From the NCBI RefSeq assembly GCF_017876545.1, contig NZ_JAGIOD010000001.1, positions 2,170,001-2,234,000 on the forward strand: 64,000 nt of DNA, in the 5' to 3' direction. This DNA comes from Brachybacterium sacelli. GTDB lineage: Bacteria > Actinomycetota > Actinomycetes > Actinomycetales > Dermabacteraceae. The position numbers and the translations under genes were made by a program. Below the pieces are notes generated by a model. The model had not been told where the DNA came from, searched no databases, and saw only the letters and a program-made list of their open reading frames with translations. Positions 1 through 64,000 of the stretch are shown piece after piece; position 1 is the stretch's first letter, and the number at the start of each line of letters is the position of its first letter.

Positions 1-698
1 AACTCGGCGAAGGATTCCCGGTAGGACCCCCAGTGGTCGGCGAAGGACTCCTCGAGCATCCGGTGGACGGTGCGGACGTCCTGGGCGACGGGCAGCCCGG
101 ACTCGTGGCGATGCACGGGCCGCATCCGCGTCCCCTCCCGGGGCCCGGGGCCCGCGCCCGAGTCGTCGGCCGTGACCGGGCGACGCATGTGCAGCCAGGT
201 GCGCACCTTCTCGTAGCCCGCGGCCTCCAGCGCGCGGGCGCGGTCGGTGTCCAGCTCGTTCGTGTCGCAGGACAGCTGCGTGCTCTCCACGCCGCGATGG
301 CGGGCGAAGGACCCGCCGACCTCGACGGCCCAGTCCAGCAGCGCGGCGGTCAGCGCCTCGCGCTCGGGCACGTCCTGGGAGACGACGAACTGCAGGTCGG
401 AGCGCCCACGGGCGCGATCCTCGAGGGCGACCCATGCGAGCGGGTCGCGGTCTTCGGTGGGGGAGCCGTCGGCAGCGATGGGGACGACGACGATCTGGCG
501 ACGCGACCACGACTTCAGCCCGACCAGCTGGGACCGCAGCGCGTCCTCGTCGACGACGCCCTCCGGCGTGTGCTCCCGCTGCGCCGCTACGTGCAGCTCC
601 GCCAGCGCTCCGACGTCGGCCTCGACGGGAAGACGTGTGGTCAGCGTCGCCTCGAGCGACGCGGGCAGCGGGGGCGGGAAGTGATCGATGAGCGGCAC
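1..698 (-). CDS. GNAT-family N-acetyltransferase, partial (C-terminus off the left edge)
   Basis: About 232 codons are visible, running off the left edge. The N-terminal half has the layout of a GNAT fold: an early LAELHVAAQRE helix, a central strand, and a late segment with ALEAAGYEKVRTWLHMRRP, the typical end of a GNAT domain. A second domain seems to start near the edge (HRMLEESFADHWGSYRESF), so this is probably a two-domain GNAT of the mycothiol-synthase-like type. No ATG lies in frame after the stop of the exporter gene; GTG at 698 is the only reasonable start and has a weak ribosome site. It lies 84 bp downstream of the exporter on the same strand. The substrate cannot be told from the sequence. 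Confidence 0.75.
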   Translation of the reverse strand, partial: MPLIDHFPPPLPASLEATLTTRLPVEADVGALAELHVAAQREHTPEGVVDEDALRSQLVGLKSWSRRQIVVVPIAADGSPTEDRDPLAWVALEDRARGRSDLQFVVSQDVPEREALTAALLDWAVEVGGSFARHRGVESTQLSCDTNELDTDRARALEAAGYEKVRTWLHMRRPVTADDSGAGPGPREGTRMRPVHRHESGLPVAQDVRTVHRMLEESFADHWGSYRESFAE

Positions 699-782
699 CC
701 GTTCATGGTGCCACGCGTGCTCAGGGCCGCACGGGGCGGCGGCGGAACCGTGATCCGCCGGGAACGGAGCCCGCGTCCGGGA

Positions 783-2549
783 TCAGTCGCGAGGGCGGTG
801 ATCGGCTGAGGAAGGGTCCGAGGCGCCGGCGGTCGCCTCGGCGGTGCCTGCCAGGTGCTCCGCGTCGCGGTCGACGCTCTCGGCGTCGGCCGCGCCGTGG
901 ATCTCGTCCTCGTCGACCGCGAGCGCCGGGACCGATCCCGTGCTGGTGGCCGGCTCGTGCGCCTGCAGGGTGTCGCGCAGAGTGAGGTGCGGGATGAAGA
1001 TCGACAGCACGATCGCGATGACCACGAAGGGGATCGCGGTGAAGAACACGTCGTGCATCGCCTCGCCCATGCCGGTGCGGATGGCGTCGACGATCGGGGC
1101 CGGCAGCTTCTCCAGCGTGCTCTGGTCGAGCACCGACCCGACGCCGGCACCGCTTCCGCCGCTGCTGTCCATCATCGAGGAGGCTCCCTGCGGCAGGTGG
1201 CTCTCGATGGCCGGCTGCATGCGCGTCGTCATGACGGTGCCCAGCACCGCGATGCCGACGGTCGAGCCGACGTTGCGGAAGAACTGCACCGAGGCGGTGG
1301 CCACACCAAGCTCGGACTGCGGCACCGCATTCTGCACCACGAGGGTGAAGATCTGCATCATCATGCCCAGCCCCAGGCCGATCACCACCATCGCGACCGT
1401 GAGATGCCAGGCCGAGTCCCCGTACGAGACCTGGGTGAGCAACCAGTAGCCGGTGAGCATCACGAGCCCGCCGACGATGAGGATCTCCTTGTAGCGTCCG
1501 AACTTGGAGACCAGCAGGCCGGAGATGATCGACATGCCGATCATGGACACCGACTGCGGGATGAGGATCGCGCCGGAACCGGTCGCGGAGACGCCCATGA
1601 CGGCCTGGGCGTACACCGGGATGTAGATGATCGCGCCGAACATGGCCACGGCGACCGCGAAGGAGGCCAGGATCGACAGCGCGACCACGGGACGGGCCAG
1701 CATGCCCAGCGGCAGCAGCGGGTCCTCGGCGCGCATCTCGACCCGCACGAACAGGCCCAGCAGCAGCGCGGTCGCGACGTACATGCCGATGATGGTCGGG
1801 GAGCCCCAGGCGTAGGTGGTGCCGCCCCAGGAGGTCGCCAGCAGGCCGATGACCAGGCCCGGGGTGAGGGTCATGATGCCGAGCACGTCCACGGTGGTGC
1901 GGCGCTGGACGTGGTCGAGGTGCAGGAAACGCAGCACGAAGCCGAAGGCGACCACGCCCAGCGGCAGCGTGAGGAAGAACAGGTAGCGCCAGCCGAAGTG
2001 GTCGGTGACGGTGCCGCCGATCAGCGGCCCGGCGATCGAGGCGAGGCCGAACATGGCTCCCATCAGGCCCTGGTACTTGCCGCGCTGACGCGGCGGGATG
2101 ATGTCGCCGATGATCGTCTGCGACAGCGGCATCAGCGTGCCCATGCCCAGGCCCTGCACGGCGCGGGCGGCGACGAGGAACCAGAAGTTCGTGGAGAAGC
2201 CGGCCAGGATCGAGCCGAGCAGGAAGATCGCGATGCCGGCCAGGTAGAACCCGCGGCGTCCGTACTGGTCGGAGAGCTTGCCAACGACGGGGACGGTGAC
2301 GGCGGAGACCAGCATCGCGGAGGTCGCGATCCAGCTGTAGTGGTCCATCCCACCCAGGTCGGCGACGATCACCGGCATGGCGGGGCTGACGATGGTCTGT
2401 GAGAGGGAGGCGACGAGCATGCCCAGCATGAGGCCGACGAAGACGAGCTTGCTCCGTCGGTCCAGGCCGACGAAGGCCTCAGGGGTGGAGGACGGTGCGA
2501 CGGCACCGGTGGGGCCGGGTGCCGAGGCAGAGGTCGATGCAGTGCTCAT
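783..2549 (-). CDS. MFS multidrug exporter, DHA2 (14-TM, EmrB/QacA) family
   Basis: A 588-residue inner-membrane proton-coupled exporter. A hydrophilic leader of about 32 residues is followed by membrane segments from residue 34 on. The MFS motif A appears as GKLSDQYGRR near residue 90. The motif C region, GLASIAGPLIGG, near 170 marks a drug:H+ antiporter. Length and hydrophobic pattern fit the 14-segment DHA2 group, with a long polar tail after about residue 525. The gene is divergent from a TetR gene 180 bp away, the usual arrangement of a repressor and the pump it controls. A TAGAAT -10 on the minus strand sits at 2651-2656. The drug spectrum is unknown. Confidence 0.92.
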   Translation of the reverse strand: MSTASTSASAPGPTGAVAPSSTPEAFVGLDRRSKLVFVGLMLGMLVASLSQTIVSPAMPVIVADLGGMDHYSWIATSAMLVSAVTVPVVGKLSDQYGRRGFYLAGIAIFLLGSILAGFSTNFWFLVAARAVQGLGMGTLMPLSQTIIGDIIPPRQRGKYQGLMGAMFGLASIAGPLIGGTVTDHFGWRYLFFLTLPLGVVAFGFVLRFLHLDHVQRRTTVDVLGIMTLTPGLVIGLLATSWGGTTYAWGSPTIIGMYVATALLLGLFVRVEMRAEDPLLPLGMLARPVVALSILASFAVAVAMFGAIIYIPVYAQAVMGVSATGSGAILIPQSVSMIGMSIISGLLVSKFGRYKEILIVGGLVMLTGYWLLTQVSYGDSAWHLTVAMVVIGLGLGMMMQIFTLVVQNAVPQSELGVATASVQFFRNVGSTVGIAVLGTVMTTRMQPAIESHLPQGASSMMDSSGGSGAGVGSVLDQSTLEKLPAPIVDAIRTGMGEAMHDVFFTAIPFVVIAIVLSIFIPHLTLRDTLQAHEPATSTGSVPALAVDEDEIHGAADAESVDRDAEHLAGTAEATAGASDPSSADHRPRD

Positions 2550-2650
2550 GGAGCTCCTCGGGGGCGGTGAGAAGGCGGAGGGGCGGACGTTCTCGGGCGG
2601 GAAGGGACTCGTCCGACGGTCTCAGCGCGTCATCGGGCCTCGACCGGACG

Positions 2651-2722
2651 ATTCTAGCCAACTGTTGCGTTCACTGCACTATTTCATCGACTGCAGTTTC
2701 TGTGATCTCGCGGACCTACGAT
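2651..2722. promoter_or_regulatory. Divergent promoter/operator region of the exporter and tetR
   Basis: The minus-strand -10 of the exporter (TAGAAT, plus positions 2651-2656) and the plus-strand -10 of tetR (TACGAT, 2717-2722) flank an unusually A/T-rich stretch. Inside it ACTGCA occurs twice, at 2673-2678 and 2690-2695. An outer inverted pair AACTG/CAGTT lies at 2660-2664 and 2694-2698. This is the natural place for the TetR operator; assigning those repeats to the regulator is inference. Confidence 0.55.
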
Positions 2723-2729
2723 GGGAGCC

Positions 2730-3383
2730 GTGACTGACCCACAGACTTCCCCCGCCCGACCCCTGACGGAGCCGGGCGATGACGACGATCCCGCGACCGA
2801 AGGCCTCGGACTGCGCGAGCTGAAGAAGCGCCAGACCCGCATCGCCATGCACCGCTCCGCGCTCGAGCTCGTCGCCGAGCACGGCTTCGCGCAGGTGACA
2901 GTCGAGATGATCGCCCGGCGCGCCGGGGTCTCCACCCGGACCTTCTTCAACCACTGGACCACCAAGGACGCGGCGGTGCTCGGCGTCATCACGGGCGATT
3001 CGCTCGAGATCAGCGGCCGGCTGCGCGTCGAGCTCGAGGAGCATTCGCCCCGCGAGGCGCTGCGTGCCGTGCTGCGCGACGCACTGACCGCGGTCCCTGC
3101 GGATCCGGAGCTGCGCGACCTGAAGAAGCAGGTGATGGCCAAGGAGCCGCTGCTGCACTCGATCTCCTCCGGCCGTCTCCTCGAGGTCCAGGCCGAGATG
3201 GTCGAGGTGCTCGCCGGGTTCCTGGACGGGGAGGAAGCCCGCACCCGCGCCGTGGTCGCCGTGCAGGTGGGCTTCGCCCTGACCCGCAGTGCGTTCGCGC
3301 TGTCCATGGCCAAGGGCGTCGACCTGCTCGCCGCCTTCGACGAGGTCACCGACCTCTACGACTCGGGAATCATCGAAGCCTGA
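2730..3383 (+). CDS. TetR-family transcriptional regulator
   Basis: 217 residues. The N-terminal helix-turn-helix is clear: VTVEMIARRAGVSTRTFFNH near residues 50-70, after a basic RQTRIAMHRSALELVAEHGF helix. The C-terminal helical region is the ligand/dimer domain. The start is placed at GTG 2730. The in-frame ATG at 2721 lies inside the -10 box TACGAT (2717-2722), and GTG follows that box by 7 bases, as expected for a leaderless transcript. Being divergent from the DHA2 exporter, it probably represses the pump. Its last codon and stop (GCC TGA) are the first bases of a 56-bp tandem repeat. Confidence 0.9.
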   Translation: MTDPQTSPARPLTEPGDDDDPATEGLGLRELKKRQTRIAMHRSALELVAEHGFAQVTVEMIARRAGVSTRTFFNHWTTKDAAVLGVITGDSLEISGRLRVELEEHSPREALRAVLRDALTAVPADPELRDLKKQVMAKEPLLHSISSGRLLEVQAEMVEVLAGFLDGEEARTRAVVAVQVGFALTRSAFALSMAKGVDLLAAFDEVTDLYDSGIIEA

Positions 3384-3520
3384 TCGACGTGCTGTGAGCT
3401 TGCGAGCGGCAGGAGATCAGGTGGGGCGGCAGAGCCTGATCGACGTGCTGTGAGCGTGCGAGCGGCAGGAGATCAGGTGGGGCGGCAGAGCCTGATCGAC
3501 GTGCTGTGAGCGTGCGAGCC
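3377..3520 (+). repeat. 56-bp tandem repeat, about 2.5 copies, beginning at the tetR stop codon
   Basis: Copies begin at 3377, 3433 and 3489; the third stops matching near 3520. Copies 1 and 2 differ by a single base (GAGCTTGCG against GAGCGTGCG). Each unit opens with CCTGATCGACGTGCTG and contains GATCAGG 29 bases later, a 7-bp inverted pair. The TGA stop of tetR is the TGA of the first copy. The same 56-bp period and a related unit recur at 56889-57008, again starting at a gene's stop codon. Confidence 0.93.
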
Positions 3521-3536
3521 GCGCCGACCTCGTCAT

Positions 3537-3593
3537 CGAGATCGACATGGGGACCACTTTGGGCCCCTGAAAGTGGTCCCCATGTCGATCTCG
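3537..3593. terminator. Perfect 24-bp inverted repeat (long hairpin) between convergent genes
   Basis: The arms 3537-3560 and 3570-3593 are exact reverse complements (CGAGATCGACATGGGG at the outer end) around a 9-base GGGCCCCTG loop. It sits between tetR and the convergent gene at 3665, where a two-way terminator is expected. The stem is much longer than a normal terminator and lacks a T tract, so it may instead be a palindromic repeat element. Confidence 0.7.
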
Positions 3594-3664
3594 GTCTGGT
3601 TCCGCGGCCCGGCCGGCCCGCGCCCTTCGAGGTTCCGGCCGACGAGCTCCGCATCGCTGCGGGT

Positions 3665-4669
3665 CTACCGCTCCAGGTGGCCGAGGCCGCTGTCCCAGCC
3701 GCGCCCGTCGGCCAGCCGCTCGGCGACGACCCGCTCGAGGCGAGTGCTGCGCGGAAGGGCTGCGGCGTCGTAGGGCGGGCGCTCACCGAAGACGAAGAAG
3801 GCCGCGCCGTCCGCACCGGGGGAGGTGCTGAGGATCTCCCAGCGGTCGACGAATCCTCCGATGTTCGATGTCGTCCCGAGCTCCTGGACCAGCACCGGGT
3901 TCATCAGCCAGGAGTCGCACACGAACTCATGTCCGAACCGGGGCGCATCCTGCGGTCGACCGGTCCCGAGGTCGGTGTAGTGCGTGGTGAAGTACTCGGT
4001 GGCCCGGGCGAAGGAGTCCTCCACGGCCCGAGGGGTCAGCGGGCCGCGGGCCGGGATGTGGGTGCCGATCACCCAGCGCTCCCGGTCGGTGCCCTTCTCG
4101 GCCCGGTGGAGGTCGAACTGCAGCCGGCCCAGGTGGACCAGGCGTCCGCGCCAGTTCAGCACCATCCAGTGCAGCTGGTGCAGCCCGAGCCGCCCGCTGC
4201 TGCGCCGGTGCACCCGCATCTGCTGGCCGAGATCGGCGAGCACCTCCCAGGACAGCTCCGTCGTCAGCCCGCGCTCCGCGTGCCAGGCGCGCACGGTGCT
4301 CGTGCTCACCACGAGGGCGAGGATCCCCAGCAGCCCTTCCCCGGGAACGAGGCGGTGCTGGAGCTCGTCGTGCCGCGCGGAGAGCGCCCCGAGGTCCACC
4401 TCCGGCACGTCGAGGCCTGCGCCGGCCCGCAGCAGATTGGCCGTGCGCGTGATCTCCGCGAGGATCTCGGTGTCGGCGACCGCCGCGCTCAGCAGGGGCG
4501 CGAGCTCCTCGTGGTCCTGGCCCGTGATCCCCAGCCGCTCGAGCAGCTCGGGGGCCGACGGAGCGGTCAGCATCGTGGCGACGTCGGCCTCTGCGAGCTC
4601 GTCGATGGAGCGGACGGAGGTCGGCGGGTCACCGAGTACCTGGGGGCGTGCGTCGTGGCGGGTCGTCAT
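3665..4669 (-). CDS. Acyltransferase-like protein with NAT_N and GNAT_C domains
   Basis: 334 residues. The C-terminal half has the marks of the GNAT_C family: LHQLHWMVLNWRGRLVHLGR near residues 172-191, then THIPARGPLTP, a FARATEYFTTHY helix, and FVCDSWLMNPVLVQEL followed by SNIGGFVDRWEIL. The N-terminal half is helical, as in the partner NAT_N domain. Such proteins are annotated as acyltransferase-domain proteins; no substrate is known to me. It is monocistronic, with a possible TACTGT -10 just before the ATG (plus 4678-4683). Family assignment is from memory of conserved motifs. Confidence 0.65.
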   Translation of the reverse strand: MTTRHDARPQVLGDPPTSVRSIDELAEADVATMLTAPSAPELLERLGITGQDHEELAPLLSAAVADTEILAEITRTANLLRAGAGLDVPEVDLGALSARHDELQHRLVPGEGLLGILALVVSTSTVRAWHAERGLTTELSWEVLADLGQQMRVHRRSSGRLGLHQLHWMVLNWRGRLVHLGRLQFDLHRAEKGTDRERWVIGTHIPARGPLTPRAVEDSFARATEYFTTHYTDLGTGRPQDAPRFGHEFVCDSWLMNPVLVQELGTTSNIGGFVDRWEILSTSPGADGAAFFVFGERPPYDAAALPRSTRLERVVAERLADGRGWDSGLGHLER

Positions 4670-4704
4670 GGGTACACACAGTAGCGCCGGAACGCGTGAC
4701 CGCC

Positions 4705-4740
4705 CGAGGGCCCCTCCGGCAGCTGCCGGAGAGGCCCTCG
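4705..4740 (-). terminator. Rho-independent-like hairpin downstream of gpmA
   Basis: Stem arms CGAGGGCCCCTCCGGCA and TGCCGGAGAGGCCCTCG pair with one mismatch. The hairpin lies 44 bp past the gpmA stop on the minus strand. No T tract follows, which is usual for high-GC actinobacterial terminators. Confidence 0.7.
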
Positions 4741-4783
4741 ACGGTGACCGGGGGTCAGCCCCGCGGGATGCCCTGGGAAGGGC

Positions 4784-5530
4784 TCACTTCTTGCCCTGGT
4801 TCGCGACGGCCTCGGCGGCGGCCTTCGCGGCGACCGGATCGAGGTAGCGGCCGCCCGTCTCGACCGGCTGGAAGCTCTCGTCGAGCTCGTACACCAGCGG
4901 CTGGCCGGTGGGGATGTTGAGACCGGAGATCTCCTCGTCGGAGATGCCGTCGAGGTACTTCACGAGCGCGCGCAGGGAGTTGCCATGGGCGGCGACCAGC
5001 ACGACCTTGCCGTCCGCGAGGTCGGGCTTGATGCCCTCCTCCCAGTACGGCAGGAAGCGCTCGACGACGTCCTTGAGGCACTCCGACTTCGGCAGCTGAT
5101 CGCCGAGGTCCGCGTACTGCGGGTCCTGGTCCTGGCTGAACTCGGTGCCGAACTCGATCTCCGGGGGCGGGGTGTCGTAGGAGCGGCGCCAGGCCATGAA
5201 CTTCTCCTCGCCGTACTTCTCCCGGATCTCGGACTTGTCCATGCCCTGGAGCGCGCCGTAGTGACGTTCGTTGAGGCGCCAGTCTCGCTTGACGGGGATC
5301 CAGTGACGGTCCGCGGCGTCCAGGGAGAGGTTCGCGGTCATGATCGCGCGACGCTGCAGCGAGGTGTGCACCACATCGGGGAGGATGCCGGCCTCCTTCA
5401 GGAGATCGCCGCCCTCGACGGCTTCCTGGCGTCCCTTCTCGGTGAGGGCCACGTCGACCCAGCCGGTGAACAGGTTCTTCGCGTTCCAGTCGCTCTCGCC
5501 GTGGCGGAGCAGCACGAGTGTGTAGGTCAT
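4784..5530 (-). CDS. gpmA: 2,3-bisphosphoglycerate-dependent phosphoglycerate mutase
   Basis: 248 residues, full length for dPGM. It interconverts 3- and 2-phosphoglycerate in glycolysis and gluconeogenesis in the cytosol. The phospho-acceptor histidine is in LRHGESDWN (His10). Other family blocks are [13 protein letters not shown], the ERHYGALQG substrate loop and [17 protein letters not shown] with the second catalytic histidine. The ATG at 5530 is preceded by a minus-strand TAGGCT six bases upstream, so the transcript is probably leaderless. A GC-rich hairpin terminates it. Confidence 0.97.
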
Positions 5531-5536
5531 GGAGCC

Positions 5537-5610
5537 AGCCTACGCGGGAGCCGGGACGGGGCGCATATCGGGCTCACGGCCCCGCCAGACAGGGGCCCCG
5601 GCATTAGTCT
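5537..5610. promoter_or_regulatory. Back-to-back leaderless promoters of gpmA and the HAD gene
   Basis: On the minus strand TAGGCT (plus 5537-5542) lies 6 bases before the gpmA ATG. On the plus strand TAGTCT (5605-5610) lies 7 bases before the ATG at 5618. Neither gene has a Shine-Dalgarno sequence, which fits transcripts beginning at or next to the start codon. Confidence 0.65.
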
Positions 5611-5617
5611 CGACCGC

Positions 5618-6322
5618 ATGTCCACCGTCGCATCCGGCGCCCTCGCCGACGTCCCGGTCGTCCTGCTCGACCTCGACGGCACCCTCGTCGACTCCGGTCC
5701 GGGGATCCTCGCCGCGCTCGAGCACGCCTTCGCCGTCCGCGGCGAGACGCTGCCCTCGCCGGAGGTGCTGCGCACGTTCGTCGGGCCGCCGCTGGCGGAG
5801 TCCTTCCAGGGGACCCTCGGCCTGAGCGCCGAGCGTGCTGAGCAGCTCGGGCTCGCCTACACCGAGCACTACCACGCGAACGGGCTCCTCACGGCCCCGC
5901 CCTATCCCGGGATCCCCGAGCTGCTGCGCCGGCTCTCCCGGGCCGGCCGCACCGTCGCCGTCGCGACCAACAAGCCCGAGACCACCGCGCGCCGCCTCCT
6001 GGCCCACCAGGGGCTCGACGGTGAGCTCGCCCTGATCGGGGGCACCGATCGGGCGACGGGAAGGGAGGACAAGGCGGCCGTCATCGGAAGCGTCCTGCAT
6101 CGCCTCGGCGTGGAGCCGTCCTCCTCGGCAACCGGAAGCGCCGTCGCCGGCAGGGCGCCGGCCGTGATGATCGGCGACCGACTCCACGATGCCGAGGGCG
6201 CACGGACGCACGGGCTGCCCGCGGTGCTCGTCGGCTGGGGGTACGGGGGCCGTGTCGAACAGGAGGCGGAGGTGCCGCGCGCGGAGACCGTCGACGCACT
6301 CGAGGAGATGCTGCTGCGCTGA
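5618..6322 (+). CDS. HAD-superfamily phosphatase, phosphoglycolate phosphatase-like
   Basis: 234 residues. HAD motif I is LLDLDGTLVDSG (nucleophile Asp18, acid Asp20), followed by a helical cap. Motif II is VATNKPE, motif III lies around the lysine in GREDKAAVIG, and motif IV is MIGDRLHDAEGA. This is the subclass that contains Gph and PpaX-type phosphatases, but the substrate could also be another small phosphate ester or a nucleotide. The start is fixed by TAGTCT seven bases upstream of ATG 5618. It is transcribed divergently from gpmA and is convergent with dtd. Confidence 0.88.
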   Translation: MSTVASGALADVPVVLLDLDGTLVDSGPGILAALEHAFAVRGETLPSPEVLRTFVGPPLAESFQGTLGLSAERAEQLGLAYTEHYHANGLLTAPPYPGIPELLRRLSRAGRTVAVATNKPETTARRLLAHQGLDGELALIGGTDRATGREDKAAVIGSVLHRLGVEPSSSATGSAVAGRAPAVMIGDRLHDAEGARTHGLPAVLVGWGYGGRVEQEAEVPRAETVDALEEMLLR

Positions 6323-6392
6323 GGGCCCCGGCTCGAGGCGCGGGGCGGGAGCGCGGAGAGCAGGCGGTCGGCGGGCCCAGGACCTCGGGGCC

Positions 6393-6818
6393 TCAGGCCT
6401 CGAGCAGGAGCGTGACGGGGCCGTCGCCCACGAGGCCGACCCGCATGTGCGCACCGAAGCGGCCGGAGGAGACCTCCACCCCGCGCTCGCGGAGCGCGTC
6501 GACGACCTGGTCCACGAGCGGCTCGGCCACCGCGCCCGGGGCCGCCGCGCTCCAGGAGGGCCGACGGCCCTTGCGTGCATCGCCGTACAGGGTGAACTGG
6601 GAGACGACCATGACCTGAGCGCCGGTCTCGAGCACCGAGCGCTCGCCCTCGAGGATCCGCAGCTCGCAGATCTTCCGCGCGATCGTGGCCACCTGCGCAG
6701 GACCGTCGTCGTGGGTGACGCCGACCAGCGCCAGCAGTCCTTCACCCTCGATCGCGCCGACCACCTCGCCGTCGACCTCGACCTGGGCACCGTCGACTCG
6801 CTGGAGCACTGCGCGCAT
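6393..6818 (-). CDS. dtd: D-aminoacyl-tRNA deacylase
   Basis: 141 residues, normal length. It hydrolyses D-amino acids mischarged on tRNA. The N-terminus [18 protein letters not shown] and the block [17 protein letters not shown] are diagnostic of Dtd. The C-terminal NxGPVT-type loop appears as [11 protein letters not shown] and carries the conserved Gly-Pro. The reading frame stays open upstream, but the conserved N-terminus starts at ATG 6818. CAGGAT lies 6 bases upstream on the minus strand, suggesting a leaderless start. Confidence 0.95.
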
Positions 6819-6887
6819 GCCCCGATCCTGGCACACCTGCGGCGACGGGGGCCGGCCGGGGAGGGGCGACACCGACCGGCGGGGGAG

Positions 6888-8603
6888 TCAGCCGGGGAGG
6901 ATGGAGTCGATCCGCCGCTCCTGGGTGGGCGAGTCGTCGCCGCTGCCGCTCCGGTCGGGCCGTTCCGCCAGCGGCAGCGGCTGGGTCGATCCCGGGGACT
7001 CCGGCGGGGACTCGGAGGGCTGCGGACCCGGCGACTGCCGCGGAGCGTCGTCGTGCCGCGGCTCGGGTGCGGGCGGCTCGGCTGCCGGCTGGGCGGGAGC
7101 TACCGGCTGCTGCCCCGGGGCGGGGGTGGGCCGGGCAGGGGCGACGGAGCGCGGCTGGGTGGGCGGGTGACCCGTCGTGTCCGGCGTGCCCGGCGGCACC
7201 GTGGTCGGCCCCGTCGCGCCGTAGGGAGCGGGCCCGCTCGGAGCACTCGCCGAGGCCGAGGTCGAGGGCGAAGCGGCGGCACGGGGCGGCGGCTCCTGCC
7301 CGGCGAGACGCTCGGACTCGGCGGCGCGAGCCCGGGAGACCCATTCCTCGGCCACCCTCACGATCGCCTCGGTCGCCGCCTCCCAGGCCGCCTCCTGCTG
7401 GCGGTGGGGGCCCGTGGCCAGGGACAGCACGACGCCCGCGGTGCGCAGGGCGAGCTCGGTGAGGTCGACCCGGTCCGCGAAGGTCGTGCGCCAGGTGCGG
7501 ATGGCCTCCTCGACGCGCTCCTGCATGACGCGGTCGATCCGGCCGGCGTTGCCGTAGTCGGCCAGCACGCTGAGGTGGGCGAGCAGACAGGCGAGGTCGT
7601 CGGCCCGTCGGCCCGGACCCACCGTGTCGATGTCCAGCAGACCCATCACCCGGCCGTTCTCGACGAACACCTGGGCCTCGTAGAAGTCTCCGTGGACCAC
7701 GTCGTGGGGTCGCATGTCCATCCGCTGCTCGAGGGCGGCCAGGCCGTCCCGGATGGTGCGCACCAGGGCGTCGAGCCGGGGTCCCAGGGACGGCACCGAG
7801 GAGCTGACGATCCCGGCGTAGAACTCCACGGAATCCGTCCAGGGAGGCCGCAGCGGCAGCGTGTACATGGAGGCGGGGAGCCGGTCCAGCAGCGCGACGA
7901 GATCCTCGGCAGAGCACGCCTCGACGCCCTCGTCGATGACGGCGCGGGCCAGCGGACGACCGGGCAGCTCCTCGAGCACCACCAGCCCGTTGTGGTGGGC
8001 GATCACCGCGGGGACCGGGACCCCGGCGGCCAGCAGCCGTTCATGGCGGTCGACGATCTCTGCGCTGCGATGGGGCTGCATCACCTTGAGGTACACGGCC
8101 CTCTCGCCCTGACTCGCGCGCAGCACGGCGCGGCGCCCGGGACGGTAGGAGACGACGTCGATCGCGATCGGAGCGGAGAGGTCCTCCGGTGCCGCGGCCA
8201 GGGAGACGCCCAGGTCGTGCAGGGTGCGGCCGACGACATCGGGATAGCACACCAGAGGCAGCATCGGCAGCCACGGGTCATGGGGGTAGCGCCAGACCCG
8301 CACGTTGATGTCGCCGTCGGTCATCACCAGGGTCTGCTCGGCGACGTAGAGGTTCTTCTCTCGTTCGCCGATGTGGGCGCTCGCGCCGAACAGCTCCTCG
8401 CGGGCGGGGGCCTGCGGGCCGTCGAGCTCGGGCCAGGACACCATGGTCCGATAGAGCGCCTTCGTGCTGCGGCCGGGCCTGTGGTCGACATGATCCAGCT
8501 GCCAGCTGTGCAGCACGCCGCCGGAGTTGCCGACAGCAGAGCGGAGCAGGCCACCTGCTCCGGACCCGGTGAGGAGCTCCGAGCCGTCCTGCGTTCGTGA
8601 CAT
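6888..8603 (-). CDS. Phosphotransferase of the APH/maltokinase-like kinase fold with a proline-rich tail
   Basis: 571 residues. After an N-terminal region of about 140 residues comes a kinase core. A candidate ATP lysine is in YLKVMQPHR (Lys173). The catalytic loop HGDFYEAQVF at 304-313 and the metal-binding DIDTVGPG at 324 are the hallmarks of aminoglycoside-phosphotransferase-fold kinases. From about residue 430 the chain is disordered and rich in Pro, Ser and Ala. The acceptor is unknown: small sugars, amino alcohols or antibiotics are all used by this fold. It is divergent from the DUF3151 gene, only 54 bp apart. Kinase assignment is firm; the substrate is not. Confidence 0.85.
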   Translation of the reverse strand: MSRTQDGSELLTGSGAGGLLRSAVGNSGGVLHSWQLDHVDHRPGRSTKALYRTMVSWPELDGPQAPAREELFGASAHIGEREKNLYVAEQTLVMTDGDINVRVWRYPHDPWLPMLPLVCYPDVVGRTLHDLGVSLAAAPEDLSAPIAIDVVSYRPGRRAVLRASQGERAVYLKVMQPHRSAEIVDRHERLLAAGVPVPAVIAHHNGLVVLEELPGRPLARAVIDEGVEACSAEDLVALLDRLPASMYTLPLRPPWTDSVEFYAGIVSSSVPSLGPRLDALVRTIRDGLAALEQRMDMRPHDVVHGDFYEAQVFVENGRVMGLLDIDTVGPGRRADDLACLLAHLSVLADYGNAGRIDRVMQERVEEAIRTWRTTFADRVDLTELALRTAGVVLSLATGPHRQQEAAWEAATEAIVRVAEEWVSRARAAESERLAGQEPPPRAAASPSTSASASAPSGPAPYGATGPTTVPPGTPDTTGHPPTQPRSVAPARPTPAPGQQPVAPAQPAAEPPAPEPRHDDAPRQSPGPQPSESPPESPGSTQPLPLAERPDRSGSGDDSPTQERRIDSILPG

Positions 8604-8645
8604 GGGGTAACAATCTGGTCCGAGAGGTCATCGGGCGCCAGCGCC

Positions 8646-8651
8646 TACGAT
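8646..8651 (+). promoter_or_regulatory. Leaderless -10 box for the DUF3151 gene
   Basis: TACGAT is followed by six bases (GCTTTC) and the ATG at 8658, with no room for a ribosome-binding site. Confidence 0.7.
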
Positions 8652-8657
8652 GCTTTC

Positions 8658-9083
8658 ATGGCAGATCGTACCGATAACCTCACCAGCGGGAATCTTCTGG
8701 GCATCCCGGAGACCCTGCTGCCCGACGATTTCATCGACGTCCAGGTGACCGCGGAGCTCGCCGACGGCGAACCGCGCGACATCGCGGCCCGTCACCCCGA
8801 GTCCCCGATGGCCTGGGCCACCCTGGCGCAGGATGCGCTCACCGACGGCGACGAGGTCGCCGCCTACGCCTACGCCCGCACCGGCTACCACCGCGGTCTC
8901 GATGCCCTGCGCAAGGCCGGCTGGCGCGGTCAGGGCCCGATCCCGGCGTCCCACGCCCCCAATCGCGGCTTCCTGCGTGCCCTGGCGATGCTGGGGGAGA
9001 CCTCGCGCCGTCTCGGCGACGAGGAGGAGGCCGACCGGGTGACCGCGTTCCTGCGCGAGGCGGACCCCAGCCTGCTGGGCTGA
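8658..9083 (+). CDS. DUF3151 domain protein
   Basis: 141 residues, the usual length of this actinobacterial family. Recognisable blocks are LPDDFIDVQVTAELADGE near residue 20, HPESPMAWATLAQDAL and the central AYAYARTGYHRGLDALRK, then GWRGQGPIPASHAPNRGFLR. It is predicted soluble and helical, TPR-like in character. The function is not established. The gene sits immediately upstream of purA, whose own promoter lies in the 90-bp gap. Confidence 0.9.
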   Translation: MADRTDNLTSGNLLGIPETLLPDDFIDVQVTAELADGEPRDIAARHPESPMAWATLAQDALTDGDEVAAYAYARTGYHRGLDALRKAGWRGQGPIPASHAPNRGFLRALAMLGETSRRLGDEEEADRVTAFLREADPSLLG

Positions 9084-9122
9084 TGCCGGGCCCCGCCCAG
9101 GTCGCGTCCGGGCGGTGCTTGG

Positions 9123-9128
9123 TAGGAT
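9123..9128 (+). promoter_or_regulatory. Candidate purA -10 box
   Basis: TAGGAT lies 45 bases before the purA ATG. The leader contains CCAGGAG (9161 region) as a ribosome site, so this transcript, unlike many neighbours, has a 5' UTR. Confidence 0.5.
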
Positions 9129-9173
9129 CCCCAGGTCCCGCTCGCCTGCCCGTCCACGCTTCCAGGAGTTGCC

Positions 9174-10472
9174 ATGCCCGCCGTCATGATCGTCGGAGCC
9201 CAGTGGGGTGACGAGGGGAAGGGCAAGGCCACCGATCTCCTCGGTGAACGGGTCGATTACGTGGTCAAGCCCAACGGCGGCAACAACGCCGGGCACACCG
9301 TGGTCGTCGACGGCGAGAAGTTCGAGCTCAAGCTGCTGCCCGCCGGCATCCTCTCGCCGCAGGTCACCCCCGTGATCGGCAACGGAGTGGTGGTCAATCT
9401 CGAGGCGCTGTTCGAGGAGATCGGCATGCTCGAGCAGCGTGGCGTGGACACCTCGCGCCTGCGCATCAGCGCGAACGCCCATGTCGTCGCGTCCTTCCAC
9501 CAGACCATGGACAAGGTCACCGAGCGCTTCCTCGGCAAGCGCGCGATCGGCACCACGGGCCGCGGCATCGGTCCGGCGTACATGGACAAGATCGGCCGTC
9601 TCGGCATCCGGGTCCAGGATCTCTTCGACGCCTCGATCCTGCGGCAGAAGGTCGAGAGCTCGCTGCGGCAGAAGAACGAGCTGCTGGTCAAGGTGTACAA
9701 CCGGCGGGACGTCGACCCCGAGCAGGTCACGCAGGACCTGCTCGGCTACGCCGACCGCCTGCGCCCGATGGTGGTCGACACCGTCGAGCTGCTGAACACC
9801 GCCCTCGACCGCGACGAGGTCGTGCTCATGGAAGGCGGCCAGGCCACCTACCTCGACGTCGACCACGGCACCTACCCGTTCGTGACCAGCTCCAACCCGA
9901 CCGCCGGTGGGGCCTGCACGGGAGCCGGTATCGGCCCCACCCGGGTCGATCGGGTGATCGGCATCGTCAAGGCCTACACCACCCGCGTGGGCGCCGGTCC
10001 GTTCCCCACCGAGCTCGAGGACAAGTGGGGGGAGTACCTGCAGACCACCGGCGGCGAGGTCGGCGTGAACACCGGGCGCCCCCGACGCTGCGGCTGGTAC
10101 GACGCCCTCATGATCCGCCACGCCGTGCGCATCAACGGCTTCACCGACATCGTGCTCACCAAGCTCGACGTGCTCACCGGCATCGACGAGGTCCCGATCT
10201 GCACCGGTTACGACATCGACGGTGTCATCCAGGGCGAGATGCCGATGACCCAGACCGAGTTCCACCACGCGACACCGGTCTACGAGACGCTGCCCGGTTG
10301 GTCCGAGGATCTCTCCCGGGCCCGCACCTTCGAGGAGCTGCCGGAGAACGCCCGGGCCTACGTGCATCGCCTCGAGGAGCTCGCCGGCTGCCGGATCAGC
10401 GTGATCGGCGTCGGTCCCGATCGTGCCGACACCATCACCGTGCACGACCTGCTGCCGGGGACGACCCGCTGA
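9174..10472 (+). CDS. purA: Adenylosuccinate synthetase
   Basis: 432 residues. It joins IMP and aspartate with GTP to give adenylosuccinate, the first committed AMP step. The phosphate loop [15 protein letters not shown] (9-23) carries catalytic Asp13, and NAGHTV holds catalytic His41. [13 protein letters not shown] is the IMP loop, TKLDVL the guanine-binding block, and [10 protein letters not shown] the C-terminal segment. A ribosome site CCAGGAG precedes ATG 9174. The sterol-carrier-family gene starts 2 bp after the stop, suggesting an operon that continues to purF and purM. Confidence 0.98.
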
Positions 10473-10473
10473 C

Positions 10474-10878
10474 GTGGTGACCCGCCGGACCGATCCCGTG
10501 GCCGGGCGCAGCGCCCTGGCCGAGTGGGCGAGCGCTCCCGAGGCCGCTCAGCGCGCGGTGCTCGCCCCTGCCGTCCGCCACACCCTGGAGGCCTTCGCCG
10601 AGGAGTTCCCCGGCGGAGCGGTCGAGGTGCGCGTCCCGCCGTACGCGGCCGTGCAGGCGATCGCCGGCAGCAGGCACACCCGAGGCACCCCGCCCGCCGT
10701 GGTCGAGACCGACGCCGCGACCTGGCTCGAGCTGGTCACCGGCGCCCTGGACTGGGCCGACGCCCTCGCCGCGGGACGCGTCCGTGCCAGCGGCGAGCGC
10801 AGCGACCTCGCGGAGCTGCTGCCCCTGCCCGAACCGCGTCGAGTCGTCCGGACCGCTCGGGATCAGGGGGAGCGATGA
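10474..10878 (+). CDS. Sterol-carrier-family protein
   Basis: 134 residues. It matches what is annotated as a sterol carrier (SCP2-like) family protein beside purine genes in many actinobacteria: VEVRVPPYAAVQ, then TPPAVVETDAATWLELVTG and WADALAAGRVRASGERSDL. The last two blocks resemble the helix-strand end of SCP2 folds, which bind lipids or hydrophobic ligands. The start is one of two consecutive GTG codons (10474 or 10477) right after the purA stop. Its stop overlaps the ATG of cutC (ATGA), implying coupled translation. A direct role in purine synthesis is not shown. Confidence 0.75.
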   Translation: MVTRRTDPVAGRSALAEWASAPEAAQRAVLAPAVRHTLEAFAEEFPGGAVEVRVPPYAAVQAIAGSRHTRGTPPAVVETDAATWLELVTGALDWADALAAGRVRASGERSDLAELLPLPEPRRVVRTARDQGER

Positions 10879-11672
10879 GCCTCGCCGTGGAGATCGCCGT
10901 CCAGGACGTGGCGGGCCTCGAAGTCGCGGCGCTGGGCGGTGCGGACCGGGTGGAGCTGTGCACCGACCTCGCCCGCGGGGGTCTGACGCCGCCGCCCGAC
11001 CTCGTCGAGCAGTGCGTCGTCCGCGCCGCGGGGCTCGTCGCCGCCCGGGACGCCAAGCCCCACTTCGACGTCCACGTGCTGATCCGCTCCCGGGCCGGGG
11101 AGGTCGACTTCCTGGCGCGGCCCGCCGAGTTCGCCTACACCTCCGACGAGATCGCCCGGATGGCCCGCCAGGCCGAGGAGACCGTCACCGCTGGGGCCGC
11201 CGGCGTCGTGCTCGGTGCGCTGACCGCGGACGGCGACCTGGACGTCCCCGCGATCGAAACCGTCCGTGACGCCGCGCTGAGGGCTGCGCAGTCCGCACTG
11301 CGCGGAGTGCACCTGACCTTCCACCGCGCCGTGGACGCCCTCGACGGTCGCGAGCAGCGCGCCCAGGCCGTGCGCGACCTGCTCGTGCTCGGCTTCCACC
11401 GGGTGCTCAGCTCGGGTGGGGCGGCCCGAGCGCTGGAGGGCGCGGAGGATCTCGGCGCGATGGTCGAGGCGGCCGAGGGCCTGCTCGACGTGTGCGCCGG
11501 GGGAGGGGTCCGACCCGCGGACGTCGCCGACCTCGCCGCCCGGGCCGGCGTCACCGATGTGCACCTGTCCGCCCGTCGCCGCCCCGGGGCCCCCGTCGAA
11601 ACGGGCGCCCCCGACACCGAGACCGACCCGGCCGTCGTCACGGCCGCGGTCGACGCCGCAGGAGAGCAGTGA
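10875..11672 (+). CDS. cutC: CutC-family protein
   Basis: 265 residues, a TIM-barrel family. The N-terminal VEIAVQDVAGLEVAALGGADRVELC block, DVHVLIRSRAGEV, the GVVLGALTADGDLD strand, THRAVD-like TFHRAVDAL, and SSGGAARALEG are all typical CutC segments. The family is linked to copper homeostasis in E. coli, but that role is weakly supported and may not apply here. It overlaps both neighbours (ATGA upstream, GTGA downstream), so it is an integral member of the purine-region operon. Confidence 0.9.
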   Translation: MSLAVEIAVQDVAGLEVAALGGADRVELCTDLARGGLTPPPDLVEQCVVRAAGLVAARDAKPHFDVHVLIRSRAGEVDFLARPAEFAYTSDEIARMARQAEETVTAGAAGVVLGALTADGDLDVPAIETVRDAALRAAQSALRGVHLTFHRAVDALDGREQRAQAVRDLLVLGFHRVLSSGGAARALEGAEDLGAMVEAAEGLLDVCAGGGVRPADVADLAARAGVTDVHLSARRRPGAPVETGAPDTETDPAVVTAAVDAAGEQ

Positions 11673-12151
11673 ACGCCACCGAAGATCCCGAGAACACCGG
11701 AAGCACCGAGAACACGGAGAGCACCGGAGGCATCCCGCGCCATCCCGCGGAGACCGGGGGCGTCGATCGGGCCGCCCCACCCGCCGGTGAGCCGTCGGAC
11801 GAGTCGAACATCACCGGTATCGCCTCCTCCGAGCACGAGGGGGCGGCGCCCTCCGAGGGTGGCTCCGAGCCGCCCGTCGGGGATCCGTCCGAGGCCGCGG
11901 AGGACACCGGGAACACCAGCGTGTACGTGCGTCACGGCCGGACGCCCACGCTGGGCTTCTGGGTCACCGTCCTGCTCGTGGCGCCCATGGTGGTCGCCCT
12001 GATCATCTCGCCCTTCTTCGACTTCCAGGACGTCAGCAGCGTGGTCACCTTCGTGCTGATCGCGGCGGTCTTCGTGGGTGTCCCGCTGGCTGCCGTGGCC
12101 GCCGCGATCGACGCCTTCCTCCACCGTCGCGGCGGCCCCCGGGGACGCTGA
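11669..12151 (+). CDS. Small membrane protein with a disordered acidic N-terminus
   Basis: 160 residues, no family recognised. The first 85 residues are low-complexity and acidic, with repeated NTGSTENTEST-like sequence. Two membrane segments follow: LGFWVTVLLVAPMVVALI (about 92-114) and VVTFVLIAAVFVGVPLAAVA (about 124-150), ending in a short basic tail. GTG 11669 overlaps the cutC stop (GTGA), so it is translated with cutC. It sits 65 bp before purF. Confidence 0.75.
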   Translation: MNATEDPENTGSTENTESTGGIPRHPAETGGVDRAAPPAGEPSDESNITGIASSEHEGAAPSEGGSEPPVGDPSEAAEDTGNTSVYVRHGRTPTLGFWVTVLLVAPMVVALIISPFFDFQDVSSVVTFVLIAAVFVGVPLAAVAAAIDAFLHRRGGPRGR

Positions 12152-12216
12152 GCGAGGGCTCCGGACGACCTCGGACGCCGCCGCGGCACCCGGGTGCGCT
12201 GTGTCATCATGGTGCC

Positions 12217-13707
12217 GTGGCACGCGGCGACGGAAAGCTCACCCATGACCTGCTCCCCGGGGAGAAGGGCCCGCAGGATTCCTGCGGCGTCTTCGGCGTC
12301 TTCGCCCCCGGTGAGGACGTGTCGAAACTGACCTACTACGGTCTCTACGCTCTGCAGCACCGCGGGCAGGAGTCCGCCGGCATCGCGACGTCCGACGGCT
12401 CGCAGATCCTCGTCTACAAGGACATGGGACTGGTCTCCCAGGTGTTCGACGAGGCCTCCCTCGAAGCGCTGCAGGGACACATCGCGATCGGGCACACCCG
12501 CTACTCGACGACCGGCGGCTCCATCTGGTCCAACGCCCAACCCACGCTCGGACCGCGACCCGACGGCACCGTGGCGCTCGCCCACAACGGAAACCTCGTC
12601 AACACCGAGGAGCTGCTGGAGCTCGTCGAGCAGCGCCGTGGCGCCCCCCGCACCGGCGAGCTCGCCCGTGGCAACACCACCGACACGGCGCTGGTCACGG
12701 CGCTCCTCGACGTCGAAGGACCGCTCGAGGACTCGCTGCGCGAGATCATGCCGCGCCTGCACGGCGCCTACTGCTTCACCCTGATGGACGAGTCGACGCT
12801 CTATGCCGCCCGCGACCCGCAGGGGATCCGTCCCCTGGTGCTGGGCCGCCTCGAACGTGGCTGGGTGGTGGCCTCGGAGACCGCAGCACTGGACATCTGC
12901 GGCGCAAGCTTCGTGCGCGAGGTCGCCCCCGGCGAGATGATCGTCATCGACGAGCGCGGGCTGCGCTGCGAGCAGGTCATGGAACCGAAGCCCAAGGGCT
13001 GCGTCTTCGAGTACGTCTATCTCGCCCGGCCGGACACCCGGATCGCCGGACGCAGCGTCAACGAGTCGCGGGCCGAGATGGGCCGCCAGCTCGCCCGCGA
13101 GCACCCCGTCGACGCCGACCTGGTGATCCCCACCCCGGAATCCGGCACGCCCGCGGCGATCGGTTACGCCCAGGAGTCCGGCATCCCCTACGGCCAGGGC
13201 ATGGTCAAGAACGCTTATGTCGGCCGCACCTTCATCCAGCCCAGCCAGACCATCCGTCAGCTCGGGATCCGGCTCAAGCTCAACCCGCTGCGGGAGGTCA
13301 TCGCCGGCAAGCGACTGGTCGTCATCGACGACTCGATCGTGCGTGGCAACACCCAGCGCGCCGTTGTGCGGATGCTCCGGGAGGCAGGTGCCGCCGAGGT
13401 CCACGTCCGGATCTCCTCGCCGCCGGTGCGCTGGCCCTGCTTCTACGGCATCGACTTCGCCTCCCGGGCCGAGCTGATCGCCAACGGCCTCGGGATCGAG
13501 GACATCGCCCGGTCCCTGGGGGCGGACTCGCTGGGCTACATCTCCGAGGAGGGCATGATCGCCGCCACCGACCAGCCGCCCGATTCGTTGTGCAGCGCCT
13601 GCTTCTCGGGGGTCTACCCGGTCTCGCTGCCCGATCCCGTCGCCCGCGCCCAGGGGATCGTGACCTCGGCCGGGCACGAAGCCATCGCCGTCGGGAAGGA
13701 CGCATGA
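12217..13707 (+). CDS. purF: Amidophosphoribosyltransferase
   Basis: 496 residues. It makes phosphoribosylamine from PRPP and glutamine, the first step of de novo purine synthesis. The nucleophile is Cys23 in DSCGVFGVF; residues 1-22 look like a propeptide that must be removed to expose it. The glutaminase core includes YALQHRGQESAG and GHTRYSTTG. The PRPP loop is VIDDSIVRGNT. Cysteines in GCVFEYVY and SLCSACFSG fit the [4Fe-4S]-containing class. GTG is the start, with CATCAT 6 bases upstream as a possible leaderless -10. The purM ATG overlaps its stop. Confidence 0.98.
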   Translation: MARGDGKLTHDLLPGEKGPQDSCGVFGVFAPGEDVSKLTYYGLYALQHRGQESAGIATSDGSQILVYKDMGLVSQVFDEASLEALQGHIAIGHTRYSTTGGSIWSNAQPTLGPRPDGTVALAHNGNLVNTEELLELVEQRRGAPRTGELARGNTTDTALVTALLDVEGPLEDSLREIMPRLHGAYCFTLMDESTLYAARDPQGIRPLVLGRLERGWVVASETAALDICGASFVREVAPGEMIVIDERGLRCEQVMEPKPKGCVFEYVYLARPDTRIAGRSVNESRAEMGRQLAREHPVDADLVIPTPESGTPAAIGYAQESGIPYGQGMVKNAYVGRTFIQPSQTIRQLGIRLKLNPLREVIAGKRLVVIDDSIVRGNTQRAVVRMLREAGAAEVHVRISSPPVRWPCFYGIDFASRAELIANGLGIEDIARSLGADSLGYISEEGMIAATDQPPDSLCSACFSGVYPVSLPDPVARAQGIVTSAGHEAIAVGKDA

Positions 13708-14870
13708 ACACCACGGAGCCGACCGCCGCTGCGGGCCACACCGCGAAGGCGATCACCTACGCCGATTCCGGGGTCGACACCGCCGCGGGGGACCGTGCCG
13801 TCGAGCTCATGAAGGAGGCCGTGGCCGCGACCCACGGACCGCAGGTGCTCGGCGGGATCGGTGCGTTCGCCGGGCTGGTCGACGTCAGCGCGCTGAAGGA
13901 TTGCCGCCGCCCACTGCTGGCGTCCTCCACGGACGGTGTCGGCACCAAGATCGCTCTCGCCCGGGAGATGGACGTCCATGACACCATCGGCCGCGATCTC
14001 GTCGGCATGGTGGTCGACGACATCGTGGTCGCCGGGGCCGCCCCACTGGCCATGACCGACTACATCGCCTGCGGAAGGGTCGTGCCCGAGCGGATCGCCG
14101 ACATCGTCCGCGGCATCGCCGAGGGGTGCCAGGAGGCCGGTTGCGCGCTGGTCGGCGGCGAGACCGCGGAGCATCCCGGCCTGATGGCCCCCGAGGACTA
14201 CGACGTGGCCGGCGCCGCGGTCGGCGTCGTCGAGGCCGACGCCCTGCTGGGGCCGGACCGGGTGGGCCGCGGTGACGTGGTGATCGGGATGGACGCCTCC
14301 GGCCTCCACTCCAACGGCTTCTCGCTGGTGCGGGCCGTGATCGCTGCGCAGGGCATCGCGCTGGACACTCACATCGAGGACTTCGGCCGCGGCCTCGGCC
14401 AGGAGCTGCTGGAGCCCACCCGCATCTACTCCGCCGATGTGCTGGCCGTCCTCGAGGACGCGCGGACCACCGACGCCGTCCACGCGCTCAGCCACGTCAC
14501 CGGCGGCGGTCTCGCCGCGAACCTCGCCCGGGTCATGCCCCGCGGCCTCGCGGCCCGCATCGACCGCGGCAGCTGGGAGCCGGGTGCGGTGTTCTCGCAG
14601 GTCGCCCGCTGGGGCTCGGTCCCGCAGCTCGACCTCGAGGGCACGCTGAACATGGGGATCGGCATGGTCGCTCTGGTGGGCGCCGAGCAGGCCGATGCGA
14701 CCCTCGCAGTGCTCTCCGAGCGCGGCCTGGCGGCCCGGGTGATCGGCGACGTCGTCGGGGAGGAGGACCTGCCCGAGCCCGGCACCCCGCTCGAACAGGT
14801 CGTCATCGGCGCGAAGGGCGTCGAGGGCGGAGCGGTCCTGCTCGCCGGTCAGCATCCGGGCTGGGTCTGA
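13704..14870 (+). CDS. purM: Phosphoribosylformylglycinamidine cyclo-ligase (AIR synthetase)
   Basis: 388 residues. It closes the imidazole ring of AIR using ATP, the fifth step of purine synthesis. Key blocks are TYADSGVDTAAGDRAV, LASSTDGVGTKIALA with the ATP/metal-binding Asp, DIVVAGAAPLAMTDYIACG, GGETAEHPGL and GMDASGLHSNGFSLVR. It starts at ATG 13704 inside the purF stop codon (ATGA), giving tight coupling. A strong hairpin 21 bp downstream ends the operon. Confidence 0.98.
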   Translation: MNTTEPTAAAGHTAKAITYADSGVDTAAGDRAVELMKEAVAATHGPQVLGGIGAFAGLVDVSALKDCRRPLLASSTDGVGTKIALAREMDVHDTIGRDLVGMVVDDIVVAGAAPLAMTDYIACGRVVPERIADIVRGIAEGCQEAGCALVGGETAEHPGLMAPEDYDVAGAAVGVVEADALLGPDRVGRGDVVIGMDASGLHSNGFSLVRAVIAAQGIALDTHIEDFGRGLGQELLEPTRIYSADVLAVLEDARTTDAVHALSHVTGGGLAANLARVMPRGLAARIDRGSWEPGAVFSQVARWGSVPQLDLEGTLNMGIGMVALVGAEQADATLAVLSERGLAARVIGDVVGEEDLPEPGTPLEQVVIGAKGVEGGAVLLAGQHPGWV

Positions 14871-14891
14871 CCTCTCATGTCCGCTGACACA

Positions 14892-14926
14892 GCACGAGGG
14901 CCGACCCGTTGGGTCGGCCCTCGTGC
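14892..14926. terminator. Strong hairpin between purM and the DUF3073 gene
   Basis: The arms GCACGAGGGCCGACCC and GGGTCGGCCCTCGTGC pair perfectly over 16 bp around a 3-base loop. The position, just after purM and facing a convergent gene, fits a bidirectional terminator. Confidence 0.85.
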
Positions 14927-15040
14927 ATGGTCACGGTTCCTGCGTGCGTCGGTCGGTCCGGAGCCCGCTGCGGTGCGCGCGTCCCGCCTCCGGCTCGTCC
15001 GTCACCGGACGTCACAGGTGTGCGGGTCGTCTCTCGGTCC

Positions 15041-15238
15041 TCAGCGCCGACGGGCAGACGGTGCGTTCTCGTCCGCCCAGTCGTCGCTGTCCTCGGCCCA
15101 GTCGTCGCCCTCCGCGGGGCTCTCGCTCCGCTCGGTCTGCAGCTCGCGCTGCAGCGCCGACAGGTCCGTCGGCGGGCTGTAGTACTTGAGGTCCCGTGCC
15201 ACCTTGGTGTGCTTGGCTTTCTGTCGGCCGCGACCCAT
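15041..15238 (-). CDS. DUF3073 small protein
   Basis: 65 residues. The N-terminus MGRGRQKAKHTKVARDLKYY followed by SPPTDLSALQREL is diagnostic of DUF3073, a small basic family common in actinobacteria. The C-terminal half is acidic with repeated DDWAED. The function is unknown. ATG 15238 is preceded by AGGGGGT as ribosome site. TAGGAT on the minus strand (plus 15311-15316) is the likely -10. Confidence 0.93.
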   Translation of the reverse strand: MGRGRQKAKHTKVARDLKYYSPPTDLSALQRELQTERSESPAEGDDWAEDSDDWADENAPSARRR

Positions 15239-15590
15239 GGATCTGACCCCCTGTGCGTCGGCTGCCGGGCCTTCTTGTCGACCCGGAAGATGGCAGTGTG
15301 TCGGAACCCGATCCTACATGCATGCTCTCGCTTCCGGCGAACCGCGAGGGCGCGGACGTGCTCGATATCCCTTCCGTCGGGCCGGGACGCGCGGAGGATA
15401 CCGTCTAGGAACTTGGCCGGAACCAGGGGTACTGTTGACCGGGACACGAACTCGACCGTCTAGTCTGAGACGGCTGCGGGCCCCGGGACGGACGTCCCGG
15501 GACTCGTCGGGGCGATGCGGTCCGTGGACACGGGTCCGCTCGTGAGCTCGTGGCACTGTCTCCCCGCTGTACCGCTGGAAAGGCCCCTGC
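15239..15590. promoter_or_regulatory. 352-bp divergent region: DUF3073 promoter and long bldC leader
   Basis: No gene fits here. Leftward, TAGGAT (minus, plus 15311-15316) serves DUF3073. Rightward, TTGACC at 15435-15440 and TAGTCT at 15461-15466 could be the bldC promoter, although the 20-bp spacing is long. The leader that follows, about 120 bases, contains a perfect 8-bp hairpin at 15482-15501 (CCCGGGAC / GTCCCGGG with a GGAC loop) and ends in GGAAAGG six bases before the bldC ATG. Confidence 0.55.
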
Positions 15591-15812
15591 ATGAACAACG
15601 GACCCACGGATCGTCCGCATGAATCCGGTGACCAGGACGCGGAGCTGATGACCCCCGCGCAGGTCGCGAAGATGTTCCATGTCGATCCCAAGACCGTCAC
15701 GCGCTGGGCCCAGGCGGGGAAGCTCTCGTACATGCGCACCCTGGGCGGGCACCGGCGCTACCGTCGCGACGAGGTGGTCGAGCTGCTGCGGGACAGCACC
15801 GAGGACGCGTGA
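15591..15812 (+). CDS. bldC: BldC, MerR-like helix-turn-helix regulator
   Basis: 73 residues. It is a single DNA-binding domain: LMTPAQVAKMFHVDPKTVTR forms the helix-turn-helix, and WAQAGKLSYMRTLGGHRRYR is the winged segment that is almost invariant in BldC. In Streptomyces BldC binds direct repeats cooperatively and times development; here a housekeeping transcription role is more likely. It has a clear ribosome site (GGAAAGG) and a long leader. Its stop overlaps the GTG of the hydrolase gene (GTGA), so the two are cotranslated. Confidence 0.95.
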   Translation: MNNGPTDRPHESGDQDAELMTPAQVAKMFHVDPKTVTRWAQAGKLSYMRTLGGHRRYRRDEVVELLRDSTEDA

Positions 15813-16768
15813 TCCCGGACCCGGTGCTCGGCGAGGGGTACTCCGTCCGTCGACTCGAGCTGGGAGCCGATGGCGAGGGGCCGCTGGTCGCCTCCCTCGT
15901 GCACCGGGAGCCGACCGTCCCGGCGATGCCGGAGCACACCGGCCGCGGCGAGAAGCCGCCGATCCTCATGATGCACGGCTGGTCCGACTACGTCTTCGAC
16001 CGGGCGCTGCTGGAGCACCTCGGCGAGGCCGGGCACGACGTGTGGGGGCTCGACCTGCGCAAGTACGGTCGTAGCCTGCTGCCGGACCAGACGCCCACCT
16101 CCGTCGACCACCTCAGCCGCTACGACCGGGAGATCGAGGCGGCGCTGCGGATCATCGGTCCGGACCGGCCCCCGGTGCTGCTGGCCCACTCCGCCGGTGG
16201 GCTCACCGCGACGCTGTGGGCGCAGCGCCGCCCGCGCACCGTCCGCGCCCTCGCCCTGAACTCGCCGTGGCTCGAGATGCATCTGGGCTCGGGCGTGCGC
16301 ACCCTCGCCCAGGCCCCCGTGCGGCTGCTCGCCGAGCATCTGCGCCACCGCCCCATCCTGCCGTCGGGGTCCTCGCACTACGCCCGCTCCATCCACCGCG
16401 ACTTCGGCGGGATGTACGACTACGACCTCGCTCTCAAGCCGGCCCGCGGGCACCGCTTCCCGGCCGAGACCCTCGCCGCCGTGCTCGAGGGCCAGAAGCG
16501 GCTGCGGGCCGCGGGGCCGCTGACGATCCCGGTGCTCGTGATGCACTCCGCCCGCAGCCGCTTCGGAACGTCCTTCCGCGAGGACATGCGGCGCGCGGAC
16601 TCCGTGCTGGACGTGCACACCCTCGCCCGTGCGGCCCGGCGTCTCGGCCCCGACGTGCGCATCGAGCCGATCGAGGGCGCACGCCACGACGTGTTCCTCT
16701 CCGATGCCGACGCACGGGTCCGTGCCATCCGGATCCTGGACGACTGGCTGGAGACGCTCGCCCCGTGA
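15809..16768 (+). CDS. Alpha/beta hydrolase, lysophospholipase/monoacylglycerol-lipase-like
   Basis: 319 residues. The oxyanion region is PPILMMHGWSDYVFDRALLE, and the nucleophile elbow is LLAHSAGGLTA (Ser as nucleophile). An acidic residue lies in the later strand MHSARSRFGTSF-EDM region, and the catalytic His is in EGARHDVFLS near the end. No signal peptide is visible, so it is cytosolic. It begins at GTG 15809 inside the bldC stop codon. The natural ester substrate is unknown. Confidence 0.88.
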   Translation: MIPDPVLGEGYSVRRLELGADGEGPLVASLVHREPTVPAMPEHTGRGEKPPILMMHGWSDYVFDRALLEHLGEAGHDVWGLDLRKYGRSLLPDQTPTSVDHLSRYDREIEAALRIIGPDRPPVLLAHSAGGLTATLWAQRRPRTVRALALNSPWLEMHLGSGVRTLAQAPVRLLAEHLRHRPILPSGSSHYARSIHRDFGGMYDYDLALKPARGHRFPAETLAAVLEGQKRLRAAGPLTIPVLVMHSARSRFGTSFREDMRRADSVLDVHTLARAARRLGPDVRIEPIEGARHDVFLSDADARVRAIRILDDWLETLAP

Positions 16769-16847
16769 ACGCCTACGATGGCTGTGCCCGTCGTCGGCTC
16801 CTCGGGCGCCGCGGCCGGCACCGGGACCTGTGAGAAGGAGATGCCGG

Positions 16848-17333
16848 ATGACCTCGGACCCGCGCCAGCTGAGGGAGCACGCCGTCGCCCTCCGCCACGG
16901 CGCCGACCGACTCACCCTGCTGCGTCTGCGCCTGGCCAACACCATCGTCGACGTCACCCGCTCCGAGGACGCCGCCACGCGGCGGCTCGGTGAGCGGGTC
17001 CGCGAGTGCTGGACGGATCAGCAGTACACCGAACTGGGCCGCATCGCCTCCGGTCTGCGCACCAGTGCCTCGCGGCTCGACGAGGTCGCCATCGCCGGCG
17101 AGCGCAGCAGCGGTCGGCGGCTGGGCGGCTACCAGGGTGCCGGCTTCCTGGGACGCGGCGACGACGCCCACCGTCACGTGGGGGAGGTCGCGGAGTTCGT
17201 GGGCACGGCCAGTGGTGCCAGCATCGGCGGCTTCCCGCTGGTCCCGTCGGCCGGGGAGGGTCTGCTGTCTCACCCCTCGCACACGCTCGGCATCGACACC
17301 CCGACCTATGACGAGGACGCGGAGACGGAGTGA
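16848..17333 (+). CDS. Hypothetical helical protein
   Basis: 161 residues; I do not recognise a family. Residues 1-85 look like two or three amphipathic helices (QLREHAVALRHGADRLTLLR; LGRIASGLRTSASRLDEVAI). The second half is Gly-rich and ends acidic. No signal peptide or membrane segment is seen. GAAGGAG eight bases before ATG 16848 sets the start. An upstream TACGAT near 16779 could be its own promoter. Its 3' end overlaps the convergent LPG-synthase-like gene by 28 bp. Confidence 0.7.
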   Translation: MTSDPRQLREHAVALRHGADRLTLLRLRLANTIVDVTRSEDAATRRLGERVRECWTDQQYTELGRIASGLRTSASRLDEVAIAGERSSGRRLGGYQGAGFLGRGDDAHRHVGEVAEFVGTASGASIGGFPLVPSAGEGLLSHPSHTLGIDTPTYDEDAETE

Positions 17334-18436
17334 CCCCGCCGGGCGGCGGGCAGCGTGGCCGAGAGGGCGATGCTGAGGGCCCCTGCGAGCAGCGGCACGA
17401 CGAGGGTGGCCACCAGCATCAGCATCATCGCCGCCGCGGCATCTGCGGCCGCCACTCCGAGGGCGACCAGCGCCGCGGCCAGGACGGTCTCGCCGATACC
17501 TGCCCCGCCCGGGGTCACGGGCACCAGCGCGAGCACCCGGCCCAGGGCGAACACGGCCGTCGACAGCAGCAGGGGCACGTCGGCGCCGACCGCCTCGACG
17601 GCCAGCACCAGCGCCGCCCACTGCACCACCCGGGCCGCCAGAGTGGGAAGCAGCAGCGGCAGCGGACGTCGGCGCAGCAGGCGGACCAGGGAGTCCCGTT
17701 GGGTGAGGATCGCGGCCTCGAGGTGGGAGGGGACCAGACCTCCGAGCTGATGGAGCAGTCCCGCGAGCACCGTGCGGCGCAGGGCGATCACGGTCAGCAC
17801 CAGGGCGATGACCGCGCCGAGCATCGCGACCAGCGCGGCCCAGAGGGCTCCGGGGAGGGTGAAGCCGGTCGGGGCGACCAGCGAGGAGAGGGCATAGGCG
17901 CCCAGCCCCAGCACCGGGACCAGGATCGAGGTGATCGCCATCTCGACCAGGGAAGCAGCGAGGATCCCGGTGATGATCACGGGCACCGCGACCCCGGCAC
18001 GGCGCAGGATCCACCCCAGCAGACCAAGGCCCAGCATGGAGCCGCCCGGCAGGGCGAGCCCCATGCCGGTCGAGGCGGTGTGCCCGAGCAGCGCCGAGGG
18101 ATAGCGGGAGCCGGTCACGGCGGCACGCACGGTCAGCGTCTCGAGGGCGAGGGCGAGAAGGCCGAGCAGGACCATCGCCGCCGGCGCCCAGGCCGGGACC
18201 GCTGCGAGCGCGGCGCCGATCTGCGACCAGCTCGCGCCGACCACCCAGGGCAGCCCCCAGGTGAGCACCACGACCACCAGCAGCAGCGAGACGGCGCCCG
18301 TGATGATCTTGCCGGTCGGGACGGTCGGGCGGCGCTCCAGGTCCAGATCCGACGGCGCCCAGGCGGCCTCCTCGCCGGTGGTCGCGCCGGGCCCCGGAAC
18401 AGGGGAGTCGGGAGAGCCGTCGGGAGCCGCTGACAT
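17306..18436 (-). CDS. Lysylphosphatidylglycerol-synthase transmembrane-region family protein (YbhN-like)
   Basis: 376 residues, about eight membrane segments from residue 45 on. The signature near the C-terminus is VPVTPGGAGIGETVL, the PxxPGGxGxxE motif of the LPG_synthase_TM/UPF0104 family, a group of putative lipid flippases and transporters. There is no attached synthetase domain. The start is ATG 18436; GAGAAT lies 6 bases upstream and may give a leaderless message. The gene converges with and overlaps the end of the neighbouring gene. Confidence 0.87.
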   Translation of the reverse strand: MSAAPDGSPDSPVPGPGATTGEEAAWAPSDLDLERRPTVPTGKIITGAVSLLLVVVVLTWGLPWVVGASWSQIGAALAAVPAWAPAAMVLLGLLALALETLTVRAAVTGSRYPSALLGHTASTGMGLALPGGSMLGLGLLGWILRRAGVAVPVIITGILAASLVEMAITSILVPVLGLGAYALSSLVAPTGFTLPGALWAALVAMLGAVIALVLTVIALRRTVLAGLLHQLGGLVPSHLEAAILTQRDSLVRLLRRRPLPLLLPTLAARVVQWAALVLAVEAVGADVPLLLSTAVFALGRVLALVPVTPGGAGIGETVLAAALVALGVAAADAAAAMMLMLVATLVVPLLAGALSIALSATLPAARRGHSVSASSS

Positions 18437-18484
18437 GCGGTGATTCTCGCACGGTACGGAGTGAGGTCTCCCAGACCCCGCCCG

Positions 18485-18490
18485 TATCGT
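18485..18490 (+). promoter_or_regulatory. Leaderless -10 box
   Basis: TATCGT is followed by GGGGGC and ATG 18497, a spacing of six bases. Confidence 0.65.
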
Positions 18491-18496
18491 GGGGGC

Positions 18497-18841
18497 ATGT
18501 CCTTCGTGATCTCCCTCCTCGTCGTCCTGCACCTGCTCTGCTGGGCCATCAGCCTCGGCCTGTGGGTGGCAGCGATCCGCACCAAGCAGCCCCAGAAGGG
18601 CATGGCGCACGCCGCGGGCGGGGCGCTGGTGCTGGGCATCATCATGATGGGGCTGTCGATGGCCATGGGGACGGACAGTCACCTGTGGTTCACCCTGAAG
18701 CTGGTGATCGCCCTCGTCGTGACCGCTTTCTCCTTCGTCGCGATCAACCGCCGCGAGGAGACTCCGGCGGTCATCTGGTACGGCATCCCGACCGCGATCG
18801 TGCTCAACGTGATCATCGCGGTCTTCGGCATCGGTCGCTGA
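18497..18841 (+). CDS. Small four-segment membrane protein
   Basis: 114 residues, about four membrane helices: SFVISLLVVLHLLCWAISLG, GGALVLGIIMMGLSMAMG, LWFTLKLVIALVVTAFSFVA and IPTAIVLNVIIAVFGIG. I recognise no named family. It has little soluble sequence, so it is probably a membrane-embedded structural or transport accessory protein. It lies 60 bp from the divergent LPG-synthase-like gene and 100 bp before pcrA. Confidence 0.8.
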   Translation: MSFVISLLVVLHLLCWAISLGLWVAAIRTKQPQKGMAHAAGGALVLGIIMMGLSMAMGTDSHLWFTLKLVIALVVTAFSFVAINRREETPAVIWYGIPTAIVLNVIIAVFGIGR

Positions 18842-18941
18842 CCCGCCCGGGGGAGCGAGCCGCCCTCCGCCACGACCACTCGTCCACACGGGACCCGCCG
18901 GCCCTCACGCTGTCGGGTCCCGTGCCTATCCTGGATACCTC

Positions 18942-21728
18942 ATGAGCTCACTCTTCGACGACCTCTCCCTGCCCGACGCCTTCCGCCGCCTGGACGGTGT
19001 GACGGTCACCCCGTCGCCCTCCGCGCCCGCGCACGAGGGCGCCGGCCGGGACGAGCCGCGCCCGCCCCACGAGGAGGAGCCGCCGTCCGAGGAGGAGCCC
19101 CCGCCGTACGACGAGGAGCCGCCGTTCGATGAGGTGCCGCCCGGACCGGTCCCGACGGCCCCGTCTCGTCCCGGCGGGTTCGCCGTCGACCATTCCGCCC
19201 TGGCCGAGCTCACCGACGGGCTGAACCCGGCCCAGCGCGAGGCCGTCGAGCACCGCGGCAGCCCGCTGCTGATCGTCGCCGGCGCCGGCTCCGGCAAGAC
19301 CCGGGTGCTCACCCGGCGCATCGCGCACCTGCTGCGCGCGCGGGAGGCCCTGCCCGGGGAGATCCTCGCGATCACCTTCACCAACAAGGCCGCCGCCGAG
19401 ATGCGTGAACGCGTCGAGGAACTAGTGGGCACGGTCGCCCGCAGCATGTGGGTCTCCACCTTCCACAGCGCCTGCGTGCGGATCCTGCGCCGCGACGCCC
19501 AGGCCGCCGGCCTCAAGAGCTCCTTCACGATCTATGACAGCGCCGACTCCCTGCGACTGATCACGACGATCGCCAAGGACCTCGAGCTCGACACCAAGAA
19601 GCACGCCCCGCGGGCACTGGCCTCGCGGATCTCCTCGCTGAAGAACGACCTCACCGACCCGATCGATTTCGCCGACCAGGCGGAGAGCTCGAAGAATCCC
19701 TTCGACAGCACCCTCGCGCGGATCTACACGAACTACACCGAGCGTCTGCGCCAGGCGAACGCCGTCGACTTCGACGACCTCATCGGGCTCACCGTGACGC
19801 TGCTGCGGGAGAACCCGGCGATCCGCGAGGGCTACCGCCGGCGCTTCCGCCATCTCCTGGTCGACGAGTACCAGGACACCAACACCGCCCAGTACCAGCT
19901 GGTGAGGGAGCTGGTGGGGGAGGACCCGCGCGCGGATCTCACCGTGGTGGGCGACTCCGATCAGTCGATCTACGCCTTCCGCGGCGCCACGATCCGGAAC
20001 ATCGTCGAGTTCGAGAAGGACTTCCCCTCGGCGCACACCATCGTGCTCGAGCAGAACTACCGCTCGACCCAGAACATCCTGTCCGCCGCGAACTCCGTCA
20101 TCGAGGAGAACCAGGGGCGGCGCAAGAAGAATCTGTGGACCGACCAGGGCGAAGGTGAACAGATCACCCTGTACGTCGCCGACGACGAGCAGGCCGAGGC
20201 CCGCTACATCGGCCGGCAGATCGACGCGCTGGTCGATGCCGGCCGCAGCGCCGGGGACATCGCGATCTTCTACCGCGCCAATGCGCAGTCCCGCGCTCTG
20301 GAGGACCAGCTGATCAGGGTGGGGCTGCCCTATCGCGTCGTCGGTGGGACCCGCTTCTACGAGCGTCGTGAGATCAAGGACGCGATGGCGTACCTGCAGG
20401 TTCTCGCCAACCCGGCCGACGAGATCAACCTCCGGCGCATCCTCAACGTCCCCAAGCGGGGGATCGGCGACCGGGCCGAGGCCACGATCGCGATGCTGGC
20501 CGAGCGGGAACGGATCGGCTTCGGTGAGGCGCTGCGGCGGGCGGAGGAGGCACCGGGGATCGCCACCCGCTCGCTGAACGCGGTGCGCGGCTTCGTGGCG
20601 ATGCTCGAGGACCTGCAGGAGATGGCCGCCCGTGGCGACGGCCCCGCCGAGCTGCTCGAGGCGATCCTGCAGCGCTCGGGCTACTACGCCGAGCTGCAGG
20701 GCAGCGAGGACCCGCAGGACGAGTCGCGCCTGGAGAACCTCGCCGAGCTGATCAGCGTCGCCGCCGAGTTCGAGGCGCAGATCGAGGCCGCCGACGCCGC
20801 CGCCAGCGAGTTCGAGGAGGACGACGCGGACGACGACGCGACGGGTGACGACGACGCGACGGGTGACGACGTGGCCGAGGACGAGGTGGCGACGGGGGAC
20901 GAGGCGGATTCCGCGCGGCCTGACGAAGCTCCTGCCTCCGGTGCCGTCCCCGAGGCGGTCGGCGCCGACGTCGACCCCGATGCCGCTCTGAGCGCCCCGG
21001 ACGATCCCGAGGCGTCCCTCGTGGACCGCTTCCTGGAGAAGGTCTCCCTGGTGGCCGACGCCGACCAGCTCCCTGGTGGCGAGGACCAGTTCGTCACGCT
21101 GATGACGCTCCACACCGCCAAGGGGCTGGAGTTCCCGGTCGTGTTCCTCACCGGGTTGGAGGACGGCACCTTCCCGCACAACCGCACCTTGTCGGATCCC
21201 GATGAGCTGCAGGAGGAGCGGCGGCTGGCCTACGTGGGCATCACCCGTGCCCGCGAGCGGCTCTACCTCACCCGCGCCCAGATGCGCACCACCTGGGGTC
21301 AGTCGCAGTTCATGCCCGGCAGCCGCTTCCTCGACGAGATCCCCGAAGGCGTGCTCGACGTGGCGCGGGCCGGCTCCACCCTCAGCGGGGCGGGTTTCGG
21401 CGGCTCCGGAGCCGCCGGTCACGGCGGCGGTGGATACGGCGGCGGGTCCCGCTCCGGGGGCGGGCACGGCCCGTCCTTCAGCGGTGGGATCGGCGGCGGT
21501 CGCAGCGACGTGAAGCGGCCCAGTTTCGGCTCGGGTCGTGCACCGGTCTCCGCCTCCGCGATGCCTCAGCTCAGCATCGGGGACCGCGTCACCCACGACA
21601 CCTTCGGCATGGGCGCGGTCACGGAGGTCTCCGGGCAGGGGGAGAAGACCCAGGTCGAGGTGCAGTTCAAGGCGCCCCACGGGACGAAGCGGCTGCTGCT
21701 GCGCTACGCCCCGCTGACGAAGCTCTAG
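18942..21728 (+). CDS. pcrA: ATP-dependent DNA helicase PcrA/UvrD-like
   Basis: 928 residues, an SF1A 3'-5' helicase used in repair and in removing stalled transcription or recombination complexes. An acidic/Pro-rich N-terminal extension (about 1-90) precedes the Walker A GAGSGKT at 114-120. Other motifs are TFTNKAAAEM (Ia), DEYQDTN (II), GDSDQSIYAFRG (III), QNYRST (IV), TLHTAKGLEFP (V) and LAYVGITRARERL (VI). Residues near 625-680 are an insert of Asp/Glu/Ala with repeated DDATGDD. The end has a Gly-rich linker and a Tudor-like module, GDRVTHDTFGMGAVTEV, known in PcrA to bind RNA polymerase. TATCCT (18927-18932) is the likely -10. Confidence 0.96.
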   Translation: MSSLFDDLSLPDAFRRLDGVTVTPSPSAPAHEGAGRDEPRPPHEEEPPSEEEPPPYDEEPPFDEVPPGPVPTAPSRPGGFAVDHSALAELTDGLNPAQREAVEHRGSPLLIVAGAGSGKTRVLTRRIAHLLRAREALPGEILAITFTNKAAAEMRERVEELVGTVARSMWVSTFHSACVRILRRDAQAAGLKSSFTIYDSADSLRLITTIAKDLELDTKKHAPRALASRISSLKNDLTDPIDFADQAESSKNPFDSTLARIYTNYTERLRQANAVDFDDLIGLTVTLLRENPAIREGYRRRFRHLLVDEYQDTNTAQYQLVRELVGEDPRADLTVVGDSDQSIYAFRGATIRNIVEFEKDFPSAHTIVLEQNYRSTQNILSAANSVIEENQGRRKKNLWTDQGEGEQITLYVADDEQAEARYIGRQIDALVDAGRSAGDIAIFYRANAQSRALEDQLIRVGLPYRVVGGTRFYERREIKDAMAYLQVLANPADEINLRRILNVPKRGIGDRAEATIAMLAERERIGFGEALRRAEEAPGIATRSLNAVRGFVAMLEDLQEMAARGDGPAELLEAILQRSGYYAELQGSEDPQDESRLENLAELISVAAEFEAQIEAADAAASEFEEDDADDDATGDDDATGDDVAEDEVATGDEADSARPDEAPASGAVPEAVGADVDPDAALSAPDDPEASLVDRFLEKVSLVADADQLPGGEDQFVTLMTLHTAKGLEFPVVFLTGLEDGTFPHNRTLSDPDELQEERRLAYVGITRARERLYLTRAQMRTTWGQSQFMPGSRFLDEIPEGVLDVARAGSTLSGAGFGGSGAAGHGGGGYGGGSRSGGGHGPSFSGGIGGGRSDVKRPSFGSGRAPVSASAMPQLSIGDRVTHDTFGMGAVTEVSGQGEKTQVEVQFKAPHGTKRLLLRYAPLTKL

Positions 21729-21806
21729 ACCGCTCCGGCCGTCAGTGGCGGGTGCGCGGGCTGTACGCCGGCGCGGCCGGGCGGTGAGCTCGGTGCTACG
21801 GCGACC

Positions 21807-22448
21807 TCACGCGTCATCCGGTTCGTGGTCGAGGTCATCGTCCCCCGGGCGTCGCCTGAACTGGGCGTACAGGCTGGTGGCGAGGGCGATGGCGACGACG
21901 ACGGCCGCGGCGATGAGCACTGCGCTGAACGGGATCGGCAGCCCGGCCAGGTAGAGCACGCCCCAGATCACGAACAGCGACCCGCCGATCAGGAGGGCAT
22001 CGCGCACGGCGCGGAGGATGCGGGCGCCGATCCCGGCCTCACGGGCCCGGGTGCCGGCACGCTGGGCGGTGCGGCCGGCGACCGTCGCGTAGATCTTCGC
22101 GTCCTCGCGCAGGCTGCTCGCGCCGCGGGTCCCGCGGCTGTCCTCGGCGCTCGGGCGCCGCCGGGCGCCGTCCGCGGGCTCGGAGGCGCGCACCCGGTCA
22201 CCGGCGGTCCGGTCCTCCTCGTCCGCCCGCGTCTCGGGCCGACGGGGAACGGTGTCCTCGCGGCGCGAGGCGTCCTCCTCACGGCGCGGGGCGTCGTCGC
22301 CGCGTCGACCCTCGTCGACGGCACGGCCGGCGGCCTTGACGTAGCCGCTCGCGCGCGAAGTGGCCCGCTGCGCGGCGTCGCGAGCGCCGGGCGCCTGCTT
22401 GCGGGCAGTGTTCCGGGCGGCTTTCGCGTAGGTCTTCCAGTCGGCCAT
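21807..22448 (-). CDS. Membrane protein with a long charged N-terminus
   Basis: 213 residues, no family recognised. Residues 1-135 are highly charged and probably disordered, with RREEDASRREDTVPRR-type repeats. Two adjacent membrane segments follow at about 150-195 (ALLIGGSLFVIWGVLYLAG and FSAVLIAAAVVVAIALATSL), then a short tail. The 14-bp gap to the upstream 91-residue membrane protein suggests one transcript. Confidence 0.72.
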   Translation of the reverse strand: MADWKTYAKAARNTARKQAPGARDAAQRATSRASGYVKAAGRAVDEGRRGDDAPRREEDASRREDTVPRRPETRADEEDRTAGDRVRASEPADGARRRPSAEDSRGTRGASSLREDAKIYATVAGRTAQRAGTRAREAGIGARILRAVRDALLIGGSLFVIWGVLYLAGLPIPFSAVLIAAAVVVAIALATSLYAQFRRRPGDDDLDHEPDDA

Positions 22449-22462
22449 GGCGTCTCCTCGCC

Positions 22463-22738
22463 TCAGCGGTCCTCGCCCGGACGATCGTCCTCGCGCCAGC
22501 GGATGTCCCCGCCGCCGCGCGGTGCGACCCGGGGCCGCGGGTTCCGGGCGCGACGGTCGTTGTAGTAGGAGAGTCCGACGTTCAGAGCCAGGGTGATGCC
22601 CACGGACATCACGAAGCCCATGACGGTCGAGCGCACCCCCACCAGGCGCAGCACCACGAACAGCACCCCGATGGCGATGATGCTGAAGCCCAGGTGCTCT
22701 CGCACGCGCTGGGCCAGGCTGCGGGATCGTCGGCTCAT
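22463..22738 (-). CDS. Small two-segment membrane protein
   Basis: 91 residues, resembling DUF4229-type small actinobacterial membrane proteins, although I do not assign it firmly. A basic N-terminus precedes [19 protein letters not shown] (about 17-35) and [20 protein letters not shown] (about 39-58). The cytoplasmic tail is Arg/Gly/Asp-rich. It is divergent from sucC and the first gene of a likely two-gene unit. Confidence 0.7.
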
Positions 22739-22935
22739 CCGCTCATCCTATCCGCGGGAGATGGGCACCGGACGGTGCACGGGGCCGTGCGGACCACCGA
22801 CGTGAGACAGCGCGCACCCCGGCCGCTGCGGCGCTACACGGACGTCGGAAGCGATACGCTGACTGGGTTCCCAGGGGTGGCATCGTAGCCGCTGTGGCCT
22901 GCCGCCCTCTGCCGACATCGAGAGGAAAGCACCCC

Positions 22936-24105
22936 GTGGACCTGTATGAGTACCAGGCCCGCGATCTCTTCGAGAAGCACGGCGTGCCCGTGCTCGGAGG
23001 AGTCGTCGCGGAAGATCCTGCCACTGCCAAGGCTGCCGCCCAGCAGCTCGGCACCCCGGTCGTCGTCGTCAAGGCCCAGGTGAAGACCGGTGGCCGCGGC
23101 AAGGCCGGTGGCGTGAAGATCGCCAAGTCCCCCGAGGAGGCGGAGCAGAAGGCCTCCGAGATCCTCGGCATGGACATCAAGGGACACACCGTGCACCGCG
23201 TCATGGTCGCCGCCGGCGCAGACATCGCCGAGGAGTACTACTTCTCGCTGCTGCTGGACCGCGCGAACCGCAACTACCTCGCCCTGTGCTCCGTCGAGGG
23301 CGGCATGGAGATCGAGCAGCTGGCCGTCGAGCGCCCCGAGGCGCTGGCGCGCGTGGCCGTCGACCCCAACGTCGGGATCGACGAGGCGACGGCGAAGGAG
23401 ATCGTCGAGGCCGCGAAGTTCGACGCCGAGACCGGTGCGAAGGTCGCCCCCGTGCTGCAGAAGCTGTGGGACGCCTACCGGGAGGAGGATGCCTCTCTGG
23501 TCGAGGTCAACCCGCTGGTCAAGACCGGTGACGGGGAGATCGTCGCCCTGGACGGCAAGGTCACCCTCGACGAGAACGCGGGCTTCCGCCATGAGGACCA
23601 CGCGGTCCTCGTCGACATCGCCTCCGAAGACCCGCTGGAGACCAAGGCCAAGGCCCTGGACCTCAACTACGTCAAGCTCGACGGCGAGGTCGGCATCATC
23701 GGCAACGGCGCGGGCCTGGTCATGTCCACGCTCGACGTGGTGGCCTACGCGGGTGAGCAGCACAGCGTCAAGCCCGCCAACTTCCTCGACATCGGTGGTG
23801 GCGCCTCCGCCGAGGTGATGGCCAATGGCCTCGACGTGATCCTCGGCGACCAGCAGGTCTCCGCCGTGTTCGTCAACGTCTTCGGCGGCATCACCGCCTG
23901 CGACGCAGTGGCCAACGGCATCGTCGGCGCCCTGAAGAAGCTCGGCGACGCCGCCACGAAGCCGCTCGTGGTCCGTCTCGACGGCAACAACGTCGAGGAG
24001 GGCCGCAAGATCCTCGCGGACTTCGCCCACCCCCTCGTCACCCAGGCCGACACCATGGACGGCGGCGCCGCGAAGGTCGCCGAGCTCGCCGCCGCAGGAA
24101 AGTGA
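22936..24105 (+). CDS. sucC: Succinyl-CoA ligase, beta subunit
   Basis: 389 residues, the ATP-grasp subunit of succinyl-CoA synthetase in the TCA cycle. N-terminal [18 protein letters not shown], the [16 protein letters not shown] nucleotide-binding loop, EVNPLV and the [13 protein letters not shown] / [16 protein letters not shown] blocks are typical. The start is GTG 22936, since family N-termini begin at this Leu-Tyr-Glu block; GAGGAAAG nearby is the ribosome site. TACGCT at 22855-22860 may be the -10. sucD follows after 12 bp. Confidence 0.97.
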
Positions 24106-24117
24106 GCAGCACCCGAG

Positions 24118-25008
24118 ATGTCTATCTTCCTTGATGAGAACAGCAAGGTCATCGTCCAGGGCATGACGGGCTCGGAGGGCATGAAGCACTCCCAGCGCAT
24201 GCTCGATTCCGGCACCGACATCGTCGGCGGCGTGAACCCGCGCAAGGCCGGCCAGTCCGTCGCCTTCGAGGGCGGCCAGGAGGTCCCGGTCTTCGGCTCC
24301 GTCGCCGAGGCCATGGAGGCCACCGGCGCGAACGTCTCGGTGGTCTTCGTGCCGCCGAAGTTCGCCAAGAGCGCGGCGGTCGAGGCCATCGACGCCGCCA
24401 TCGAGCTCCTGGTGATCATCACCGAGGGCATCCCGGTCAAGGACTCCGCCGAGTTCTTCAACTACGCCCAGTCCAAGGGCACCACCCGCATCATCGGGCC
24501 GAACTGCCCCGGCGTCATCACCCCTGGCGTCTCCAATGCGGGCATCACGCCGTCGAACATCACCGGTACCGGGAAGCTGGGCCTGGTCTCCAAGTCCGGC
24601 ACGCTGACCTACCAGATGATGTACGAGCTGGCCGACATCGGCTTCACCACCGCCATCGGCATCGGCGGCGACCCGGTCATCGGCACCACCCACATCGACG
24701 CGCTCGCAGCGTTCGAGAACGACCCCGAGACCGTCGGCGTCGTGATGATCGGCGAGATCGGCGGTGACGCCGAGGAGCGTGCGGCCGCGTACATCAAGGA
24801 CAACATGTCCAAGCCGGTCGTCGGCTACGTCGCGGGCTTCACCGCCCCCGAGGGCAAGACCATGGGCCACGCCGGCGCCATCGTCTCGGGCTCCGCGGGC
24901 ACCGCCCAGGCCAAGAAGGAGGCCCTCGAGGCCGCCGGTGTCAAGGTCGGCAAGACGCCGACCGAGACCGCCGATCTCATGCGCGAGATCGTCAAGGCTC
25001 AGGCGTGA
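24118..25008 (+). CDS. sucD: Succinyl-CoA ligase, alpha subunit
   Basis: 296 residues, full length. It binds CoA and carries the phospho-histidine intermediate. The N-terminal CoA fold includes [12 protein letters not shown] and [21 protein letters not shown] is the CoA-ligase signature. The phosphorylated histidine is His251 in GHAGAIVSG. It forms a heterotetramer with SucC. A compound hairpin 60 bp downstream ends the operon. Confidence 0.98.
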
Positions 25009-25069
25009 AGCTGGCGAGGTGACCCCCGCGCGGGTCTCGTCGCCGAGCCGTCGGCGCACGCTGATCGAG

Positions 25070-25118
25070 TGCGACGTCCGGACCGCCTTCCCCGACGGAA
25101 GGTGTTCCGGACGTCGCA
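25070..25118 (+). terminator. Hairpin terminator after sucCD
   Basis: The outer arms TGCGACGTCCGGA and TCCGGACGTCGCA pair perfectly over 13 bp. An inner CCTTCC/GGAAGG stem continues the structure across a small internal loop. Confidence 0.8.
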
Positions 25119-25260
25119 TTCGTGCGTTCCGGGGTCCGCCCGACGTGTCGCGGCAGGTTCCCCCTGCGCACGGGACCGCTGGGTCGAGGAGGACGCGGGC
25201 TGTCGGGCGGACGACTAAGCTGGCCGGAGCCTGCCGTGCGCCCGACCTAGGAGGGGACCC

Positions 25261-25980
25261 GTGACCGGAGATCTCATCGACACCACCGAGATGTATCTGA
25301 AGACGGTGTTCGAGCTCCATGAAGCGGGCATCGCACCGATGCGCGCCCGGATCGCGGAGCGCCTGGGGCATTCCGGCCCGACGGTCTCCCAGACCGTCTC
25401 CCGCATGGAGCGCGACGGTCTGCTCCATCTCGACGATCAGCGCCGCATCCGCCTGACCGGCAAGGGTCATGAGGTCGCCACGGACGTGATGCGCAAGCAT
25501 CGCTTGGCCGAGCGTCATCTGCTGGACGTGATCGGGCTGGACTACGCCCTCGTCCACGAGGAGGCCTGCCGCTGGGAGCACGTGATGAGCCTCGAGGTCG
25601 AGCAGCGGCTCGCGGACAAGCTCGAACCTCCCTTCGTCGACCCCTACGGCAACCCGATCCCCGGGCTGGCGGCCCTCGGCATCACCGAGACCCACACCAC
25701 CGACGACGGTAAAGGGCGGGCCAATCCGCCCCGTGAGCTGACCGAGGTGCTCACTGAGGGGGAGACCGCTCGGGTGCAGCTGCGGCGCATCGGGGAGCGG
25801 GTCCAGAGCGATGTCCAGCTCCTCGGTGAACTCGCACGTCAGGGCATTGTCCCGGAGGCCGAGATGCAGGCTGAGCGCCTCGGGGGGACCCTCGTTCTGC
25901 GCGGCCCCTCCGGCGGCGAGGTGGCGGTCTCGGAGGTTGTGGCGGCCCAGCTCCACGTCACCCCGCTTCCGGCCGGGTAA
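25261..25980 (+). CDS. DtxR/IdeR-family metal-dependent transcriptional regulator
   Basis: 239 residues. The N-terminal winged helix begins [20 protein letters not shown], with the recognition helix in [17 protein letters not shown]. The dimer/metal domain has [16 protein letters not shown] and [11 protein letters not shown]; the latter gives the Cys, Glu and His ligands of the DtxR primary metal site. A C-terminal SH3-like domain lies at about 160-239. It probably represses iron uptake genes when Fe(II) is abundant. Start GTG 25261 has a strong AGGAGGGG ribosome site. Whether it senses iron or manganese cannot be settled, but the ligand set is that of iron sensors. Confidence 0.93.
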
Positions 25981-26053
25981 AGGCTCCGTCAAGCTCTCCC
26001 CCAGAGCTTTCTGTCGCCCTGATTTCGGGGGGTCGCACCCCCTAGGGTCGAGC

Positions 26054-26128
26054 ATGTGCCGAGGCGTCCTGGTCTCGGTATTCCGCCTGGAGAACCCCAC
26101 CGCGCACCGGGTCCGGAGAGGGAGCTGA
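26054..26128 (+). CDS. Candidate 24-codon leader peptide upstream of the NlpC/P60 gene
   Basis: An ATG at 26054 opens a 24-codon frame (MCRGVLVSVFRLENPTAHRV plus RRGS) ending at TGA 26126-26128, 43 bases before the NlpC/P60 GTG. TAGGGT at 26043-26048 lies only 5 bases before the ATG, so transcription would begin at or next to it. This makes a leaderless mini-ORF in the 5' leader of the wall hydrolase. It could regulate downstream translation. Coding status is inferred from position alone. Confidence 0.4.
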   Translation: MCRGVLVSVFRLENPTAHRVRRGS

Positions 26129-26171
26129 CGCACAGCGCGAGGGCGGATGCCCAGGGGTCGGGAGCCACAAC

Positions 26172-27062
26172 GTGTCGAAGACTGTGAACAACACTCACCG
26201 CCGCGCCATGCGCACGATGACCCCCGCCGTCCGTGCCGGACGCGCCACCGCCGGGGCCGCCATGGCCGCCGCGATGCTGTTCGGCGGTGCCGCCGCCGCG
26301 ACCGCCGAGCCGTCCGAGCCGCAGGCCGACGCCCCGGCCGCGCCGCAGGCCGACGCATCCTCCACCGTCGTCGCTCCCGTGGTCGCCCCCGCCGTCGGGC
26401 TCCCCGCCGCCGAGACCGGAGAGGACGACGCCGAGGCCCCCTCCATCGCTCCCGCCGCCACCGACATCTCCGTCGAGGTCGGCCCCACGGCCGAGGAGAT
26501 CGCCGCCGCCGAGGCTGCCGCCGCTGAGGAGGCCGCCGAGCAGGAGGCCGCGGAGCAGGAAGCCGCCGAGGACGAGCAGTCCGCCCAGGACGAGCAGCAG
26601 ACCGAGACCCGCGAGGACGACGGCTCGAGCCGCTCGAACGATCGCGAGGACGCCCCCGAGGAGAGTTCCGGCGACCAGGGCTCCGAGGAGTCCGCCGAGC
26701 AGGAGTCCGCGCCGGCGCCGTCCGCTGCGAAGGGCGGCTCGATCCTCTCCACCGCCCGCTCCGGCATCGGCACCCCCTACGTCTTCGGCGGGACCTCGCC
26801 GTCGGGCTGGGACTGCTCCGGCTTCGTGCAGTGGGTCTACGCCCAGCACGGCATCGATCTCCCGCGCGGCGCCAACGCCCAGGGAGCTTCCGGCACCGTC
26901 ATCCCGCGCTCCGAGGCCCAGCCCGGCGACCTCGTCTACAAGCCCGGCCACATCGGCATCTACGCCGGTGGCAACCAGTTCGTCGACGCCGGCAACACCC
27001 GCGTGGACACCTCCGAGCGCAACATCTACTCCGGCAGCTGGACCTTCGTCCGCGTCGGCTGA
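26172..27062 (+). CDS. Secreted NlpC/P60 (C40) peptidoglycan endopeptidase
   Basis: 296 residues. A signal peptide (about 1-45) ends near AAATAEPSE. A long Ala/Glu-rich linker, probably helical and then disordered, spans roughly 46-186. The NlpC/P60 domain occupies 187-296: GTPYVFGGTSPSGWDCSGFV holds catalytic Cys215, and KPGHIGIYAGG holds His260. It cleaves stem peptides between D-Glu and diamino acid, outside the cell. Start GTG 26172. A possible leaderless mini-ORF lies just upstream, and a perfect hairpin terminates the gene. Confidence 0.93.
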   Translation: MSKTVNNTHRRAMRTMTPAVRAGRATAGAAMAAAMLFGGAAAATAEPSEPQADAPAAPQADASSTVVAPVVAPAVGLPAAETGEDDAEAPSIAPAATDISVEVGPTAEEIAAAEAAAAEEAAEQEAAEQEAAEDEQSAQDEQQTETREDDGSSRSNDREDAPEESSGDQGSEESAEQESAPAPSAAKGGSILSTARSGIGTPYVFGGTSPSGWDCSGFVQWVYAQHGIDLPRGANAQGASGTVIPRSEAQPGDLVYKPGHIGIYAGGNQFVDAGNTRVDTSERNIYSGSWTFVRVG

Positions 27063-27083
27063 CACGCTCCCGCACCGCCTGCA

Positions 27084-27117
27084 CGGCCCCGTCCCACACC
27101 GGTGGGACGGGGCCGTT
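27084..27117 (+). terminator. Hairpin terminator of the NlpC/P60 gene
   Basis: The arms ACGGCCCCGTCCCAC and GTGGGACGGGGCCGT pair perfectly over 15 bp with a 4-base loop, 21 bp past the stop. Confidence 0.85.
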
Positions 27118-27160
27118 CCCGTTCCCCAGCAGCCTGGGAACTCCGGAAGCCGGCTCCCGG

Positions 27161-27166
27161 TACCGT
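27161..27166 (+). promoter_or_regulatory. Leaderless -10 box
   Basis: TACCGT is followed by GGGCGGC and GTG 27174, a spacing of seven bases. Confidence 0.6.
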
Positions 27167-27173
27167 GGGCGGC

Positions 27174-27998
27174 GTGTCCACCGCCCGTGATCTCTTCGCC
27201 GTCCTCCTGCTGATCGTCTCCACGGCGCTCGCCTCCCTGTGGCTTCCCGCCGTCTGGTTCGAGTCGCACGTCGTCGACCAGGACGGCTTCCTCGCCATCA
27301 CCCAGCCCCTCGCGGACGACCCCGCGTTCCAGCGCACCCTGACCGATGGCGCCGTCGAGAAGATCCTGGGCGAGGGGACCGTGCCCGGATGGATCGCCGA
27401 CTCGGTCGAGCCGGCCGTCCAGGACCAGGCCGCCCGAGCTTCTGACAGCGAGGCCTTCACCCCCGTGTGGGACGCCGCCATGGTCGAGCTGCACGGGGCA
27501 CTGTTCACCCCGGGCTCCTCCGACCTCGAGGTCGACCTCGAGCCAGTGATCGATTCGGTGCTGACCTCCGTCGAGGAGCAGGTGCCGCTGCTCGAGATCC
27601 CGCGCCCGGACTCCGCCGCCGTCACGGTCGCTACCGTCCCCGACGTCCCGCTGCTCACCCACGCCACGGTGCTTGACCCCTGGGCGCAGCGGGCGGGCCC
27701 GATCGCGCTGGGCCTGGCGGTGCTGGCGCTGCTGATCGCCGGCCATCGCCGCGTGATGCTGACCGTGGCGGGCCTGGGCACCATGATCGCCGGGCTCGTG
27801 ACCTGGGCCCTCGCCCAGCGTCTCGAGAGCCTGGTGCCGGATCGGATCGATCAGGCCACGTTCCTCGGCCCCATCGTCCGGGAGTTCGAGCAGCTCTTCG
27901 CGACCGACGTGATGCCGCAGGGAGTGATCCTGCTCGGGGTGGGAGCCCTGGTCGCGGCCGCCGGGCTGGTGCTGGTCGGCCTGCACCGCCGCAGCTGA
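27174..27998 (+). CDS. Membrane protein with an extracytoplasmic domain, unknown function
   Basis: 274 residues, no family named. Segment LFAVLLLIVSTALASLWLPA (about 5-26) anchors the N-terminus. Residues 30-165 are soluble and helical, probably outside the cell. Three further membrane helices lie at about 177-195, 200-219 and 250-270. The architecture recalls actinobacterial proteins with one large loop between the first two helices. The start GTG 27174 is chosen from the -10 box seven bases upstream. It converges with the HAD gene. Confidence 0.75.
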   Translation: MSTARDLFAVLLLIVSTALASLWLPAVWFESHVVDQDGFLAITQPLADDPAFQRTLTDGAVEKILGEGTVPGWIADSVEPAVQDQAARASDSEAFTPVWDAAMVELHGALFTPGSSDLEVDLEPVIDSVLTSVEEQVPLLEIPRPDSAAVTVATVPDVPLLTHATVLDPWAQRAGPIALGLAVLALLIAGHRRVMLTVAGLGTMIAGLVTWALAQRLESLVPDRIDQATFLGPIVREFEQLFATDVMPQGVILLGVGALVAAAGLVLVGLHRRS

Positions 27999-28039
27999 CG
28001 TCGCCCGGGGGCCGCGGCGACCGCAGGCGAGGGGACTTC

Positions 28040-28867
28040 TCAGAGCATTCCGAGGCGCTGCAGGGCTCGGACGATTCCGAGCCCCGCCGGGCCGGGGACC
28101 ACGAGATCCGCGGCGGCCAGGATCTCGGCAGGGGAGCCCTCGACGGCGATGGCGGTCCCGGCCGCCCGCAGCATCCCGAGATCGTTCATGCCGTCCCCGA
28201 TCGCGACGGTCTCTCCCGCCCCCATGTCGAGGCGCTCGATGACCCGCCGCATCCCGTCCGCCTTGTCGACGGTGCTGAGGTGCAGCTCCCCGGCGCTGAG
28301 GTCCTCGGTCGTGATCGAGTTGGGCAGCGCGCCGACCTCCGGTCCGATCTCGTCGGCGAGCTGCTCGATCGGCACCGGCGAGCCCCAGAGCGAGATCTTC
28401 GCGAAGGAGCGGTCGGCGAGCTCGTCGCGCACTCGTACCGCGGCGAGGATGTCGGCGGGCCCGGACCCGATACCGGCGGGGCCTGCCGGGGAATCCCCGC
28501 CCATCCGGGCGCGGATCCGCCTCGCGGAGGCCGGAGTGCACCACAGCGCCTCCGGCGACTCGAGCACGAAAGCCGGGTCGTACCGTCCCAGCACCTCGAC
28601 CGTGCGCCGTCCCAGCTCGGCGGGGAAGCGCTCATCATGGAGCACCTCCTGACCGAGGCGCAGATAGCCGCCCGCCGACGCGACCACGCCGTCGAACAGG
28701 GCCGCGACCTCAGGAGCCACGATCGAGGCGGGACGTCCCGTGCACAGCAGCACGAGGTGACCGTTCGCCCGGGCCCGCTGGACGGCCTCGGCGTGCTCGC
28801 GCGGGACCACACCCCGCTCGGCGAGGGTGCCGTCGAAATCGATGAACACGCAGCGTCGTGGGGTCAT
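28040..28867 (-). CDS. HAD-superfamily hydrolase, Cof/IIB type
   Basis: 275 residues. Motif I is VFIDFDGTLAERG (Asp9, Asp11), motif II is LLCTGRP, the type IIB cap lies between them and motif III, and the GDGMNDLGMLRAAG block is motif IV. The LxxAGTAIAVEGSPAEI end is typical of Cof-like sugar-phosphate phosphatases. The substrate is unknown. It is transcribed alone, convergent with the membrane protein and 154 bp downstream of rlmA. Confidence 0.9.
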   Translation of the reverse strand: MTPRRCVFIDFDGTLAERGVVPREHAEAVQRARANGHLVLLCTGRPASIVAPEVAALFDGVVASAGGYLRLGQEVLHDERFPAELGRRTVEVLGRYDPAFVLESPEALWCTPASARRIRARMGGDSPAGPAGIGSGPADILAAVRVRDELADRSFAKISLWGSPVPIEQLADEIGPEVGALPNSITTEDLSAGELHLSTVDKADGMRRVIERLDMGAGETVAIGDGMNDLGMLRAAGTAIAVEGSPAEILAAADLVVPGPAGLGIVRALQRLGML

Positions 28868-29021
28868 GGAGCCTCCGTGACTTCTCGGATGGGGACGGCG
28901 CGCCCTCGGCGGCCACCGCCCCAGTATGTCGTGGCCCGCCGCCCGCCACGATCTGCGGGCCCCGCCGTGTGCGGTACTCGTCAGCCCTCGGAACCCTTCA
29001 CGTTCGGTGCGCAGCGCCCGG

Positions 29022-29960
29022 TCAGCGAGGACGGTGCGCGCTGAGCAGCACCGAGAGTGTGACGGTGACGGTCTCGTGCTCCGGCCCGCCCGGGCGGAGC
29101 GTGGGGCCGGCCAGCAAGCGGTCGAGATCCTCCCCGGCGACGTGGCGCGCGCTCGGCGTCATCGAGACCAGATCACGGGCCCGCGCGATGTCCAGGGAGA
29201 GCTCCGAGCGGACCGTGCGCTGATCCAGCTGCTCGACGTGAGGCTCGAGCGCCTCGTGCAGCCGTTCCTCCTTGCGCGGGTCCATCGCCACCATCCCCGG
29301 GATCGCCGCCCGCAGCTCGGCGAGATGGTCGGCGGCCGGACGCGCGACCACCAGGGCACCGGACGGTCGCAGCACCCGGGCGAACTCGGCAGGATGGCGC
29401 GGGGCGAACACGTCGAGCAGCAGATCGACGGAGTCATCGGCGAGGGGGAAGGGCGCGAAGACGTCCCCGGAGCAGGCGGCGGCCCGCTCGTGGGCACGGG
29501 CGGCGAAGCGCAGGGACCGCGCGGAGGTGTCGATGCCGAGCCCGCGGGCACCCCGGAAGCGGTCCAGGAGCCCGGCGAGGTAGTAGCCGGGGCCACAGCC
29601 CATGTCCAGGACGGTCGGCGCCGCACGGTCGGACCCGGCCGTGGGGGAGGGGGCCGGTACGTCGGAGCCGTTCAGCCTCGGGACGACCTCCGAGGCGAGG
29701 GCTCCGATCGCCGCGGACAGCGGGGCATAGGCGCCGCTGCGGAGGAAGCGGTCCCTGGCGCGCGCCATCTCGTCGTCGTCGCCGCTGGTGGCGCCGCTGC
29801 CACCCAGCATCGACGCATAGCCGGCGCGCGCGATGTCGAAGGTGTGCCGGTTCCGGCAGTGCAAGCTCCGATCCCGCAGGTCCAGGCGCCCACCGCAGGT
29901 CGGGCAGCGCAGGATGTCGAGGACGTCGAGCAGGGCAGCGGGGACAGCGGAGGGCACCAC
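29022..29960 (-). CDS. rlmA: RlmA/TlrB-type 23S rRNA (guanine-N1) methyltransferase
   Basis: 312 residues. The N-terminal zinc finger has ligands Cys19, Cys22, Cys35 and His39 (RCPTCGG ... HCRNRH), followed by FDIARAGYASML, which is characteristic of RlmA. The SAM-binding Rossmann domain has VLDMGCGPGYYLAGLL and DLLLDVFAPRHPAEFARVLR. RlmA methylates G745 or G748 in helix 35 of 23S rRNA; the G748 enzyme TlrB contributes to tylosin resistance. Which guanine is used cannot be told. It is third in a likely operon with uvrA2 and the MBL hydrolase (37-bp gap). Confidence 0.88.
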   Translation of the reverse strand: MVPSAVPAALLDVLDILRCPTCGGRLDLRDRSLHCRNRHTFDIARAGYASMLGGSGATSGDDDEMARARDRFLRSGAYAPLSAAIGALASEVVPRLNGSDVPAPSPTAGSDRAAPTVLDMGCGPGYYLAGLLDRFRGARGLGIDTSARSLRFAARAHERAAACSGDVFAPFPLADDSVDLLLDVFAPRHPAEFARVLRPSGALVVARPAADHLAELRAAIPGMVAMDPRKEERLHEALEPHVEQLDQRTVRSELSLDIARARDLVSMTPSARHVAGEDLDRLLAGPTLRPGGPEHETVTVTLSVLLSAHRPR

Positions 29961-29997
29961 CTGAGGATATCCGCGGCCCCGCCCCGGACGCGGCCGC

Positions 29998-30774
29998 TCA
30001 GTCGCCCGCGCGGGTGCGCTCCCACGAGCCGCGGTCGTGCGCGGTGAGGATCCGAACCTCCTGCGCGTCGGTCGCGAGGGCGGTCAGCCTCCGCTGGGTG
30101 CGGCGCAGTGCCCCCGTGTCGTGGGCGAGCAGGCCCTGACGGAGGTGCACGCCGGGCCGGGCGCCGCCCGGGAGCAGCGAGGCCGCGGAGTGGGCGGCGT
30201 CCCCGGCGTGCAGCAACCATCCGCCCTCGGTGGGGAGCGCGACGCCCGCGTGCCCGGCGGTGTGGCCCGGGAGCGGCACCAGCAGCAGGCCCGGGGCGAG
30301 CTGCGAGAGGTCCACGACGCCCTCGAAGCCGTACCAGCGGCCCTCGCCCGGGGCATGGCCGTGGACGTCCGCTCGAGGGGGCCAGTGGGCCGGGCGGTAC
30401 CGCAGGGCTTCCCGTGGACCACGTCGGCGGCGGATCGCGAGGCGCTCCTCCGCGGTGAGATGAACGTGCGCTGCGGGGAAGTCGCTGATCCCGCCGGCGT
30501 GGTCGAGGTCGCCGTGGGTCAGGACGATGTCGGAGACCGCGGCCGGGTCATGGCCCAGCGCGCGGATCTGCGCGATCGCGGTCTCCTCGTGGCGCAGAGC
30601 CGTCCTCAGCACGTGCCGCAGGGGTCCCAGCCGGCGGGGGTCACGAACGTCGGCCGACCCGAACCCGGTATCGACCAGCACCAGGCGCTCGTCGACCTCG
30701 AGCAGCAGCACGTGGCACACCATCGCGCCGCCCGGAGGGCGCAACGTGCCGCAGTTGAGGTGGTGGATGCGCAC
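29998..30774 (-). CDS. MBL-fold metallo-hydrolase
   Basis: 258 residues. The metal-binding motif reads LTHGDLDHAGG, an HxDxDH form of the usual HxHxDH. Later ligands are in PLPGHTAGHAGVAL and LLHAGDAAH, and a C-terminal histidine is in LTAHDRGSWE. It belongs to the group of lactonase-like and small-molecule hydrolases; the substrate is unknown. It starts 13 bp after the uvrA2 stop and is followed closely by rlmA, so all three are probably one transcript. Confidence 0.88.
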   Translation of the reverse strand: MRIHHLNCGTLRPPGGAMVCHVLLLEVDERLVLVDTGFGSADVRDPRRLGPLRHVLRTALRHEETAIAQIRALGHDPAAVSDIVLTHGDLDHAGGISDFPAAHVHLTAEERLAIRRRRGPREALRYRPAHWPPRADVHGHAPGEGRWYGFEGVVDLSQLAPGLLLVPLPGHTAGHAGVALPTEGGWLLHAGDAAHSAASLLPGGARPGVHLRQGLLAHDTGALRRTQRRLTALATDAQEVRILTAHDRGSWERTRAGD

Positions 30775-30787
30775 GGCGGAGGTGGGC

Positions 30788-33172
30788 TCAGCGGTCGACG
30801 TACTGCGCCAGATGGGTCGCGGTCAGGGTCGAGGCGTCCGCGATCAGCTGGGCCGGGGTCCCCTCGAACACGACCCGGCCGCCGTCGACTCCGGCTCCCG
30901 GGCCGAGGTCGATGATCCAGTCGGCATGGGCCATCACCGCCTGGTGGTGCTCGACGACGATCACCGTCTTGCCGGAGTCCACGAGACGATCGAGCAGAGC
31001 GAGGAGGGTGCCGATGTCGGCCAGGTGCAGGCCCGTCGTGGGTTCGTCGAGCACCAGGATCCCGCCCTTCTCGCCCATGTGGGTGGCGAGCTTGAGTCGT
31101 TGGCGCTCGCCGCCGGAGAGCGTGGTCAGCGGCTGGCCGATGGTCAGGTAGCCGAGACCGACCTCGTCGAGGTGGCGCAGCAGCTTCGCCGCGGCGGGCA
31201 CCTTCGCCTCCGGGGAGGTCAGCAGCTCCAGCGCCTCCTCGACGGACATCTCCAGCACATCGGCGATGGACGCCCCGCCGAGCGTGTACTCCAGGACGGC
31301 GGCCTGGAACCTCCTGCCCTCGCACTCCTCACAGGGGGTCGAGACGGTCTCCATGAAGCCGAGCTCGGTGAAGATCATCCCGGCGCCCCTGCACACCGGG
31401 CAGGCGCCCTCGGAGTTGCTGGAGAACAGGGCCGGCTTGACGCCGTTGGCCTTCGCGAAGGCCTTGCGGATCGGTTCGAGCAGTCCGGTGCAGGTCGCGG
31501 GGTTCGAGCGGCGCGAGCCCCGGATCGCGCCCTGGTCGACCATGGTGACCTCGGCGTCGCGGGGCAGGGACTCGTGCACCAGGGAGCTCTTCCCGGAGCC
31601 GGCCACCCCGGTGATCACGGTGAGCACCCCGAGCGGCAGGTCGACGTCGACGTCCCGGAGGTTGTGCTGATCCGCGCCGCGGATCTCGAGGGCGCCGGTC
31701 GACTCGCGCACCTGGTCCTTGAGCCGCGCCCGGCGGTCGAGGTGGCGCCCGGTGAGGGTGTCGGAGGTCCGCAGACCCTCCACGTCGCCCTCGTACTGCA
31801 GCTCTCCGCCGTGCACGCCGGCCCGGGGGCCGAGGTCGACGATGTGATCGGCGATCGCGATCGACTCGGGCTTGTGCTCGACCACCAGCACCGTGTTGCC
31901 CTTGTCCCGCAGGGCCAGCAGCAGCTGGTTCATGGTCGCGATGTCGTGCGGATGCAGTCCGATGGTGGGCTCGTCGAACACATAGGTGACGTCGGTCAGC
32001 GCCGAGCCCAGGTGCCGGATCATCTTGGTGCGCTGGGACTCGCCACCGGAGAGGGTGCCGGAGGGACGATCCAGGCAGAGATAGCCCAGCCCGATCTTCA
32101 CGAAGGAGTCCAGCAGGGCCGAGAGGTTCGACAGCAGCGGTGCGACCGTCGGCCCCGTGTGCAGGGCGCGCAATGACTCCACCCAGTCCGCCAGGTCGGT
32201 GATCTGCAGCGAGCTGGCGTCGGCGATCGAGACGCCGTCGATCCGTGCGCTGCGGGCATGCTCCGCCAGGCGCGTCCCCTCGCACTGCGGGCAGACGATG
32301 AACTTCACGGCCCGGTCCACGAACGCCCGCACGTGCGGCTGCATCGAGTCGCGGTCCTTGGACAGCATCGACTTCTGGATCTTGGGGATCAGGCCCTCGT
32401 AGGTCATGTTCGCCCCGTCGATCTTCACCTTGGTGGGCTCCTTGTACAGGAAGTCGTGGAGCTGGCGCTTGGTGAAGGAGCGGATCGGTTTGTCGGAGGG
32501 GAAGAAGCCCGAGGAGGCGAAGACCTTCACGAACCAGCCACCGGCGGCGTAGTTCGGGATCGTGAACGGGCCCTCGTCGAGCGACTTGTCCTCGTCGTAC
32601 AGCTCGGTGAGGTCCAGGTCGGAGACCTCGCCCATCCCCTCGCAGCGCGGGCACATGCCGCCCACCCGGGAGAAGGTGGTCTTCTCGGCGATGGTCTTCG
32701 CGCCCTTCTGCACGGTCATGGCACCGGAGGCGGTGACGCTGGGGACGTTGAAGGAGAAGGCCCCGGGCCCGCCGACGTGCGGTGCGGCGAGCTTGGAGAA
32801 CAGGGTGCGCAGGTAGGCGCCCGCGTCGGTGACGGTGCCGACGGTGGAGCGCACGTTCGCGCCCATCCGCTCCTGGTCCACGATGATGGCGGTGGTCAGC
32901 CCCTGCAGCTCATCGACGTCCGGGCGGGCGAGGGAGGGCATGAAGCCCTGAATGAAGGAGCTGTAGGTCTCGTTGATCATCCGCTGGGACTCGGCAGCGA
33001 TGGTTCCGAACACCAGCGAGCTCTTTCCGGAGCCGGAGACGCCGGTGAACACGGTCAGGCGACGCTTGGGCAGATCGAGACTGAGGTCGCGGAGGTTGTT
33101 CTCGCGGGCACCGCGCACCCGGATCACGTCATGGGCGTCGGCAGAGCGGCGGGCGTCGGCGGCGGTGGTCAT
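30788..33172 (-). CDS. UvrA2/DrrC-like ABC excinuclease paralogue
   Basis: 794 residues, shorter than housekeeping UvrA (about 950). It has two ABC modules: Walker A GVSGSGKSS near 44 and GVAGSGKSS in the second half, signatures LSGGESQR and LSGGERQR, and Walker B FDEPTIGLH and LDEPTTGLH. Zinc fingers show as CPRCEGMG, CPQCEG and CPVCRGAG...CEECEG. The UvrB-binding region seems reduced. Class II UvrA proteins such as DrrC and TioU protect producers from DNA-binding drugs. ATG 33172 has a GGAGGATCG ribosome site. A double-MerR gene is divergent. Confidence 0.92.
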   Translation of the reverse strand: MTTAADARRSADAHDVIRVRGARENNLRDLSLDLPKRRLTVFTGVSGSGKSSLVFGTIAAESQRMINETYSSFIQGFMPSLARPDVDELQGLTTAIIVDQERMGANVRSTVGTVTDAGAYLRTLFSKLAAPHVGGPGAFSFNVPSVTASGAMTVQKGAKTIAEKTTFSRVGGMCPRCEGMGEVSDLDLTELYDEDKSLDEGPFTIPNYAAGGWFVKVFASSGFFPSDKPIRSFTKRQLHDFLYKEPTKVKIDGANMTYEGLIPKIQKSMLSKDRDSMQPHVRAFVDRAVKFIVCPQCEGTRLAEHARSARIDGVSIADASSLQITDLADWVESLRALHTGPTVAPLLSNLSALLDSFVKIGLGYLCLDRPSGTLSGGESQRTKMIRHLGSALTDVTYVFDEPTIGLHPHDIATMNQLLLALRDKGNTVLVVEHKPESIAIADHIVDLGPRAGVHGGELQYEGDVEGLRTSDTLTGRHLDRRARLKDQVRESTGALEIRGADQHNLRDVDVDLPLGVLTVITGVAGSGKSSLVHESLPRDAEVTMVDQGAIRGSRRSNPATCTGLLEPIRKAFAKANGVKPALFSSNSEGACPVCRGAGMIFTELGFMETVSTPCEECEGRRFQAAVLEYTLGGASIADVLEMSVEEALELLTSPEAKVPAAAKLLRHLDEVGLGYLTIGQPLTTLSGGERQRLKLATHMGEKGGILVLDEPTTGLHLADIGTLLALLDRLVDSGKTVIVVEHHQAVMAHADWIIDLGPGAGVDGGRVVFEGTPAQLIADASTLTATHLAQYVDR

Positions 33173-33308
33173 CGATCCTCCAGAGGTGGGCGTCCAGGGT
33201 CAGAGGGAGCGGATGCTGCAGTCCTCGATCGTATCCTTGAGATTCCCGTTGAACCCTGACGCAGGCGATCCTGCCTGCATCGCCGAAGAATCCTCAAAGG
33301 TGGTCGAG
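33173..33308. promoter_or_regulatory. Divergent control region of uvrA2 and the double-MerR gene
   Basis: Two overlapping inverted repeats are present: GCAGGC(6)GCCTGC at 33261-33278 and GGCGAT(9)ATCGCC at 33264-33284. TTGAAC at 33250-33255 lies 19 bp from CTGCAT at 33275, the long spacer seen in MerR-activated promoters. A minus-strand TACGAT in the GATCGTATCC region (about 33230) may serve uvrA2. Operator roles are inferred. Confidence 0.45.
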
Positions 33309-34013
33309 ATGCGTCCGGTCGATCTGGCCCGCCGGCACGACCTGTCCGCCCAGGCGGTGCGCAACTACGAGAGCGCCGGGGCGCTGCCGCCGGCCGAGCG
33401 CACCAGCGCGGGCCATCGTCGCTACACCGCCCGCCACGCGAGAGCGCTGCGGGCCTTCCTCTCACTCCGACGTGCCGTCGGGCACCGAGCGGCTCTCGAC
33501 CTCTTGTCCACGCTGCATGGCGGGGACCTCGAGGGGGCCCTGACGCTGCTGGGCCGCGCGCATGAGCAGCTCCTGCGCGACCGCACCACCCTCACCGTGG
33601 TCGAGCGGGCCGTCGGCGACCTCGAGCAGGGGGAGGACCGGGGACGACCACCGCGAACGCTGTGGATCGGAGAGCTCGCCGCCCGGTTGGGCCTCTCCCC
33701 GGCGACCCTCCGGCACTGGGAGCGCTTCGGCCTGCTCGCCCCGTCCCGGGAAAGGGTCAGCGGGCACCGTCTCTACCCGCCGAGCACCGTGCACGACGCG
33801 GAGCTCGTCCATCTGCTGCGCCGAGGCGGTCACCGGCTCGGGGACATCGCCGAGATCCTCGGACAGGTGCGGACGATGGGGGAGAACTCCTCGGTGCACA
33901 CCGCCCTGACGGCCTCGCGGGAGCGGGTGACGGCGCGGGGGATCGCCCTGCTGGAGGCCTCGGCCGCCCTCGCGGACCACGTCCGGGACGGGGCGGCTAG
34001 CCTGGGGCGGTGA
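33309..34013 (+). CDS. Double MerR-domain regulator (TioE-like)
   Basis: 234 residues with two MerR DNA-binding domains in one chain. The first, residues 1-60, has DLARRHDLSAQAVRNYESAG and a GHRRYT wing. The second, about 118-190, has IGELAARLGLSPATLRHWER, FGLLAP and GHRLYPP. A helical linker joins them. A single chain could thus bind an operator that normally needs a dimer. No effector domain is visible. NCBI-style names for such proteins include TioE family, after the thiocoraline cluster, which also holds a UvrA-like gene. Its stop overlaps the mycothione reductase GTG. Confidence 0.85.
   Translation: MRPVDLARRHDLSAQAVRNYESAGALPPAERTSAGHRRYTARHARALRAFLSLRRAVGHRAALDLLSTLHGGDLEGALTLLGRAHEQLLRDRTTLTVVERAVGDLEQGEDRGRPPRTLWIGELAARLGLSPATLRHWERFGLLAPSRERVSGHRLYPPSTVHDAELVHLLRRGGHRLGDIAEILGQVRTMGENSSVHTALTASRERVTARGIALLEASAALADHVRDGAASLGR
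33998..34003 (+). promoter_or_regulatory. Internal leaderless -10 box for mycothione reductase
   Basis: TAGCCT, within the last codons of the MerR gene, is six bases before GTG 34010. The reductase may therefore be expressed independently of the regulator. Confidence 0.55.
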
Positions 34014-35437
34014 CCGACGAGACGCACTTCGACATCGCCCTGATCGGCTCCGGCTCCGTGAACTCCTTCCCGGGGCCCGAGTTCGCCGATCGCCGCATCG
34101 TGCAGATCGATCGCGGGGTGGGCCCCGACCACGTGTTCGGCGGGACCTGTCTGAATCTCGGCTGCATCCCCACCAAGATGTTCGTGCACACCGCGAACCT
34201 CGCCGCCACCCCCGCGGAGGCGGGCCGCTTCGGTCTCACCGAGCAGCTGCGCCACGTCGACTGGCCCGCGATCCGCGACCGCATCTTCGGCCGTATCGAC
34301 CCGATCACCGCCGGCGGTGAGGAGTACCGGCGTGATCACGAGGACAATGCCAACCTCACCCTGCTGCGCGGCACCGCCGCCTTCACCGGGGAGAAGACCT
34401 TGCGGGTGACCCGACCCGACGGGGGCGAGAGCATCGTCAGCGCCGACACGCTCGTGCTCGGCGCCGGCTCCCGCCCCGTGCTCCCGCCGATCGACGGCCT
34501 CGCGGAGGCGGCCCCGCACACCTCGGACACGATCATGCGGATCGACCAGCTGCCCTCCTCGCTCGCGATCCTCGGCTCCGGCGTGATCGCCGTGGAGCTG
34601 GCGCACGTGTTCGCCTCCCTCGGCGTCGAGGTCACCGTCATCGCCCGCTCCGAGAAGGTGCTGCGGGTGGCCGACGCCGACGTCTCGGCGCGGCTGACCG
34701 AGATCCTCGGTGAGCGGCTGCACCTGGAGACGCAGCTGACGACCACCTCGGTGCGTCGCAGCGTCGAGGGGGTCGAGCTGCGCGGCAGGCGCGACGGCGC
34801 CGAGGTCGTGCTGCATGCCGAGGAGCTGCTGGTCGCGACCGGGCGCCGCCCCAACTCCGACCTGCTGGACGTCTCCGCCGCCGGCATCGACACCCTCGAC
34901 GACGGCCGCGTCGCGGTCGACCCGTACCAGCGGGTGCTCGGCGGCGGCGAGGTGCTCGAGGGGCTCTGGGCCCTCGGCGACCTCTCCAGCTCCCACCAGC
35001 TCAAGCACGTCGCCAACCATGAGCAGCGCATCGTGCGGCACAACATCCTGCACCCCGAGCAGCTGCGTCGCGCCGACACGATGCCGATCCCCAGCGGCGT
35101 GTTCACCCACCCGCAGGTGGCGTGGGTGGGGGTCGACGAGGAGACCGCCCGCCGCAGCGGCCGCGACGTGAAGGTCGCCGTCCAGGAGTACGCCTCGATC
35201 GCCTACGGCTGGGCGATGGAGGACACCACCGGTTTCGTGAAGCTCATCGCCGATGCCGGGACCACCGAGATCCTCGGCGCCCACCTCATCGGCCCCGAGG
35301 CCACCACCTTGGTCCAGCTGATGATCCAGGCCATGAGCACCGGGCAGACCGCCCGCGACATCGCCACCACCCAGTACTGGATCCACCCGGCGATGCCGGA
35401 GCTGATCGAGAACGCCCTGATCCAGCTGCTGGACTGA
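34010..35437 (+). CDS. mtr: Mycothione reductase
   Basis: 475 residues, a flavin disulfide reductase that keeps mycothiol reduced with NADPH. FAD is bound by the N-terminal FDIALIGSGSVN strand-loop. The redox-active pair is Cys47-Cys52 in GGTCLNLGCIPTK. LAILGSGVIAVELAHVFASLG is the NADPH-binding fold. The C-terminal dimer block IHPAMPELIENAL supplies the active-site His-Glu pair. The lack of a typical GGGPGG start is characteristic of this branch of the family. GTG 34010 overlaps the MerR stop (GTGA). Confidence 0.93.
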   Translation: MTDETHFDIALIGSGSVNSFPGPEFADRRIVQIDRGVGPDHVFGGTCLNLGCIPTKMFVHTANLAATPAEAGRFGLTEQLRHVDWPAIRDRIFGRIDPITAGGEEYRRDHEDNANLTLLRGTAAFTGEKTLRVTRPDGGESIVSADTLVLGAGSRPVLPPIDGLAEAAPHTSDTIMRIDQLPSSLAILGSGVIAVELAHVFASLGVEVTVIARSEKVLRVADADVSARLTEILGERLHLETQLTTTSVRRSVEGVELRGRRDGAEVVLHAEELLVATGRRPNSDLLDVSAAGIDTLDDGRVAVDPYQRVLGGGEVLEGLWALGDLSSSHQLKHVANHEQRIVRHNILHPEQLRRADTMPIPSGVFTHPQVAWVGVDEETARRSGRDVKVAVQEYASIAYGWAMEDTTGFVKLIADAGTTEILGAHLIGPEATTLVQLMIQAMSTGQTARDIATTQYWIHPAMPELIENALIQLLD

Positions 35438-35473
35438 GCTCCGGCTGCGGGACCGATCCCGGCGGGCGGGATC

Positions 35474-38038
35474 TCAGCCCTGCTGGGCGTCGGCGCCGGG
35501 CAGGCAGGACTGCAGCGGGTCGTGATCGATCTCGGGATCGTCCGACGGGGTCGCCTCGGCGGAGTCGGAGGCGTCCCCGCTCGTGGTCTCCTCCTCGGTC
35601 GTGGTCTCCTCCTCGGTGGTCTCCTCGGAGTCCGCGGTGTCGTCGGAGGAGCTCTCCTCCTCAGGGGCGGCTCCGGTCTCCGCGGGATCGGTCGAACCGG
35701 GCTCGGTCTCGCCGAGCACGGACTCCGGGGGATCCTGCTTCATGGAGTCCTCGATGGAGGCCTGCGCCCAGGACTCGAGGTACTCGTAGTCCGGGTTGCC
35801 CGAGGGCGTCACGTCCGGGGTGATCGGGTAGGAGGTGAAGCCGCCGTCCTTGATCCGCAGGGCGAGGTCGACGAAGGCGTCGAGGTTCGAGACCGGGATG
35901 TCGGTCTGGATGTTCGCCTCCGTGGCGGAGACCAGGCGCGGGACCGACATGGCCAGCGTGGTGGGGTCGGCCTCCTCGGCCACGGCCCGCACGATGCGCT
36001 GCTGACGACAGTTGCGGTCGAAGTCGTTGGACCCCTCACGGGAGCGCGCGTACCACAGGGCGTGGTACCCGTCGAGCTTCTGCGAGCCCTCCTCGATGTA
36101 GCCGTCGATCGGCCCGGCACCGCCGCCGATGGGGATGCGTCGCTCCACCACCAGGTCGACGCCGCCGATGGCGTTGACGAGGTCCTCGAAGCCCTTCAGG
36201 TTGACCATCGCGTAGTAGTCGGTGTTCAGGCCGAGGGTCTCCTCGACCGCCCAGCGGGTGGCCGTCAGGCCCGGGTTCGAATCGCCGGGGAAGAGCTCAG
36301 GATGCTCCTCCGCCCACGTCCACACGGCGTTGATGAGGTCCTGGTTCTCACCGTAGTAGTCGAAGCCGTCCGGGAACTCCTCCGCCGCGGGGGTGCCTTC
36401 GGGGAACTCGACCTTCTCGAGGTTGCGGGGGATGGAGAACAGGGCGGTCTGCCCGGTCTCGGTGTCGACCGAAGCCACCATGATCGTGTCCGGCCGGGTG
36501 CCGGTGCGGTCGTCCCCGGCGTCCTGGCCCAGCAGCAAGATGTTCACGCGCTCGGTGTTCGCCCAGGCGTCCTTGCCCTCCGCGAGGGATCCGCCGCTCT
36601 CGTGGTTCCCGCCGAACACCGTCGTCGAGCCGAGCAGCCCCTGGGCGGCCCACAGCGACTGCACGCCGCGGCCGAAGGGGAGAGCGACGCACACCACCAT
36701 GAGGGCGGCGAGGGCGAGGGCGATGTAGCGCTTGGTCCCCTCGAGACGCTGGAGGCGCGAGTGGGCGAGGGCCGTCGCCACGATCTGCAGCGCCCAGACG
36801 AGGCCGACGACCCCGATGGCTATCAGGATCCCGACCAGCACGGCGCGATTGGTCAGCAGCATCATGCCGTTGCGCAGCGGGTCGCCGATGACCAGGAAGG
36901 CCGTCACGCCCACGACACCGAGGACCAGGAGGGCCAGCAGTACCCAGCCGATCCGGCGCAGGGGCGTGGTGACCAGGCCCGAGCCCGGCAGCAGTGAGGT
37001 GAGCACGGTCCAGAACGCCACCCGCGGCAGCGATCCGTCGCCGCCGCCGCCGCCGTCGTCGCCGCCGTCATCGTCGCCGTTGTCGTGACCGGCCCCGGAG
37101 CCGGCACCAGCGGCGGCTGCGGTGGTGGTCGCAGCGGCGGTGCCGGTGGCTGCGGCCGTGCTGATCGGGGCGGCTGCAGTGGGGGAGTCGGTCCCGGCCG
37201 GGGTGTCGGCGGCACCGGCCGAGCCGGTCTCTGCCACAGAGCTGGTCTCCGCCGGGGAGCCGGACTCCGTGGGGCCGTCGCCGGGGGCGGCGGGCTCCGT
37301 TGCGGAGGCCGGGGCGAGTGAACCGGACCAGACGTCGTGCTCGTCGGGTTCTGCGGGGGAAGGCTCCTGGGACCAGGCATCGTGCACGGGAGCATTGCCG
37401 CGGGGCGGGCGCGAGGGGGAGGAGGCGTTGTGCTGCGGCTCCGAGGCGGAGGACCCGCTCGCGGTGGAGGCGCTCGTGGCCGGCTCCGCGGGAGTCCCGT
37501 CAGCGGCCAGGGGGTAGGCGGCCCGTCGGCCGCGAGGGCGCCGCGGCGGCGTATCGGTCGAGGACGACGAGGGGCGCGGGGTGGGCGTGGCCGCCGCATC
37601 AGTCGATACGGCGTCGCCGCTCGGTTCCGACGCAGGCGACGGTGCCGGGTCCGACGCAGGGGCCGGGGTGGAGGCGGGCGTCGGGGTCGACGAGGCGGAG
37701 CGGGACGGAGGGCCCGCGCCGGCAGCGGGAGTGGCGCCCGCACCGGTTGCGGCGCCTGCAGCAGGGGCGGTGTCGTCCGAGGGGGCCGAGGGCCCTTCCG
37801 AGGGGGAGGGCGCCGAAGGGGCGGACTGCGCGGACGCGCCGGACTCCGCGGAGGGGGACGTGTCCGCCGTCCCGCCGAGCCACGTGCGCTTGGGGTTCTT
37901 GGGGGCGCCGAAGGCGGCGTCGCGATTCCTGCGGGCCTCGTCCGGAGGCAGGGGCGACGACTCCTGGCGTCGGACCGGCTCCTGGTGTCTGCCGGATCGA
38001 CGACGCCTGCGCCGGGAGGCCGAGGAGGGGTCCATCAT
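35474..38038 (-). CDS. LytR-CpsA-Psr (LCP) family wall-polymer ligase with a giant disordered N-terminus
   Basis: 854 residues, far longer than typical LCP proteins (300-500). Residues 1-335 are low-complexity Ala/Ser/Pro/Thr, ending in a run of Gly and Asp. Three membrane helices follow at about 362-385, 394-425 and 437-457. The LCP domain covers about 497-690, outside the cell: NILLLGQDAGDDRTGTRPDT, SIPRNLEK, GGVDLVVERRIPIG, DGYHALWYARSREG and the Arg-rich DRNCRQQRIV. The tail is acidic (Glu/Thr-rich). LCP enzymes attach teichoic-acid-like or arabinogalactan-type polymers to peptidoglycan. Start ATG 38038. Confidence 0.92.
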   Translation of the reverse strand: MMDPSSASRRRRRRSGRHQEPVRRQESSPLPPDEARRNRDAAFGAPKNPKRTWLGGTADTSPSAESGASAQSAPSAPSPSEGPSAPSDDTAPAAGAATGAGATPAAGAGPPSRSASSTPTPASTPAPASDPAPSPASEPSGDAVSTDAAATPTPRPSSSSTDTPPRRPRGRRAAYPLAADGTPAEPATSASTASGSSASEPQHNASSPSRPPRGNAPVHDAWSQEPSPAEPDEHDVWSGSLAPASATEPAAPGDGPTESGSPAETSSVAETGSAGAADTPAGTDSPTAAAPISTAAATGTAAATTTAAAAGAGSGAGHDNGDDDGGDDGGGGGDGSLPRVAFWTVLTSLLPGSGLVTTPLRRIGWVLLALLVLGVVGVTAFLVIGDPLRNGMMLLTNRAVLVGILIAIGVVGLVWALQIVATALAHSRLQRLEGTKRYIALALAALMVVCVALPFGRGVQSLWAAQGLLGSTTVFGGNHESGGSLAEGKDAWANTERVNILLLGQDAGDDRTGTRPDTIMVASVDTETGQTALFSIPRNLEKVEFPEGTPAAEEFPDGFDYYGENQDLINAVWTWAEEHPELFPGDSNPGLTATRWAVEETLGLNTDYYAMVNLKGFEDLVNAIGGVDLVVERRIPIGGGAGPIDGYIEEGSQKLDGYHALWYARSREGSNDFDRNCRQQRIVRAVAEEADPTTLAMSVPRLVSATEANIQTDIPVSNLDAFVDLALRIKDGGFTSYPITPDVTPSGNPDYEYLESWAQASIEDSMKQDPPESVLGETEPGSTDPAETGAAPEEESSSDDTADSEETTEEETTTEEETTSGDASDSAEATPSDDPEIDHDPLQSCLPGADAQQG

Positions 38039-38088
38039 GCGCTACATCCTAGATTCACGAGGACGGATCGTCCCGCATCAGCCTGTGA

Positions 38089-39606
<1,518 letters not shown>

Positions 39607-39647
39607 GCGCCCGGCGGACGGGTCCCGGAGCGCTGCCCGGGTCCCGG

Positions 39648-39653
39648 TAGGCT
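39648..39653 (+). promoter_or_regulatory. Leaderless -10 box for galE
   Basis: TAGGCT is followed by GTGAGCC and ATG 39661, a spacing of seven. Confidence 0.65.
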
Positions 39654-39660
39654 GTGAGCC

Positions 39661-40635
39661 ATGACGACTCTCGTGATCGGTGGTGCCGGGTACATCGGGT
39701 CGCACGTGGTGCGACTCCTCCTGACGAAGGGGGAGAAGGTGGTCGTCGTCGACAGCCTCTCCACCGGGATCGAGGAGCGGACGGCGGGAGCCGAGCTCGT
39801 CGAGCTCGACGTGACCGCGCCGGACGCGAGCGAGAAGCTCGCCTTCCAACTGCGCGCCGCCGGCGCCGACTCGGTGATCCACTTCGCCGCCCACAAGCAG
39901 GTGGGCGAGTCCGTCGAGAAGCCCGAGATGTACTGGCACGACAACATCGGGGGGCTGGCCAACGTGCTCGCCGCCTGCGCGAGCGCCGAGGTGCGCGACG
40001 TGGTCTTCTCCTCCTCGGCCGCGGTGTACGGCGTGCCGGACGTGGACCTCGTGACCGAGGAGCTCACCCCGCAGCCGATCAATCCCTACGGGGCCACCAA
40101 GTACGTCGGCGAGTGGATGCTGGCCGATGCCGAGCGCGCGCACGGCCTGCGGACCGTCGCCCTGCGCTACTTCAACGTCGCCGGTGCCGGCTGGCCCGAG
40201 CTCGCCGACACCGCCGTGATGAACCTGGTGCCGATCGTCCTGGACCGGCTCGAGCAGGGGAAGGACCCGGTCGTCTTCGGCGACGACTACGACACCCCGG
40301 ACGGGACGTGCATCCGCGACTACGTGCATGTCCTCGACCTCGCCGAGGCCCACGTCGCCGCGCTGGACTACCTGCGCGGCGAGGAGCGCCCGCATCGGGT
40401 CTTCAACGTCGGCACCGGCACGGGCTCCAGTGTGCTCGAGGTGCTCGACGCGATCGGCCGCGCCCGGGGCGTCGAGCTCACGCCGGAGATCGGCCCGCGC
40501 CGCGCCGGCGACCCCGCTCGGCTGGTCTGCTCCGCGACCCGCATCGAGGAGGCGCTCGGCTGGACGGGCACCCACGACCTGGACGACATCGTCCGCTCCG
40601 CCGTCGAGGCCCGCCGCGGCGCCGGTCGCCCCTGA
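39661..40635 (+). CDS. galE: UDP-glucose 4-epimerase
   Basis: 324 residues, a short-chain dehydrogenase-fold epimerase. The NAD loop is GGAGYIGSHVVRLL (7-20). VIHFAAHKQVGESV and SSSAAVYGVPD contain the catalytic Ser region. The Tyr-Lys pair is in INPYGATKYVGEW. RYFNVAGAG and GTCIRDYVHVLDLAEAH are GalE signatures. It supplies UDP-galactose for surface polymers, consistent with the wall-polymer ligase close by. It is monocistronic and convergent with ilvA. Confidence 0.95.
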   Translation: MTTLVIGGAGYIGSHVVRLLLTKGEKVVVVDSLSTGIEERTAGAELVELDVTAPDASEKLAFQLRAAGADSVIHFAAHKQVGESVEKPEMYWHDNIGGLANVLAACASAEVRDVVFSSSAAVYGVPDVDLVTEELTPQPINPYGATKYVGEWMLADAERAHGLRTVALRYFNVAGAGWPELADTAVMNLVPIVLDRLEQGKDPVVFGDDYDTPDGTCIRDYVHVLDLAEAHVAALDYLRGEERPHRVFNVGTGTGSSVLEVLDAIGRARGVELTPEIGPRRAGDPARLVCSATRIEEALGWTGTHDLDDIVRSAVEARRGAGRP

Positions 40636-40653
40636 CGAGGTGTCTTCCCCCGG

Positions 40654-40667
40654 GGCCTGATCAGGCC
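40654..40667. terminator. Palindrome between convergent galE and ilvA
   Basis: GGCCTGATCAGGCC is a perfect 14-bp palindrome, flanked by CGGG/CCCG that can extend the stem across a bulge. It lies 19 bp past galE and serves either direction. Confidence 0.5.
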
Positions 40668-40732
40668 GACCCCGGCCCACCCGTCCGCCGGCCTGCGACA
40701 GAATCCGCGGGTGCGAGGGCTCGGGTCGGCGC

Positions 40733-42046
40733 TCAGGTGAGGTAGCGGTAGATCGGGTCGTGGGGATCGATGCGCTCGATCTCCATGTTCGAGGCCGCCA
40801 TGCGTGACATCAGCGGCTCGAGGTCGGCGCGGTCGCTGATCTCGAGGCCCACCAGCGCGGGCCCCTCCTCGCGATTGTTGCGCTTGATGTAGTCGAACAG
40901 CACGATGTCGTCGTGCGGGCCCAGCACCCGGTCCAGGAAACGACGCAGCGCCCCGGGCTCCTGCGGGAAGGTCACCAGGAAGTAGTGCTTGAGCCCCTCG
41001 TGGACCAGGGACCGCTCGACGATCTCGCGATACCGGGAGACGTCGTTGTTGCCCCCTGAGAGGACCACCACGATGTCGCCCGTCGCCTCGGGGGAGGGGG
41101 AATCCGCGGTCGCCTGACCCAGGTGCTCGATCGCGCCGGTGGCGACGGCGGTGGCGGCCAGGGCCCCGGCGGGCTCGGCGATGATGCCGTCGATCTGGTA
41201 GAGCTCCAGCATCTCGGTGCACACCGCACCCTCGTCGACCGCGATCAGCTCGGGCTCGATGGCCTGGACCATGCGCAGCGGCTCCGCACCGACCCGACGC
41301 ACCGCGGCGCCGTCGACGAAGCGGTCCATCTCGTCCAGGGTCACGGGATGCCCGACCCGCAGCGCGGCCGCCATCGACACGGCACCGGCGGGCTCCACCC
41401 CGACGATCCGCACGTCCGGGGCGCGCTCGCGCAGCCAGGCGCCGGAACCGCCCAGCAGGCCGCCGCCTCCGACCGGGAGCACCATGGTGCCGACCTCGCG
41501 ACCCTGCTCGGTGCGCAGCTGCTCGACGGCCTCGAGGGCGACGGTGCCCTGCCCGGCCATGACCGTCGCGTGGTCGAAGGGCGGGACCTGGGTGGCGCCG
41601 GTGCGCTCGACGTCATCGGCCGCGGCCTCCGCCGCGTCGTCGAAGGTGTCGCCCACCAGCACCAGCTCGACGAGGTCGCCACCGATGGCAGTGATCCGCT
41701 CGCGCTTCTGACGCGGCGTGCTGCCGGGTACGTAGATCCGCCCGCGGATGCCGAGGGTGCGGCAGGCCTGGGCGACGCCCTGGGCATGGTTGCCCGCGCT
41801 GGCCGCCACCACCCCGGCCTCCCGTGCCTCCTGGTCCAGCGAGTCGAGGAGCAGCTGGGCACCGCGCAGCTTGTAGGAGCGCACCGACTGCAGGTCCTCG
41901 CGTTTGAGCCACACCGGCACGCCGGCCAGCTCGCTGAGGCGCTCGCTGCGGTGCAGCGGAGTGCGCCGCAGCGCCGGGGCCAGCCGCTGGGCGGCGGCCT
42001 CCACGTCCTCGGCGGACAGGGGCGTCACGGCGGCGTCGAGGCTCAT
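40733..42046 (-). CDS. ilvA: Threonine ammonia-lyase (threonine dehydratase)
   Basis: 437 residues. It deaminates threonine to 2-oxobutyrate with PLP, the first step of isoleucine synthesis. WLKREDLQSVRSYKLRGAQ contains the Schiff-base lysine. SAGNHAQGVA and PVGGGGLLGG bind the substrate and phosphate. A C-terminal ACT-like domain (HYFLVTFPQEPGALRRFLD and ALVGLEI) indicates feedback regulation by isoleucine or valine. It has AGGAGGAACG before ATG 42046 and lies 22 bp downstream of the PTS IIB gene, so the two may be cotranscribed. Confidence 0.95.
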   Translation of the reverse strand: MSLDAAVTPLSAEDVEAAAQRLAPALRRTPLHRSERLSELAGVPVWLKREDLQSVRSYKLRGAQLLLDSLDQEAREAGVVAASAGNHAQGVAQACRTLGIRGRIYVPGSTPRQKRERITAIGGDLVELVLVGDTFDDAAEAAADDVERTGATQVPPFDHATVMAGQGTVALEAVEQLRTEQGREVGTMVLPVGGGGLLGGSGAWLRERAPDVRIVGVEPAGAVSMAAALRVGHPVTLDEMDRFVDGAAVRRVGAEPLRMVQAIEPELIAVDEGAVCTEMLELYQIDGIIAEPAGALAATAVATGAIEHLGQATADSPSPEATGDIVVVLSGGNNDVSRYREIVERSLVHEGLKHYFLVTFPQEPGALRRFLDRVLGPHDDIVLFDYIKRNNREEGPALVGLEISDRADLEPLMSRMAASNMEIERIDPHDPIYRYLT

Positions 42047-42068
42047 CGTTCCTCCTCGGCGACGACGA

Positions 42069-42368
42069 TCATGCCGTGGTGCCGCCGTCGATCTGTGCCA
42101 GCACGCGGTCGAGGTCGTCGTAGGTGACCTGGGGGTTCGTGCCCAGCAGCAGGGGCATGCCGGAGATCTGCGGGATGCCCAACGCGGGGGGCAGGCCGAC
42201 GGTGCTGACGACCAGGTCGGCCTGGAAGTCGGGCGAGAGCAGGTCCATCACGGTGGCCTGTACGACGTGGGCTTCGCGGCCGAGGGACGTGAGGTGATCA
42301 CGCACCTGGTCCGCGACCAGCGCGGAGGTGGCGATCCCCGCGCCGCACACGATGGCGATGGTGAGCAT
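42069..42368 (-). CDS. Orphan PTS IIB-like protein (galactitol/lactose type)
   Basis: 99 residues, a single soluble IIB domain. The phospho-cysteine motif is IVCGAGIATSALVADQV (Cys8), and the central VDLVVST-like strand appears as ADLVVSTVG. IIB proteins relay phosphate from IIA to the sugar in a IIC channel, but no IIA or IIC gene is nearby. AGGAG six bases before ATG 42368 sets the start; the frame is open further upstream without homology. It sits just upstream of ilvA. Confidence 0.82.
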   Translation of the reverse strand: MLTIAIVCGAGIATSALVADQVRDHLTSLGREAHVVQATVMDLLSPDFQADLVVSTVGLPPALGIPQISGMPLLLGTNPQVTYDDLDRVLAQIDGGTTA

Positions 42369-42571
42369 GCGAACTCCTGGGGCGGTCGAGGACGGGGCGA
42401 CGGTCGACGGCCCCGGGGCGTGCGGATCAGCGGGATGAATCGGCATCCCGGCGACGGTCGATTCTGTCATGACCTGGCGGCCGGGAACGAGGGGACGGGT
42501 CGGTCCGCACGTGGCCGGGCGAGTCCGCGGTCCCACCCCCGAAGCGGGCGGGTCCTGTCGGTGAGCGATGC

Positions 42572-43054
42572 TCAGGAGGCGAGGACCTCGTCGAGGATCG
42601 ACTCGGCGTCGGCCTCGTCGGTCTTCTCCGCGAGGGCGAGCTCGGAGACCAGGATCTGGCGCGCCTTGGCCAGCATCCGCTTCTCCCCTGCGGACAGCCC
42701 GCGGTCCTGGTCACGGCGCCAGAGGTCGCGCACGACCTCGGCCACCTTCTTGACGTCCCCGGAGGCCAGCTTCTCGACGTTCGCCTTGTAGCGACGCGAC
42801 CAGTTGGTGGGCTCCTCGGTGTACGGCTGACGCAGCACCTCGAAGACCTCGTCGAGGCCCTCCTTGTCCACGACGTCGCGCACGCCGACGAGGTCGACAT
42901 TGTCTGCGGGGACCTCGATGGTCAGATCGCCCTGGGCGACCTTGAGCTTGAGGTAGGTGCGGTCCTCGCCCTTGATGGTGCGGGTCTTGACCTCCTCGAT
43001 GAGCGCGGCACCGTGGTGCGGGTAGACGACGGTCTCGCCGACAGCAAAATTCAT
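42572..43054 (-). CDS. carD: CarD, RNA polymerase-binding transcription regulator
   Basis: 160 residues. The N-terminal RNA-polymerase interaction (Tudor-like) domain starts [20 protein letters not shown], and the helical DNA-binding domain includes [19 protein letters not shown] and [20 protein letters not shown]. CarD stabilises open complexes at rRNA and housekeeping promoters and is usually essential in actinobacteria. The start ATG 43054 follows GGAAAGGGG. A minus-strand TAGACT at plus 43080-43085 is the -10. A more divergent paralogue lies at 57004-57555. Confidence 0.97.
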
Positions 43055-43079
43055 GTGGTGGGTCCCCTTTCCGCAGACG

Positions 43080-43108
43080 AGTCTATCACCGCTGCGCCGT
43101 GCTAGGAT
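43080..43108. promoter_or_regulatory. Divergent promoters of carD and the lipoprotein gene
   Basis: Minus-strand TAGACT (plus 43080-43085) serves carD. Plus-strand TAGGAT (43103-43108) could start a leader of about 195 bases for the lipoprotein. A second plus -10 candidate, TAACCT at 43245-43250, would give a shorter leader. Nothing coding was seen in 43109-43308. Confidence 0.5.
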
Positions 43109-43308
43109 CCGCACCCTTCAGAGAATCCGCTGTTCACGGGGGAAATACGAGGAGTTCGATTCCGCTCGGGACGCTGCAGGAACGCACCGGCGCCGCGGGT
43201 GCCCGCCGCCGCGAGCGAGGGCAGGATCCGCGTCCGAGGTGGGGTAACCTGTCAGGGCCGTCCCCAGAACGTCCCGCCGTCCCCCGCGGCATCGAACAGG
43301 AGTCCTCC

Positions 43309-43806
43309 GTGAGCCGTCCTCGCCGTCTCGTGCTCTCCGCAGCTGCGCTGGGCTTCGCCCTCGCCGCCTCCGGATGCGCGTACTTCAGCCCGGTGCAGAC
43401 GCACGACTTCTACCAGGCCGGGGACGGCAACAACGTCAGCATCCATCAGGCAGGCTCCCTGTACGCCGGGGTGCGCAACGCGCTGGTGGTCGCGGAGGAG
43501 GGCGGGGGAGACCCGGCGTTCTCGGGGACCGTGGTGAACTACACCGACGAGACCATCACCGTCGAGCTCGAGGGCGTCGCCGAGGACACCACCCTCTTCG
43601 CGACCTCCGTCTCCGTCGGCCCCCGTGAGTCGGTGGAACTCGGCCGGACCGAGGGCAGGCAGCAGGTCCCTATCACGGGGATCCCCACCTCGCCGGGCCA
43701 CCTCATCGGCCTCCAGGTCACCGCCGGGGGCGAGACGAACACCGTCAACGTGCCCGTGATGCCGATCTCCCTGGAGCACTACGGCCCCGAGGCGCAGAAC
43801 GCCTGA
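43309..43806 (+). CDS. Lipoprotein of unknown function
   Basis: 165 residues. A basic signal peptide (SRPRRLVLSAAALGFALAAS) ends in the lipobox LAASGC, giving a lipid-anchored mature protein starting at Cys. The mature part is a small beta-rich domain: VRNALVVAEEGGGDPAFSG, then GTVVNYTDETITVELEGV, resembling a copper-chaperone or DUF461-like beta sandwich; I do not assign a family. GTG 43309 is preceded by CAGGAG. The neighbours carD and the SenX3/RegX3 locus are often near such lipoproteins in Micrococcales. Confidence 0.82.
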   Translation: MSRPRRLVLSAAALGFALAASGCAYFSPVQTHDFYQAGDGNNVSIHQAGSLYAGVRNALVVAEEGGGDPAFSGTVVNYTDETITVELEGVAEDTTLFATSVSVGPRESVELGRTEGRQQVPITGIPTSPGHLIGLQVTAGGETNTVNVPVMPISLEHYGPEAQNA

Positions 43807-43859
43807 CCGAGCCGACGGCACGCGCCGCCGCCGCTCGCACGCACGGCGCCCCGGGCGAC

Positions 43860-44558
43860 TCAGCCGGCCGCTCCGGCGGATTCGAACTTGTAGCCCAGAC
43901 CCCGCACCGTCACCAGGTGCACAGGGTTCTTGGGGTCGTCCTCGATCTTGGCGCGCAGTCGCTTGACGTGGACGTCGAGGGTCTTGGTGTCACCCACGTA
44001 GTTCGCGCCCCACACCCGGTCGATCAGCTGGCCGCGCGTGAGCACCCGGTCGACGTTGCGCAGCAGCATCTCCAGCAGCTCGAACTCCTTGAGCGGGAGC
44101 GCGACGTCCTCCCCGCGCACCTGCACGACGTGTCGTTCGACGTCCATCATGATCCCGCCGGCGGTGAGCGTCGTGTCCTCCTCGTCCTCTCCGGCGTCCT
44201 GCCCGCGACGCAGCACGGCCTTGATGCGCGCCAGCAGCTCGCGGGAGGAGTACGGCTTGGTGACGTAGTCGTCGGCGCCCAGTTCGAGCCCCAGGACCTT
44301 GTCGAACTCGTCGTCCTTCGCGGTGAGCATGATGACCGGGACGCTCGAGGTGCGCCGGATCTCCCGGCACACCTCCGTGCCGCTCATCCCGGGCAGCATG
44401 AGGTCCAGCAGCACCAGATCGGCGCCGTGCACCGAGAAGATCCGCAGGCCGTCGGTGCCGTTGTCGGCGACCGCGACCTCGTACCCCTCCTTGCGCAGCG
44501 AGTAGGACAGAGGATCGGAGAACGACTCCTCGTCCTCCACGATCAGGATCCGCGTCAT
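43860..44558 (-). CDS. regX3: OmpR-family response regulator, RegX3-like
   Basis: 232 residues. The receiver domain has acidic pocket residues in LIVEDEESF, phospho-acceptor Asp52 in LLDLMLPG, Thr in MLTAKDDEF and Lys in VTKPYSSRELL. The winged-helix effector is at about 130-228 with VLTRGQLIDRVWG and DVHVKRLRAKIED. RegX3 controls phosphate-starvation genes in mycobacteria. It starts one base after the senX3 stop, and phoU lies just beyond the kinase gene, which supports the phosphate assignment. Confidence 0.92.
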   Translation of the reverse strand: MTRILIVEDEESFSDPLSYSLRKEGYEVAVADNGTDGLRIFSVHGADLVLLDLMLPGMSGTEVCREIRRTSSVPVIMLTAKDDEFDKVLGLELGADDYVTKPYSSRELLARIKAVLRRGQDAGEDEEDTTLTAGGIMMDVERHVVQVRGEDVALPLKEFELLEMLLRNVDRVLTRGQLIDRVWGANYVGDTKTLDVHVKRLRAKIEDDPKNPVHLVTVRGLGYKFESAGAAG

Positions 44559-44559
44559 G

Positions 44560-45864
44560 TCAACTTCCCTTTCCCGGCGCGTGGTCGGTCGCCACGGCGC
44601 GTGTCGTCCCGCCGGGCCCAGGGGCTCCGGGGGTGCTCTCGGCCGACGGTACGGTGCCCGTCCCGGCCGGTGTCGTGGACTCCGCCGCGCCCCCGGAGCG
44701 AGACGCCGGGACGGTGATCGTCTCGGTGTTCCCCATCTCCGGGAGGTGGAGCGTGAAGGTCGAGCCCTGTCCGGGCATCGACCAGGCCGTGACCTCGCCG
44801 CCGTGATCGGTGGCGATGTGCTTGACGATCGCGAGCCCCAGCCCCGAGCCGCCGGTGGTGCGGGAGCGGGCCCGGTCCACCCGGAAGAACCGTTCGAAGA
44901 CCCGTTCCAGGTGCTCCTTGGTGATCCCGATGCCCTCGTCCTTCACGGACAGCTCGAGCATCCCGCCCTCGCGCCGCACCGACACCCCCACCCGGGTCTT
45001 CGGGTCCGAGTACGCGATGGCGTTGGAGATGAGGTTCGACAGCGCCGTGGTCAGCATCGAGGCCGAGCCGAAGACGCGCAGGCCGCTGCGGGCCCCGGTG
45101 GCCAGCTCGATGCTCGAGCCCAGCGCGAGATTGCGGTTCAGGGACACGGCGTCGGCGATCACGTCGTCGATCTCGACCGGCTTCGCGTCCGGCAGGGAGG
45201 AGCTGCCCTGGACCCGCGAGAGCTCGATGATCTCCTGCACCAGGTGGGAGAGCCGACGGGTCTCGGTCTGCATCCGCTCGGCGAAGCGCCGCACGGCGTC
45301 CGGATCCTCGGCCGCGTCCTCCATCGTCTCGGCCAGCAGCGTGATCGCCCCCACGGGCGTCTTCAGCTCGTGGGACACATTGGCCACGAAGTCGCGGCGG
45401 GTCTCCTCGACGCGGACGGCGCGGGTGAGGTCGTCGGCCAGCAGCAGGGCGCCGTGCTCGCCGAGCGCCCCGATGCGCACGTCGATCACGGCGTCGGTGT
45501 CGCGCTGGCTGGAGCGGCGCAGGGTGAGCCGTTCATCGCGGAAGCCCCCGTTGCGCCCCACGTCGGCCGCGAGCTCCATGAGCTCCGCGCTGGCCAGGCG
45601 GGGGTAGTCGCCCTCGGCGGCGCGCACGATCCCGTAGGAGTACGCCAGCGGGGACGCCCGCAGCACGTCACCGCTGGCATCGAGCACCACGTAGGCCGAG
45701 GAGAGGATCGCCAGCACCTCGGCGGTGGCCTCGGGGACGCCCTGCTGCACGGTCGCCGGCGCCGCGGCGCGCCGACGGTCGGACCGCACGAACGCCAGCG
45801 TCGCGGTGCAGCCGATCACGAGACCGATCGCCGCGGCGAGCAGGAGGAGGGCAGTCAAGGGCAC
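44560..45864 (-). CDS. senX3: Sensor histidine kinase, SenX3-like
   Basis: About 434 residues. One N-terminal membrane helix (3-27) is followed by a PAS-like region (about 45-145). The HisKA box is FVANVSHELKTPVGAITLL with His165. ATPase motifs are NLISNAIAYSDP (N box), VKDEGIGI (G1) and TTGGSGLGLAIVKHI (G2). The single-helix plus PAS layout is that of SenX3. Two GTG codons are possible: 45870, or 45864, which lies six bases after minus-strand TAGGCT; the latter is preferred. PHO-box-like repeats lie upstream. Confidence 0.92.
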   Translation of the reverse strand: MPLTALLLLAAAIGLVIGCTATLAFVRSDRRRAAAPATVQQGVPEATAEVLAILSSAYVVLDASGDVLRASPLAYSYGIVRAAEGDYPRLASAELMELAADVGRNGGFRDERLTLRRSSQRDTDAVIDVRIGALGEHGALLLADDLTRAVRVEETRRDFVANVSHELKTPVGAITLLAETMEDAAEDPDAVRRFAERMQTETRRLSHLVQEIIELSRVQGSSSLPDAKPVEIDDVIADAVSLNRNLALGSSIELATGARSGLRVFGSASMLTTALSNLISNAIAYSDPKTRVGVSVRREGGMLELSVKDEGIGITKEHLERVFERFFRVDRARSRTTGGSGLGLAIVKHIATDHGGEVTAWSMPGQGSTFTLHLPEMGNTETITVPASRSGGAAESTTPAGTGTVPSAESTPGAPGPGGTTRAVATDHAPGKGS

Positions 45865-45870
45865 CCCCAC

Positions 45871-45876
45871 AGCCTA
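45871..45876 (-). promoter_or_regulatory. Leaderless -10 box for senX3
   Basis: Minus-strand TAGGCT is followed by GTGGGG and GTG 45864. Because GTGGGG itself contains a GTG, a longer start at 45870 would be called wrongly if the message is leaderless. Confidence 0.6.
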
Positions 45877-45936
45877 GGCCCCGGGCTGCGCCGACCTGGC
45901 CGTTCCACGCCGCGACTGGGACACTGGGGGCGAGGA

Positions 45937-45986
45937 GTTCACGGGGACTACGCTCGGTGTTCACCCGCGGGCGGCATGAATTCACC
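45937..45986 (+). promoter_or_regulatory. PHO-box-like direct repeats upstream of phoU and senX3
   Basis: GTTCACG at 45937-45943, GTTCACC at 45959-45965 and ATTCACC at 45980-45986 are spaced 22 and 21 bp apart, two helical turns each. GTTCACC direct repeats in 11-bp units are the PhoP-binding box of Streptomyces. Lying between phoU and the kinase-regulator operon, they are a likely phosphate-control site; the middle half-units are degenerate. Confidence 0.55.
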
Positions 45987-46039
45987 GGGCCTTGCGATAC
46001 TCCCTGATGAGGATTCCGTCGGACGAAGGAGCAACCACC

Positions 46040-46714
46040 ATGCGCGAGGCGTACCAGAGCGACCTGCGGCACATCGTCGATGACCTGGTCGACATGGCCG
46101 ACCTGGTCGGGACGGCGCTCGAGAACGCGACCCGGTCGCTGCTCGAGGGCGATCTGGGGCTGGCCGAACGGGTGATCGCCGCTGATCCCCACATCGACGA
46201 GCGGCAGGTCGAGCTGGATTCCAAGGCCGTCGAGCTGCTCGCCCGGCAGGCCCCCGTCGCCACCGATCTGCGTCTGCTGGTCGCGGCCCTGCGGATGAGC
46301 TCCTCGCTCGAGCGCATGGGCGATCTGTGCGCCCACGTGGCCCTGGTGGCCCGGCGCACGCACCCGGGGCTGGCCGTCCCCGAGCAGCACCGTGAGCAGA
46401 TCGCCAGGATGTCGTCCCTCGCGGGCGCTGCGCTCGCCGAGGCCTCGCAGGTCATCGCTGAGCGCGACCTGGCGCTGGCGGCTCGGGTCGAGGAGGAGGA
46501 CGACGAGATCGACGAGCTGATGCTGGAGATCTCCCGCGAGATCTCCCGCGGCGAGGGCTATTCCAACGGCCAGATCGTCGACCTCACACTGCTGATCCGC
46601 TTCTACGAGCGGATCGGCGACCACGCCGTCTCGCTCGTGCGTCGCGTGGGCTTCCTGGTCACCGGGGACTCCCTGGACACGCTGCACGAGAGCGTGGACG
46701 TCTCCGAGTTCTGA
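46040..46714 (+). CDS. phoU: PhoU phosphate-signalling protein
   Basis: 224 residues, two three-helix PhoU bundles. Conserved metal-binding helices are seen in DERQVELDSKAVELLARQAP followed by VATDLRLLVAALRMSSSLERMGD, and again in EEDDEIDELMLEI with LLIRFYERIGDHAVSL. PhoU couples the Pst transporter to the SenX3-type kinase and damps signalling when phosphate is plentiful. No pst genes are in the window. Start ATG 46040 has GAAGGAG nine bases upstream; GATACT at 45996-46001 is a -10 candidate. Confidence 0.95.
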   Translation: MREAYQSDLRHIVDDLVDMADLVGTALENATRSLLEGDLGLAERVIAADPHIDERQVELDSKAVELLARQAPVATDLRLLVAALRMSSSLERMGDLCAHVALVARRTHPGLAVPEQHREQIARMSSLAGAALAEASQVIAERDLALAARVEEEDDEIDELMLEISREISRGEGYSNGQIVDLTLLIRFYERIGDHAVSLVRRVGFLVTGDSLDTLHESVDVSEF

Positions 46715-46730
46715 GACCGCCCGGAGCGGC

Positions 46731-47096
46731 TCAGCCGCGGTTGGCGCGGGGGCGCCGGGCGGTCAGGCGCTCCGTGCCCGCCTTGGCGCCGCGCTTGGCC
46801 GCCATCCGCAGCCCCTGCAGCAGGACGCCGGAGACCGTCGCCCACAGCAGCATCTTCCAGATCGGCTGATCATCGACCGGATCCTTGATCGACTCGATCT
46901 CCGATGCGGGCAGACCCTCCTTCTTGGCCTGTTTGCGGCGCTTCTGGGTCTCCTTCTGGGAGGCCTTGGCGGCTTTCAGGGTCGGGGCGTCCTCCCCGAA
47001 GACGGCGCCCCATCCCGCGTTGGCGGCCTTGTTCCCGACCGTGGAGGCGATGATTCCTGCCACCGGCACGGCGATCTTGACGAGTGGATTGGCCAC
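46731..47096 (-). CDS. DUF4235 membrane-associated protein
   Basis: 121 residues. The first helix, VKIAVPVAGIIASTVGNKAANAG, and the second, IWKMLLWATVSGVLLQGLRMA, flank a basic KETQKRRKQAKKEG stretch. This matches DUF4235, a small actinobacterial membrane family without known function. It converges with phoU (16-bp gap) and lies 47 bp after the LCP gene on the same strand. Confidence 0.85.
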   Translation of the reverse strand: MANPLVKIAVPVAGIIASTVGNKAANAGWGAVFGEDAPTLKAAKASQKETQKRRKQAKKEGLPASEIESIKDPVDDQPIWKMLLWATVSGVLLQGLRMAAKRGAKAGTERLTARRPRANRG

Positions 47097-47143
47097 GGGA
47101 TTCCTCCAAGCGGTCGGTCAGCAGCTGGCGCGGGGGCGTCCGG

Positions 47144-48193
47144 TCAGGAGGTCCCCGCGTACTGAGCGTAATAGGTGCCCATGTCGTCCGTGCGCAGTGC
47201 CTCGCGCAGAACGTCCATCGTCTCCTCGTCGGTGGCCACGACGCTCGCCCCGCCGGAGGTGGTCGTGGGGTCCCCGTGGGGGATCGCGAGGAAGTGGAGA
47301 TCGCTGGTGCTCACCGCGCGCATCGACAGTCCGAGCTCCACCATGGTCCCGCCGGACAGCCCCGCATCGGTGGTCAGGTACGGGGAGATCGTCTCCACGG
47401 TGCTCGCCAGCTTGCCCGGGTCGCTCAGCGTGTCGGCGCTGATCAGCTTGCTCGCGATGCCCTCGAGCACCGCCTGCTGGTTCCGGTTGCGCTGGAAGTC
47501 GCCCTCGGAGAACTCCTTGCGCTCCCGGGCGAAGGCCAGGGCCTCTTCGCCGTCGAGGGTCTGGGTGCCCTCGGTGAACTGGTGGCCCTGCGCCTCGAAG
47601 GACTGCGGGACGTCCACGTCGATGCCGCCGAGCGCGTCCACCAGGCCCTCGATGCCCTCGAAGTCGATGAGCGCCACATGGTCGACGGGGACCCCTGCAT
47701 AGTTCTCGACCGCGGTCACCGCGAGCCCCACCCCGCCGTAGGAGAGGGCGGAGTTGATGCGATCCTTGCCGTGGCCCGGTACGTCGATGTAGAGATCGCG
47801 CGGGAACGACATGATGTAGACGCTCTGGTTGTCGTCGGAGACGTGCACCAGCATCATCGCGTCCGAGCGCTGGCCGCTGACATCCTCCGAGGCGGCGTCC
47901 TCGGGGGCGCGCTTGTCCGAGCCCAGCAGCAGGTAGTTGCGCCCGGAGCCCTCGATGGCCTCGGGTCGATCACCGTCGGAGGCGCCGCGGGTGATCTCCA
48001 CGACCGTGCGCTTCTGATAGGAGCTGTTGATGCCGTGGAGATAGTTGGCGACCACGAGCCCCACCGCGACCACGAGCACCGCGACGAGGCCGAGACCGAG
48101 CAGCGCGAAGCGACGCCCGCGGCGCTGGCGCGGATCGGGCTGGTCGTCGTCCTCCCAGTCGGAGGGGAGGTCCACGTCATCGGGGACGTTCAT
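47144..48193 (-). CDS. LytR-CpsA-Psr (LCP) family wall-polymer ligase
   Basis: 349 residues, ordinary LCP length. An acidic cytoplasmic N-terminus precedes one membrane helix (about 28-50). The extracellular LCP domain begins NYLLLGSDKRAPEDAA, with MSFPRDLYIDVPGHGKDRI, ALGGIDVDVPQSFEAQGHQF and ALAFARERKEFSEGDFQRNR, the last supplying the conserved Arg residues that bind the polyprenyl pyrophosphate. It follows trmB by 50 bp on the same strand. With the 854-residue paralogue it gives two LCP ligases in the window. Confidence 0.94.
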   Translation of the reverse strand: MNVPDDVDLPSDWEDDDQPDPRQRRGRRFALLGLGLVAVLVVAVGLVVANYLHGINSSYQKRTVVEITRGASDGDRPEAIEGSGRNYLLLGSDKRAPEDAASEDVSGQRSDAMMLVHVSDDNQSVYIMSFPRDLYIDVPGHGKDRINSALSYGGVGLAVTAVENYAGVPVDHVALIDFEGIEGLVDALGGIDVDVPQSFEAQGHQFTEGTQTLDGEEALAFARERKEFSEGDFQRNRNQQAVLEGIASKLISADTLSDPGKLASTVETISPYLTTDAGLSGGTMVELGLSMRAVSTSDLHFLAIPHGDPTTTSGGASVVATDEETMDVLREALRTDDMGTYYAQYAGTS

Positions 48194-48243
48194 ACGGGCT
48201 CGCTCTCACACGGTGTCGCCGTGGCGACGGAGGTCCTGTGAAT

Positions 48244-49068
48244 CTAGGCCGGGGAATGTCCGGAATGCCGGGGCAGCCGGATATACCCGAGGTCCCATAC
48301 TAAGCGCCCGGCGCGCCGTCCCTTGGCCTCGAAGCTGGTCTTCACACGACCCTCGAATCGCGGCGCCCAGCCGGTGGCGTTCATCCCCTCCGGGAGAGTG
48401 TCGCTGCTGTGGTCACCGGGTCGTGGACCCTCGGGGTGCAGGAGCTCGAGCTCCTCACGGGCATCGAGGTGGGCCCGCATGTGATGGGCGTACTGCGCCC
48501 AGTCGGTCGCCAGGCGGAACCTCGCCCCGTCGGCCAGCAGCGGGAGCACCGCATCCAGGAACGGCGGGTTGATCAGGCGGCGCTTGTGGTGGCGGGACTT
48601 GGGCCAGGGGTCGGAGAAGTAGACCCACAGCTGCGCGATCGAGGCCTCCGGCAGCAGCACGGGCAGGCCCCGCTGGGCGTCCAGCGGGAGCAGGCGGATG
48701 TTTCGCGGGCGGCCCGCTCGGTCGATCCGGCTGAGGGTCTGGGCGAGCCCCGGCCGGTAGACCTCGACGGCGAGGTGATCGCGCTGGGGATTCTCGGCGG
48801 CGGCCGCGACGATGTTCTCACCCAGGCCGCTGCCCACCTCGACGACGAGTTCCGCGCGACGGCCGAAGACCTCCTCGAGGTCGAGGGTCGCCCCGGGGGC
48901 CGGCACTGTGTCGCGCTCGCCGCGCGGCGGATCGAGCACGTACTCCTCGGACAGCCGGTCCCAGGCGTTCTGCCGGCTCGGGGAGAGCCGCTCGCCGCGG
49001 CGGACGAAGGAGACGATCTCGCGAGGGGGCTTCGGTGCCCGGTCCTCAGCCGGCACGGCGGACGGCAC
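48244..49068 (-). CDS. trmB: tRNA (guanine46-N7)-methyltransferase
   Basis: 274 residues. It makes m7G46 in the variable loop of tRNAs using SAM. REIVSFVRRGERLSPSRQNA at the N-terminus, VVEVGSGLGENIVAAA (SAM loop), LAVEVYRPGLAQTL, LLPLDAQRGL and LWVYFSDPWPKSRHHKRRLI are diagnostic of TrmB. The start at ATG 49068 overlaps the Rieske gene by 23 bp; a GTG at 49056 would shorten the overlap. It is followed by the LCP gene. Confidence 0.95.
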   Translation of the reverse strand: MPSAVPAEDRAPKPPREIVSFVRRGERLSPSRQNAWDRLSEEYVLDPPRGERDTVPAPGATLDLEEVFGRRAELVVEVGSGLGENIVAAAAENPQRDHLAVEVYRPGLAQTLSRIDRAGRPRNIRLLPLDAQRGLPVLLPEASIAQLWVYFSDPWPKSRHHKRRLINPPFLDAVLPLLADGARFRLATDWAQYAHHMRAHLDAREELELLHPEGPRPGDHSSDTLPEGMNATGWAPRFEGRVKTSFEAKGRRAGRLVWDLGYIRLPRHSGHSPA

Positions 49069-49474
49069 CGTTGTCGACGACCACGTCCACCTCGGGCAGG
49101 TGACGGGTCGCCGGGCCGGCCAGCACCTCGCCGGTGGACGCGTCGAACTTCGAACCGTGGCACGGGCAGTCCAGCTCCTCCTGCACCTGGCTCAGGGCAC
49201 AGCCGTTATGGGTGCAGTAGCCGGAGTAGGCGGCGATGTCCTCGCCACTGCCGCGCACCAGCAGCACGAAGGGCATCTGGCCGCCGAAGTTGACCAGGGT
49301 GGAGGCGTTCTCCGGGACCTCGTCCAGGGAGACCGACCCGTCCTCGGCGCGGACGGGCTCAGGGGTGTCGCTGCCCTCGCCCTCCGGGCCGCAGGCAGCC
49401 AGGGTGCCGAGGCCCGCGGCGGAGGCGGGCAGCAGGAGGGCGAGACGACGGGAGAGGCACGGACGACGTTCCAT
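49046..49474 (-). CDS. Rieske [2Fe-2S] lipoprotein
   Basis: 142 residues. An N-terminal signal with lipobox TLAAC predicts a lipid-anchored protein facing outside. The Rieske motifs are YCTHNGCAL and CPCHGSKFD, giving two Cys and two His ligands. GEVLAGPATRHLPEVDVVVD is the usual domain end. No cytochrome b or oxygenase partner is nearby, so the redox partner is unknown. The start ATG 49474 lies six bases after minus-strand TATCCT; frame continues upstream without homology. Confidence 0.93.
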   Translation of the reverse strand: MERRPCLSRRLALLLPASAAGLGTLAACGPEGEGSDTPEPVRAEDGSVSLDEVPENASTLVNFGGQMPFVLLVRGSGEDIAAYSGYCTHNGCALSQVQEELDCPCHGSKFDASTGEVLAGPATRHLPEVDVVVDNGAVRRAG

Positions 49475-49480
49475 CCCCCC

Positions 49481-49486
49481 AGGATA
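49481..49486 (-). promoter_or_regulatory. Leaderless -10 box for the Rieske gene
   Basis: Minus-strand TATCCT is followed by six G residues and ATG 49474. Confidence 0.65.
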
Positions 49487-49512
49487 ACGAGCCTTGCTGA
49501 GCGGAGCCGCTC

Positions 49513-50079
49513 TCACACGTCGGCGGCCTCGACGTCTCGCGGGTCCCAGGTGCGCAGACCCTCGGCCCGCCAGCCCCGCGCCGTCACCGCGTCGAGCGCC
49601 TCGCGCCTGCGGGCGGGGGTGAGCCGGTCGAGGTAGAGGGTGCCGTCGAGATGGTCGACCTCGTGCTGCAGGGCCCGGGCGAGCACACCGCCGGTGTCCT
49701 CGACGGTGACCTCCTGGCCCGAGAGATCGATCCCGCTCACGCGTGCCCCGCGGTGACGGGCCGTCGGGAAGCCCTCCCCGGGCACGGACAGGCACCCCTC
49801 CAGCGTCTCCTCGTCCAGCTCGATTCCCCCGAAGCGCTCGAGCCGCGGATTGATGACGACGCCCCGTCGCACCACGTCCTCGGCATCCGCACAGGAGTAG
49901 ACGAACAGCCGCCAGCGCGCGCCGACCTGCGGAGCGGCCAGTCCCGCGCCGTCGGCCGCGTCGTTCGTCTCGAACATGTCCGCGACCAGGGCGCGGATGT
50001 CGTCGGTGATCTCGCGGACGCGGCGGGTGCGCTGGGTCAGGGCGCGGTGGCCGACGATCGTGATCGGGCGGACGCTCAT
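49513..50079 (-). CDS. def: Peptide deformylase
   Basis: 188 residues. It removes the formyl group from nascent N-terminal Met. The three metal/active-site motifs are present: GLAAPQVGARW, EGCLSVPGE and the HExxH box as QHEVDHLDG. RPITIVGHRALTQRTRRV is a typical N-terminal block. ATG 50079 overlaps the stop of the YihY gene (ATGA), so the two are cotranslated. The Rieske gene follows with its own promoter. Confidence 0.96.
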   Translation of the reverse strand: MSVRPITIVGHRALTQRTRRVREITDDIRALVADMFETNDAADGAGLAAPQVGARWRLFVYSCADAEDVVRRGVVINPRLERFGGIELDEETLEGCLSVPGEGFPTARHRGARVSGIDLSGQEVTVEDTGGVLARALQHEVDHLDGTLYLDRLTPARRREALDAVTARGWRAEGLRTWDPRDVEAADV

Positions 50080-51257
50080 GCGGTGCGGTCTCCTGTGCTC
50101 GGGGAATCGGGTGGGCCCGTCGGCCCGGGAGGATCCGTGGAGTCGGGATCGGGGGAGACGCGGTATGCGGTCGGTGGGTTCACGGCCAGCGGATTGCGGG
50201 CATCGACGATCCACGGTCCGCGCGGACGGTGCAGGCTCTCCCCGGTCCTCGCCGAGGCGGCGACCTCCCGGCCCAGCTCCTCGGCCTCGGCAGCGTCCCG
50301 GGCCAGGAAATCCAGGGTGTGGGTGGCATGGGAGTCCAGCACGATGCTGTCCCAGGCGTCGAATCCGCTGGCGATCTGCCGGGCCCTGAGGAACTCGGCG
50401 TCCAGCGCCGCGCCCGAGACGATCACGATGTTGGCCAGCCACAGCAGCAGCAGGATCGCGATCAGTCCGTTCAGCACCGTCAGCACCTCCGTGACGCGGG
50501 TCGCGTACACCAGCAGCCGGCCGGCGAGCAGAGCGGCGCCGAAGAGCACCAGCACCGACAGGATCGAGCCCAGGGACATCAGGCGGTAGCGGGGCAGGCG
50601 CACGTTGGGGAACAGGTAGTAGGCCAGCGACACCCCGAGAATCAGGATCACCAGCAGGATCGGCCACTTCACCAGGTTCCAGGCGTTGAAGGCGATGCGG
50701 GGGATGCCGATGAAGTCACCGATGCGCTGGGAGGCCTCGCCGCCGACGATGATCATGCCGAAGGCCAGCAGCACCACTGCCACCATCAGCACCGTCTCGC
50801 CGAACACGATGGTGCGGAACCACAGGAACGGTCTGCCCTCGCGGGTGTCGTAGACGCGGTGCAGGGCGCGGTGGAACGCGGCGACCCCGTTGGAGGCGGA
50901 CAGCAGCGAGCCGATGGTGCCCAGCGTCAGCCCCAGCAGCCCGCCGCTGGTGGAGGAGACGGCGTGGATGGCGGTGAGGAACGGGCTGGGGTCCAGTGTC
51001 GGGAAGATCTCCAGGAACATCCCGGAGAACGCCTTGAGGGTCTCGGCCTCGATGCCGATCAGCGACATCATCGACACCGCCGCGACCGCACCCGGGAACA
51101 CCGAGAGCACCACGTAGAAGGTCATGGTGCCTGCCACGTCCCACACCTGGATGTCCAGCAGTCGCATCCGCACGCGATTCAGGACATGCAGGATGCTCAG
51201 CCGAGGTCGGACGTACTCGACCACCGGCTTCGGCCGACGGGGGCGGGGTGCGGTCAC
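50076..51257 (-). CDS. YihY/BrkB-family membrane protein
   Basis: 393 residues. Six membrane helices span about 35-290. The family opening is MTFYVVLSVFPGAVAAVSMM, followed by TIGSLLSASNGVAAFHRALH and VYDTREGRPFLW, then ILILGVSLAYYLFPNVRLPR and LLLWLANIVIVSGAALDAE. The C-terminus is disordered and Pro-rich. YihY proteins are of unsettled function, once called ribonuclease BN by error. It overlaps def by four bases. Confidence 0.92.
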   Translation of the reverse strand: MTAPRPRRPKPVVEYVRPRLSILHVLNRVRMRLLDIQVWDVAGTMTFYVVLSVFPGAVAAVSMMSLIGIEAETLKAFSGMFLEIFPTLDPSPFLTAIHAVSSTSGGLLGLTLGTIGSLLSASNGVAAFHRALHRVYDTREGRPFLWFRTIVFGETVLMVAVVLLAFGMIIVGGEASQRIGDFIGIPRIAFNAWNLVKWPILLVILILGVSLAYYLFPNVRLPRYRLMSLGSILSVLVLFGAALLAGRLLVYATRVTEVLTVLNGLIAILLLLWLANIVIVSGAALDAEFLRARQIASGFDAWDSIVLDSHATHTLDFLARDAAEAEELGREVAASARTGESLHRPRGPWIVDARNPLAVNPPTAYRVSPDPDSTDPPGPTGPPDSPSTGDRTA

Positions 51258-51367
51258 CGTGTGCTCGTGCTCCGGGCTGAGGAGGAAGGTCAGGACGCCC
51301 GGAGCCTATGCCACCGGGGCATCGGATGCCGGGACCATGCCGGGCCGGGGAAGGGCCCGGGCGCGGC

Positions 51368-53914
51368 TCAGGCCTCCTCGATGATGTCATCGGGATCTGT
51401 GAGCGCGGGGTACTCCCACGGGTCCTCGGGGTCCTTGGGTACGTACGAGGTCACGATGGTCCCGTCGGCGCGCTGGTCACCGAGGCCGACGGGGGAGGCC
51501 AGCACCGCGTCGTCGAGCACGGGGCCCTGGTCCGCGAGCGGCACCGAGGCGCCGGCGGCCGTGACCGCGACGCTGCGGCCGCGCACCGTGACCTCGAGCT
51601 CCGCACCCGTCTCGAGGGTGAGGATGATCTCCTCGGGCAGCACGCGCACGCGGACGCGGGAACCGCGCACCGTCAGCGGGAAGGACAGCTCCGGCCAGCC
51701 CTCGGGCAGGCGCGGGTCGAAGGAGAGCCGCCCCTCCTCGTGGCGCATGCCGCCGAAGCCGTGCACCAGAGCGTTCCACACCCCGCCCGCGGAGGCCACG
51801 TGCACCCCGTCGGAGGTGTTGCCGTGCAGGTCGGCGAGATCCACGAACAGACCGGCCCGGAAGTAGTCCAGCGCCGCCTTCTGGTGGCCCACCTCTGCCG
51901 CCATGATCGACTGCACCACCGCCGAGAGGGAGGAGTCGCCCGTGGTGATGGGGTCGTAGTACTCGAAGTCGGCGCGCTTCTCCTCGGCGCTGAACTCGCT
52001 GCCGCGCAGGAAGAGGGCGAGCACCACATCGGCCTGCTTGAGCACCTGGAAGCGGTAGATCACCAGCGGGTGGAAGTTCAGAAGCAGCGGGAAGGCCTCG
52101 GGTGGGGTGCTGGAGAGGTCCCAGACCTCGCGTTCGAGGAAGCGATCCTCCTGCAGATGGATGCCCAGGGACTCGTCCTTGGCGACAAACATGCCGTCGG
52201 CGCAGGCGTCCCACTGCTCGAGCTCGAGCGGATCGAGGTCGAGCTCCGCCAGCAGCACCTGGTGCGCCCCCTCGTCGGCGTCCCGCAGCTCGCGCACGGC
52301 CCGGGCCGCCCGCCGCAGGTTGTGGCGGGCCATGACGTTGGTGAACATGTTGTTGTTGACCACCGTCGTGTACTCGTCGGGCCCGGTCACGCCGTTGATG
52401 TGGAAGCTGGCATCGCCCCCGGCGGTCAGCCGCCAGAACCCCAGATCGGCCCACATCCGGGCCGTCTCGACCAGCACCCGCACCCCGTCACGGTGCTGGA
52501 AGTCGACGTCGCCTGTGACGTCGACGTACTGGGAGAAAGCATAGGACACATCGGCGTTGATGTGGTACTGCGCGGTGCCCGCCGCGTAGTAGGCCGAGGC
52601 CTCGTCCCCGTTGATGGTGCGCCAGGGGAACAGCGCCCCGCGCTGGTTGAGCTCCCGGGCGCGTTCGCGCGCCTTGGGCAGCAGGTTGCTGCGGAAGCGC
52701 AGGGCGTTGCGGGCCCAGCTGGGCTCGGTGAAGGTCAGGAAGGGGACGACGTAGATCTCGGTGTCCCAGAAGTAGTGGCCCTCGTAGCCGGAGCCGGTGA
52801 GCCCCTTGGCCGGGATACCCCACTGGTCCGAGCGCGCCGCGGCCTGGGCGAGCTGGAAGAGGCACCAGCGGGTGGCCTGCTGCTCGACCGGCATGCCCGG
52901 CATCTGCACGTCCGAACGCTCCCAGAAATCGGTGAGGTAGGCGTGCTGATCGCGGTACTGGGCCTCGAACCCGACGGCGCGCACCCGGTCCAGGGTGCGC
53001 CGGCAGCGGTCGAACAGCTCGCGATGGGGCACGGAGCGGGAGGAGTGGTAGGCGACCGCCTTGCGGACCGTCAGCGAACCCCCCTGCTCGAGGTGGGCGC
53101 GGAACACCTGTCGGCCGCGGTCGGCGCTGGTGTCCACCAGCTGCTCGACCTCGGCGTCGGACTCGACGGTGTGGTCCGCACCGACGGCGAGGGTCATGCC
53201 CGAGTCGGCCGCCCGGTATCCCAGCAGCATCCGCCGCTCGCTGTGCCAGTCCTGCAGCGGCTCGAGCACGCGATGGGAGAAGTCCGTGGTCCGGCGCGGG
53301 TCGTCCGTGGTGGTCAGCGGCGTCCCGTCCACGCCCCGGCCGTAGTCGTCGGTGATGTCCTGGCGGTTGATGATCTGGGAGGACACCGCGATCGGGGCGG
53401 AACCGTCGAGCATCGTGACCTGGAGGGTCATCAGCGCGAGGTGCCGTTGGGTGAAGGAGACCATCCGGGAGGTGGAGACCTTCACCCGCTTGCCGGCCGG
53501 GGTGCGCCAGATCAGCTCGCGGCGCAGCACGCCCTCGCGGAAGTCGATCCAGCGCTCGTACTCGACGAGATCCGCGATCGACAGCAGCAGCGGCTCGTCG
53601 TCGACGTACAGCTTCATCACGGTCGAGTCCGGCACCGAGATCATGGTCTGCCCGGTGCGCGCGAAGCCGAAGGCGGACTCCGCGTGGTTGATCTGCCAGG
53701 TCTCGTGGAAGCCGTTGAGGAAGGTGCCGTGGCTGTCCACGTCGCGGCCCTCCGCGGGGGTGCCGCGCATCCCGAGATAGCCGTTGGCCGTGGTGAACAG
53801 GGTCTCCAGCAGTCCGAGATCCCCGCCCGGGCGGGACTCCACGAGGCGCCACTCGTCCAGCGGCAGATGGGTGCGGTCGACGGGGTCGGCGGGCAGCGAG
53901 CGCAGACGGGTCAC
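51368..53914 (-). CDS. Glycoside hydrolase family 65 disaccharide phosphorylase
   Basis: 848 residues. It phosphorolyses an alpha-disaccharide (maltose, trehalose, kojibiose or nigerose type) to beta-glucose 1-phosphate and glucose. The N-terminal beta-sandwich has TLFTTANGYLGMRGTPAEG. The (alpha/alpha)6 barrel has GLTGSGYEGHYFWDTEIYVV and the catalytic acid in NGVTGPDEYTTVVNNNMFTN. A small C-terminal beta domain ends the chain. It overlaps the upstream beta-phosphoglucomutase gene by 4 bp (ATGA), which converts the product to glucose 6-phosphate. Exact linkage specificity is not readable. Confidence 0.94.
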   Translation of the reverse strand: MTRLRSLPADPVDRTHLPLDEWRLVESRPGGDLGLLETLFTTANGYLGMRGTPAEGRDVDSHGTFLNGFHETWQINHAESAFGFARTGQTMISVPDSTVMKLYVDDEPLLLSIADLVEYERWIDFREGVLRRELIWRTPAGKRVKVSTSRMVSFTQRHLALMTLQVTMLDGSAPIAVSSQIINRQDITDDYGRGVDGTPLTTTDDPRRTTDFSHRVLEPLQDWHSERRMLLGYRAADSGMTLAVGADHTVESDAEVEQLVDTSADRGRQVFRAHLEQGGSLTVRKAVAYHSSRSVPHRELFDRCRRTLDRVRAVGFEAQYRDQHAYLTDFWERSDVQMPGMPVEQQATRWCLFQLAQAAARSDQWGIPAKGLTGSGYEGHYFWDTEIYVVPFLTFTEPSWARNALRFRSNLLPKARERARELNQRGALFPWRTINGDEASAYYAAGTAQYHINADVSYAFSQYVDVTGDVDFQHRDGVRVLVETARMWADLGFWRLTAGGDASFHINGVTGPDEYTTVVNNNMFTNVMARHNLRRAARAVRELRDADEGAHQVLLAELDLDPLELEQWDACADGMFVAKDESLGIHLQEDRFLEREVWDLSSTPPEAFPLLLNFHPLVIYRFQVLKQADVVLALFLRGSEFSAEEKRADFEYYDPITTGDSSLSAVVQSIMAAEVGHQKAALDYFRAGLFVDLADLHGNTSDGVHVASAGGVWNALVHGFGGMRHEEGRLSFDPRLPEGWPELSFPLTVRGSRVRVRVLPEEIILTLETGAELEVTVRGRSVAVTAAGASVPLADQGPVLDDAVLASPVGLGDQRADGTIVTSYVPKDPEDPWEYPALTDPDDIIEEA

Positions 53915-54648
53915 GCGATCTCCTCCAGGTCGGACACGACGAGGGTGGCACCGGCCGCGGTGAGCGCGTCGGCCCCCACCCCGCGGTCCACCCCGACGAC
54001 GGCCCCGAATCCGCCGTCGGCCCCGGCGCGCACCCCGGAGACGGCGTCCTCGTAGACCACGGCCTCGGTGGCCTCTGCGCCCAGCAGGTGGGCGGCATGG
54101 AGGAACGTGGCGGGGGAGGGCTTGCCGGGAAGGCCCTCGCGCGCGGCGACGTTCCCGTCGACGAGGGGCGAGAACCGCCCCAGCAGCCCGGCGCCGCGCA
54201 GCACCTCCTCGGCGTTGCGGGAGGAGGACACGACCGCGGCCCGGGCATCCGGCCCGAGGGCCTCGAGGTAGGCGAGGGTCCCCGGGTAGGGGGCGACGCC
54301 CTCGCTCCGCAGCAGGGTCAGCACCAGGTCGTTCTTGCGATTGCCGAGCCCGCGGACGGTCTCCTCGCCCACCGGCTGGTCGCCGGGGTCCGCGTCGGCC
54401 CCCTCCGGCAGCTCGAGACCGCGGGAGAGGAGGAAGGAGCGCACCCCGTCGTAGCGGGGACGGCCGTCGACGTGGGCGAAGTAGTCCTCATCGGTGTAGG
54501 GCTCCGGGATCCCGCGCCCCGTGAGGAACGCGCTGAACATGCGGGCCCAGGCCCGCATGTGGACCTCGGCCGTCGGCGTGATGACGCCGTCGAGGTCGAA
54601 GAGGTGCACGGAGAAGTCGGACGGTCGGAAGGCGGCCTCGGCAGTCAC
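53911..54648 (-). CDS. Beta-phosphoglucomutase-family HAD enzyme
   Basis: About 245 residues. Motif I is HLFDLDGVITPTAEVH, whose first Asp is phosphorylated. Motif II is AVVSSSRNAEEVLRGAGL, GLPGKPSPATF carries the Lys, and VVYEDAVSGVRAGADGGFG is motif IV. It isomerises beta-glucose 1-phosphate to glucose 6-phosphate, completing the GH65 pathway. The start is set at GTG 54648, seven bases after minus-strand TACGAT. The ATG at 54657 overlaps that -10 box, and a longer frame reaches 54678. Confidence 0.9.
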   Translation of the reverse strand: MTAEAAFRPSDFSVHLFDLDGVITPTAEVHMRAWARMFSAFLTGRGIPEPYTDEDYFAHVDGRPRYDGVRSFLLSRGLELPEGADADPGDQPVGEETVRGLGNRKNDLVLTLLRSEGVAPYPGTLAYLEALGPDARAAVVSSSRNAEEVLRGAGLLGRFSPLVDGNVAAREGLPGKPSPATFLHAAHLLGAEATEAVVYEDAVSGVRAGADGGFGAVVGVDRGVGADALTAAGATLVVSDLEEIA

Positions 54649-54655
54649 GCCGGCC

Positions 54656-54661
54656 ATCGTA
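54656..54661 (-). promoter_or_regulatory. Leaderless -10 box for the beta-phosphoglucomutase/GH65 operon
   Basis: Minus-strand TACGAT is followed by GGCCGGC and GTG 54648. It has the same arrangement as the tetR promoter, including a false ATG inside the box. Confidence 0.65.
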
Positions 54662-54812
54662 CGGGCCCCGCCCGGCACACCGGGGCACGGGCGCGTTCGC
54701 TCACAGCCGCTCCCGCTCCGTGGCGCCCTCTGCGCCGGTCGACTAGTCTTCGAGGGTCCGCGCCCGCGCGAGCGCGCCGGTGCGGAGCGGTCCGACCCCT
54801 GCCGAGGAGAGA

Positions 54813-55469
54813 ATGGCCCTCACCCAGTCACTGACCGTGGTCGACGCGGTACGTCGCGAGCTCGAGATCGAGGAGCAGGCCGACGTCGGACGCACTCTGG
54901 TGCGCACGACGGCGACCCTCACCACGAACATCGCCCGGGCCCCGGCCCAGCTGTGGCCGCTGCTGACCGACCCCGCGCACCTCGCCCGATGGTTCGGTCC
55001 CGTCACGGGCGAGCTGCACGAGGGTGGCCGCTTCGCCGCGCCCCACGGCGCCCAGGGCAGCGTGATCCAGGTCGAGCCGCCCCATCAGATCTTCCTGACC
55101 TGGGAGCAGGACGGCGCGGTCGATCCGCTGCTGATCCGTCTGGATCCCGAGGACGACGGCACCACCTCCCTGGGCCTGCGGCACACCACCCTGAGCGAGC
55201 GCGAACGCTTCGACCGGATCGGCCCGGGCCTGCGGGCGCTGGACTGGGAGATCGCGTTGCTGGGGCTCGCCGCCGTCACCGACGGCTGGCGCACCAGCTG
55301 CCTCACCGAGGTGCCGACGCCGACTCCGCAGTGGCTGGCCGGTGCCGAGGGACGCGAGCTGCTGCGCGCCTGGTCGGTGCGCTGGGCGGCCGAGGCCGTC
55401 GCGGCCGGGGTCGACGAGGACACCGCGCGCCGAGGAGAGAGGGCGACCACGAGCATCTCCCTGGGCTGA
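54813..55469 (+). CDS. SRPBCC (AHSA1-like) domain protein
   Basis: 218 residues. The SRPBCC fold is indicated by TTNIARAPAQLWPLLTDPAH, LARWFGPVTGEL, GGRFAAPHGAQGSVIQVEPP, IFLTWEQDG and LRHTTLSERERFDR, all AHSA1/CalC-type positions. Such proteins bind hydrophobic ligands or chaperone clients. An N-terminal helix of about 40 residues is extra. GAGGAGAG before ATG 54813 fixes the start. It is not obviously linked in function to the MFS gene downstream. Confidence 0.85.
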   Translation: MALTQSLTVVDAVRRELEIEEQADVGRTLVRTTATLTTNIARAPAQLWPLLTDPAHLARWFGPVTGELHEGGRFAAPHGAQGSVIQVEPPHQIFLTWEQDGAVDPLLIRLDPEDDGTTSLGLRHTTLSERERFDRIGPGLRALDWEIALLGLAAVTDGWRTSCLTEVPTPTPQWLAGAEGRELLRAWSVRWAAEAVAAGVDEDTARRGERATTSISLG

Positions 55470-55559
55470 GTCCGTGCCCGGACGGAGCCGGCCGCGGGGC
55501 CCGTCCCGACGGCTGGGAAGTGTTTGCCCCGGCTCACTACCCGCTGACAGACTCGCGCA

Positions 55560-56873
55560 GTGACCACCCCCGAGACCTCGCCCCCGAGGGGGAGGCCCCG
55601 CTCGTCGAAGCAGGTGCTGTGGTCCCTGGCCCCGTCCGTGTACATCCCCAGCCTGCTGGAGTTCTCCGGGCTGGCGGCCCTGATGCCGGTGATCCCGCTG
55701 CTCGCCCTCGACCTCGGCTTCAGCGCCTGGCAGGCGGCGGCGCTGACGACGATCTTCGGTCTCACCTCGTTCCTCGGGCCGATCCCCGCCGGGCACCTCA
55801 TCTCCCGGGTCGGGGCGCGCAGTGCTCTGGTGGCCACCGGGTGCCTGCTGGTGATCGCGAACGTGGTCGCCTTCGCGGTGCTCACCCCGGCGGTCCAGGG
55901 CGAGGCCGCCCCCGTCCATCGCGTAGCCCTGGTGGTGCTGCTGCTGGTGATGGCCACGAACACGCAGGTATGGCAGCTGGGCCGTCAGGCGTACCTGGGC
56001 ACGGCGCTGCCACCGATGATGCGCGCGCGCGGGATGACGCTGTTCGGCGGGGTGATCCGGATCGGGCAGGTAGTCGGGCCGCTGCTCGGCGCCGTGGTCA
56101 TGGCGACGGGGTCCGACACCGGGGTGTTCGTGCTGTTCGCAGTGACCGCCGGCGCAGGGACCGTGATGATCGCGGTGTTCCTGCCGCCGGGGGAGATGCG
56201 GCAGGGCTCGGCCCGACCCCGTGACCGGCGCCTGCCCCGCACCTCGGCGCGTCGCCGGCTGCATGGCGCCGTGCTGGCGCGGATGGTGATGGTGGGGCTC
56301 GGGTTCACCCCGGTGATGATGGCCCGGGTCAACCGTCCGGTGATCGTGCCGCTGCTGGGGGCTGCGCTGGGCCTCGACTCGGTGTGGATCTCGATCGTGT
56401 TCGGCATCAGCGCCGTGCTCGAGATCCTGCTGGTGCTCCCGGCCGGGACCCTCATGGACCGTCACGGCCGCGCCGCCGTGGCAGTGCCCTGTGCGGTGCT
56501 GATGGGCGCCGGCTACCTGCTGCTGGCGCTCCTGGGGACGGTCTGGGCCGGGCAGGGGGAGACCCTCGCGGTGCTCGCCCTGCTGGTGCCCAGTCTGCTG
56601 ATCGGCCTCGGCAACGGACTGGGCTCGGGGATCGGTATGACCCTGGGTATCGATGTGTCCCCGGTCCACGACCGCACCCGGTACCTCGCCTGGTGGAACA
56701 CCATGCTCGGAGCGGGTCGCCTCGCGGCGCCGCTGGTCGTCACCGGGGTCGCCCTGTTCGCGCCGATCACGGTGGCGGGGGCCGCGATCGGCGGCCTGTG
56801 CCTGGTCGGGGGGACGTGGATGGCGCGGATCCTGCCCCGCGTCACCCCCTCCGGAGGGACCCGGGGGCGCTGA
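55560..56873 (+). CDS. MFS transporter, 12 segments
   Basis: 437 residues. YIPSLLEFSGLAALMPVIPL is the first helix, and motif A appears as GHLISRVGARSALVATG. A second motif-A-like loop, AGTLMDRHGRAAVAVPCAVL, marks the second half. Twelve helices fit the length. The substrate is not inferable. Start GTG 55560; CAGACT six bases upstream with TTGCCC 18 bp further could be a leaderless promoter. The gene is convergent with the second CarD gene, with the 56-bp repeat between them. Confidence 0.9.
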   Translation: MTTPETSPPRGRPRSSKQVLWSLAPSVYIPSLLEFSGLAALMPVIPLLALDLGFSAWQAAALTTIFGLTSFLGPIPAGHLISRVGARSALVATGCLLVIANVVAFAVLTPAVQGEAAPVHRVALVVLLLVMATNTQVWQLGRQAYLGTALPPMMRARGMTLFGGVIRIGQVVGPLLGAVVMATGSDTGVFVLFAVTAGAGTVMIAVFLPPGEMRQGSARPRDRRLPRTSARRRLHGAVLARMVMVGLGFTPVMMARVNRPVIVPLLGAALGLDSVWISIVFGISAVLEILLVLPAGTLMDRHGRAAVAVPCAVLMGAGYLLLALLGTVWAGQGETLAVLALLVPSLLIGLGNGLGSGIGMTLGIDVSPVHDRTRYLAWWNTMLGAGRLAAPLVVTGVALFAPITVAGAAIGGLCLVGGTWMARILPRVTPSGGTRGR

Positions 56874-56888
56874 GGCGGGGGCGGGTCT

Positions 56889-57008
56889 CGATCAGCAGTG
56901 CCGGATCGCCTGGTCTCCTACCGGCTCGTTCCTCGCCAGTACGTCGATCAGCAGTGCCGGATCGCCTGGTCTCCTACCGGCTCGTTCCTCGCCAGTACGT
57001 CGATCAGG
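56889..57008 (-). repeat. 56-bp tandem repeat, about 2.1 copies, beginning at the CarD-like stop codon
   Basis: Read on the minus strand, copies begin at 57008, 56952 and 56896. The two full copies are identical except for the first base. The unit opens CCTGATCGACGTACTG and includes GAGCCGGTAGGAGACCAGG. It aligns along its length with the unit at 3377-3520 (CTGATCGACGT(G/A)CTG, GAGC, AGGAGA(T/C)CAGG). Again the gene's TGA stop (57006-57004) is the TGA of the first copy. Confidence 0.93.
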
Positions 57009-57555
57009 CGGCGTCGCCGGTTGCGCCGAGCTCCACCGCACGCTCGGCCGTGTCCTGGAGCAGCTGATCCGCCTCCTCGAGGGTGATCGAACGGGCGATC
57101 GCGATCTCCGCGGCCAGCGGGGCGATCGCCTGCTTGAGCAGGTTGCGCTCGGCCAGGGAGGAGGGGGTGCCGCCCGAGTCGCCGAGGATGCCGCGGATGA
57201 CGTCGATGCGATCGGAGAGCCGGCCCGACTGCAGCTGCATGGTCAGGGACTTGATGCGGTGGGCCCAGGAGGCCTTCTTCGCCGGCGGCTCGATCGGCTC
57301 CGAGAGCTGCTCGACGAGCTCGGCGATCTCCTTCTCCTCGAGCACCGCCCGGAGCCCGATGACGTCCTTGCCGTCGGCCGGCACCGAGATGCGCATCTCG
57401 TCGCCGATGACCTCCATGTCGACGTACTCCCGATCGGTCCCGCGGACGCAGCGGGTGCAGGTGGAGACGATGCGCACCGGACCGTGGACGGGGTGGGTGA
57501 GCACCTCGCCGGGGGACGGGGCAGCGGTGTCGACGGACGCAGTGGCGACGGACAA
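57004..57555 (-). CDS. Second CarD/CdnL-like regulator
   Basis: 183 residues. The N-terminal Tudor-like domain is seen in SPGEVLTHPVHGPVRIVS and EYVDMEVIGDEMRISVPADG, and the helical domain in ASWAHRIKSLTMQLQSG and SSLAERNLLKQAIAPLAAE. It is clearly related to, but far from, the canonical CarD at 42572. A CTRC pair interrupts the loop where CarD touches RNA polymerase. The start is TTG 57555, with GAGGAGG seven bases upstream; no ATG or GTG alternative is near. It may modulate a subset of promoters. The stop lies in the 56-bp repeat. Confidence 0.8.
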   Translation of the reverse strand: MSVATASVDTAAPSPGEVLTHPVHGPVRIVSTCTRCVRGTDREYVDMEVIGDEMRISVPADGKDVIGLRAVLEEKEIAELVEQLSEPIEPPAKKASWAHRIKSLTMQLQSGRLSDRIDVIRGILGDSGGTPSSLAERNLLKQAIAPLAAEIAIARSITLEEADQLLQDTAERAVELGATGDAA

Positions 57556-57920
57556 GGGGGAACCTCCTCGGTGGACCTGTGCGCCGTCGGTACCGCGGAC
57601 CCCTCGGGGTCAGGGCGGCCGCACTCGGGACCGTGCAAGGGCCTGGTCAGACCCCTCCAGTAGCAGCATCGAGGCGGCTCGAGTGCCGTTCGACCTGCGG
57701 GAACAGGATGGCGGCACCTACGACAGCGCTTGCCCATGGTCTCATGGATCTGACACGATATCCAGAGCGTGACGTTTCCGGCTCGGTCACATCACGCGCC
57801 TCGCGAGGCGCGGGCGCGGAGACGGCGGAGACAGAGGAGGGACGACGGTCGACGACCGTGGCGAGATCGTCGACCGAAGGCGGATGCCCGGGTGGGTCGC
57901 GATGAGGTCTGATCGCCCCC
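57556..57920. promoter_or_regulatory. 365-bp divergent region between the CarD-like gene and the ABC operon
   Basis: No gene is convincing here. The CarD-like ribosome site is at the left end. Two inverted repeats stand out: an 18-bp perfect palindrome at 57795-57812 and ACGGTCG(A)CGACCGT at 57845-57859. TCTGAT is seven bases before the ABC gene's ATG and may be a leaderless -10. The rest shows no structure I can name. Confidence 0.5.
57795..57812. promoter_or_regulatory. Perfect 18-bp palindrome, operator candidate
   Basis: CGCGCCTCGCGAGGCGCG is exactly self-complementary. It lies 109 bp before the ABC ATPase start and could bind a dimeric regulator; alternatively it is a GC-rich hairpin. 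Confidence 0.4.
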
Positions 57921-58601
57921 ATGAGTCGTACTGCAGGGCGCGAGAAGAGCGCAGCATCCCCCGCCGTGCAGCCTGTCGAGTTCGAGGACGTCGGTGTCGT
58001 CTCCGACGGGAACGTGCTCCTGCTGGAAGCCACCGGCCGCGCTCGCGCAGGGGAGGTGCTCGCCGTGACGGGTGCCAACGGCTCCGGCAAGACGACCCTG
58101 CTGCGCGTGCTCGCGGGGCTGATCGCCCCCACCGTCGGCACCGTCCGCGTCGCCGGCCGCGCACCTGATGACCGCGACCGGACCTTCCGCGCCGCGCTCG
58201 CCGCGCTGATCGGACCGCCGCAGACGGCCCGCGATCTCACGGTGCTCGAGCACCTGCAGTTCATCGGCGCGACCTGGGGTACCGGCGCGGAGGAAGCCCG
58301 CACCCGGGCGGGGGAGCTGCTCGAGGAGCTGCAGATCGGGGCGCTCGGCGGTCGCTTCCCGCACGAGCTCTCCAGCGGTCAGTCCCAGCTCGTCGCCATC
58401 GCCCTCACACTGGCCCGGCCGTGCAGCGTGCTGCTGCTGGACGAGCCCGAGCAGCGCCTGGACGCCGATCGTCTGGCCCTGGTGATCGCCGCGATCCGGG
58501 CGCGGGCCGCTGCCGGTGCCGCCGTCGTGCTGGCGAGCCACAGTCCGCGTCTGCTCGAGGAGCTCGCCGATTCCCGCCTGCTGCTCGAGGAGCAGGGGTG
58601 A
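57921..58601 (+). CDS. ABC transporter ATP-binding protein
   Basis: 226 residues, a single nucleotide-binding domain. Walker A is TGANGSGKTTLLRVLAGL, the signature is ELSSGQSQLVAIALTLARP (SSGQS in place of the usual SGGQ), and Walker B is VLLLDEPEQRLD. The H-loop is in LASHSPRLLEE. It energises the membrane partner encoded next, whose GTG overlaps this stop (GTGA). Being small and paired with a multi-span partner, it is exporter-like. The cargo is unknown. Confidence 0.92.
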   Translation: MSRTAGREKSAASPAVQPVEFEDVGVVSDGNVLLLEATGRARAGEVLAVTGANGSGKTTLLRVLAGLIAPTVGTVRVAGRAPDDRDRTFRAALAALIGPPQTARDLTVLEHLQFIGATWGTGAEEARTRAGELLEELQIGALGGRFPHELSSGQSQLVAIALTLARPCSVLLLDEPEQRLDADRLALVIAAIRARAAAGAAVVLASHSPRLLEELADSRLLLEEQG

Positions 58602-60112
58602 ACGGTTCGCTCGGCCCCGTCCGGGAGGTCTGGGCGCAGCGCGCCGAGGCCCGCACCCGCGGTGATGTCCTCTACCTGGTGTACGTGGTGGTGCTCACCC
58701 TGCTGATCGTCGGGATCCCCGCGCTCGGGACGGCCGGCGAGGCCCTGGCCCGTCCCGACGTGCTCCCGGTGCTGCTCCTGGACCGGGCCCCGCAGGTCAC
58801 CGACGCTGTCACTCTGGTCTCGGCAGCGGCACTGGTGCTCCTCGGCGCGGTGCGCGGTCCCGCTCTGCTCTCCCCGTTCTTCACCGCGACCCTCGCCGCG
58901 AGCGGGATCCGCCGGCGCTCCGTGCTCTGGCGTCCCTTCGCCCGCTCCCTGCTGGCCCTGGCGCTGGGCATGGCGGTGGCAGCCGCTCTGCTCGGCGTCA
59001 CCCTGGCGACCGCCGGGCAGGCGGGCACGGACGCCGTGGTCGCCTTCGCGCTCGCCGCCGCGGGGACAGGTCTCCTGCTCGCGGTCGCCTGGTTCCTCGG
59101 CCAGCTGCTCCGCGACTGGGTCCGTCGGGTCCTCGCCGCCGCGCTCGCCGCTGTCGCGGTCGGGACGCTGCTGCTGCCCGTCGGCATCGGGCTCGGCGGG
59201 GCGTATCCGGCCGGAGGCACGCTCCCGGGCTCCTCGGCCCTCGGATTGCTGGGGGCAGGCGTCCTCGCCGTCGGGGCGGTCGTGCCCCTGCTCGACCGGC
59301 TGCGGGGCTCCGTGCTCCGCGAGCAGGCGAACCGATGGGACTCCGCCACCATGGCGGCGACCAGCATGGACATGGCCGGTGCCGCCGGGCTGCTGCGTGC
59401 CCCGCCCAGCACCGGGCGCCGGCTGCGCGCGGTCGGTGCCGGCCCCCTCCCGCTGCAGTACGTCCGACGGGACGTGATCGCCTGGCTGCGCAGCCCGGAG
59501 CGCCTGGTCACCGGCGCCCTCGGGACGCTGTTGGCCGCCGCCGCCCTCGCCGGCGCCACCCTGATCACAGGGCCGTTGTCCTGGTTCGTGGTGCTCGTCG
59601 GCTCCCTCGCCCTGTGGGCCGCGAGCAGCTCCTTCGTGGACGGTCTGCGTCATGGCGTGCACACGCTCGGGGCTCCGCGGCTGTTCGGCCAGTCCGCCGG
59701 CATGCAGACGATCCTGCACTCGCTCGCCCCGCTGCTGGCGCTGATCGTGCTCGGGGTCGCCGGCGGCGGCGCGGTGGGGATCGCCGCCGGCGGCGGGGGC
59801 ACCTCCGTGCTCGGGACCGTGCTCCTGCCCGTCGCCCTGGCTCCGGTGCTCGTCGCCGGTCGTGCCCGGGACGCTGCGAAGGGACCGATGCCGCTGGCGC
59901 TCAGCACCCCGATGCCCACCCCGCAGGGCGACCTGTCAGTGGTGACGATGCTCCTGTGGCAATCCGACGCCCTGCTGCTCGCCCTGGCCGGCGGGGCCCT
60001 GCTGCTGGTCGTCAGCATGCACGGCGCGCCCTGGCTGCTCGCCGCCGCCGCCGCTGAGACCGCCCTGATGATCCTGATGACCTGGGGGCGCCTGCGCGCC
60101 CTGCGGGACTGA
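58598..60112 (+). CDS. DUF6297-type membrane protein, ABC permease partner
   Basis: 504 residues with about a dozen hydrophobic segments and a polar N-terminus (EVWAQRAEARTRGDVLYL). Segments include LVYVVVLTLLIVGIPALG, AAALVLLGAVRGPALLSPFF and the late LLALAGGALLLVVSM. The central loop VRRDVIAWLRSPERLVTG resembles the permease/coupling region of DUF6297 proteins, which travel with an ABC ATPase in actinobacteria; no function has been shown that I know of. It is cotranslated with the ATPase and followed 17 bp later by a methyltransferase. Confidence 0.82.
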   Translation: MNGSLGPVREVWAQRAEARTRGDVLYLVYVVVLTLLIVGIPALGTAGEALARPDVLPVLLLDRAPQVTDAVTLVSAAALVLLGAVRGPALLSPFFTATLAASGIRRRSVLWRPFARSLLALALGMAVAAALLGVTLATAGQAGTDAVVAFALAAAGTGLLLAVAWFLGQLLRDWVRRVLAAALAAVAVGTLLLPVGIGLGGAYPAGGTLPGSSALGLLGAGVLAVGAVVPLLDRLRGSVLREQANRWDSATMAATSMDMAGAAGLLRAPPSTGRRLRAVGAGPLPLQYVRRDVIAWLRSPERLVTGALGTLLAAAALAGATLITGPLSWFVVLVGSLALWAASSSFVDGLRHGVHTLGAPRLFGQSAGMQTILHSLAPLLALIVLGVAGGGAVGIAAGGGGTSVLGTVLLPVALAPVLVAGRARDAAKGPMPLALSTPMPTPQGDLSVVTMLLWQSDALLLALAGGALLLVVSMHGAPWLLAAAAAETALMILMTWGRLRALRD

Positions 60113-60129
60113 GAGGAAGGAACCCGAGG

Positions 60130-60846
60130 ATGAACATCCGCACCACGCCGAACCCCCTGGTCCGGTGGGCCGGCCGCCGCCTGGGGGAGTTCAACGCGCG
60201 CCATCCCTGGAGCCACAACCACCATTTCCATCCCTGGATCCTGCGCTCGCTGCCTCCGGACGCCAGCCGGGTCCTCGACGTCGGCTGCGGCCGCGGCGAC
60301 CTGGTGGTCGAGCTGGCGGCACGGACGGGGCGGGTCGACGGGATCGACCCCGACCAGGAGATGTCCTACGCCGCCGCGTCCCGCTGCGCGGACGACCCCC
60401 GGGTGCGCATCCGCCGACGCTCGCTCACCGAGCACGCCGCGCGGGTGCTGGCCGCGGAGCCGGACGGTGCCTACGACGCGATCACGATGGTCGCCTCCCT
60501 GCACCACATGGACCTCGAGGAAGCACTGCGTCAGGCCCGCTCGCTGCTGCGGCCGGGAGGCAGGCTGCTCGTGGTCACCCTCACCACCCCGGTCACGGCC
60601 TTCGACCAGGTCTGGGACGTCGCGAATGCGCTGACGAACCCGATCATCGGCCTGGTGAAGCATCCACGGCCGGTGCGCGAGGCGGGAGAGCCCCTCCCGA
60701 TCCCGGTCCGGGACCCGTCCTGGTCGCTGGACGTGCTGCGCGAGAGCGCCGCGCTCGAGCTGCCCGGAGCCGTGATCCGGCGACGCGAGGGCTTCCGGGC
60801 GACCTTGCGCTGGGACCGGCCGGCCGCCGGGGAGTTCACCGCCTGA
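60130..60846 (+). CDS. Class I SAM-dependent methyltransferase
   Basis: 238 residues. SAM motif I is RVLDVGCGRGDLVVELAA, the acidic loop is GIDPDQEMSYAAA, and YDAITMVASLHHMDLEEALR with SLLRPGGRLLVVTL matches post-I and motif III of the Methyltransf_11 group. It acts on a small molecule or lipid rather than nucleic acid, by family resemblance. GAGGAAGGAACCC precedes ATG 60130. It is the third gene of the ABC-DUF6297 operon and may modify the exported compound. Confidence 0.9.
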   Translation: MNIRTTPNPLVRWAGRRLGEFNARHPWSHNHHFHPWILRSLPPDASRVLDVGCGRGDLVVELAARTGRVDGIDPDQEMSYAAASRCADDPRVRIRRRSLTEHAARVLAAEPDGAYDAITMVASLHHMDLEEALRQARSLLRPGGRLLVVTLTTPVTAFDQVWDVANALTNPIIGLVKHPRPVREAGEPLPIPVRDPSWSLDVLRESAALELPGAVIRRREGFRATLRWDRPAAGEFTA

Positions 60847-60861
60847 GCGGAGCCCCGGGGG

Positions 60862-62073
60862 TCAGCGCTGCGGGTGCTGGGCGATGACCTCGCCCAGACG
60901 CCCGACGGCGTCCTCGATGACCTCGGGTGAGTGCGTCACGAAGCTCAGACGCATCGTCGAGTGGTCCGGGTGGTCGGCGAAGAAGGACCAGCCCGGCAGG
61001 TAGGCGACCCCGGCCTCGACCGCGTCGGCCAGAATGCGCTGGGCGTCGTATCCCTCACCGAGCGCGGCCCACAGGAACATGCCGCCGTCGGGATGGGTGA
61101 CGTGGGCGCCGGGCGGCAGCACGGGGGCGATGGCGGACGCCATCGCATCGCGCCGCTCCCGGTAGACGCCGCTGACCGTCGCCACGTGGGCGTCGAGGTC
61201 CGCGGTCTCGAGGTAGCGGGCCACGGTCAGCTGGTCCACCACGGAGGACTGCATGGAGATCGCTGCCTTGGCCACGGCCAGGGTGTCCAGCACCGGTCCC
61301 TCCGCGCGGATCCAGCCGATGCGCACCCCCGGGCTCATGAGCTTGCTCATGGAGTTCAGCAGCAGGGTGCGCTCGCCCATCCCGGGCAGGGACGCGATCG
61401 GGGCCCAGGTGCCGCCGGTGAAGCTCAGCGCCCCGTACGGGTCGTCCTCCACCAGGGGCACGCCGGTGCGCAGCAGCACGTCGGCGACGGCTTCGCGGCG
61501 GGCGACCGGCATGGTGCGCCCGGTGGGATTCTGGAAGGTGGGGATCAGGTACGCCATCCGCGGACGGTGGGTGAGGATCGCTTCCTCGAGCGCCTCGGGC
61601 ACGACCCCGTCGTCGTCGGTGTCCACACCGATCATGCGGGCGCCGTGCACGGCGAAGGCCTGCACGGCCGCGAGGTAGGTGGGCGACTCCACGAGCACCA
61701 CGTCACCGGGCTCGAGCAGCGCCTGCGCGAGAACGAACAGCCCCTCCTGCGAGCCGGACGTGACCCGGATCTGGGAGGCATCGGTGGGCAGGTCCCGGCT
61801 GAGCCGGCGAGCTGCCTGCTCGCGCAGCTCCACCTCGCCCTCGCTGACCCCGTACTGCAGGGCTCGGTGGCCCTGCTGGGACAGCACCCACTCGTAGCAG
61901 GCGGCGACGGCCTGGAGGTCGAACAGCTCCGGGTCCGGGATGCCGCCGGCGAAGGAGACGACGTCCTCGCGCGCGGCGAGGGCGAAGATGTCCTTAAGCG
62001 GTGAGGACTCCATGCCCGCGTAACGGGCGGCCACGGGGAAGCGGTACGGCGCAGAGGTCTGGGGCACGGTCAT
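60862..62073 (-). CDS. PLP-dependent aminotransferase, LysN/MocR-like class I
   Basis: 403 residues, without a GntR-type DNA-binding domain. VVSFAGGIPDPELFDLQAV at the N-terminus, QYGVSEGEVELREQAA, VTSGSQEGLFVLAQALL, VESPTYLAAVQAF, IPTFQNPTGRTMP and the PLP lysine in LLNSMSKLMSPGVRIGW define the 2-aminoadipate/aromatic aminotransferase group. The amino donor is unknown; candidates are 2-aminoadipate, leucine or aromatic amino acids. CACGAT lies six bases before ATG 62073 on the minus strand. It lies 12 bp downstream of ogt on the same strand. Confidence 0.92.
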   Translation of the reverse strand: MTVPQTSAPYRFPVAARYAGMESSPLKDIFALAAREDVVSFAGGIPDPELFDLQAVAACYEWVLSQQGHRALQYGVSEGEVELREQAARRLSRDLPTDASQIRVTSGSQEGLFVLAQALLEPGDVVLVESPTYLAAVQAFAVHGARMIGVDTDDDGVVPEALEEAILTHRPRMAYLIPTFQNPTGRTMPVARREAVADVLLRTGVPLVEDDPYGALSFTGGTWAPIASLPGMGERTLLLNSMSKLMSPGVRIGWIRAEGPVLDTLAVAKAAISMQSSVVDQLTVARYLETADLDAHVATVSGVYRERRDAMASAIAPVLPPGAHVTHPDGGMFLWAALGEGYDAQRILADAVEAGVAYLPGWSFFADHPDHSTMRLSFVTHSPEVIEDAVGRLGEVIAQHPQR

Positions 62074-62085
62074 CGCCCCATCGTG

Positions 62086-62625
62086 TCACGTGGTCAGGGC
62101 CCCTTCGAGGACGAGCAGTGCCTGTTTGGTCTCGATCCCGCCCGCGTAGCCGGTCATCGCTCCGCTGGTGCCGAGCACGCGGTGGCACGGGACCACGATC
62201 GAGAGCGGGTTGGAGCCGACGGCCGCGCCCACGGCCTGGGCGGCGCGGGGGCGGCCGAGATCCTGGGCGATCCGCCCGTAGGTGGTGGTCGCGCCGCGAG
62301 GGATCTCCTGCAGTCGGGCCCAGACCGCCTGCTGGAACGCGGTGCCGCGTGGTGCCAGCGGCAGGTCGAAGTCCTCGCGCTCGCCGGCCAGGTAGGCGAG
62401 CAGCTGGTCCCCGGCCGCCTCCAACAGGGGATCGGTCGCCGCGGCCGGCTCGCCGAGCCGTGCCGGGGGTGGGAAGTGGTTCTGCTCCTCACGCCAGAGC
62501 CCGGTGACCGCCCCGCCCTCGGCGGCGAGCACGTAGGTGCCCAGCGGGGTGGGGAGCCGGCGGTGGCGCGGCCCCGGTGCAAACGTGTCGGCCGGGAGCT
62601 GTCGGGTGGGGTGGGTGTCGGTCAT
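62086..62625 (-). CDS. ogt: Methylated-DNA-[protein]-cysteine S-methyltransferase
   Basis: 179 residues. It removes O6-alkyl groups from guanine by transfer to its own cysteine, in VVPCHRVLGTSGAMTGYAGG (PCHRV). FQQAVWARLQEIPRGATTTYG is the DNA-recognition helix, and RAAQAVGAAVGSNPL supports it. The N-terminal domain is the degenerate alpha/beta part typical of Ogt. It follows the Ada-AlkA gene by 40 bp, forming an alkylation-repair operon. Confidence 0.96.
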   Translation of the reverse strand: MTDTHPTRQLPADTFAPGPRHRRLPTPLGTYVLAAEGGAVTGLWREEQNHFPPPARLGEPAAATDPLLEAAGDQLLAYLAGEREDFDLPLAPRGTAFQQAVWARLQEIPRGATTTYGRIAQDLGRPRAAQAVGAAVGSNPLSIVVPCHRVLGTSGAMTGYAGGIETKQALLVLEGALTT

Positions 62626-62665
62626 CTCAGGGATCCTTCCATGGGGTCGTGAGCGGGGTCAGGGG

Positions 62666-64000
62666 TCAGCGGGACCTGGTGGCGGCGCGGAGCGCTGCCT
62701 GGTGCTGCCACAGGTGGACGACGGCATAGGAGCGCCAGGGGGAGGCGTCGGCGAGCACCCGCCGCAGGGAGGCGTGGTCCTCGGCCAGTCCCAGGTCGCG
62801 GGCCGCCCCGAGCAGGACGACGTCCCGGTCGGGGGCGACGTCCACCGCGCGCACTCCGCGCAGCAGCACGTAGTCGGCCGTCCAGGGGCCGATGCCGGCC
62901 AGGGCGAGCAGGCGTTCGCGCAGCTCGTCGACGCTCCCGGCCAGGGGCAGTCCCAGCTCGTGCTCGGCGATCGCCGGCACGGCGGAGCTCAGGGTCTCCC
63001 GGCGAGCGCGGGGCCCACGGAACCACTGCTCCGCCGCGAGCGCCGCGGCGGCAGGATCCACCGGCGCCCGGTGCACCCCGGCCAGGTGGAGCGGCGCCGG
63101 CAGAGCCTCCTCCAACAGGTCTGTCGCGCGGGTGATCTGCTCGCGAGCCTGGGTCGTGGTGATCTGCTGGCCGGTGATCGCCCACAGCAGCGCCTCGGCG
63201 AGACTCGGCGCGCCGGGCAGGCGCACCCCGGGACGCGCCGCGACCAGGGGAGCGAGGGCAGGCAGCGCGGCGATCAGGCCCTCGTCGATGCCGACGGGGT
63301 CCGCGTCGAGGTCCAGCAGCCGGCGCACCAGCGCGATCGCGGCGGCATGGTCCCGCAGATCCGCCAGGTGCATGCTCACCGGCAGCGGACCGTCGGCGCC
63401 GAGATCGACCTGCACCGTCCCCGGGCCGTGCGGCAGATGCACCGCCCGGGTCCAGACCGGACCGCTGACGTCCTCGACCCCGGGCACGGCCCGGTGGGCG
63501 AACCAGGCGGCGAGGCCGGCCCCGTCGAAGGGGCGACGGACCGCCAGCCGACCGGTCACCACGGCGGCACCGTCGTCGCGCCCCGCGGGAGCGACGTCCT
63601 CGCGCGGGCCGGCGGAGCGACGGGGGCGCAGCGCCCGCTCCCGGACCTCCGACGGTGCGTGACCGAAGACCTGGGTGAAGGTCTCGTGGAACTGGCGCTC
63701 GCTGCCGAAGCCGGCCGCATGCGCGATCCGCGCCAGAGGGAGGTCGGAGCCGACGACCAGCTCATGCGAGCGGCGGGCGCGTCGCAGCCGGGCGTGGGCC
63801 AGGGCTCCGGCCCCGGTCGCCGCCAGCAGGGCGCGGTGCAGCGTCCGCTCCGAGACGGCCAGGCGCCGCGCGAGCTCCGGGACCGTCTCTTCGTCGTCGA
63901 GGACGCCAGCGTCGATCAGGCGCAGCGCTCTCCCGGCGAGCGACCCCTGCGGATCATCGTCGGGGCTGCCGGGCGGGGCCGTCGGGCCGCAGCGTTTGCA
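62666..64000 (-). CDS. alkA: Ada-AlkA fusion: AraC-type regulator plus 3-methyladenine DNA glycosylase, partial (N-terminus off the right edge)
   Basis: 444 residues are visible. The edge shows CKRCGPTAPPG, the second Cys pair of the Ada zinc-binding domain. An AraC-type helix-turn-helix follows (TVPELARRLAVSERTLHRAL and LPLARIAHAAGFGSERQFHE), then an AlkA N-terminal domain (RLAVRRPFDGAGLAAWFAHR). The HhH-GPD glycosylase ends the chain, with GIGPWTADYVLLRGVRAVDV and a catalytic Asp in VAPDRDVVLL. The protein probably senses alkylated DNA or phosphotriesters, activates transcription, and excises alkylated bases. ogt lies 40 bp downstream. Confidence 0.93.
   Translation of the reverse strand, partial: CKRCGPTAPPGSPDDDPQGSLAGRALRLIDAGVLDDEETVPELARRLAVSERTLHRALLAATGAGALAHARLRRARRSHELVVGSDLPLARIAHAAGFGSERQFHETFTQVFGHAPSEVRERALRPRRSAGPREDVAPAGRDDGAAVVTGRLAVRRPFDGAGLAAWFAHRAVPGVEDVSGPVWTRAVHLPHGPGTVQVDLGADGPLPVSMHLADLRDHAAAIALVRRLLDLDADPVGIDEGLIAALPALAPLVAARPGVRLPGAPSLAEALLWAITGQQITTTQAREQITRATDLLEEALPAPLHLAGVHRAPVDPAAAALAAEQWFRGPRARRETLSSAVPAIAEHELGLPLAGSVDELRERLLALAGIGPWTADYVLLRGVRAVDVAPDRDVVLLGAARDLGLAEDHASLRRVLADASPWRSYAVVHLWQHQAALRAATRSR

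What the first reader, a model, noticed from the sequence alone, without database searches (positions are those of the whole stretch)
3377..3520. A 56-bp tandem repeat family that supplies the stop codon of a regulator gene
About 2.5 copies with exact 56-bp period start in the last codon of tetR, and the TGA of the first unit is the gene's stop. A related unit with the same period and orientation relative to its gene sits at 56889-57008, starting at the stop of a CarD-like gene. Two unrelated loci sharing period, opening sequence and position at a stop codon argue for a mobile or self-amplifying 3'-end element rather than chance. It may act on mRNA 3' ends, on transcription termination, or as a nucleoid or gyrase site.
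Basis: seen in the sequence. Interest (0 to 1): 0.72.

Follow-up and report, generated by a model that had tools for sequence, protein, structure and literature searches.

The report
Stop-codon RNA hairpin repeats in Brachybacterium
A short repeated RNA hairpin sits, often in tandem, exactly at the stop codons of many ordinary genes in the genus Brachybacterium, and its far arm tends to match the last codon of the gene it sits on.

Summary
Both arrays are real and belong to a dispersed family. A covariance model finds it in 28 of 38 genomes of the genus and in none of 9 genomes of sister genera. A pattern scan of 84,980 species hit only Brachybacterium. In 101 of 110 arrays the gene's TGA stop sits at exactly the same place in unit 1. 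With an open frame of at least 100 codons required, it is 96 of 110, against 16% of control CTGA sites. The unit is a sense-strand RNA hairpin. Its basal stem contains the stop codon, followed by two conserved GA/GA motifs and a GNA or CNNG loop. The middle base of the gene's last codon covaries with the element's 3' arm: 55 of 59 paired, 24.5 expected, no shuffle of 5000 reaching it. Host genes end in GNC-TGA twice as often as other genes. Orthologous sites are patchily occupied, mostly with the same gene end when empty. No Y1 transposase was found. Best reading: a mobile-looking mRNA element acting where translation ends. Function and mover are unproven.

The parts
2721..3383 (+). host gene 1: TetR-type regulator, 220 aa, stop TGA 3381-3383
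   Evidence: ORF list; Pfam TetR_N E 4.4e-12 (same gene as L035)
3377..3519 (+). array 1: two full 56-bp units and a partial third
   Evidence: TRF; model hits in units 1 and 2, (training sequences)
3379..3421 (+). hairpin of unit 1: outermost pair C3379-G3421 joins the middle base of the last sense codon (GCC) to the element arm; stop codon 3381-3383 in the basal stem
   Evidence: sequence; fold of the unit-2 sequence; pair counts
3435..3477 (+). hairpin of unit 2
   Evidence: model hit at C1:2173433-2173478 = window 3433-3478; fold
3489..3519 (+). partial third unit (5' half, breaks off in the loop)
   Evidence: sequence; TRF
57004..57555 (-). host gene 2: second CarD-like gene (CarD_C, CarD_TRCF_RID), 183 aa, stop TGA 57006-57004
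   Evidence: ORF list; Pfam
56888..57007 (-). array 2: two 56-bp units, reading on the minus strand
   Evidence: TRF; model hits (training sequences)
56965..57008 (-). hairpin of array 2, unit 1
   Evidence: model hit 56964-57010; fold
56909..56952 (-). hairpin of array 2, unit 2
   Evidence: model hit 56908-56954

Best explanation
The repeat is a member of a family of short structured mRNA elements, found so far only in Brachybacterium, placed exactly at stop codons. Shown by sequence: the unit folds in the mRNA sense strand as one hairpin. Its basal stem is NyCTGATC / GAYCAGrN, so the gene's own TGA stop and the middle base of its last sense codon (y) are base-paired to the element's 3' arm. 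Above it come a conserved GA/GA internal loop, a bulged G, a short stem with a conserved U.G wobble, a second GA/GA motif, and a GNA triloop or CNNG tetraloop. Shown: pairs change in a compensatory way, including between the host gene's last codon and the element. Shown: related species differ in having the element at sites where the gene end is mostly the same. Inferred: the element inserts after GNC-TGA with a CTGA at each end, then multiplies by tandem duplication. Inferred: it acts after transcription at the end of translation. The ribosome that terminates melts the stem and it refolds behind it, which slows termination or reinitiation, or shields the 3' end from exonucleases, much as is reported for REP hairpins in E. 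coli. The inserting agent is not known.
For: 28 of 38 genus genomes carry it, with 2 to 51 hits. 110 arrays with 231 units were examined; in 101 the TGA is at +4 of unit 1. With ORFs of at least 100 codons it is 96 of 110, against 16.1% of 1374 control CTGA sites from the same loci; with an added coding-bias filter 82 of 110 against 7.2%. In the window 34 of 99 stop or intergenic CTGA sites are stops. Covariation of the last-codon middle base with the arm: 94 of 102 against 44 expected, and 55 of 59 against 24.5 with one array per host gene family, 0 of 5000 shuffles. Inner pair 6: 55 of 59 against 27.7. GA/GA loop kept in 92 of 93 retained units. Sense MFE -21.7 against antisense -14.0 kcal/mol. 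Hosts end GNC-TGA in 53 of 58 gene families, against 54 of 119 other NNC-TGA families, p 1e-9. Occupancy: carD2 in 2 of 23 loci read; upp in 7 of 29 and a response regulator in 6 of 28 loci read.
Against: No expression data. No mobile enzyme found: Y1_Tnp 0 of 38, RVT_1 1 of 38. The covariation at the last codon could come from guided insertion rather than from selection for an RNA function, and the shuffles do not correct for relatedness. Ten of 38 genomes have none at E <= 0.01, so the element is dispensable. Position 3 of the basal stem is A.C in 15 of 102. One of seven folded units (that of L045) does not fold as described, and for another 20 of 200 shuffles fold at least as well. Arm mismatches to the last codon occur, e.g. 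L095, upp in G000 and G021, and the regulator in G023. Host genes are of all kinds (63 families), so no regulon is apparent. Duplication of the gene end is clear in only some single-copy arrays and is weak in multi-copy ones.
Confidence: 0.6

Rival explanations
1. A purely selfish DNA repeat. The 3' arm is a guide that pairs with a GNCTGA target during insertion; copies at stop codons survive because they harm nothing, and the hairpin serves movement only.
For: Arm-to-target complementarity; GNC-TGA preference; identical cores at different targets with the arm base matched to the target, e.g. L075/L131, L101/L102, L093/L104; a second CTGA or TTGA after the array in 79 of 99; patchy sites.
Against: Intergenic CTGA sites outnumber stops (65 to 34 in the window by simple gene calls), yet at most three weak hits of 110 are not at or within 8 nt of a stop. 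The sense strand is favoured. No Y1 enzyme, and RT in one genome only.
Confidence: 0.27
2. A MIRU-like element: a small mobile ORF that couples translation of its neighbours through overlapping stop and start codons.
For: Actinobacterial, tandem, mostly 53-57 bp, anchored at TGA stops; the tetR unit does hold AGGAG followed by a GTG mini-ORF.
Against: ATG/GTG 4-9 nt after GGAG in only 16 of 90 first units; 106 of 121 periods are not multiples of three; 51 of 106 arrays with a called neighbour face a convergent gene.
Confidence: 0.03
3. A REP/BIME-type palindrome moved by a RAYT (Y1) transposase.
For: Dispersed hairpin near gene 3' ends.
Against: No Y1_Tnp match in any of 38 genus genomes, while the same search rings in 6 of 14 control genomes; the arrays read in the sense of the gene they end.
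Confidence: 0.03
4. A transcription terminator or attenuator, or a DNA protein site (gyrase, nucleoid).
For: GC-rich hairpin at 3' ends.
Against: No T tract (2 of 93 with at least 4 T in 10 nt); a separate GC-rich hairpin follows in 34 of 105 arrays, against 69 of 1050 coding controls; strand-specific structure. Protein binding to DNA was not testable here.
Confidence: 0.05

Closest known systems
MIRU (mycobacterial interspersed repetitive units)
   Same: Actinobacterial short tandem repeats, apparently mobile, placed at translation signals that include TGA (passage of PMC12548453; 77- and 53-bp units between senX3 and regX3, passage of PMC4213456).
   Different: MIRUs insert at start codons and carry an ORF coupled with -4 nt spacing (passage of PMC12548453). 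These units lack a suitably placed start in most cases, sit at ends of genes including convergent ones, and have a conserved hairpin pairing with the host's last codon.
REP / BIME elements of E. coli and Br-REPs of Bradyrhizobium
   Same: Dispersed hairpins in 3' UTRs; REPs within 15 nt of a stop codon are reported to stall ribosomes, and REPs block 3'-5' decay (passages of PMC5082802 citing Liang et al. 2015 and Khemici & Carpousis 2004; the cited papers were not read).
   Different: Here the stop codon is part of the stem, the arrays read in the sense of the gene, and no Y1 transposase was found in the genus.
Bacterial SECIS elements
   Same: [quoted passage not shown] that the signal is a hairpin is recalled.
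   Different: Reading past the UGA here gives a median of 26 codons with scattered ends. SelB was not searched for.
TAACTGA direct repeats of Beggiatoaceae
   Same: Dispersed direct repeats containing stop codons (passages of PMC4679880).
   Different: Seven-base units, mostly oriented toward start codons, with no particular predicted RNA structure.

Membership tests
MIRU | internal ORF coupled to the neighbour with -4 nt (NTGA) spacing | tested here: not met
   start codon 4-9 nt after GGAG in 16 of 90 first and 20 of 94 later units
MIRU | located between co-directional genes | tested here: not met
   55 co-directional, 51 convergent of 106 arrays with a called neighbour
MIRU | sequence similarity to MIRU units | not tested
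   no MIRU sequence was compared
REP/BIME with RAYT | genome encodes a Y1_Tnp (PF01797) transposase | tested here: not met
   0 of 38 genomes, 6 of 14 control genomes positive
REP/BIME with RAYT | imperfect palindrome in 3' intergenic DNA, many copies per genome | tested here: met
   some genomes have only 2 hits
intrinsic terminator | U tract after the hairpin | tested here: not met
   2 of 93 with at least 4 T in 10 nt
known Rfam family | match to a covariance model | tested here: not met
   no match at E <= 1 in five array loci; only matches below gathering around the tetR array, four of them to the downstream inverted repeat; the carD array was not scanned itself
SECIS | UGA read as selenocysteine inside a longer conserved frame | tested here: inconclusive
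   reading past the stop gives a median of 26 codons with scattered ends; SelB/SelA not searched

The most novel reading that the evidence does not exclude
The element is inserted by a process that recognises the stop codon itself, that is, on mRNA or at terminating ribosomes. In this process its 3' arm pairs with, or is copied from, the host gene's last codon, so every new copy is built to close a stem over that gene's own stop.
Probability: 0.17. Interest if true: 0.92.

Novelty: new variant of a known kind. Interest (0 to 1): 0.76.

Why it matters
Dispersed bacterial repeats are usually placed loosely between genes (recalled). Here a family sits at one codon-exact place in genes of 63 families, among them ribosomal proteins L1, L9 and L31, uracil phosphoribosyltransferase, phosphofructokinase and aldolase. 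Its arm also tends to match each host's last codon. That gives a natural set of dozens of hairpins of one design at stop codons with empty orthologues as controls, so the question of what structure at a stop codon does to termination, mRNA decay and repeat spread becomes directly testable.

Tried and rejected
Rfam search: nothing for the unit. Y1 transposase and reverse transcriptase as movers: 0 and 1 of 38 genomes. Wider spread: of 297 genomes of the order 13 hit, 11 of the genus and two weak ones; these two have no stop of a 60-codon frame at the unit, and by my reading lie inside coding sequence. Plasmids, tetR array as query: no match. Phage records, same query: four 'Bacteriophage sp.' records; by my reading two encode Pgi-like and L9-like proteins and look like Brachybacterium chromosome. 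A SD-plus-mini-ORF (MIRU-like) reading was rejected. Terminator reading rejected. A clean target-site duplication was only partly supported: for 29 single arrays identity to the gene end is raised at -1 and -3 to -6 and fades beyond; for 50 multi-unit arrays mainly at -1 and -3; 20 arrays without a right-hand CTGA were left out. The carD1 region tree had a doubtful deep split and the gene-only tree only 7 of 33 well supported branches, so no formal gain/loss count is given. My first last-codon control (84 of 95 against 119 of 279) held many orthologues of the same gene; it was redone with one entry per gene family and without those loci, and the result stands. A kink-turn reading of the GA motifs was considered and not pursued; sheared pairing is recalled chemistry, not tested.

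Rows dropped: one array locus cut by a contig end (L076) was left out of the 110. 8 of 110 arrays did not parse. Nine more were left out (three doubtful weak hits, six with a mis-set anchor), leaving 93; this favours well-kept units. The right anchor was the motif nearest the end of the model hit, so it is not wholly free of the model. One search required CGACG and GGAG (90 first, 94 later units). One search counts 101 of 110, with a slightly different rule, 100 of 110 at 40 codons.

Full report
WHAT WAS CHECKED. The two arrays exist as described. TRF reports 3377-3519 (period 56, 2.6 copies, 98%) and 56888-57007 (period 56, 2.1 copies, 100%). In both, the gene's TGA stop lies inside the first unit. 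The tetR gene is on the plus strand. The CarD-like gene is on the minus strand, and its array reads on the minus strand too.

A FAMILY, NOT TWO LOCI. A pattern search of the window's own genome (4.87 Mb, two contigs) showed more copies. Nine units from six loci were aligned, four of them from the window, and a covariance model R1 was built. R1 gives 31 hits at E <= 10 in the own genome, 17 of them at E below 1e-8; nine of those 17 units were in its training set. In the genus 28 of 38 genomes have hits at E <= 0.01, from 2 to 51; ten have none. In the family 28 of 47 genomes have hits at E <= 0.001, all in one of six genera; 9 genomes of the other five genera have none (stricter filters). Of 297 genomes drawn from the order, 13 hit: 11 from the genus, and two weak ones without a stop of a 60-codon frame at the unit, by my reading inside coding sequence. 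A stringent pattern scanned over one genome for each of 84,980 species gave 29 stretches, all titled Brachybacterium; the pattern was made from these units, so this tests specificity, not distant relatives.

POSITION. I collected 110 arrays with 231 units: 88 from five genomes listed through (G000, G003, G024, G028, G037) and the best locus of 22 other genomes; L076, cut by a contig end, was left out. Forty-four arrays have one unit, 35 two, 17 three, and the largest seven; periods are 52-57 nt and once 92. In 101 of 110 the in-frame stop of an ORF of at least 40 codons is the TGA at offset +4 of unit 1. GC-rich DNA has many long frames by chance, so a control was run. With at least 100 codons the count is 96 of 110, against 16.1% of 1374 other CTGA sites in the same loci; with a coding-bias filter on top (and at least 60 codons) it is 82 of 110 against 7.2%. 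Of the nine exceptions, L051, L146, L159, L160, L162 and L172 have a called stop within 8 nt upstream of the first recognised unit. L048, L155 and L171 are weak hits. Sequence choice alone does not explain this: of 350 CTGA sites in the window 34 are stops, 65 intergenic and 251 inside genes by my simple gene calls.

STRUCTURE. Of seven units folded, six form the basal and inner stems; that of L045 does not, and for one of the six 20 of 200 shuffles fold at least as well. On 102 first units anchored by the internal-loop motifs near the ends of the model hit, the basal stem yCTGATC/GAYCAGr and the inner stem are paired in 77 to 102 of 102 at each place. The informative pairs are those that vary. 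Pair 7 joins the middle base of the host's last sense codon to the first base after the CAG arm: 94 of 102 paired against 44 expected. With one array per host gene family it is 55 of 59 against 24.5, and no shuffle of 5000 reaches it. In the 93-unit set it is 87 of 93, and at most 44 when the arm is slid by one or two bases. Inner pair 6 is 55 of 59 against 27.7, again 0 of 5000. Outer pair 2 changes T-A to G-C. The shuffles do not correct for relatedness. R1 treats the base at pair 7 as unpaired, so it cannot have selected for that match. L146, displaced from its stop, has CTGCGC/GCGCAG in place of CTGATC/GATCAG. The internal loop GA/GA with C-G and a bulged G is kept in 92 of 93 retained units. 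The apical loop is GAG-GNA-CGA in 62 and GAG-CNNG-CGA in 23 of 93. A 92-nt variant (L050) keeps loop and internal loop with a longer stem. That the GA/GA motifs form sheared pairs is recalled, not tested. The sense strand is the structured one: mean MFE -21.7 against -14.0 kcal/mol, sense better in 91 of 93, and the MFE pairs at least two of the three stop-codon bases with the 3' arm in 91 of 93. The inner T.G wobble is present in 90 of 102. Results against: the third basal pair is A.C in 15 of 102, and the pair next to pair 7 shows no covariation (67 of 93 against 65.6).

TARGET AND ELEMENT. Taking one entry per gene family, hosts end in GNC-TGA in 53 of 58 NNC-TGA families, other genes in the window and the array loci in 54 of 119 (Fisher p 1e-9); 58 of 61 host families end NNC-TGA, against 119 of 178 TGA-ending control families. 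The control genes passed a coding-bias filter that the hosts did not have to pass. R1's three leading columns slightly favour such ends. Host G and arm C face each other at the next place in 63 of 93. In one genome the same core occurs at different targets with the arm base matched to each: L075 GCC/G and L131 GGC/C; L101 GGC/C and L102 GAC/T. There are mismatches too: L095, upp in G000 and G021, the regulator in G023. Later units keep TGA at the same place in 87 of 94 and mostly keep the basal stem (units chosen by conserved anchors).

EMPTY SITES. The second CarD gene is found strongly in 24 genomes. Of the 23 loci that could be followed, two (G000 and G008) carry units; 21 of 23 end GCC-TGA, one GCC-TAG and one GCG-TGA. 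The two closest relatives of G000 by the trees, G009 and G023, are empty. At upp 29 of the 30 loci fetched were read (38 genomes have the gene): 27 end GAC-TGA, two GAC-TAG; by eye 7 carry units, G008 a decayed one and G023 perhaps a relic. At a response regulator 28 of 30 loci were read and 6 carry units (the unit numbers printed are low because that pattern is strict). Two upp loci without the element show short direct duplications of the gene end (G017, G031). In 29 single-copy arrays the bases before the right-hand CTGA resemble the gene's own end at -1 and -3 to -6 more than in controls; in 50 multi-copy arrays mainly at -1 and -3. This fits insertion with a short duplication in part of the cases only.

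HOSTS. 99 host frames fall into 63 families. Of 20 hosts scanned, Pfam names include TetR, CarD, ribosomal L1, L9 and L31, UPRTase, PFK, class II aldolase, AHAS small subunit, SBP_bac_5, response regulators, DSBA-like thioredoxin and others; one (L042) has none. Downstream genes are co-directional in 55 and convergent in 51 of 106. A GC-rich hairpin follows within 130 nt in 34 of 105 arrays, against 69 of 1050 coding controls, and a T tract follows the unit in 2 of 93; the unit is therefore not an ordinary terminator.

MECHANISM. Shown: a structured sense RNA that includes the stop codon, covariation reaching into the host gene, and patchy presence at mostly unchanged gene ends. Inferred: insertion at GNC-TGA followed by tandem duplication, and action at translation termination or on 3' decay. 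The nearest functional precedent is that REPs within 15 nt of a stop codon stall ribosomes and that REPs block 3'-5' decay, as stated in passages of PMC5082802; the primary papers were not read. The mover is unknown: no Y1 transposase in 38 genomes and a reverse transcriptase in only one; other enzyme families were not searched. Whether the last-codon match arises at insertion or by later selection is open.

KNOWN OR NEW. MIRUs insert at start codons with an ORF coupled at -4 nt spacing (passage of PMC12548453). That feature is not met here, nor is the RAYT of REP systems. Ten searches of the held open library listed no paper that by its title or abstract start describes this family; of one large result (289 papers) only the top 15 were seen. 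I call it a new variant of the known kind 'dispersed 3'-end hairpin repeat', with a codon-exact placement and a host-matched arm that I have not seen described.

Noticed in passing
window 3535-3595: A long near-perfect inverted repeat (GAGATCGACATGGGGACCACTTT ... AAAGTGGTCCCCATGTCGATCTC) follows the tetR array; it draws microRNA matches far below their gathering scores in Rfam and has no T tract.
   Followed up: no
L279-L282 (GenBank MT835570, MT837856, MT835496, MT836665): Records labelled 'Bacteriophage sp.' from faecal samples carry these units; in three of the four the stop was checked and is at +4 (L279, L280, L282). By my reading L279 and L280 hold Pgi-like and L9-like frames, so they look like mislabelled Brachybacterium chromosome.
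   Followed up: partly
window 57004-57555 and genus: The second CarD-like gene is found at E < 1e-40 in 24 of 38 genus genomes, all of them among the 28 that carry the repeat, and in none of the 10 repeat-free genomes; this may only reflect clades.
   Followed up: partly
L306 and L297, upp 3' ends of G017 and G031: At upp without the element, G017 and G031 show short direct duplications of the gene end including the stop codon, possible scars of insertion and loss.
   Followed up: no
L050 (G000:C2:748482-748654): A 92-bp version of the unit in two copies with a much longer inner stem but the same apical loop and internal loop, at the stop of a DUF5719 gene.
   Followed up: partly
L278 (G037:C1:460837-461511): The only reverse transcriptase (RVT_1) match among the 38 genomes of the genus set.
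   Followed up: no
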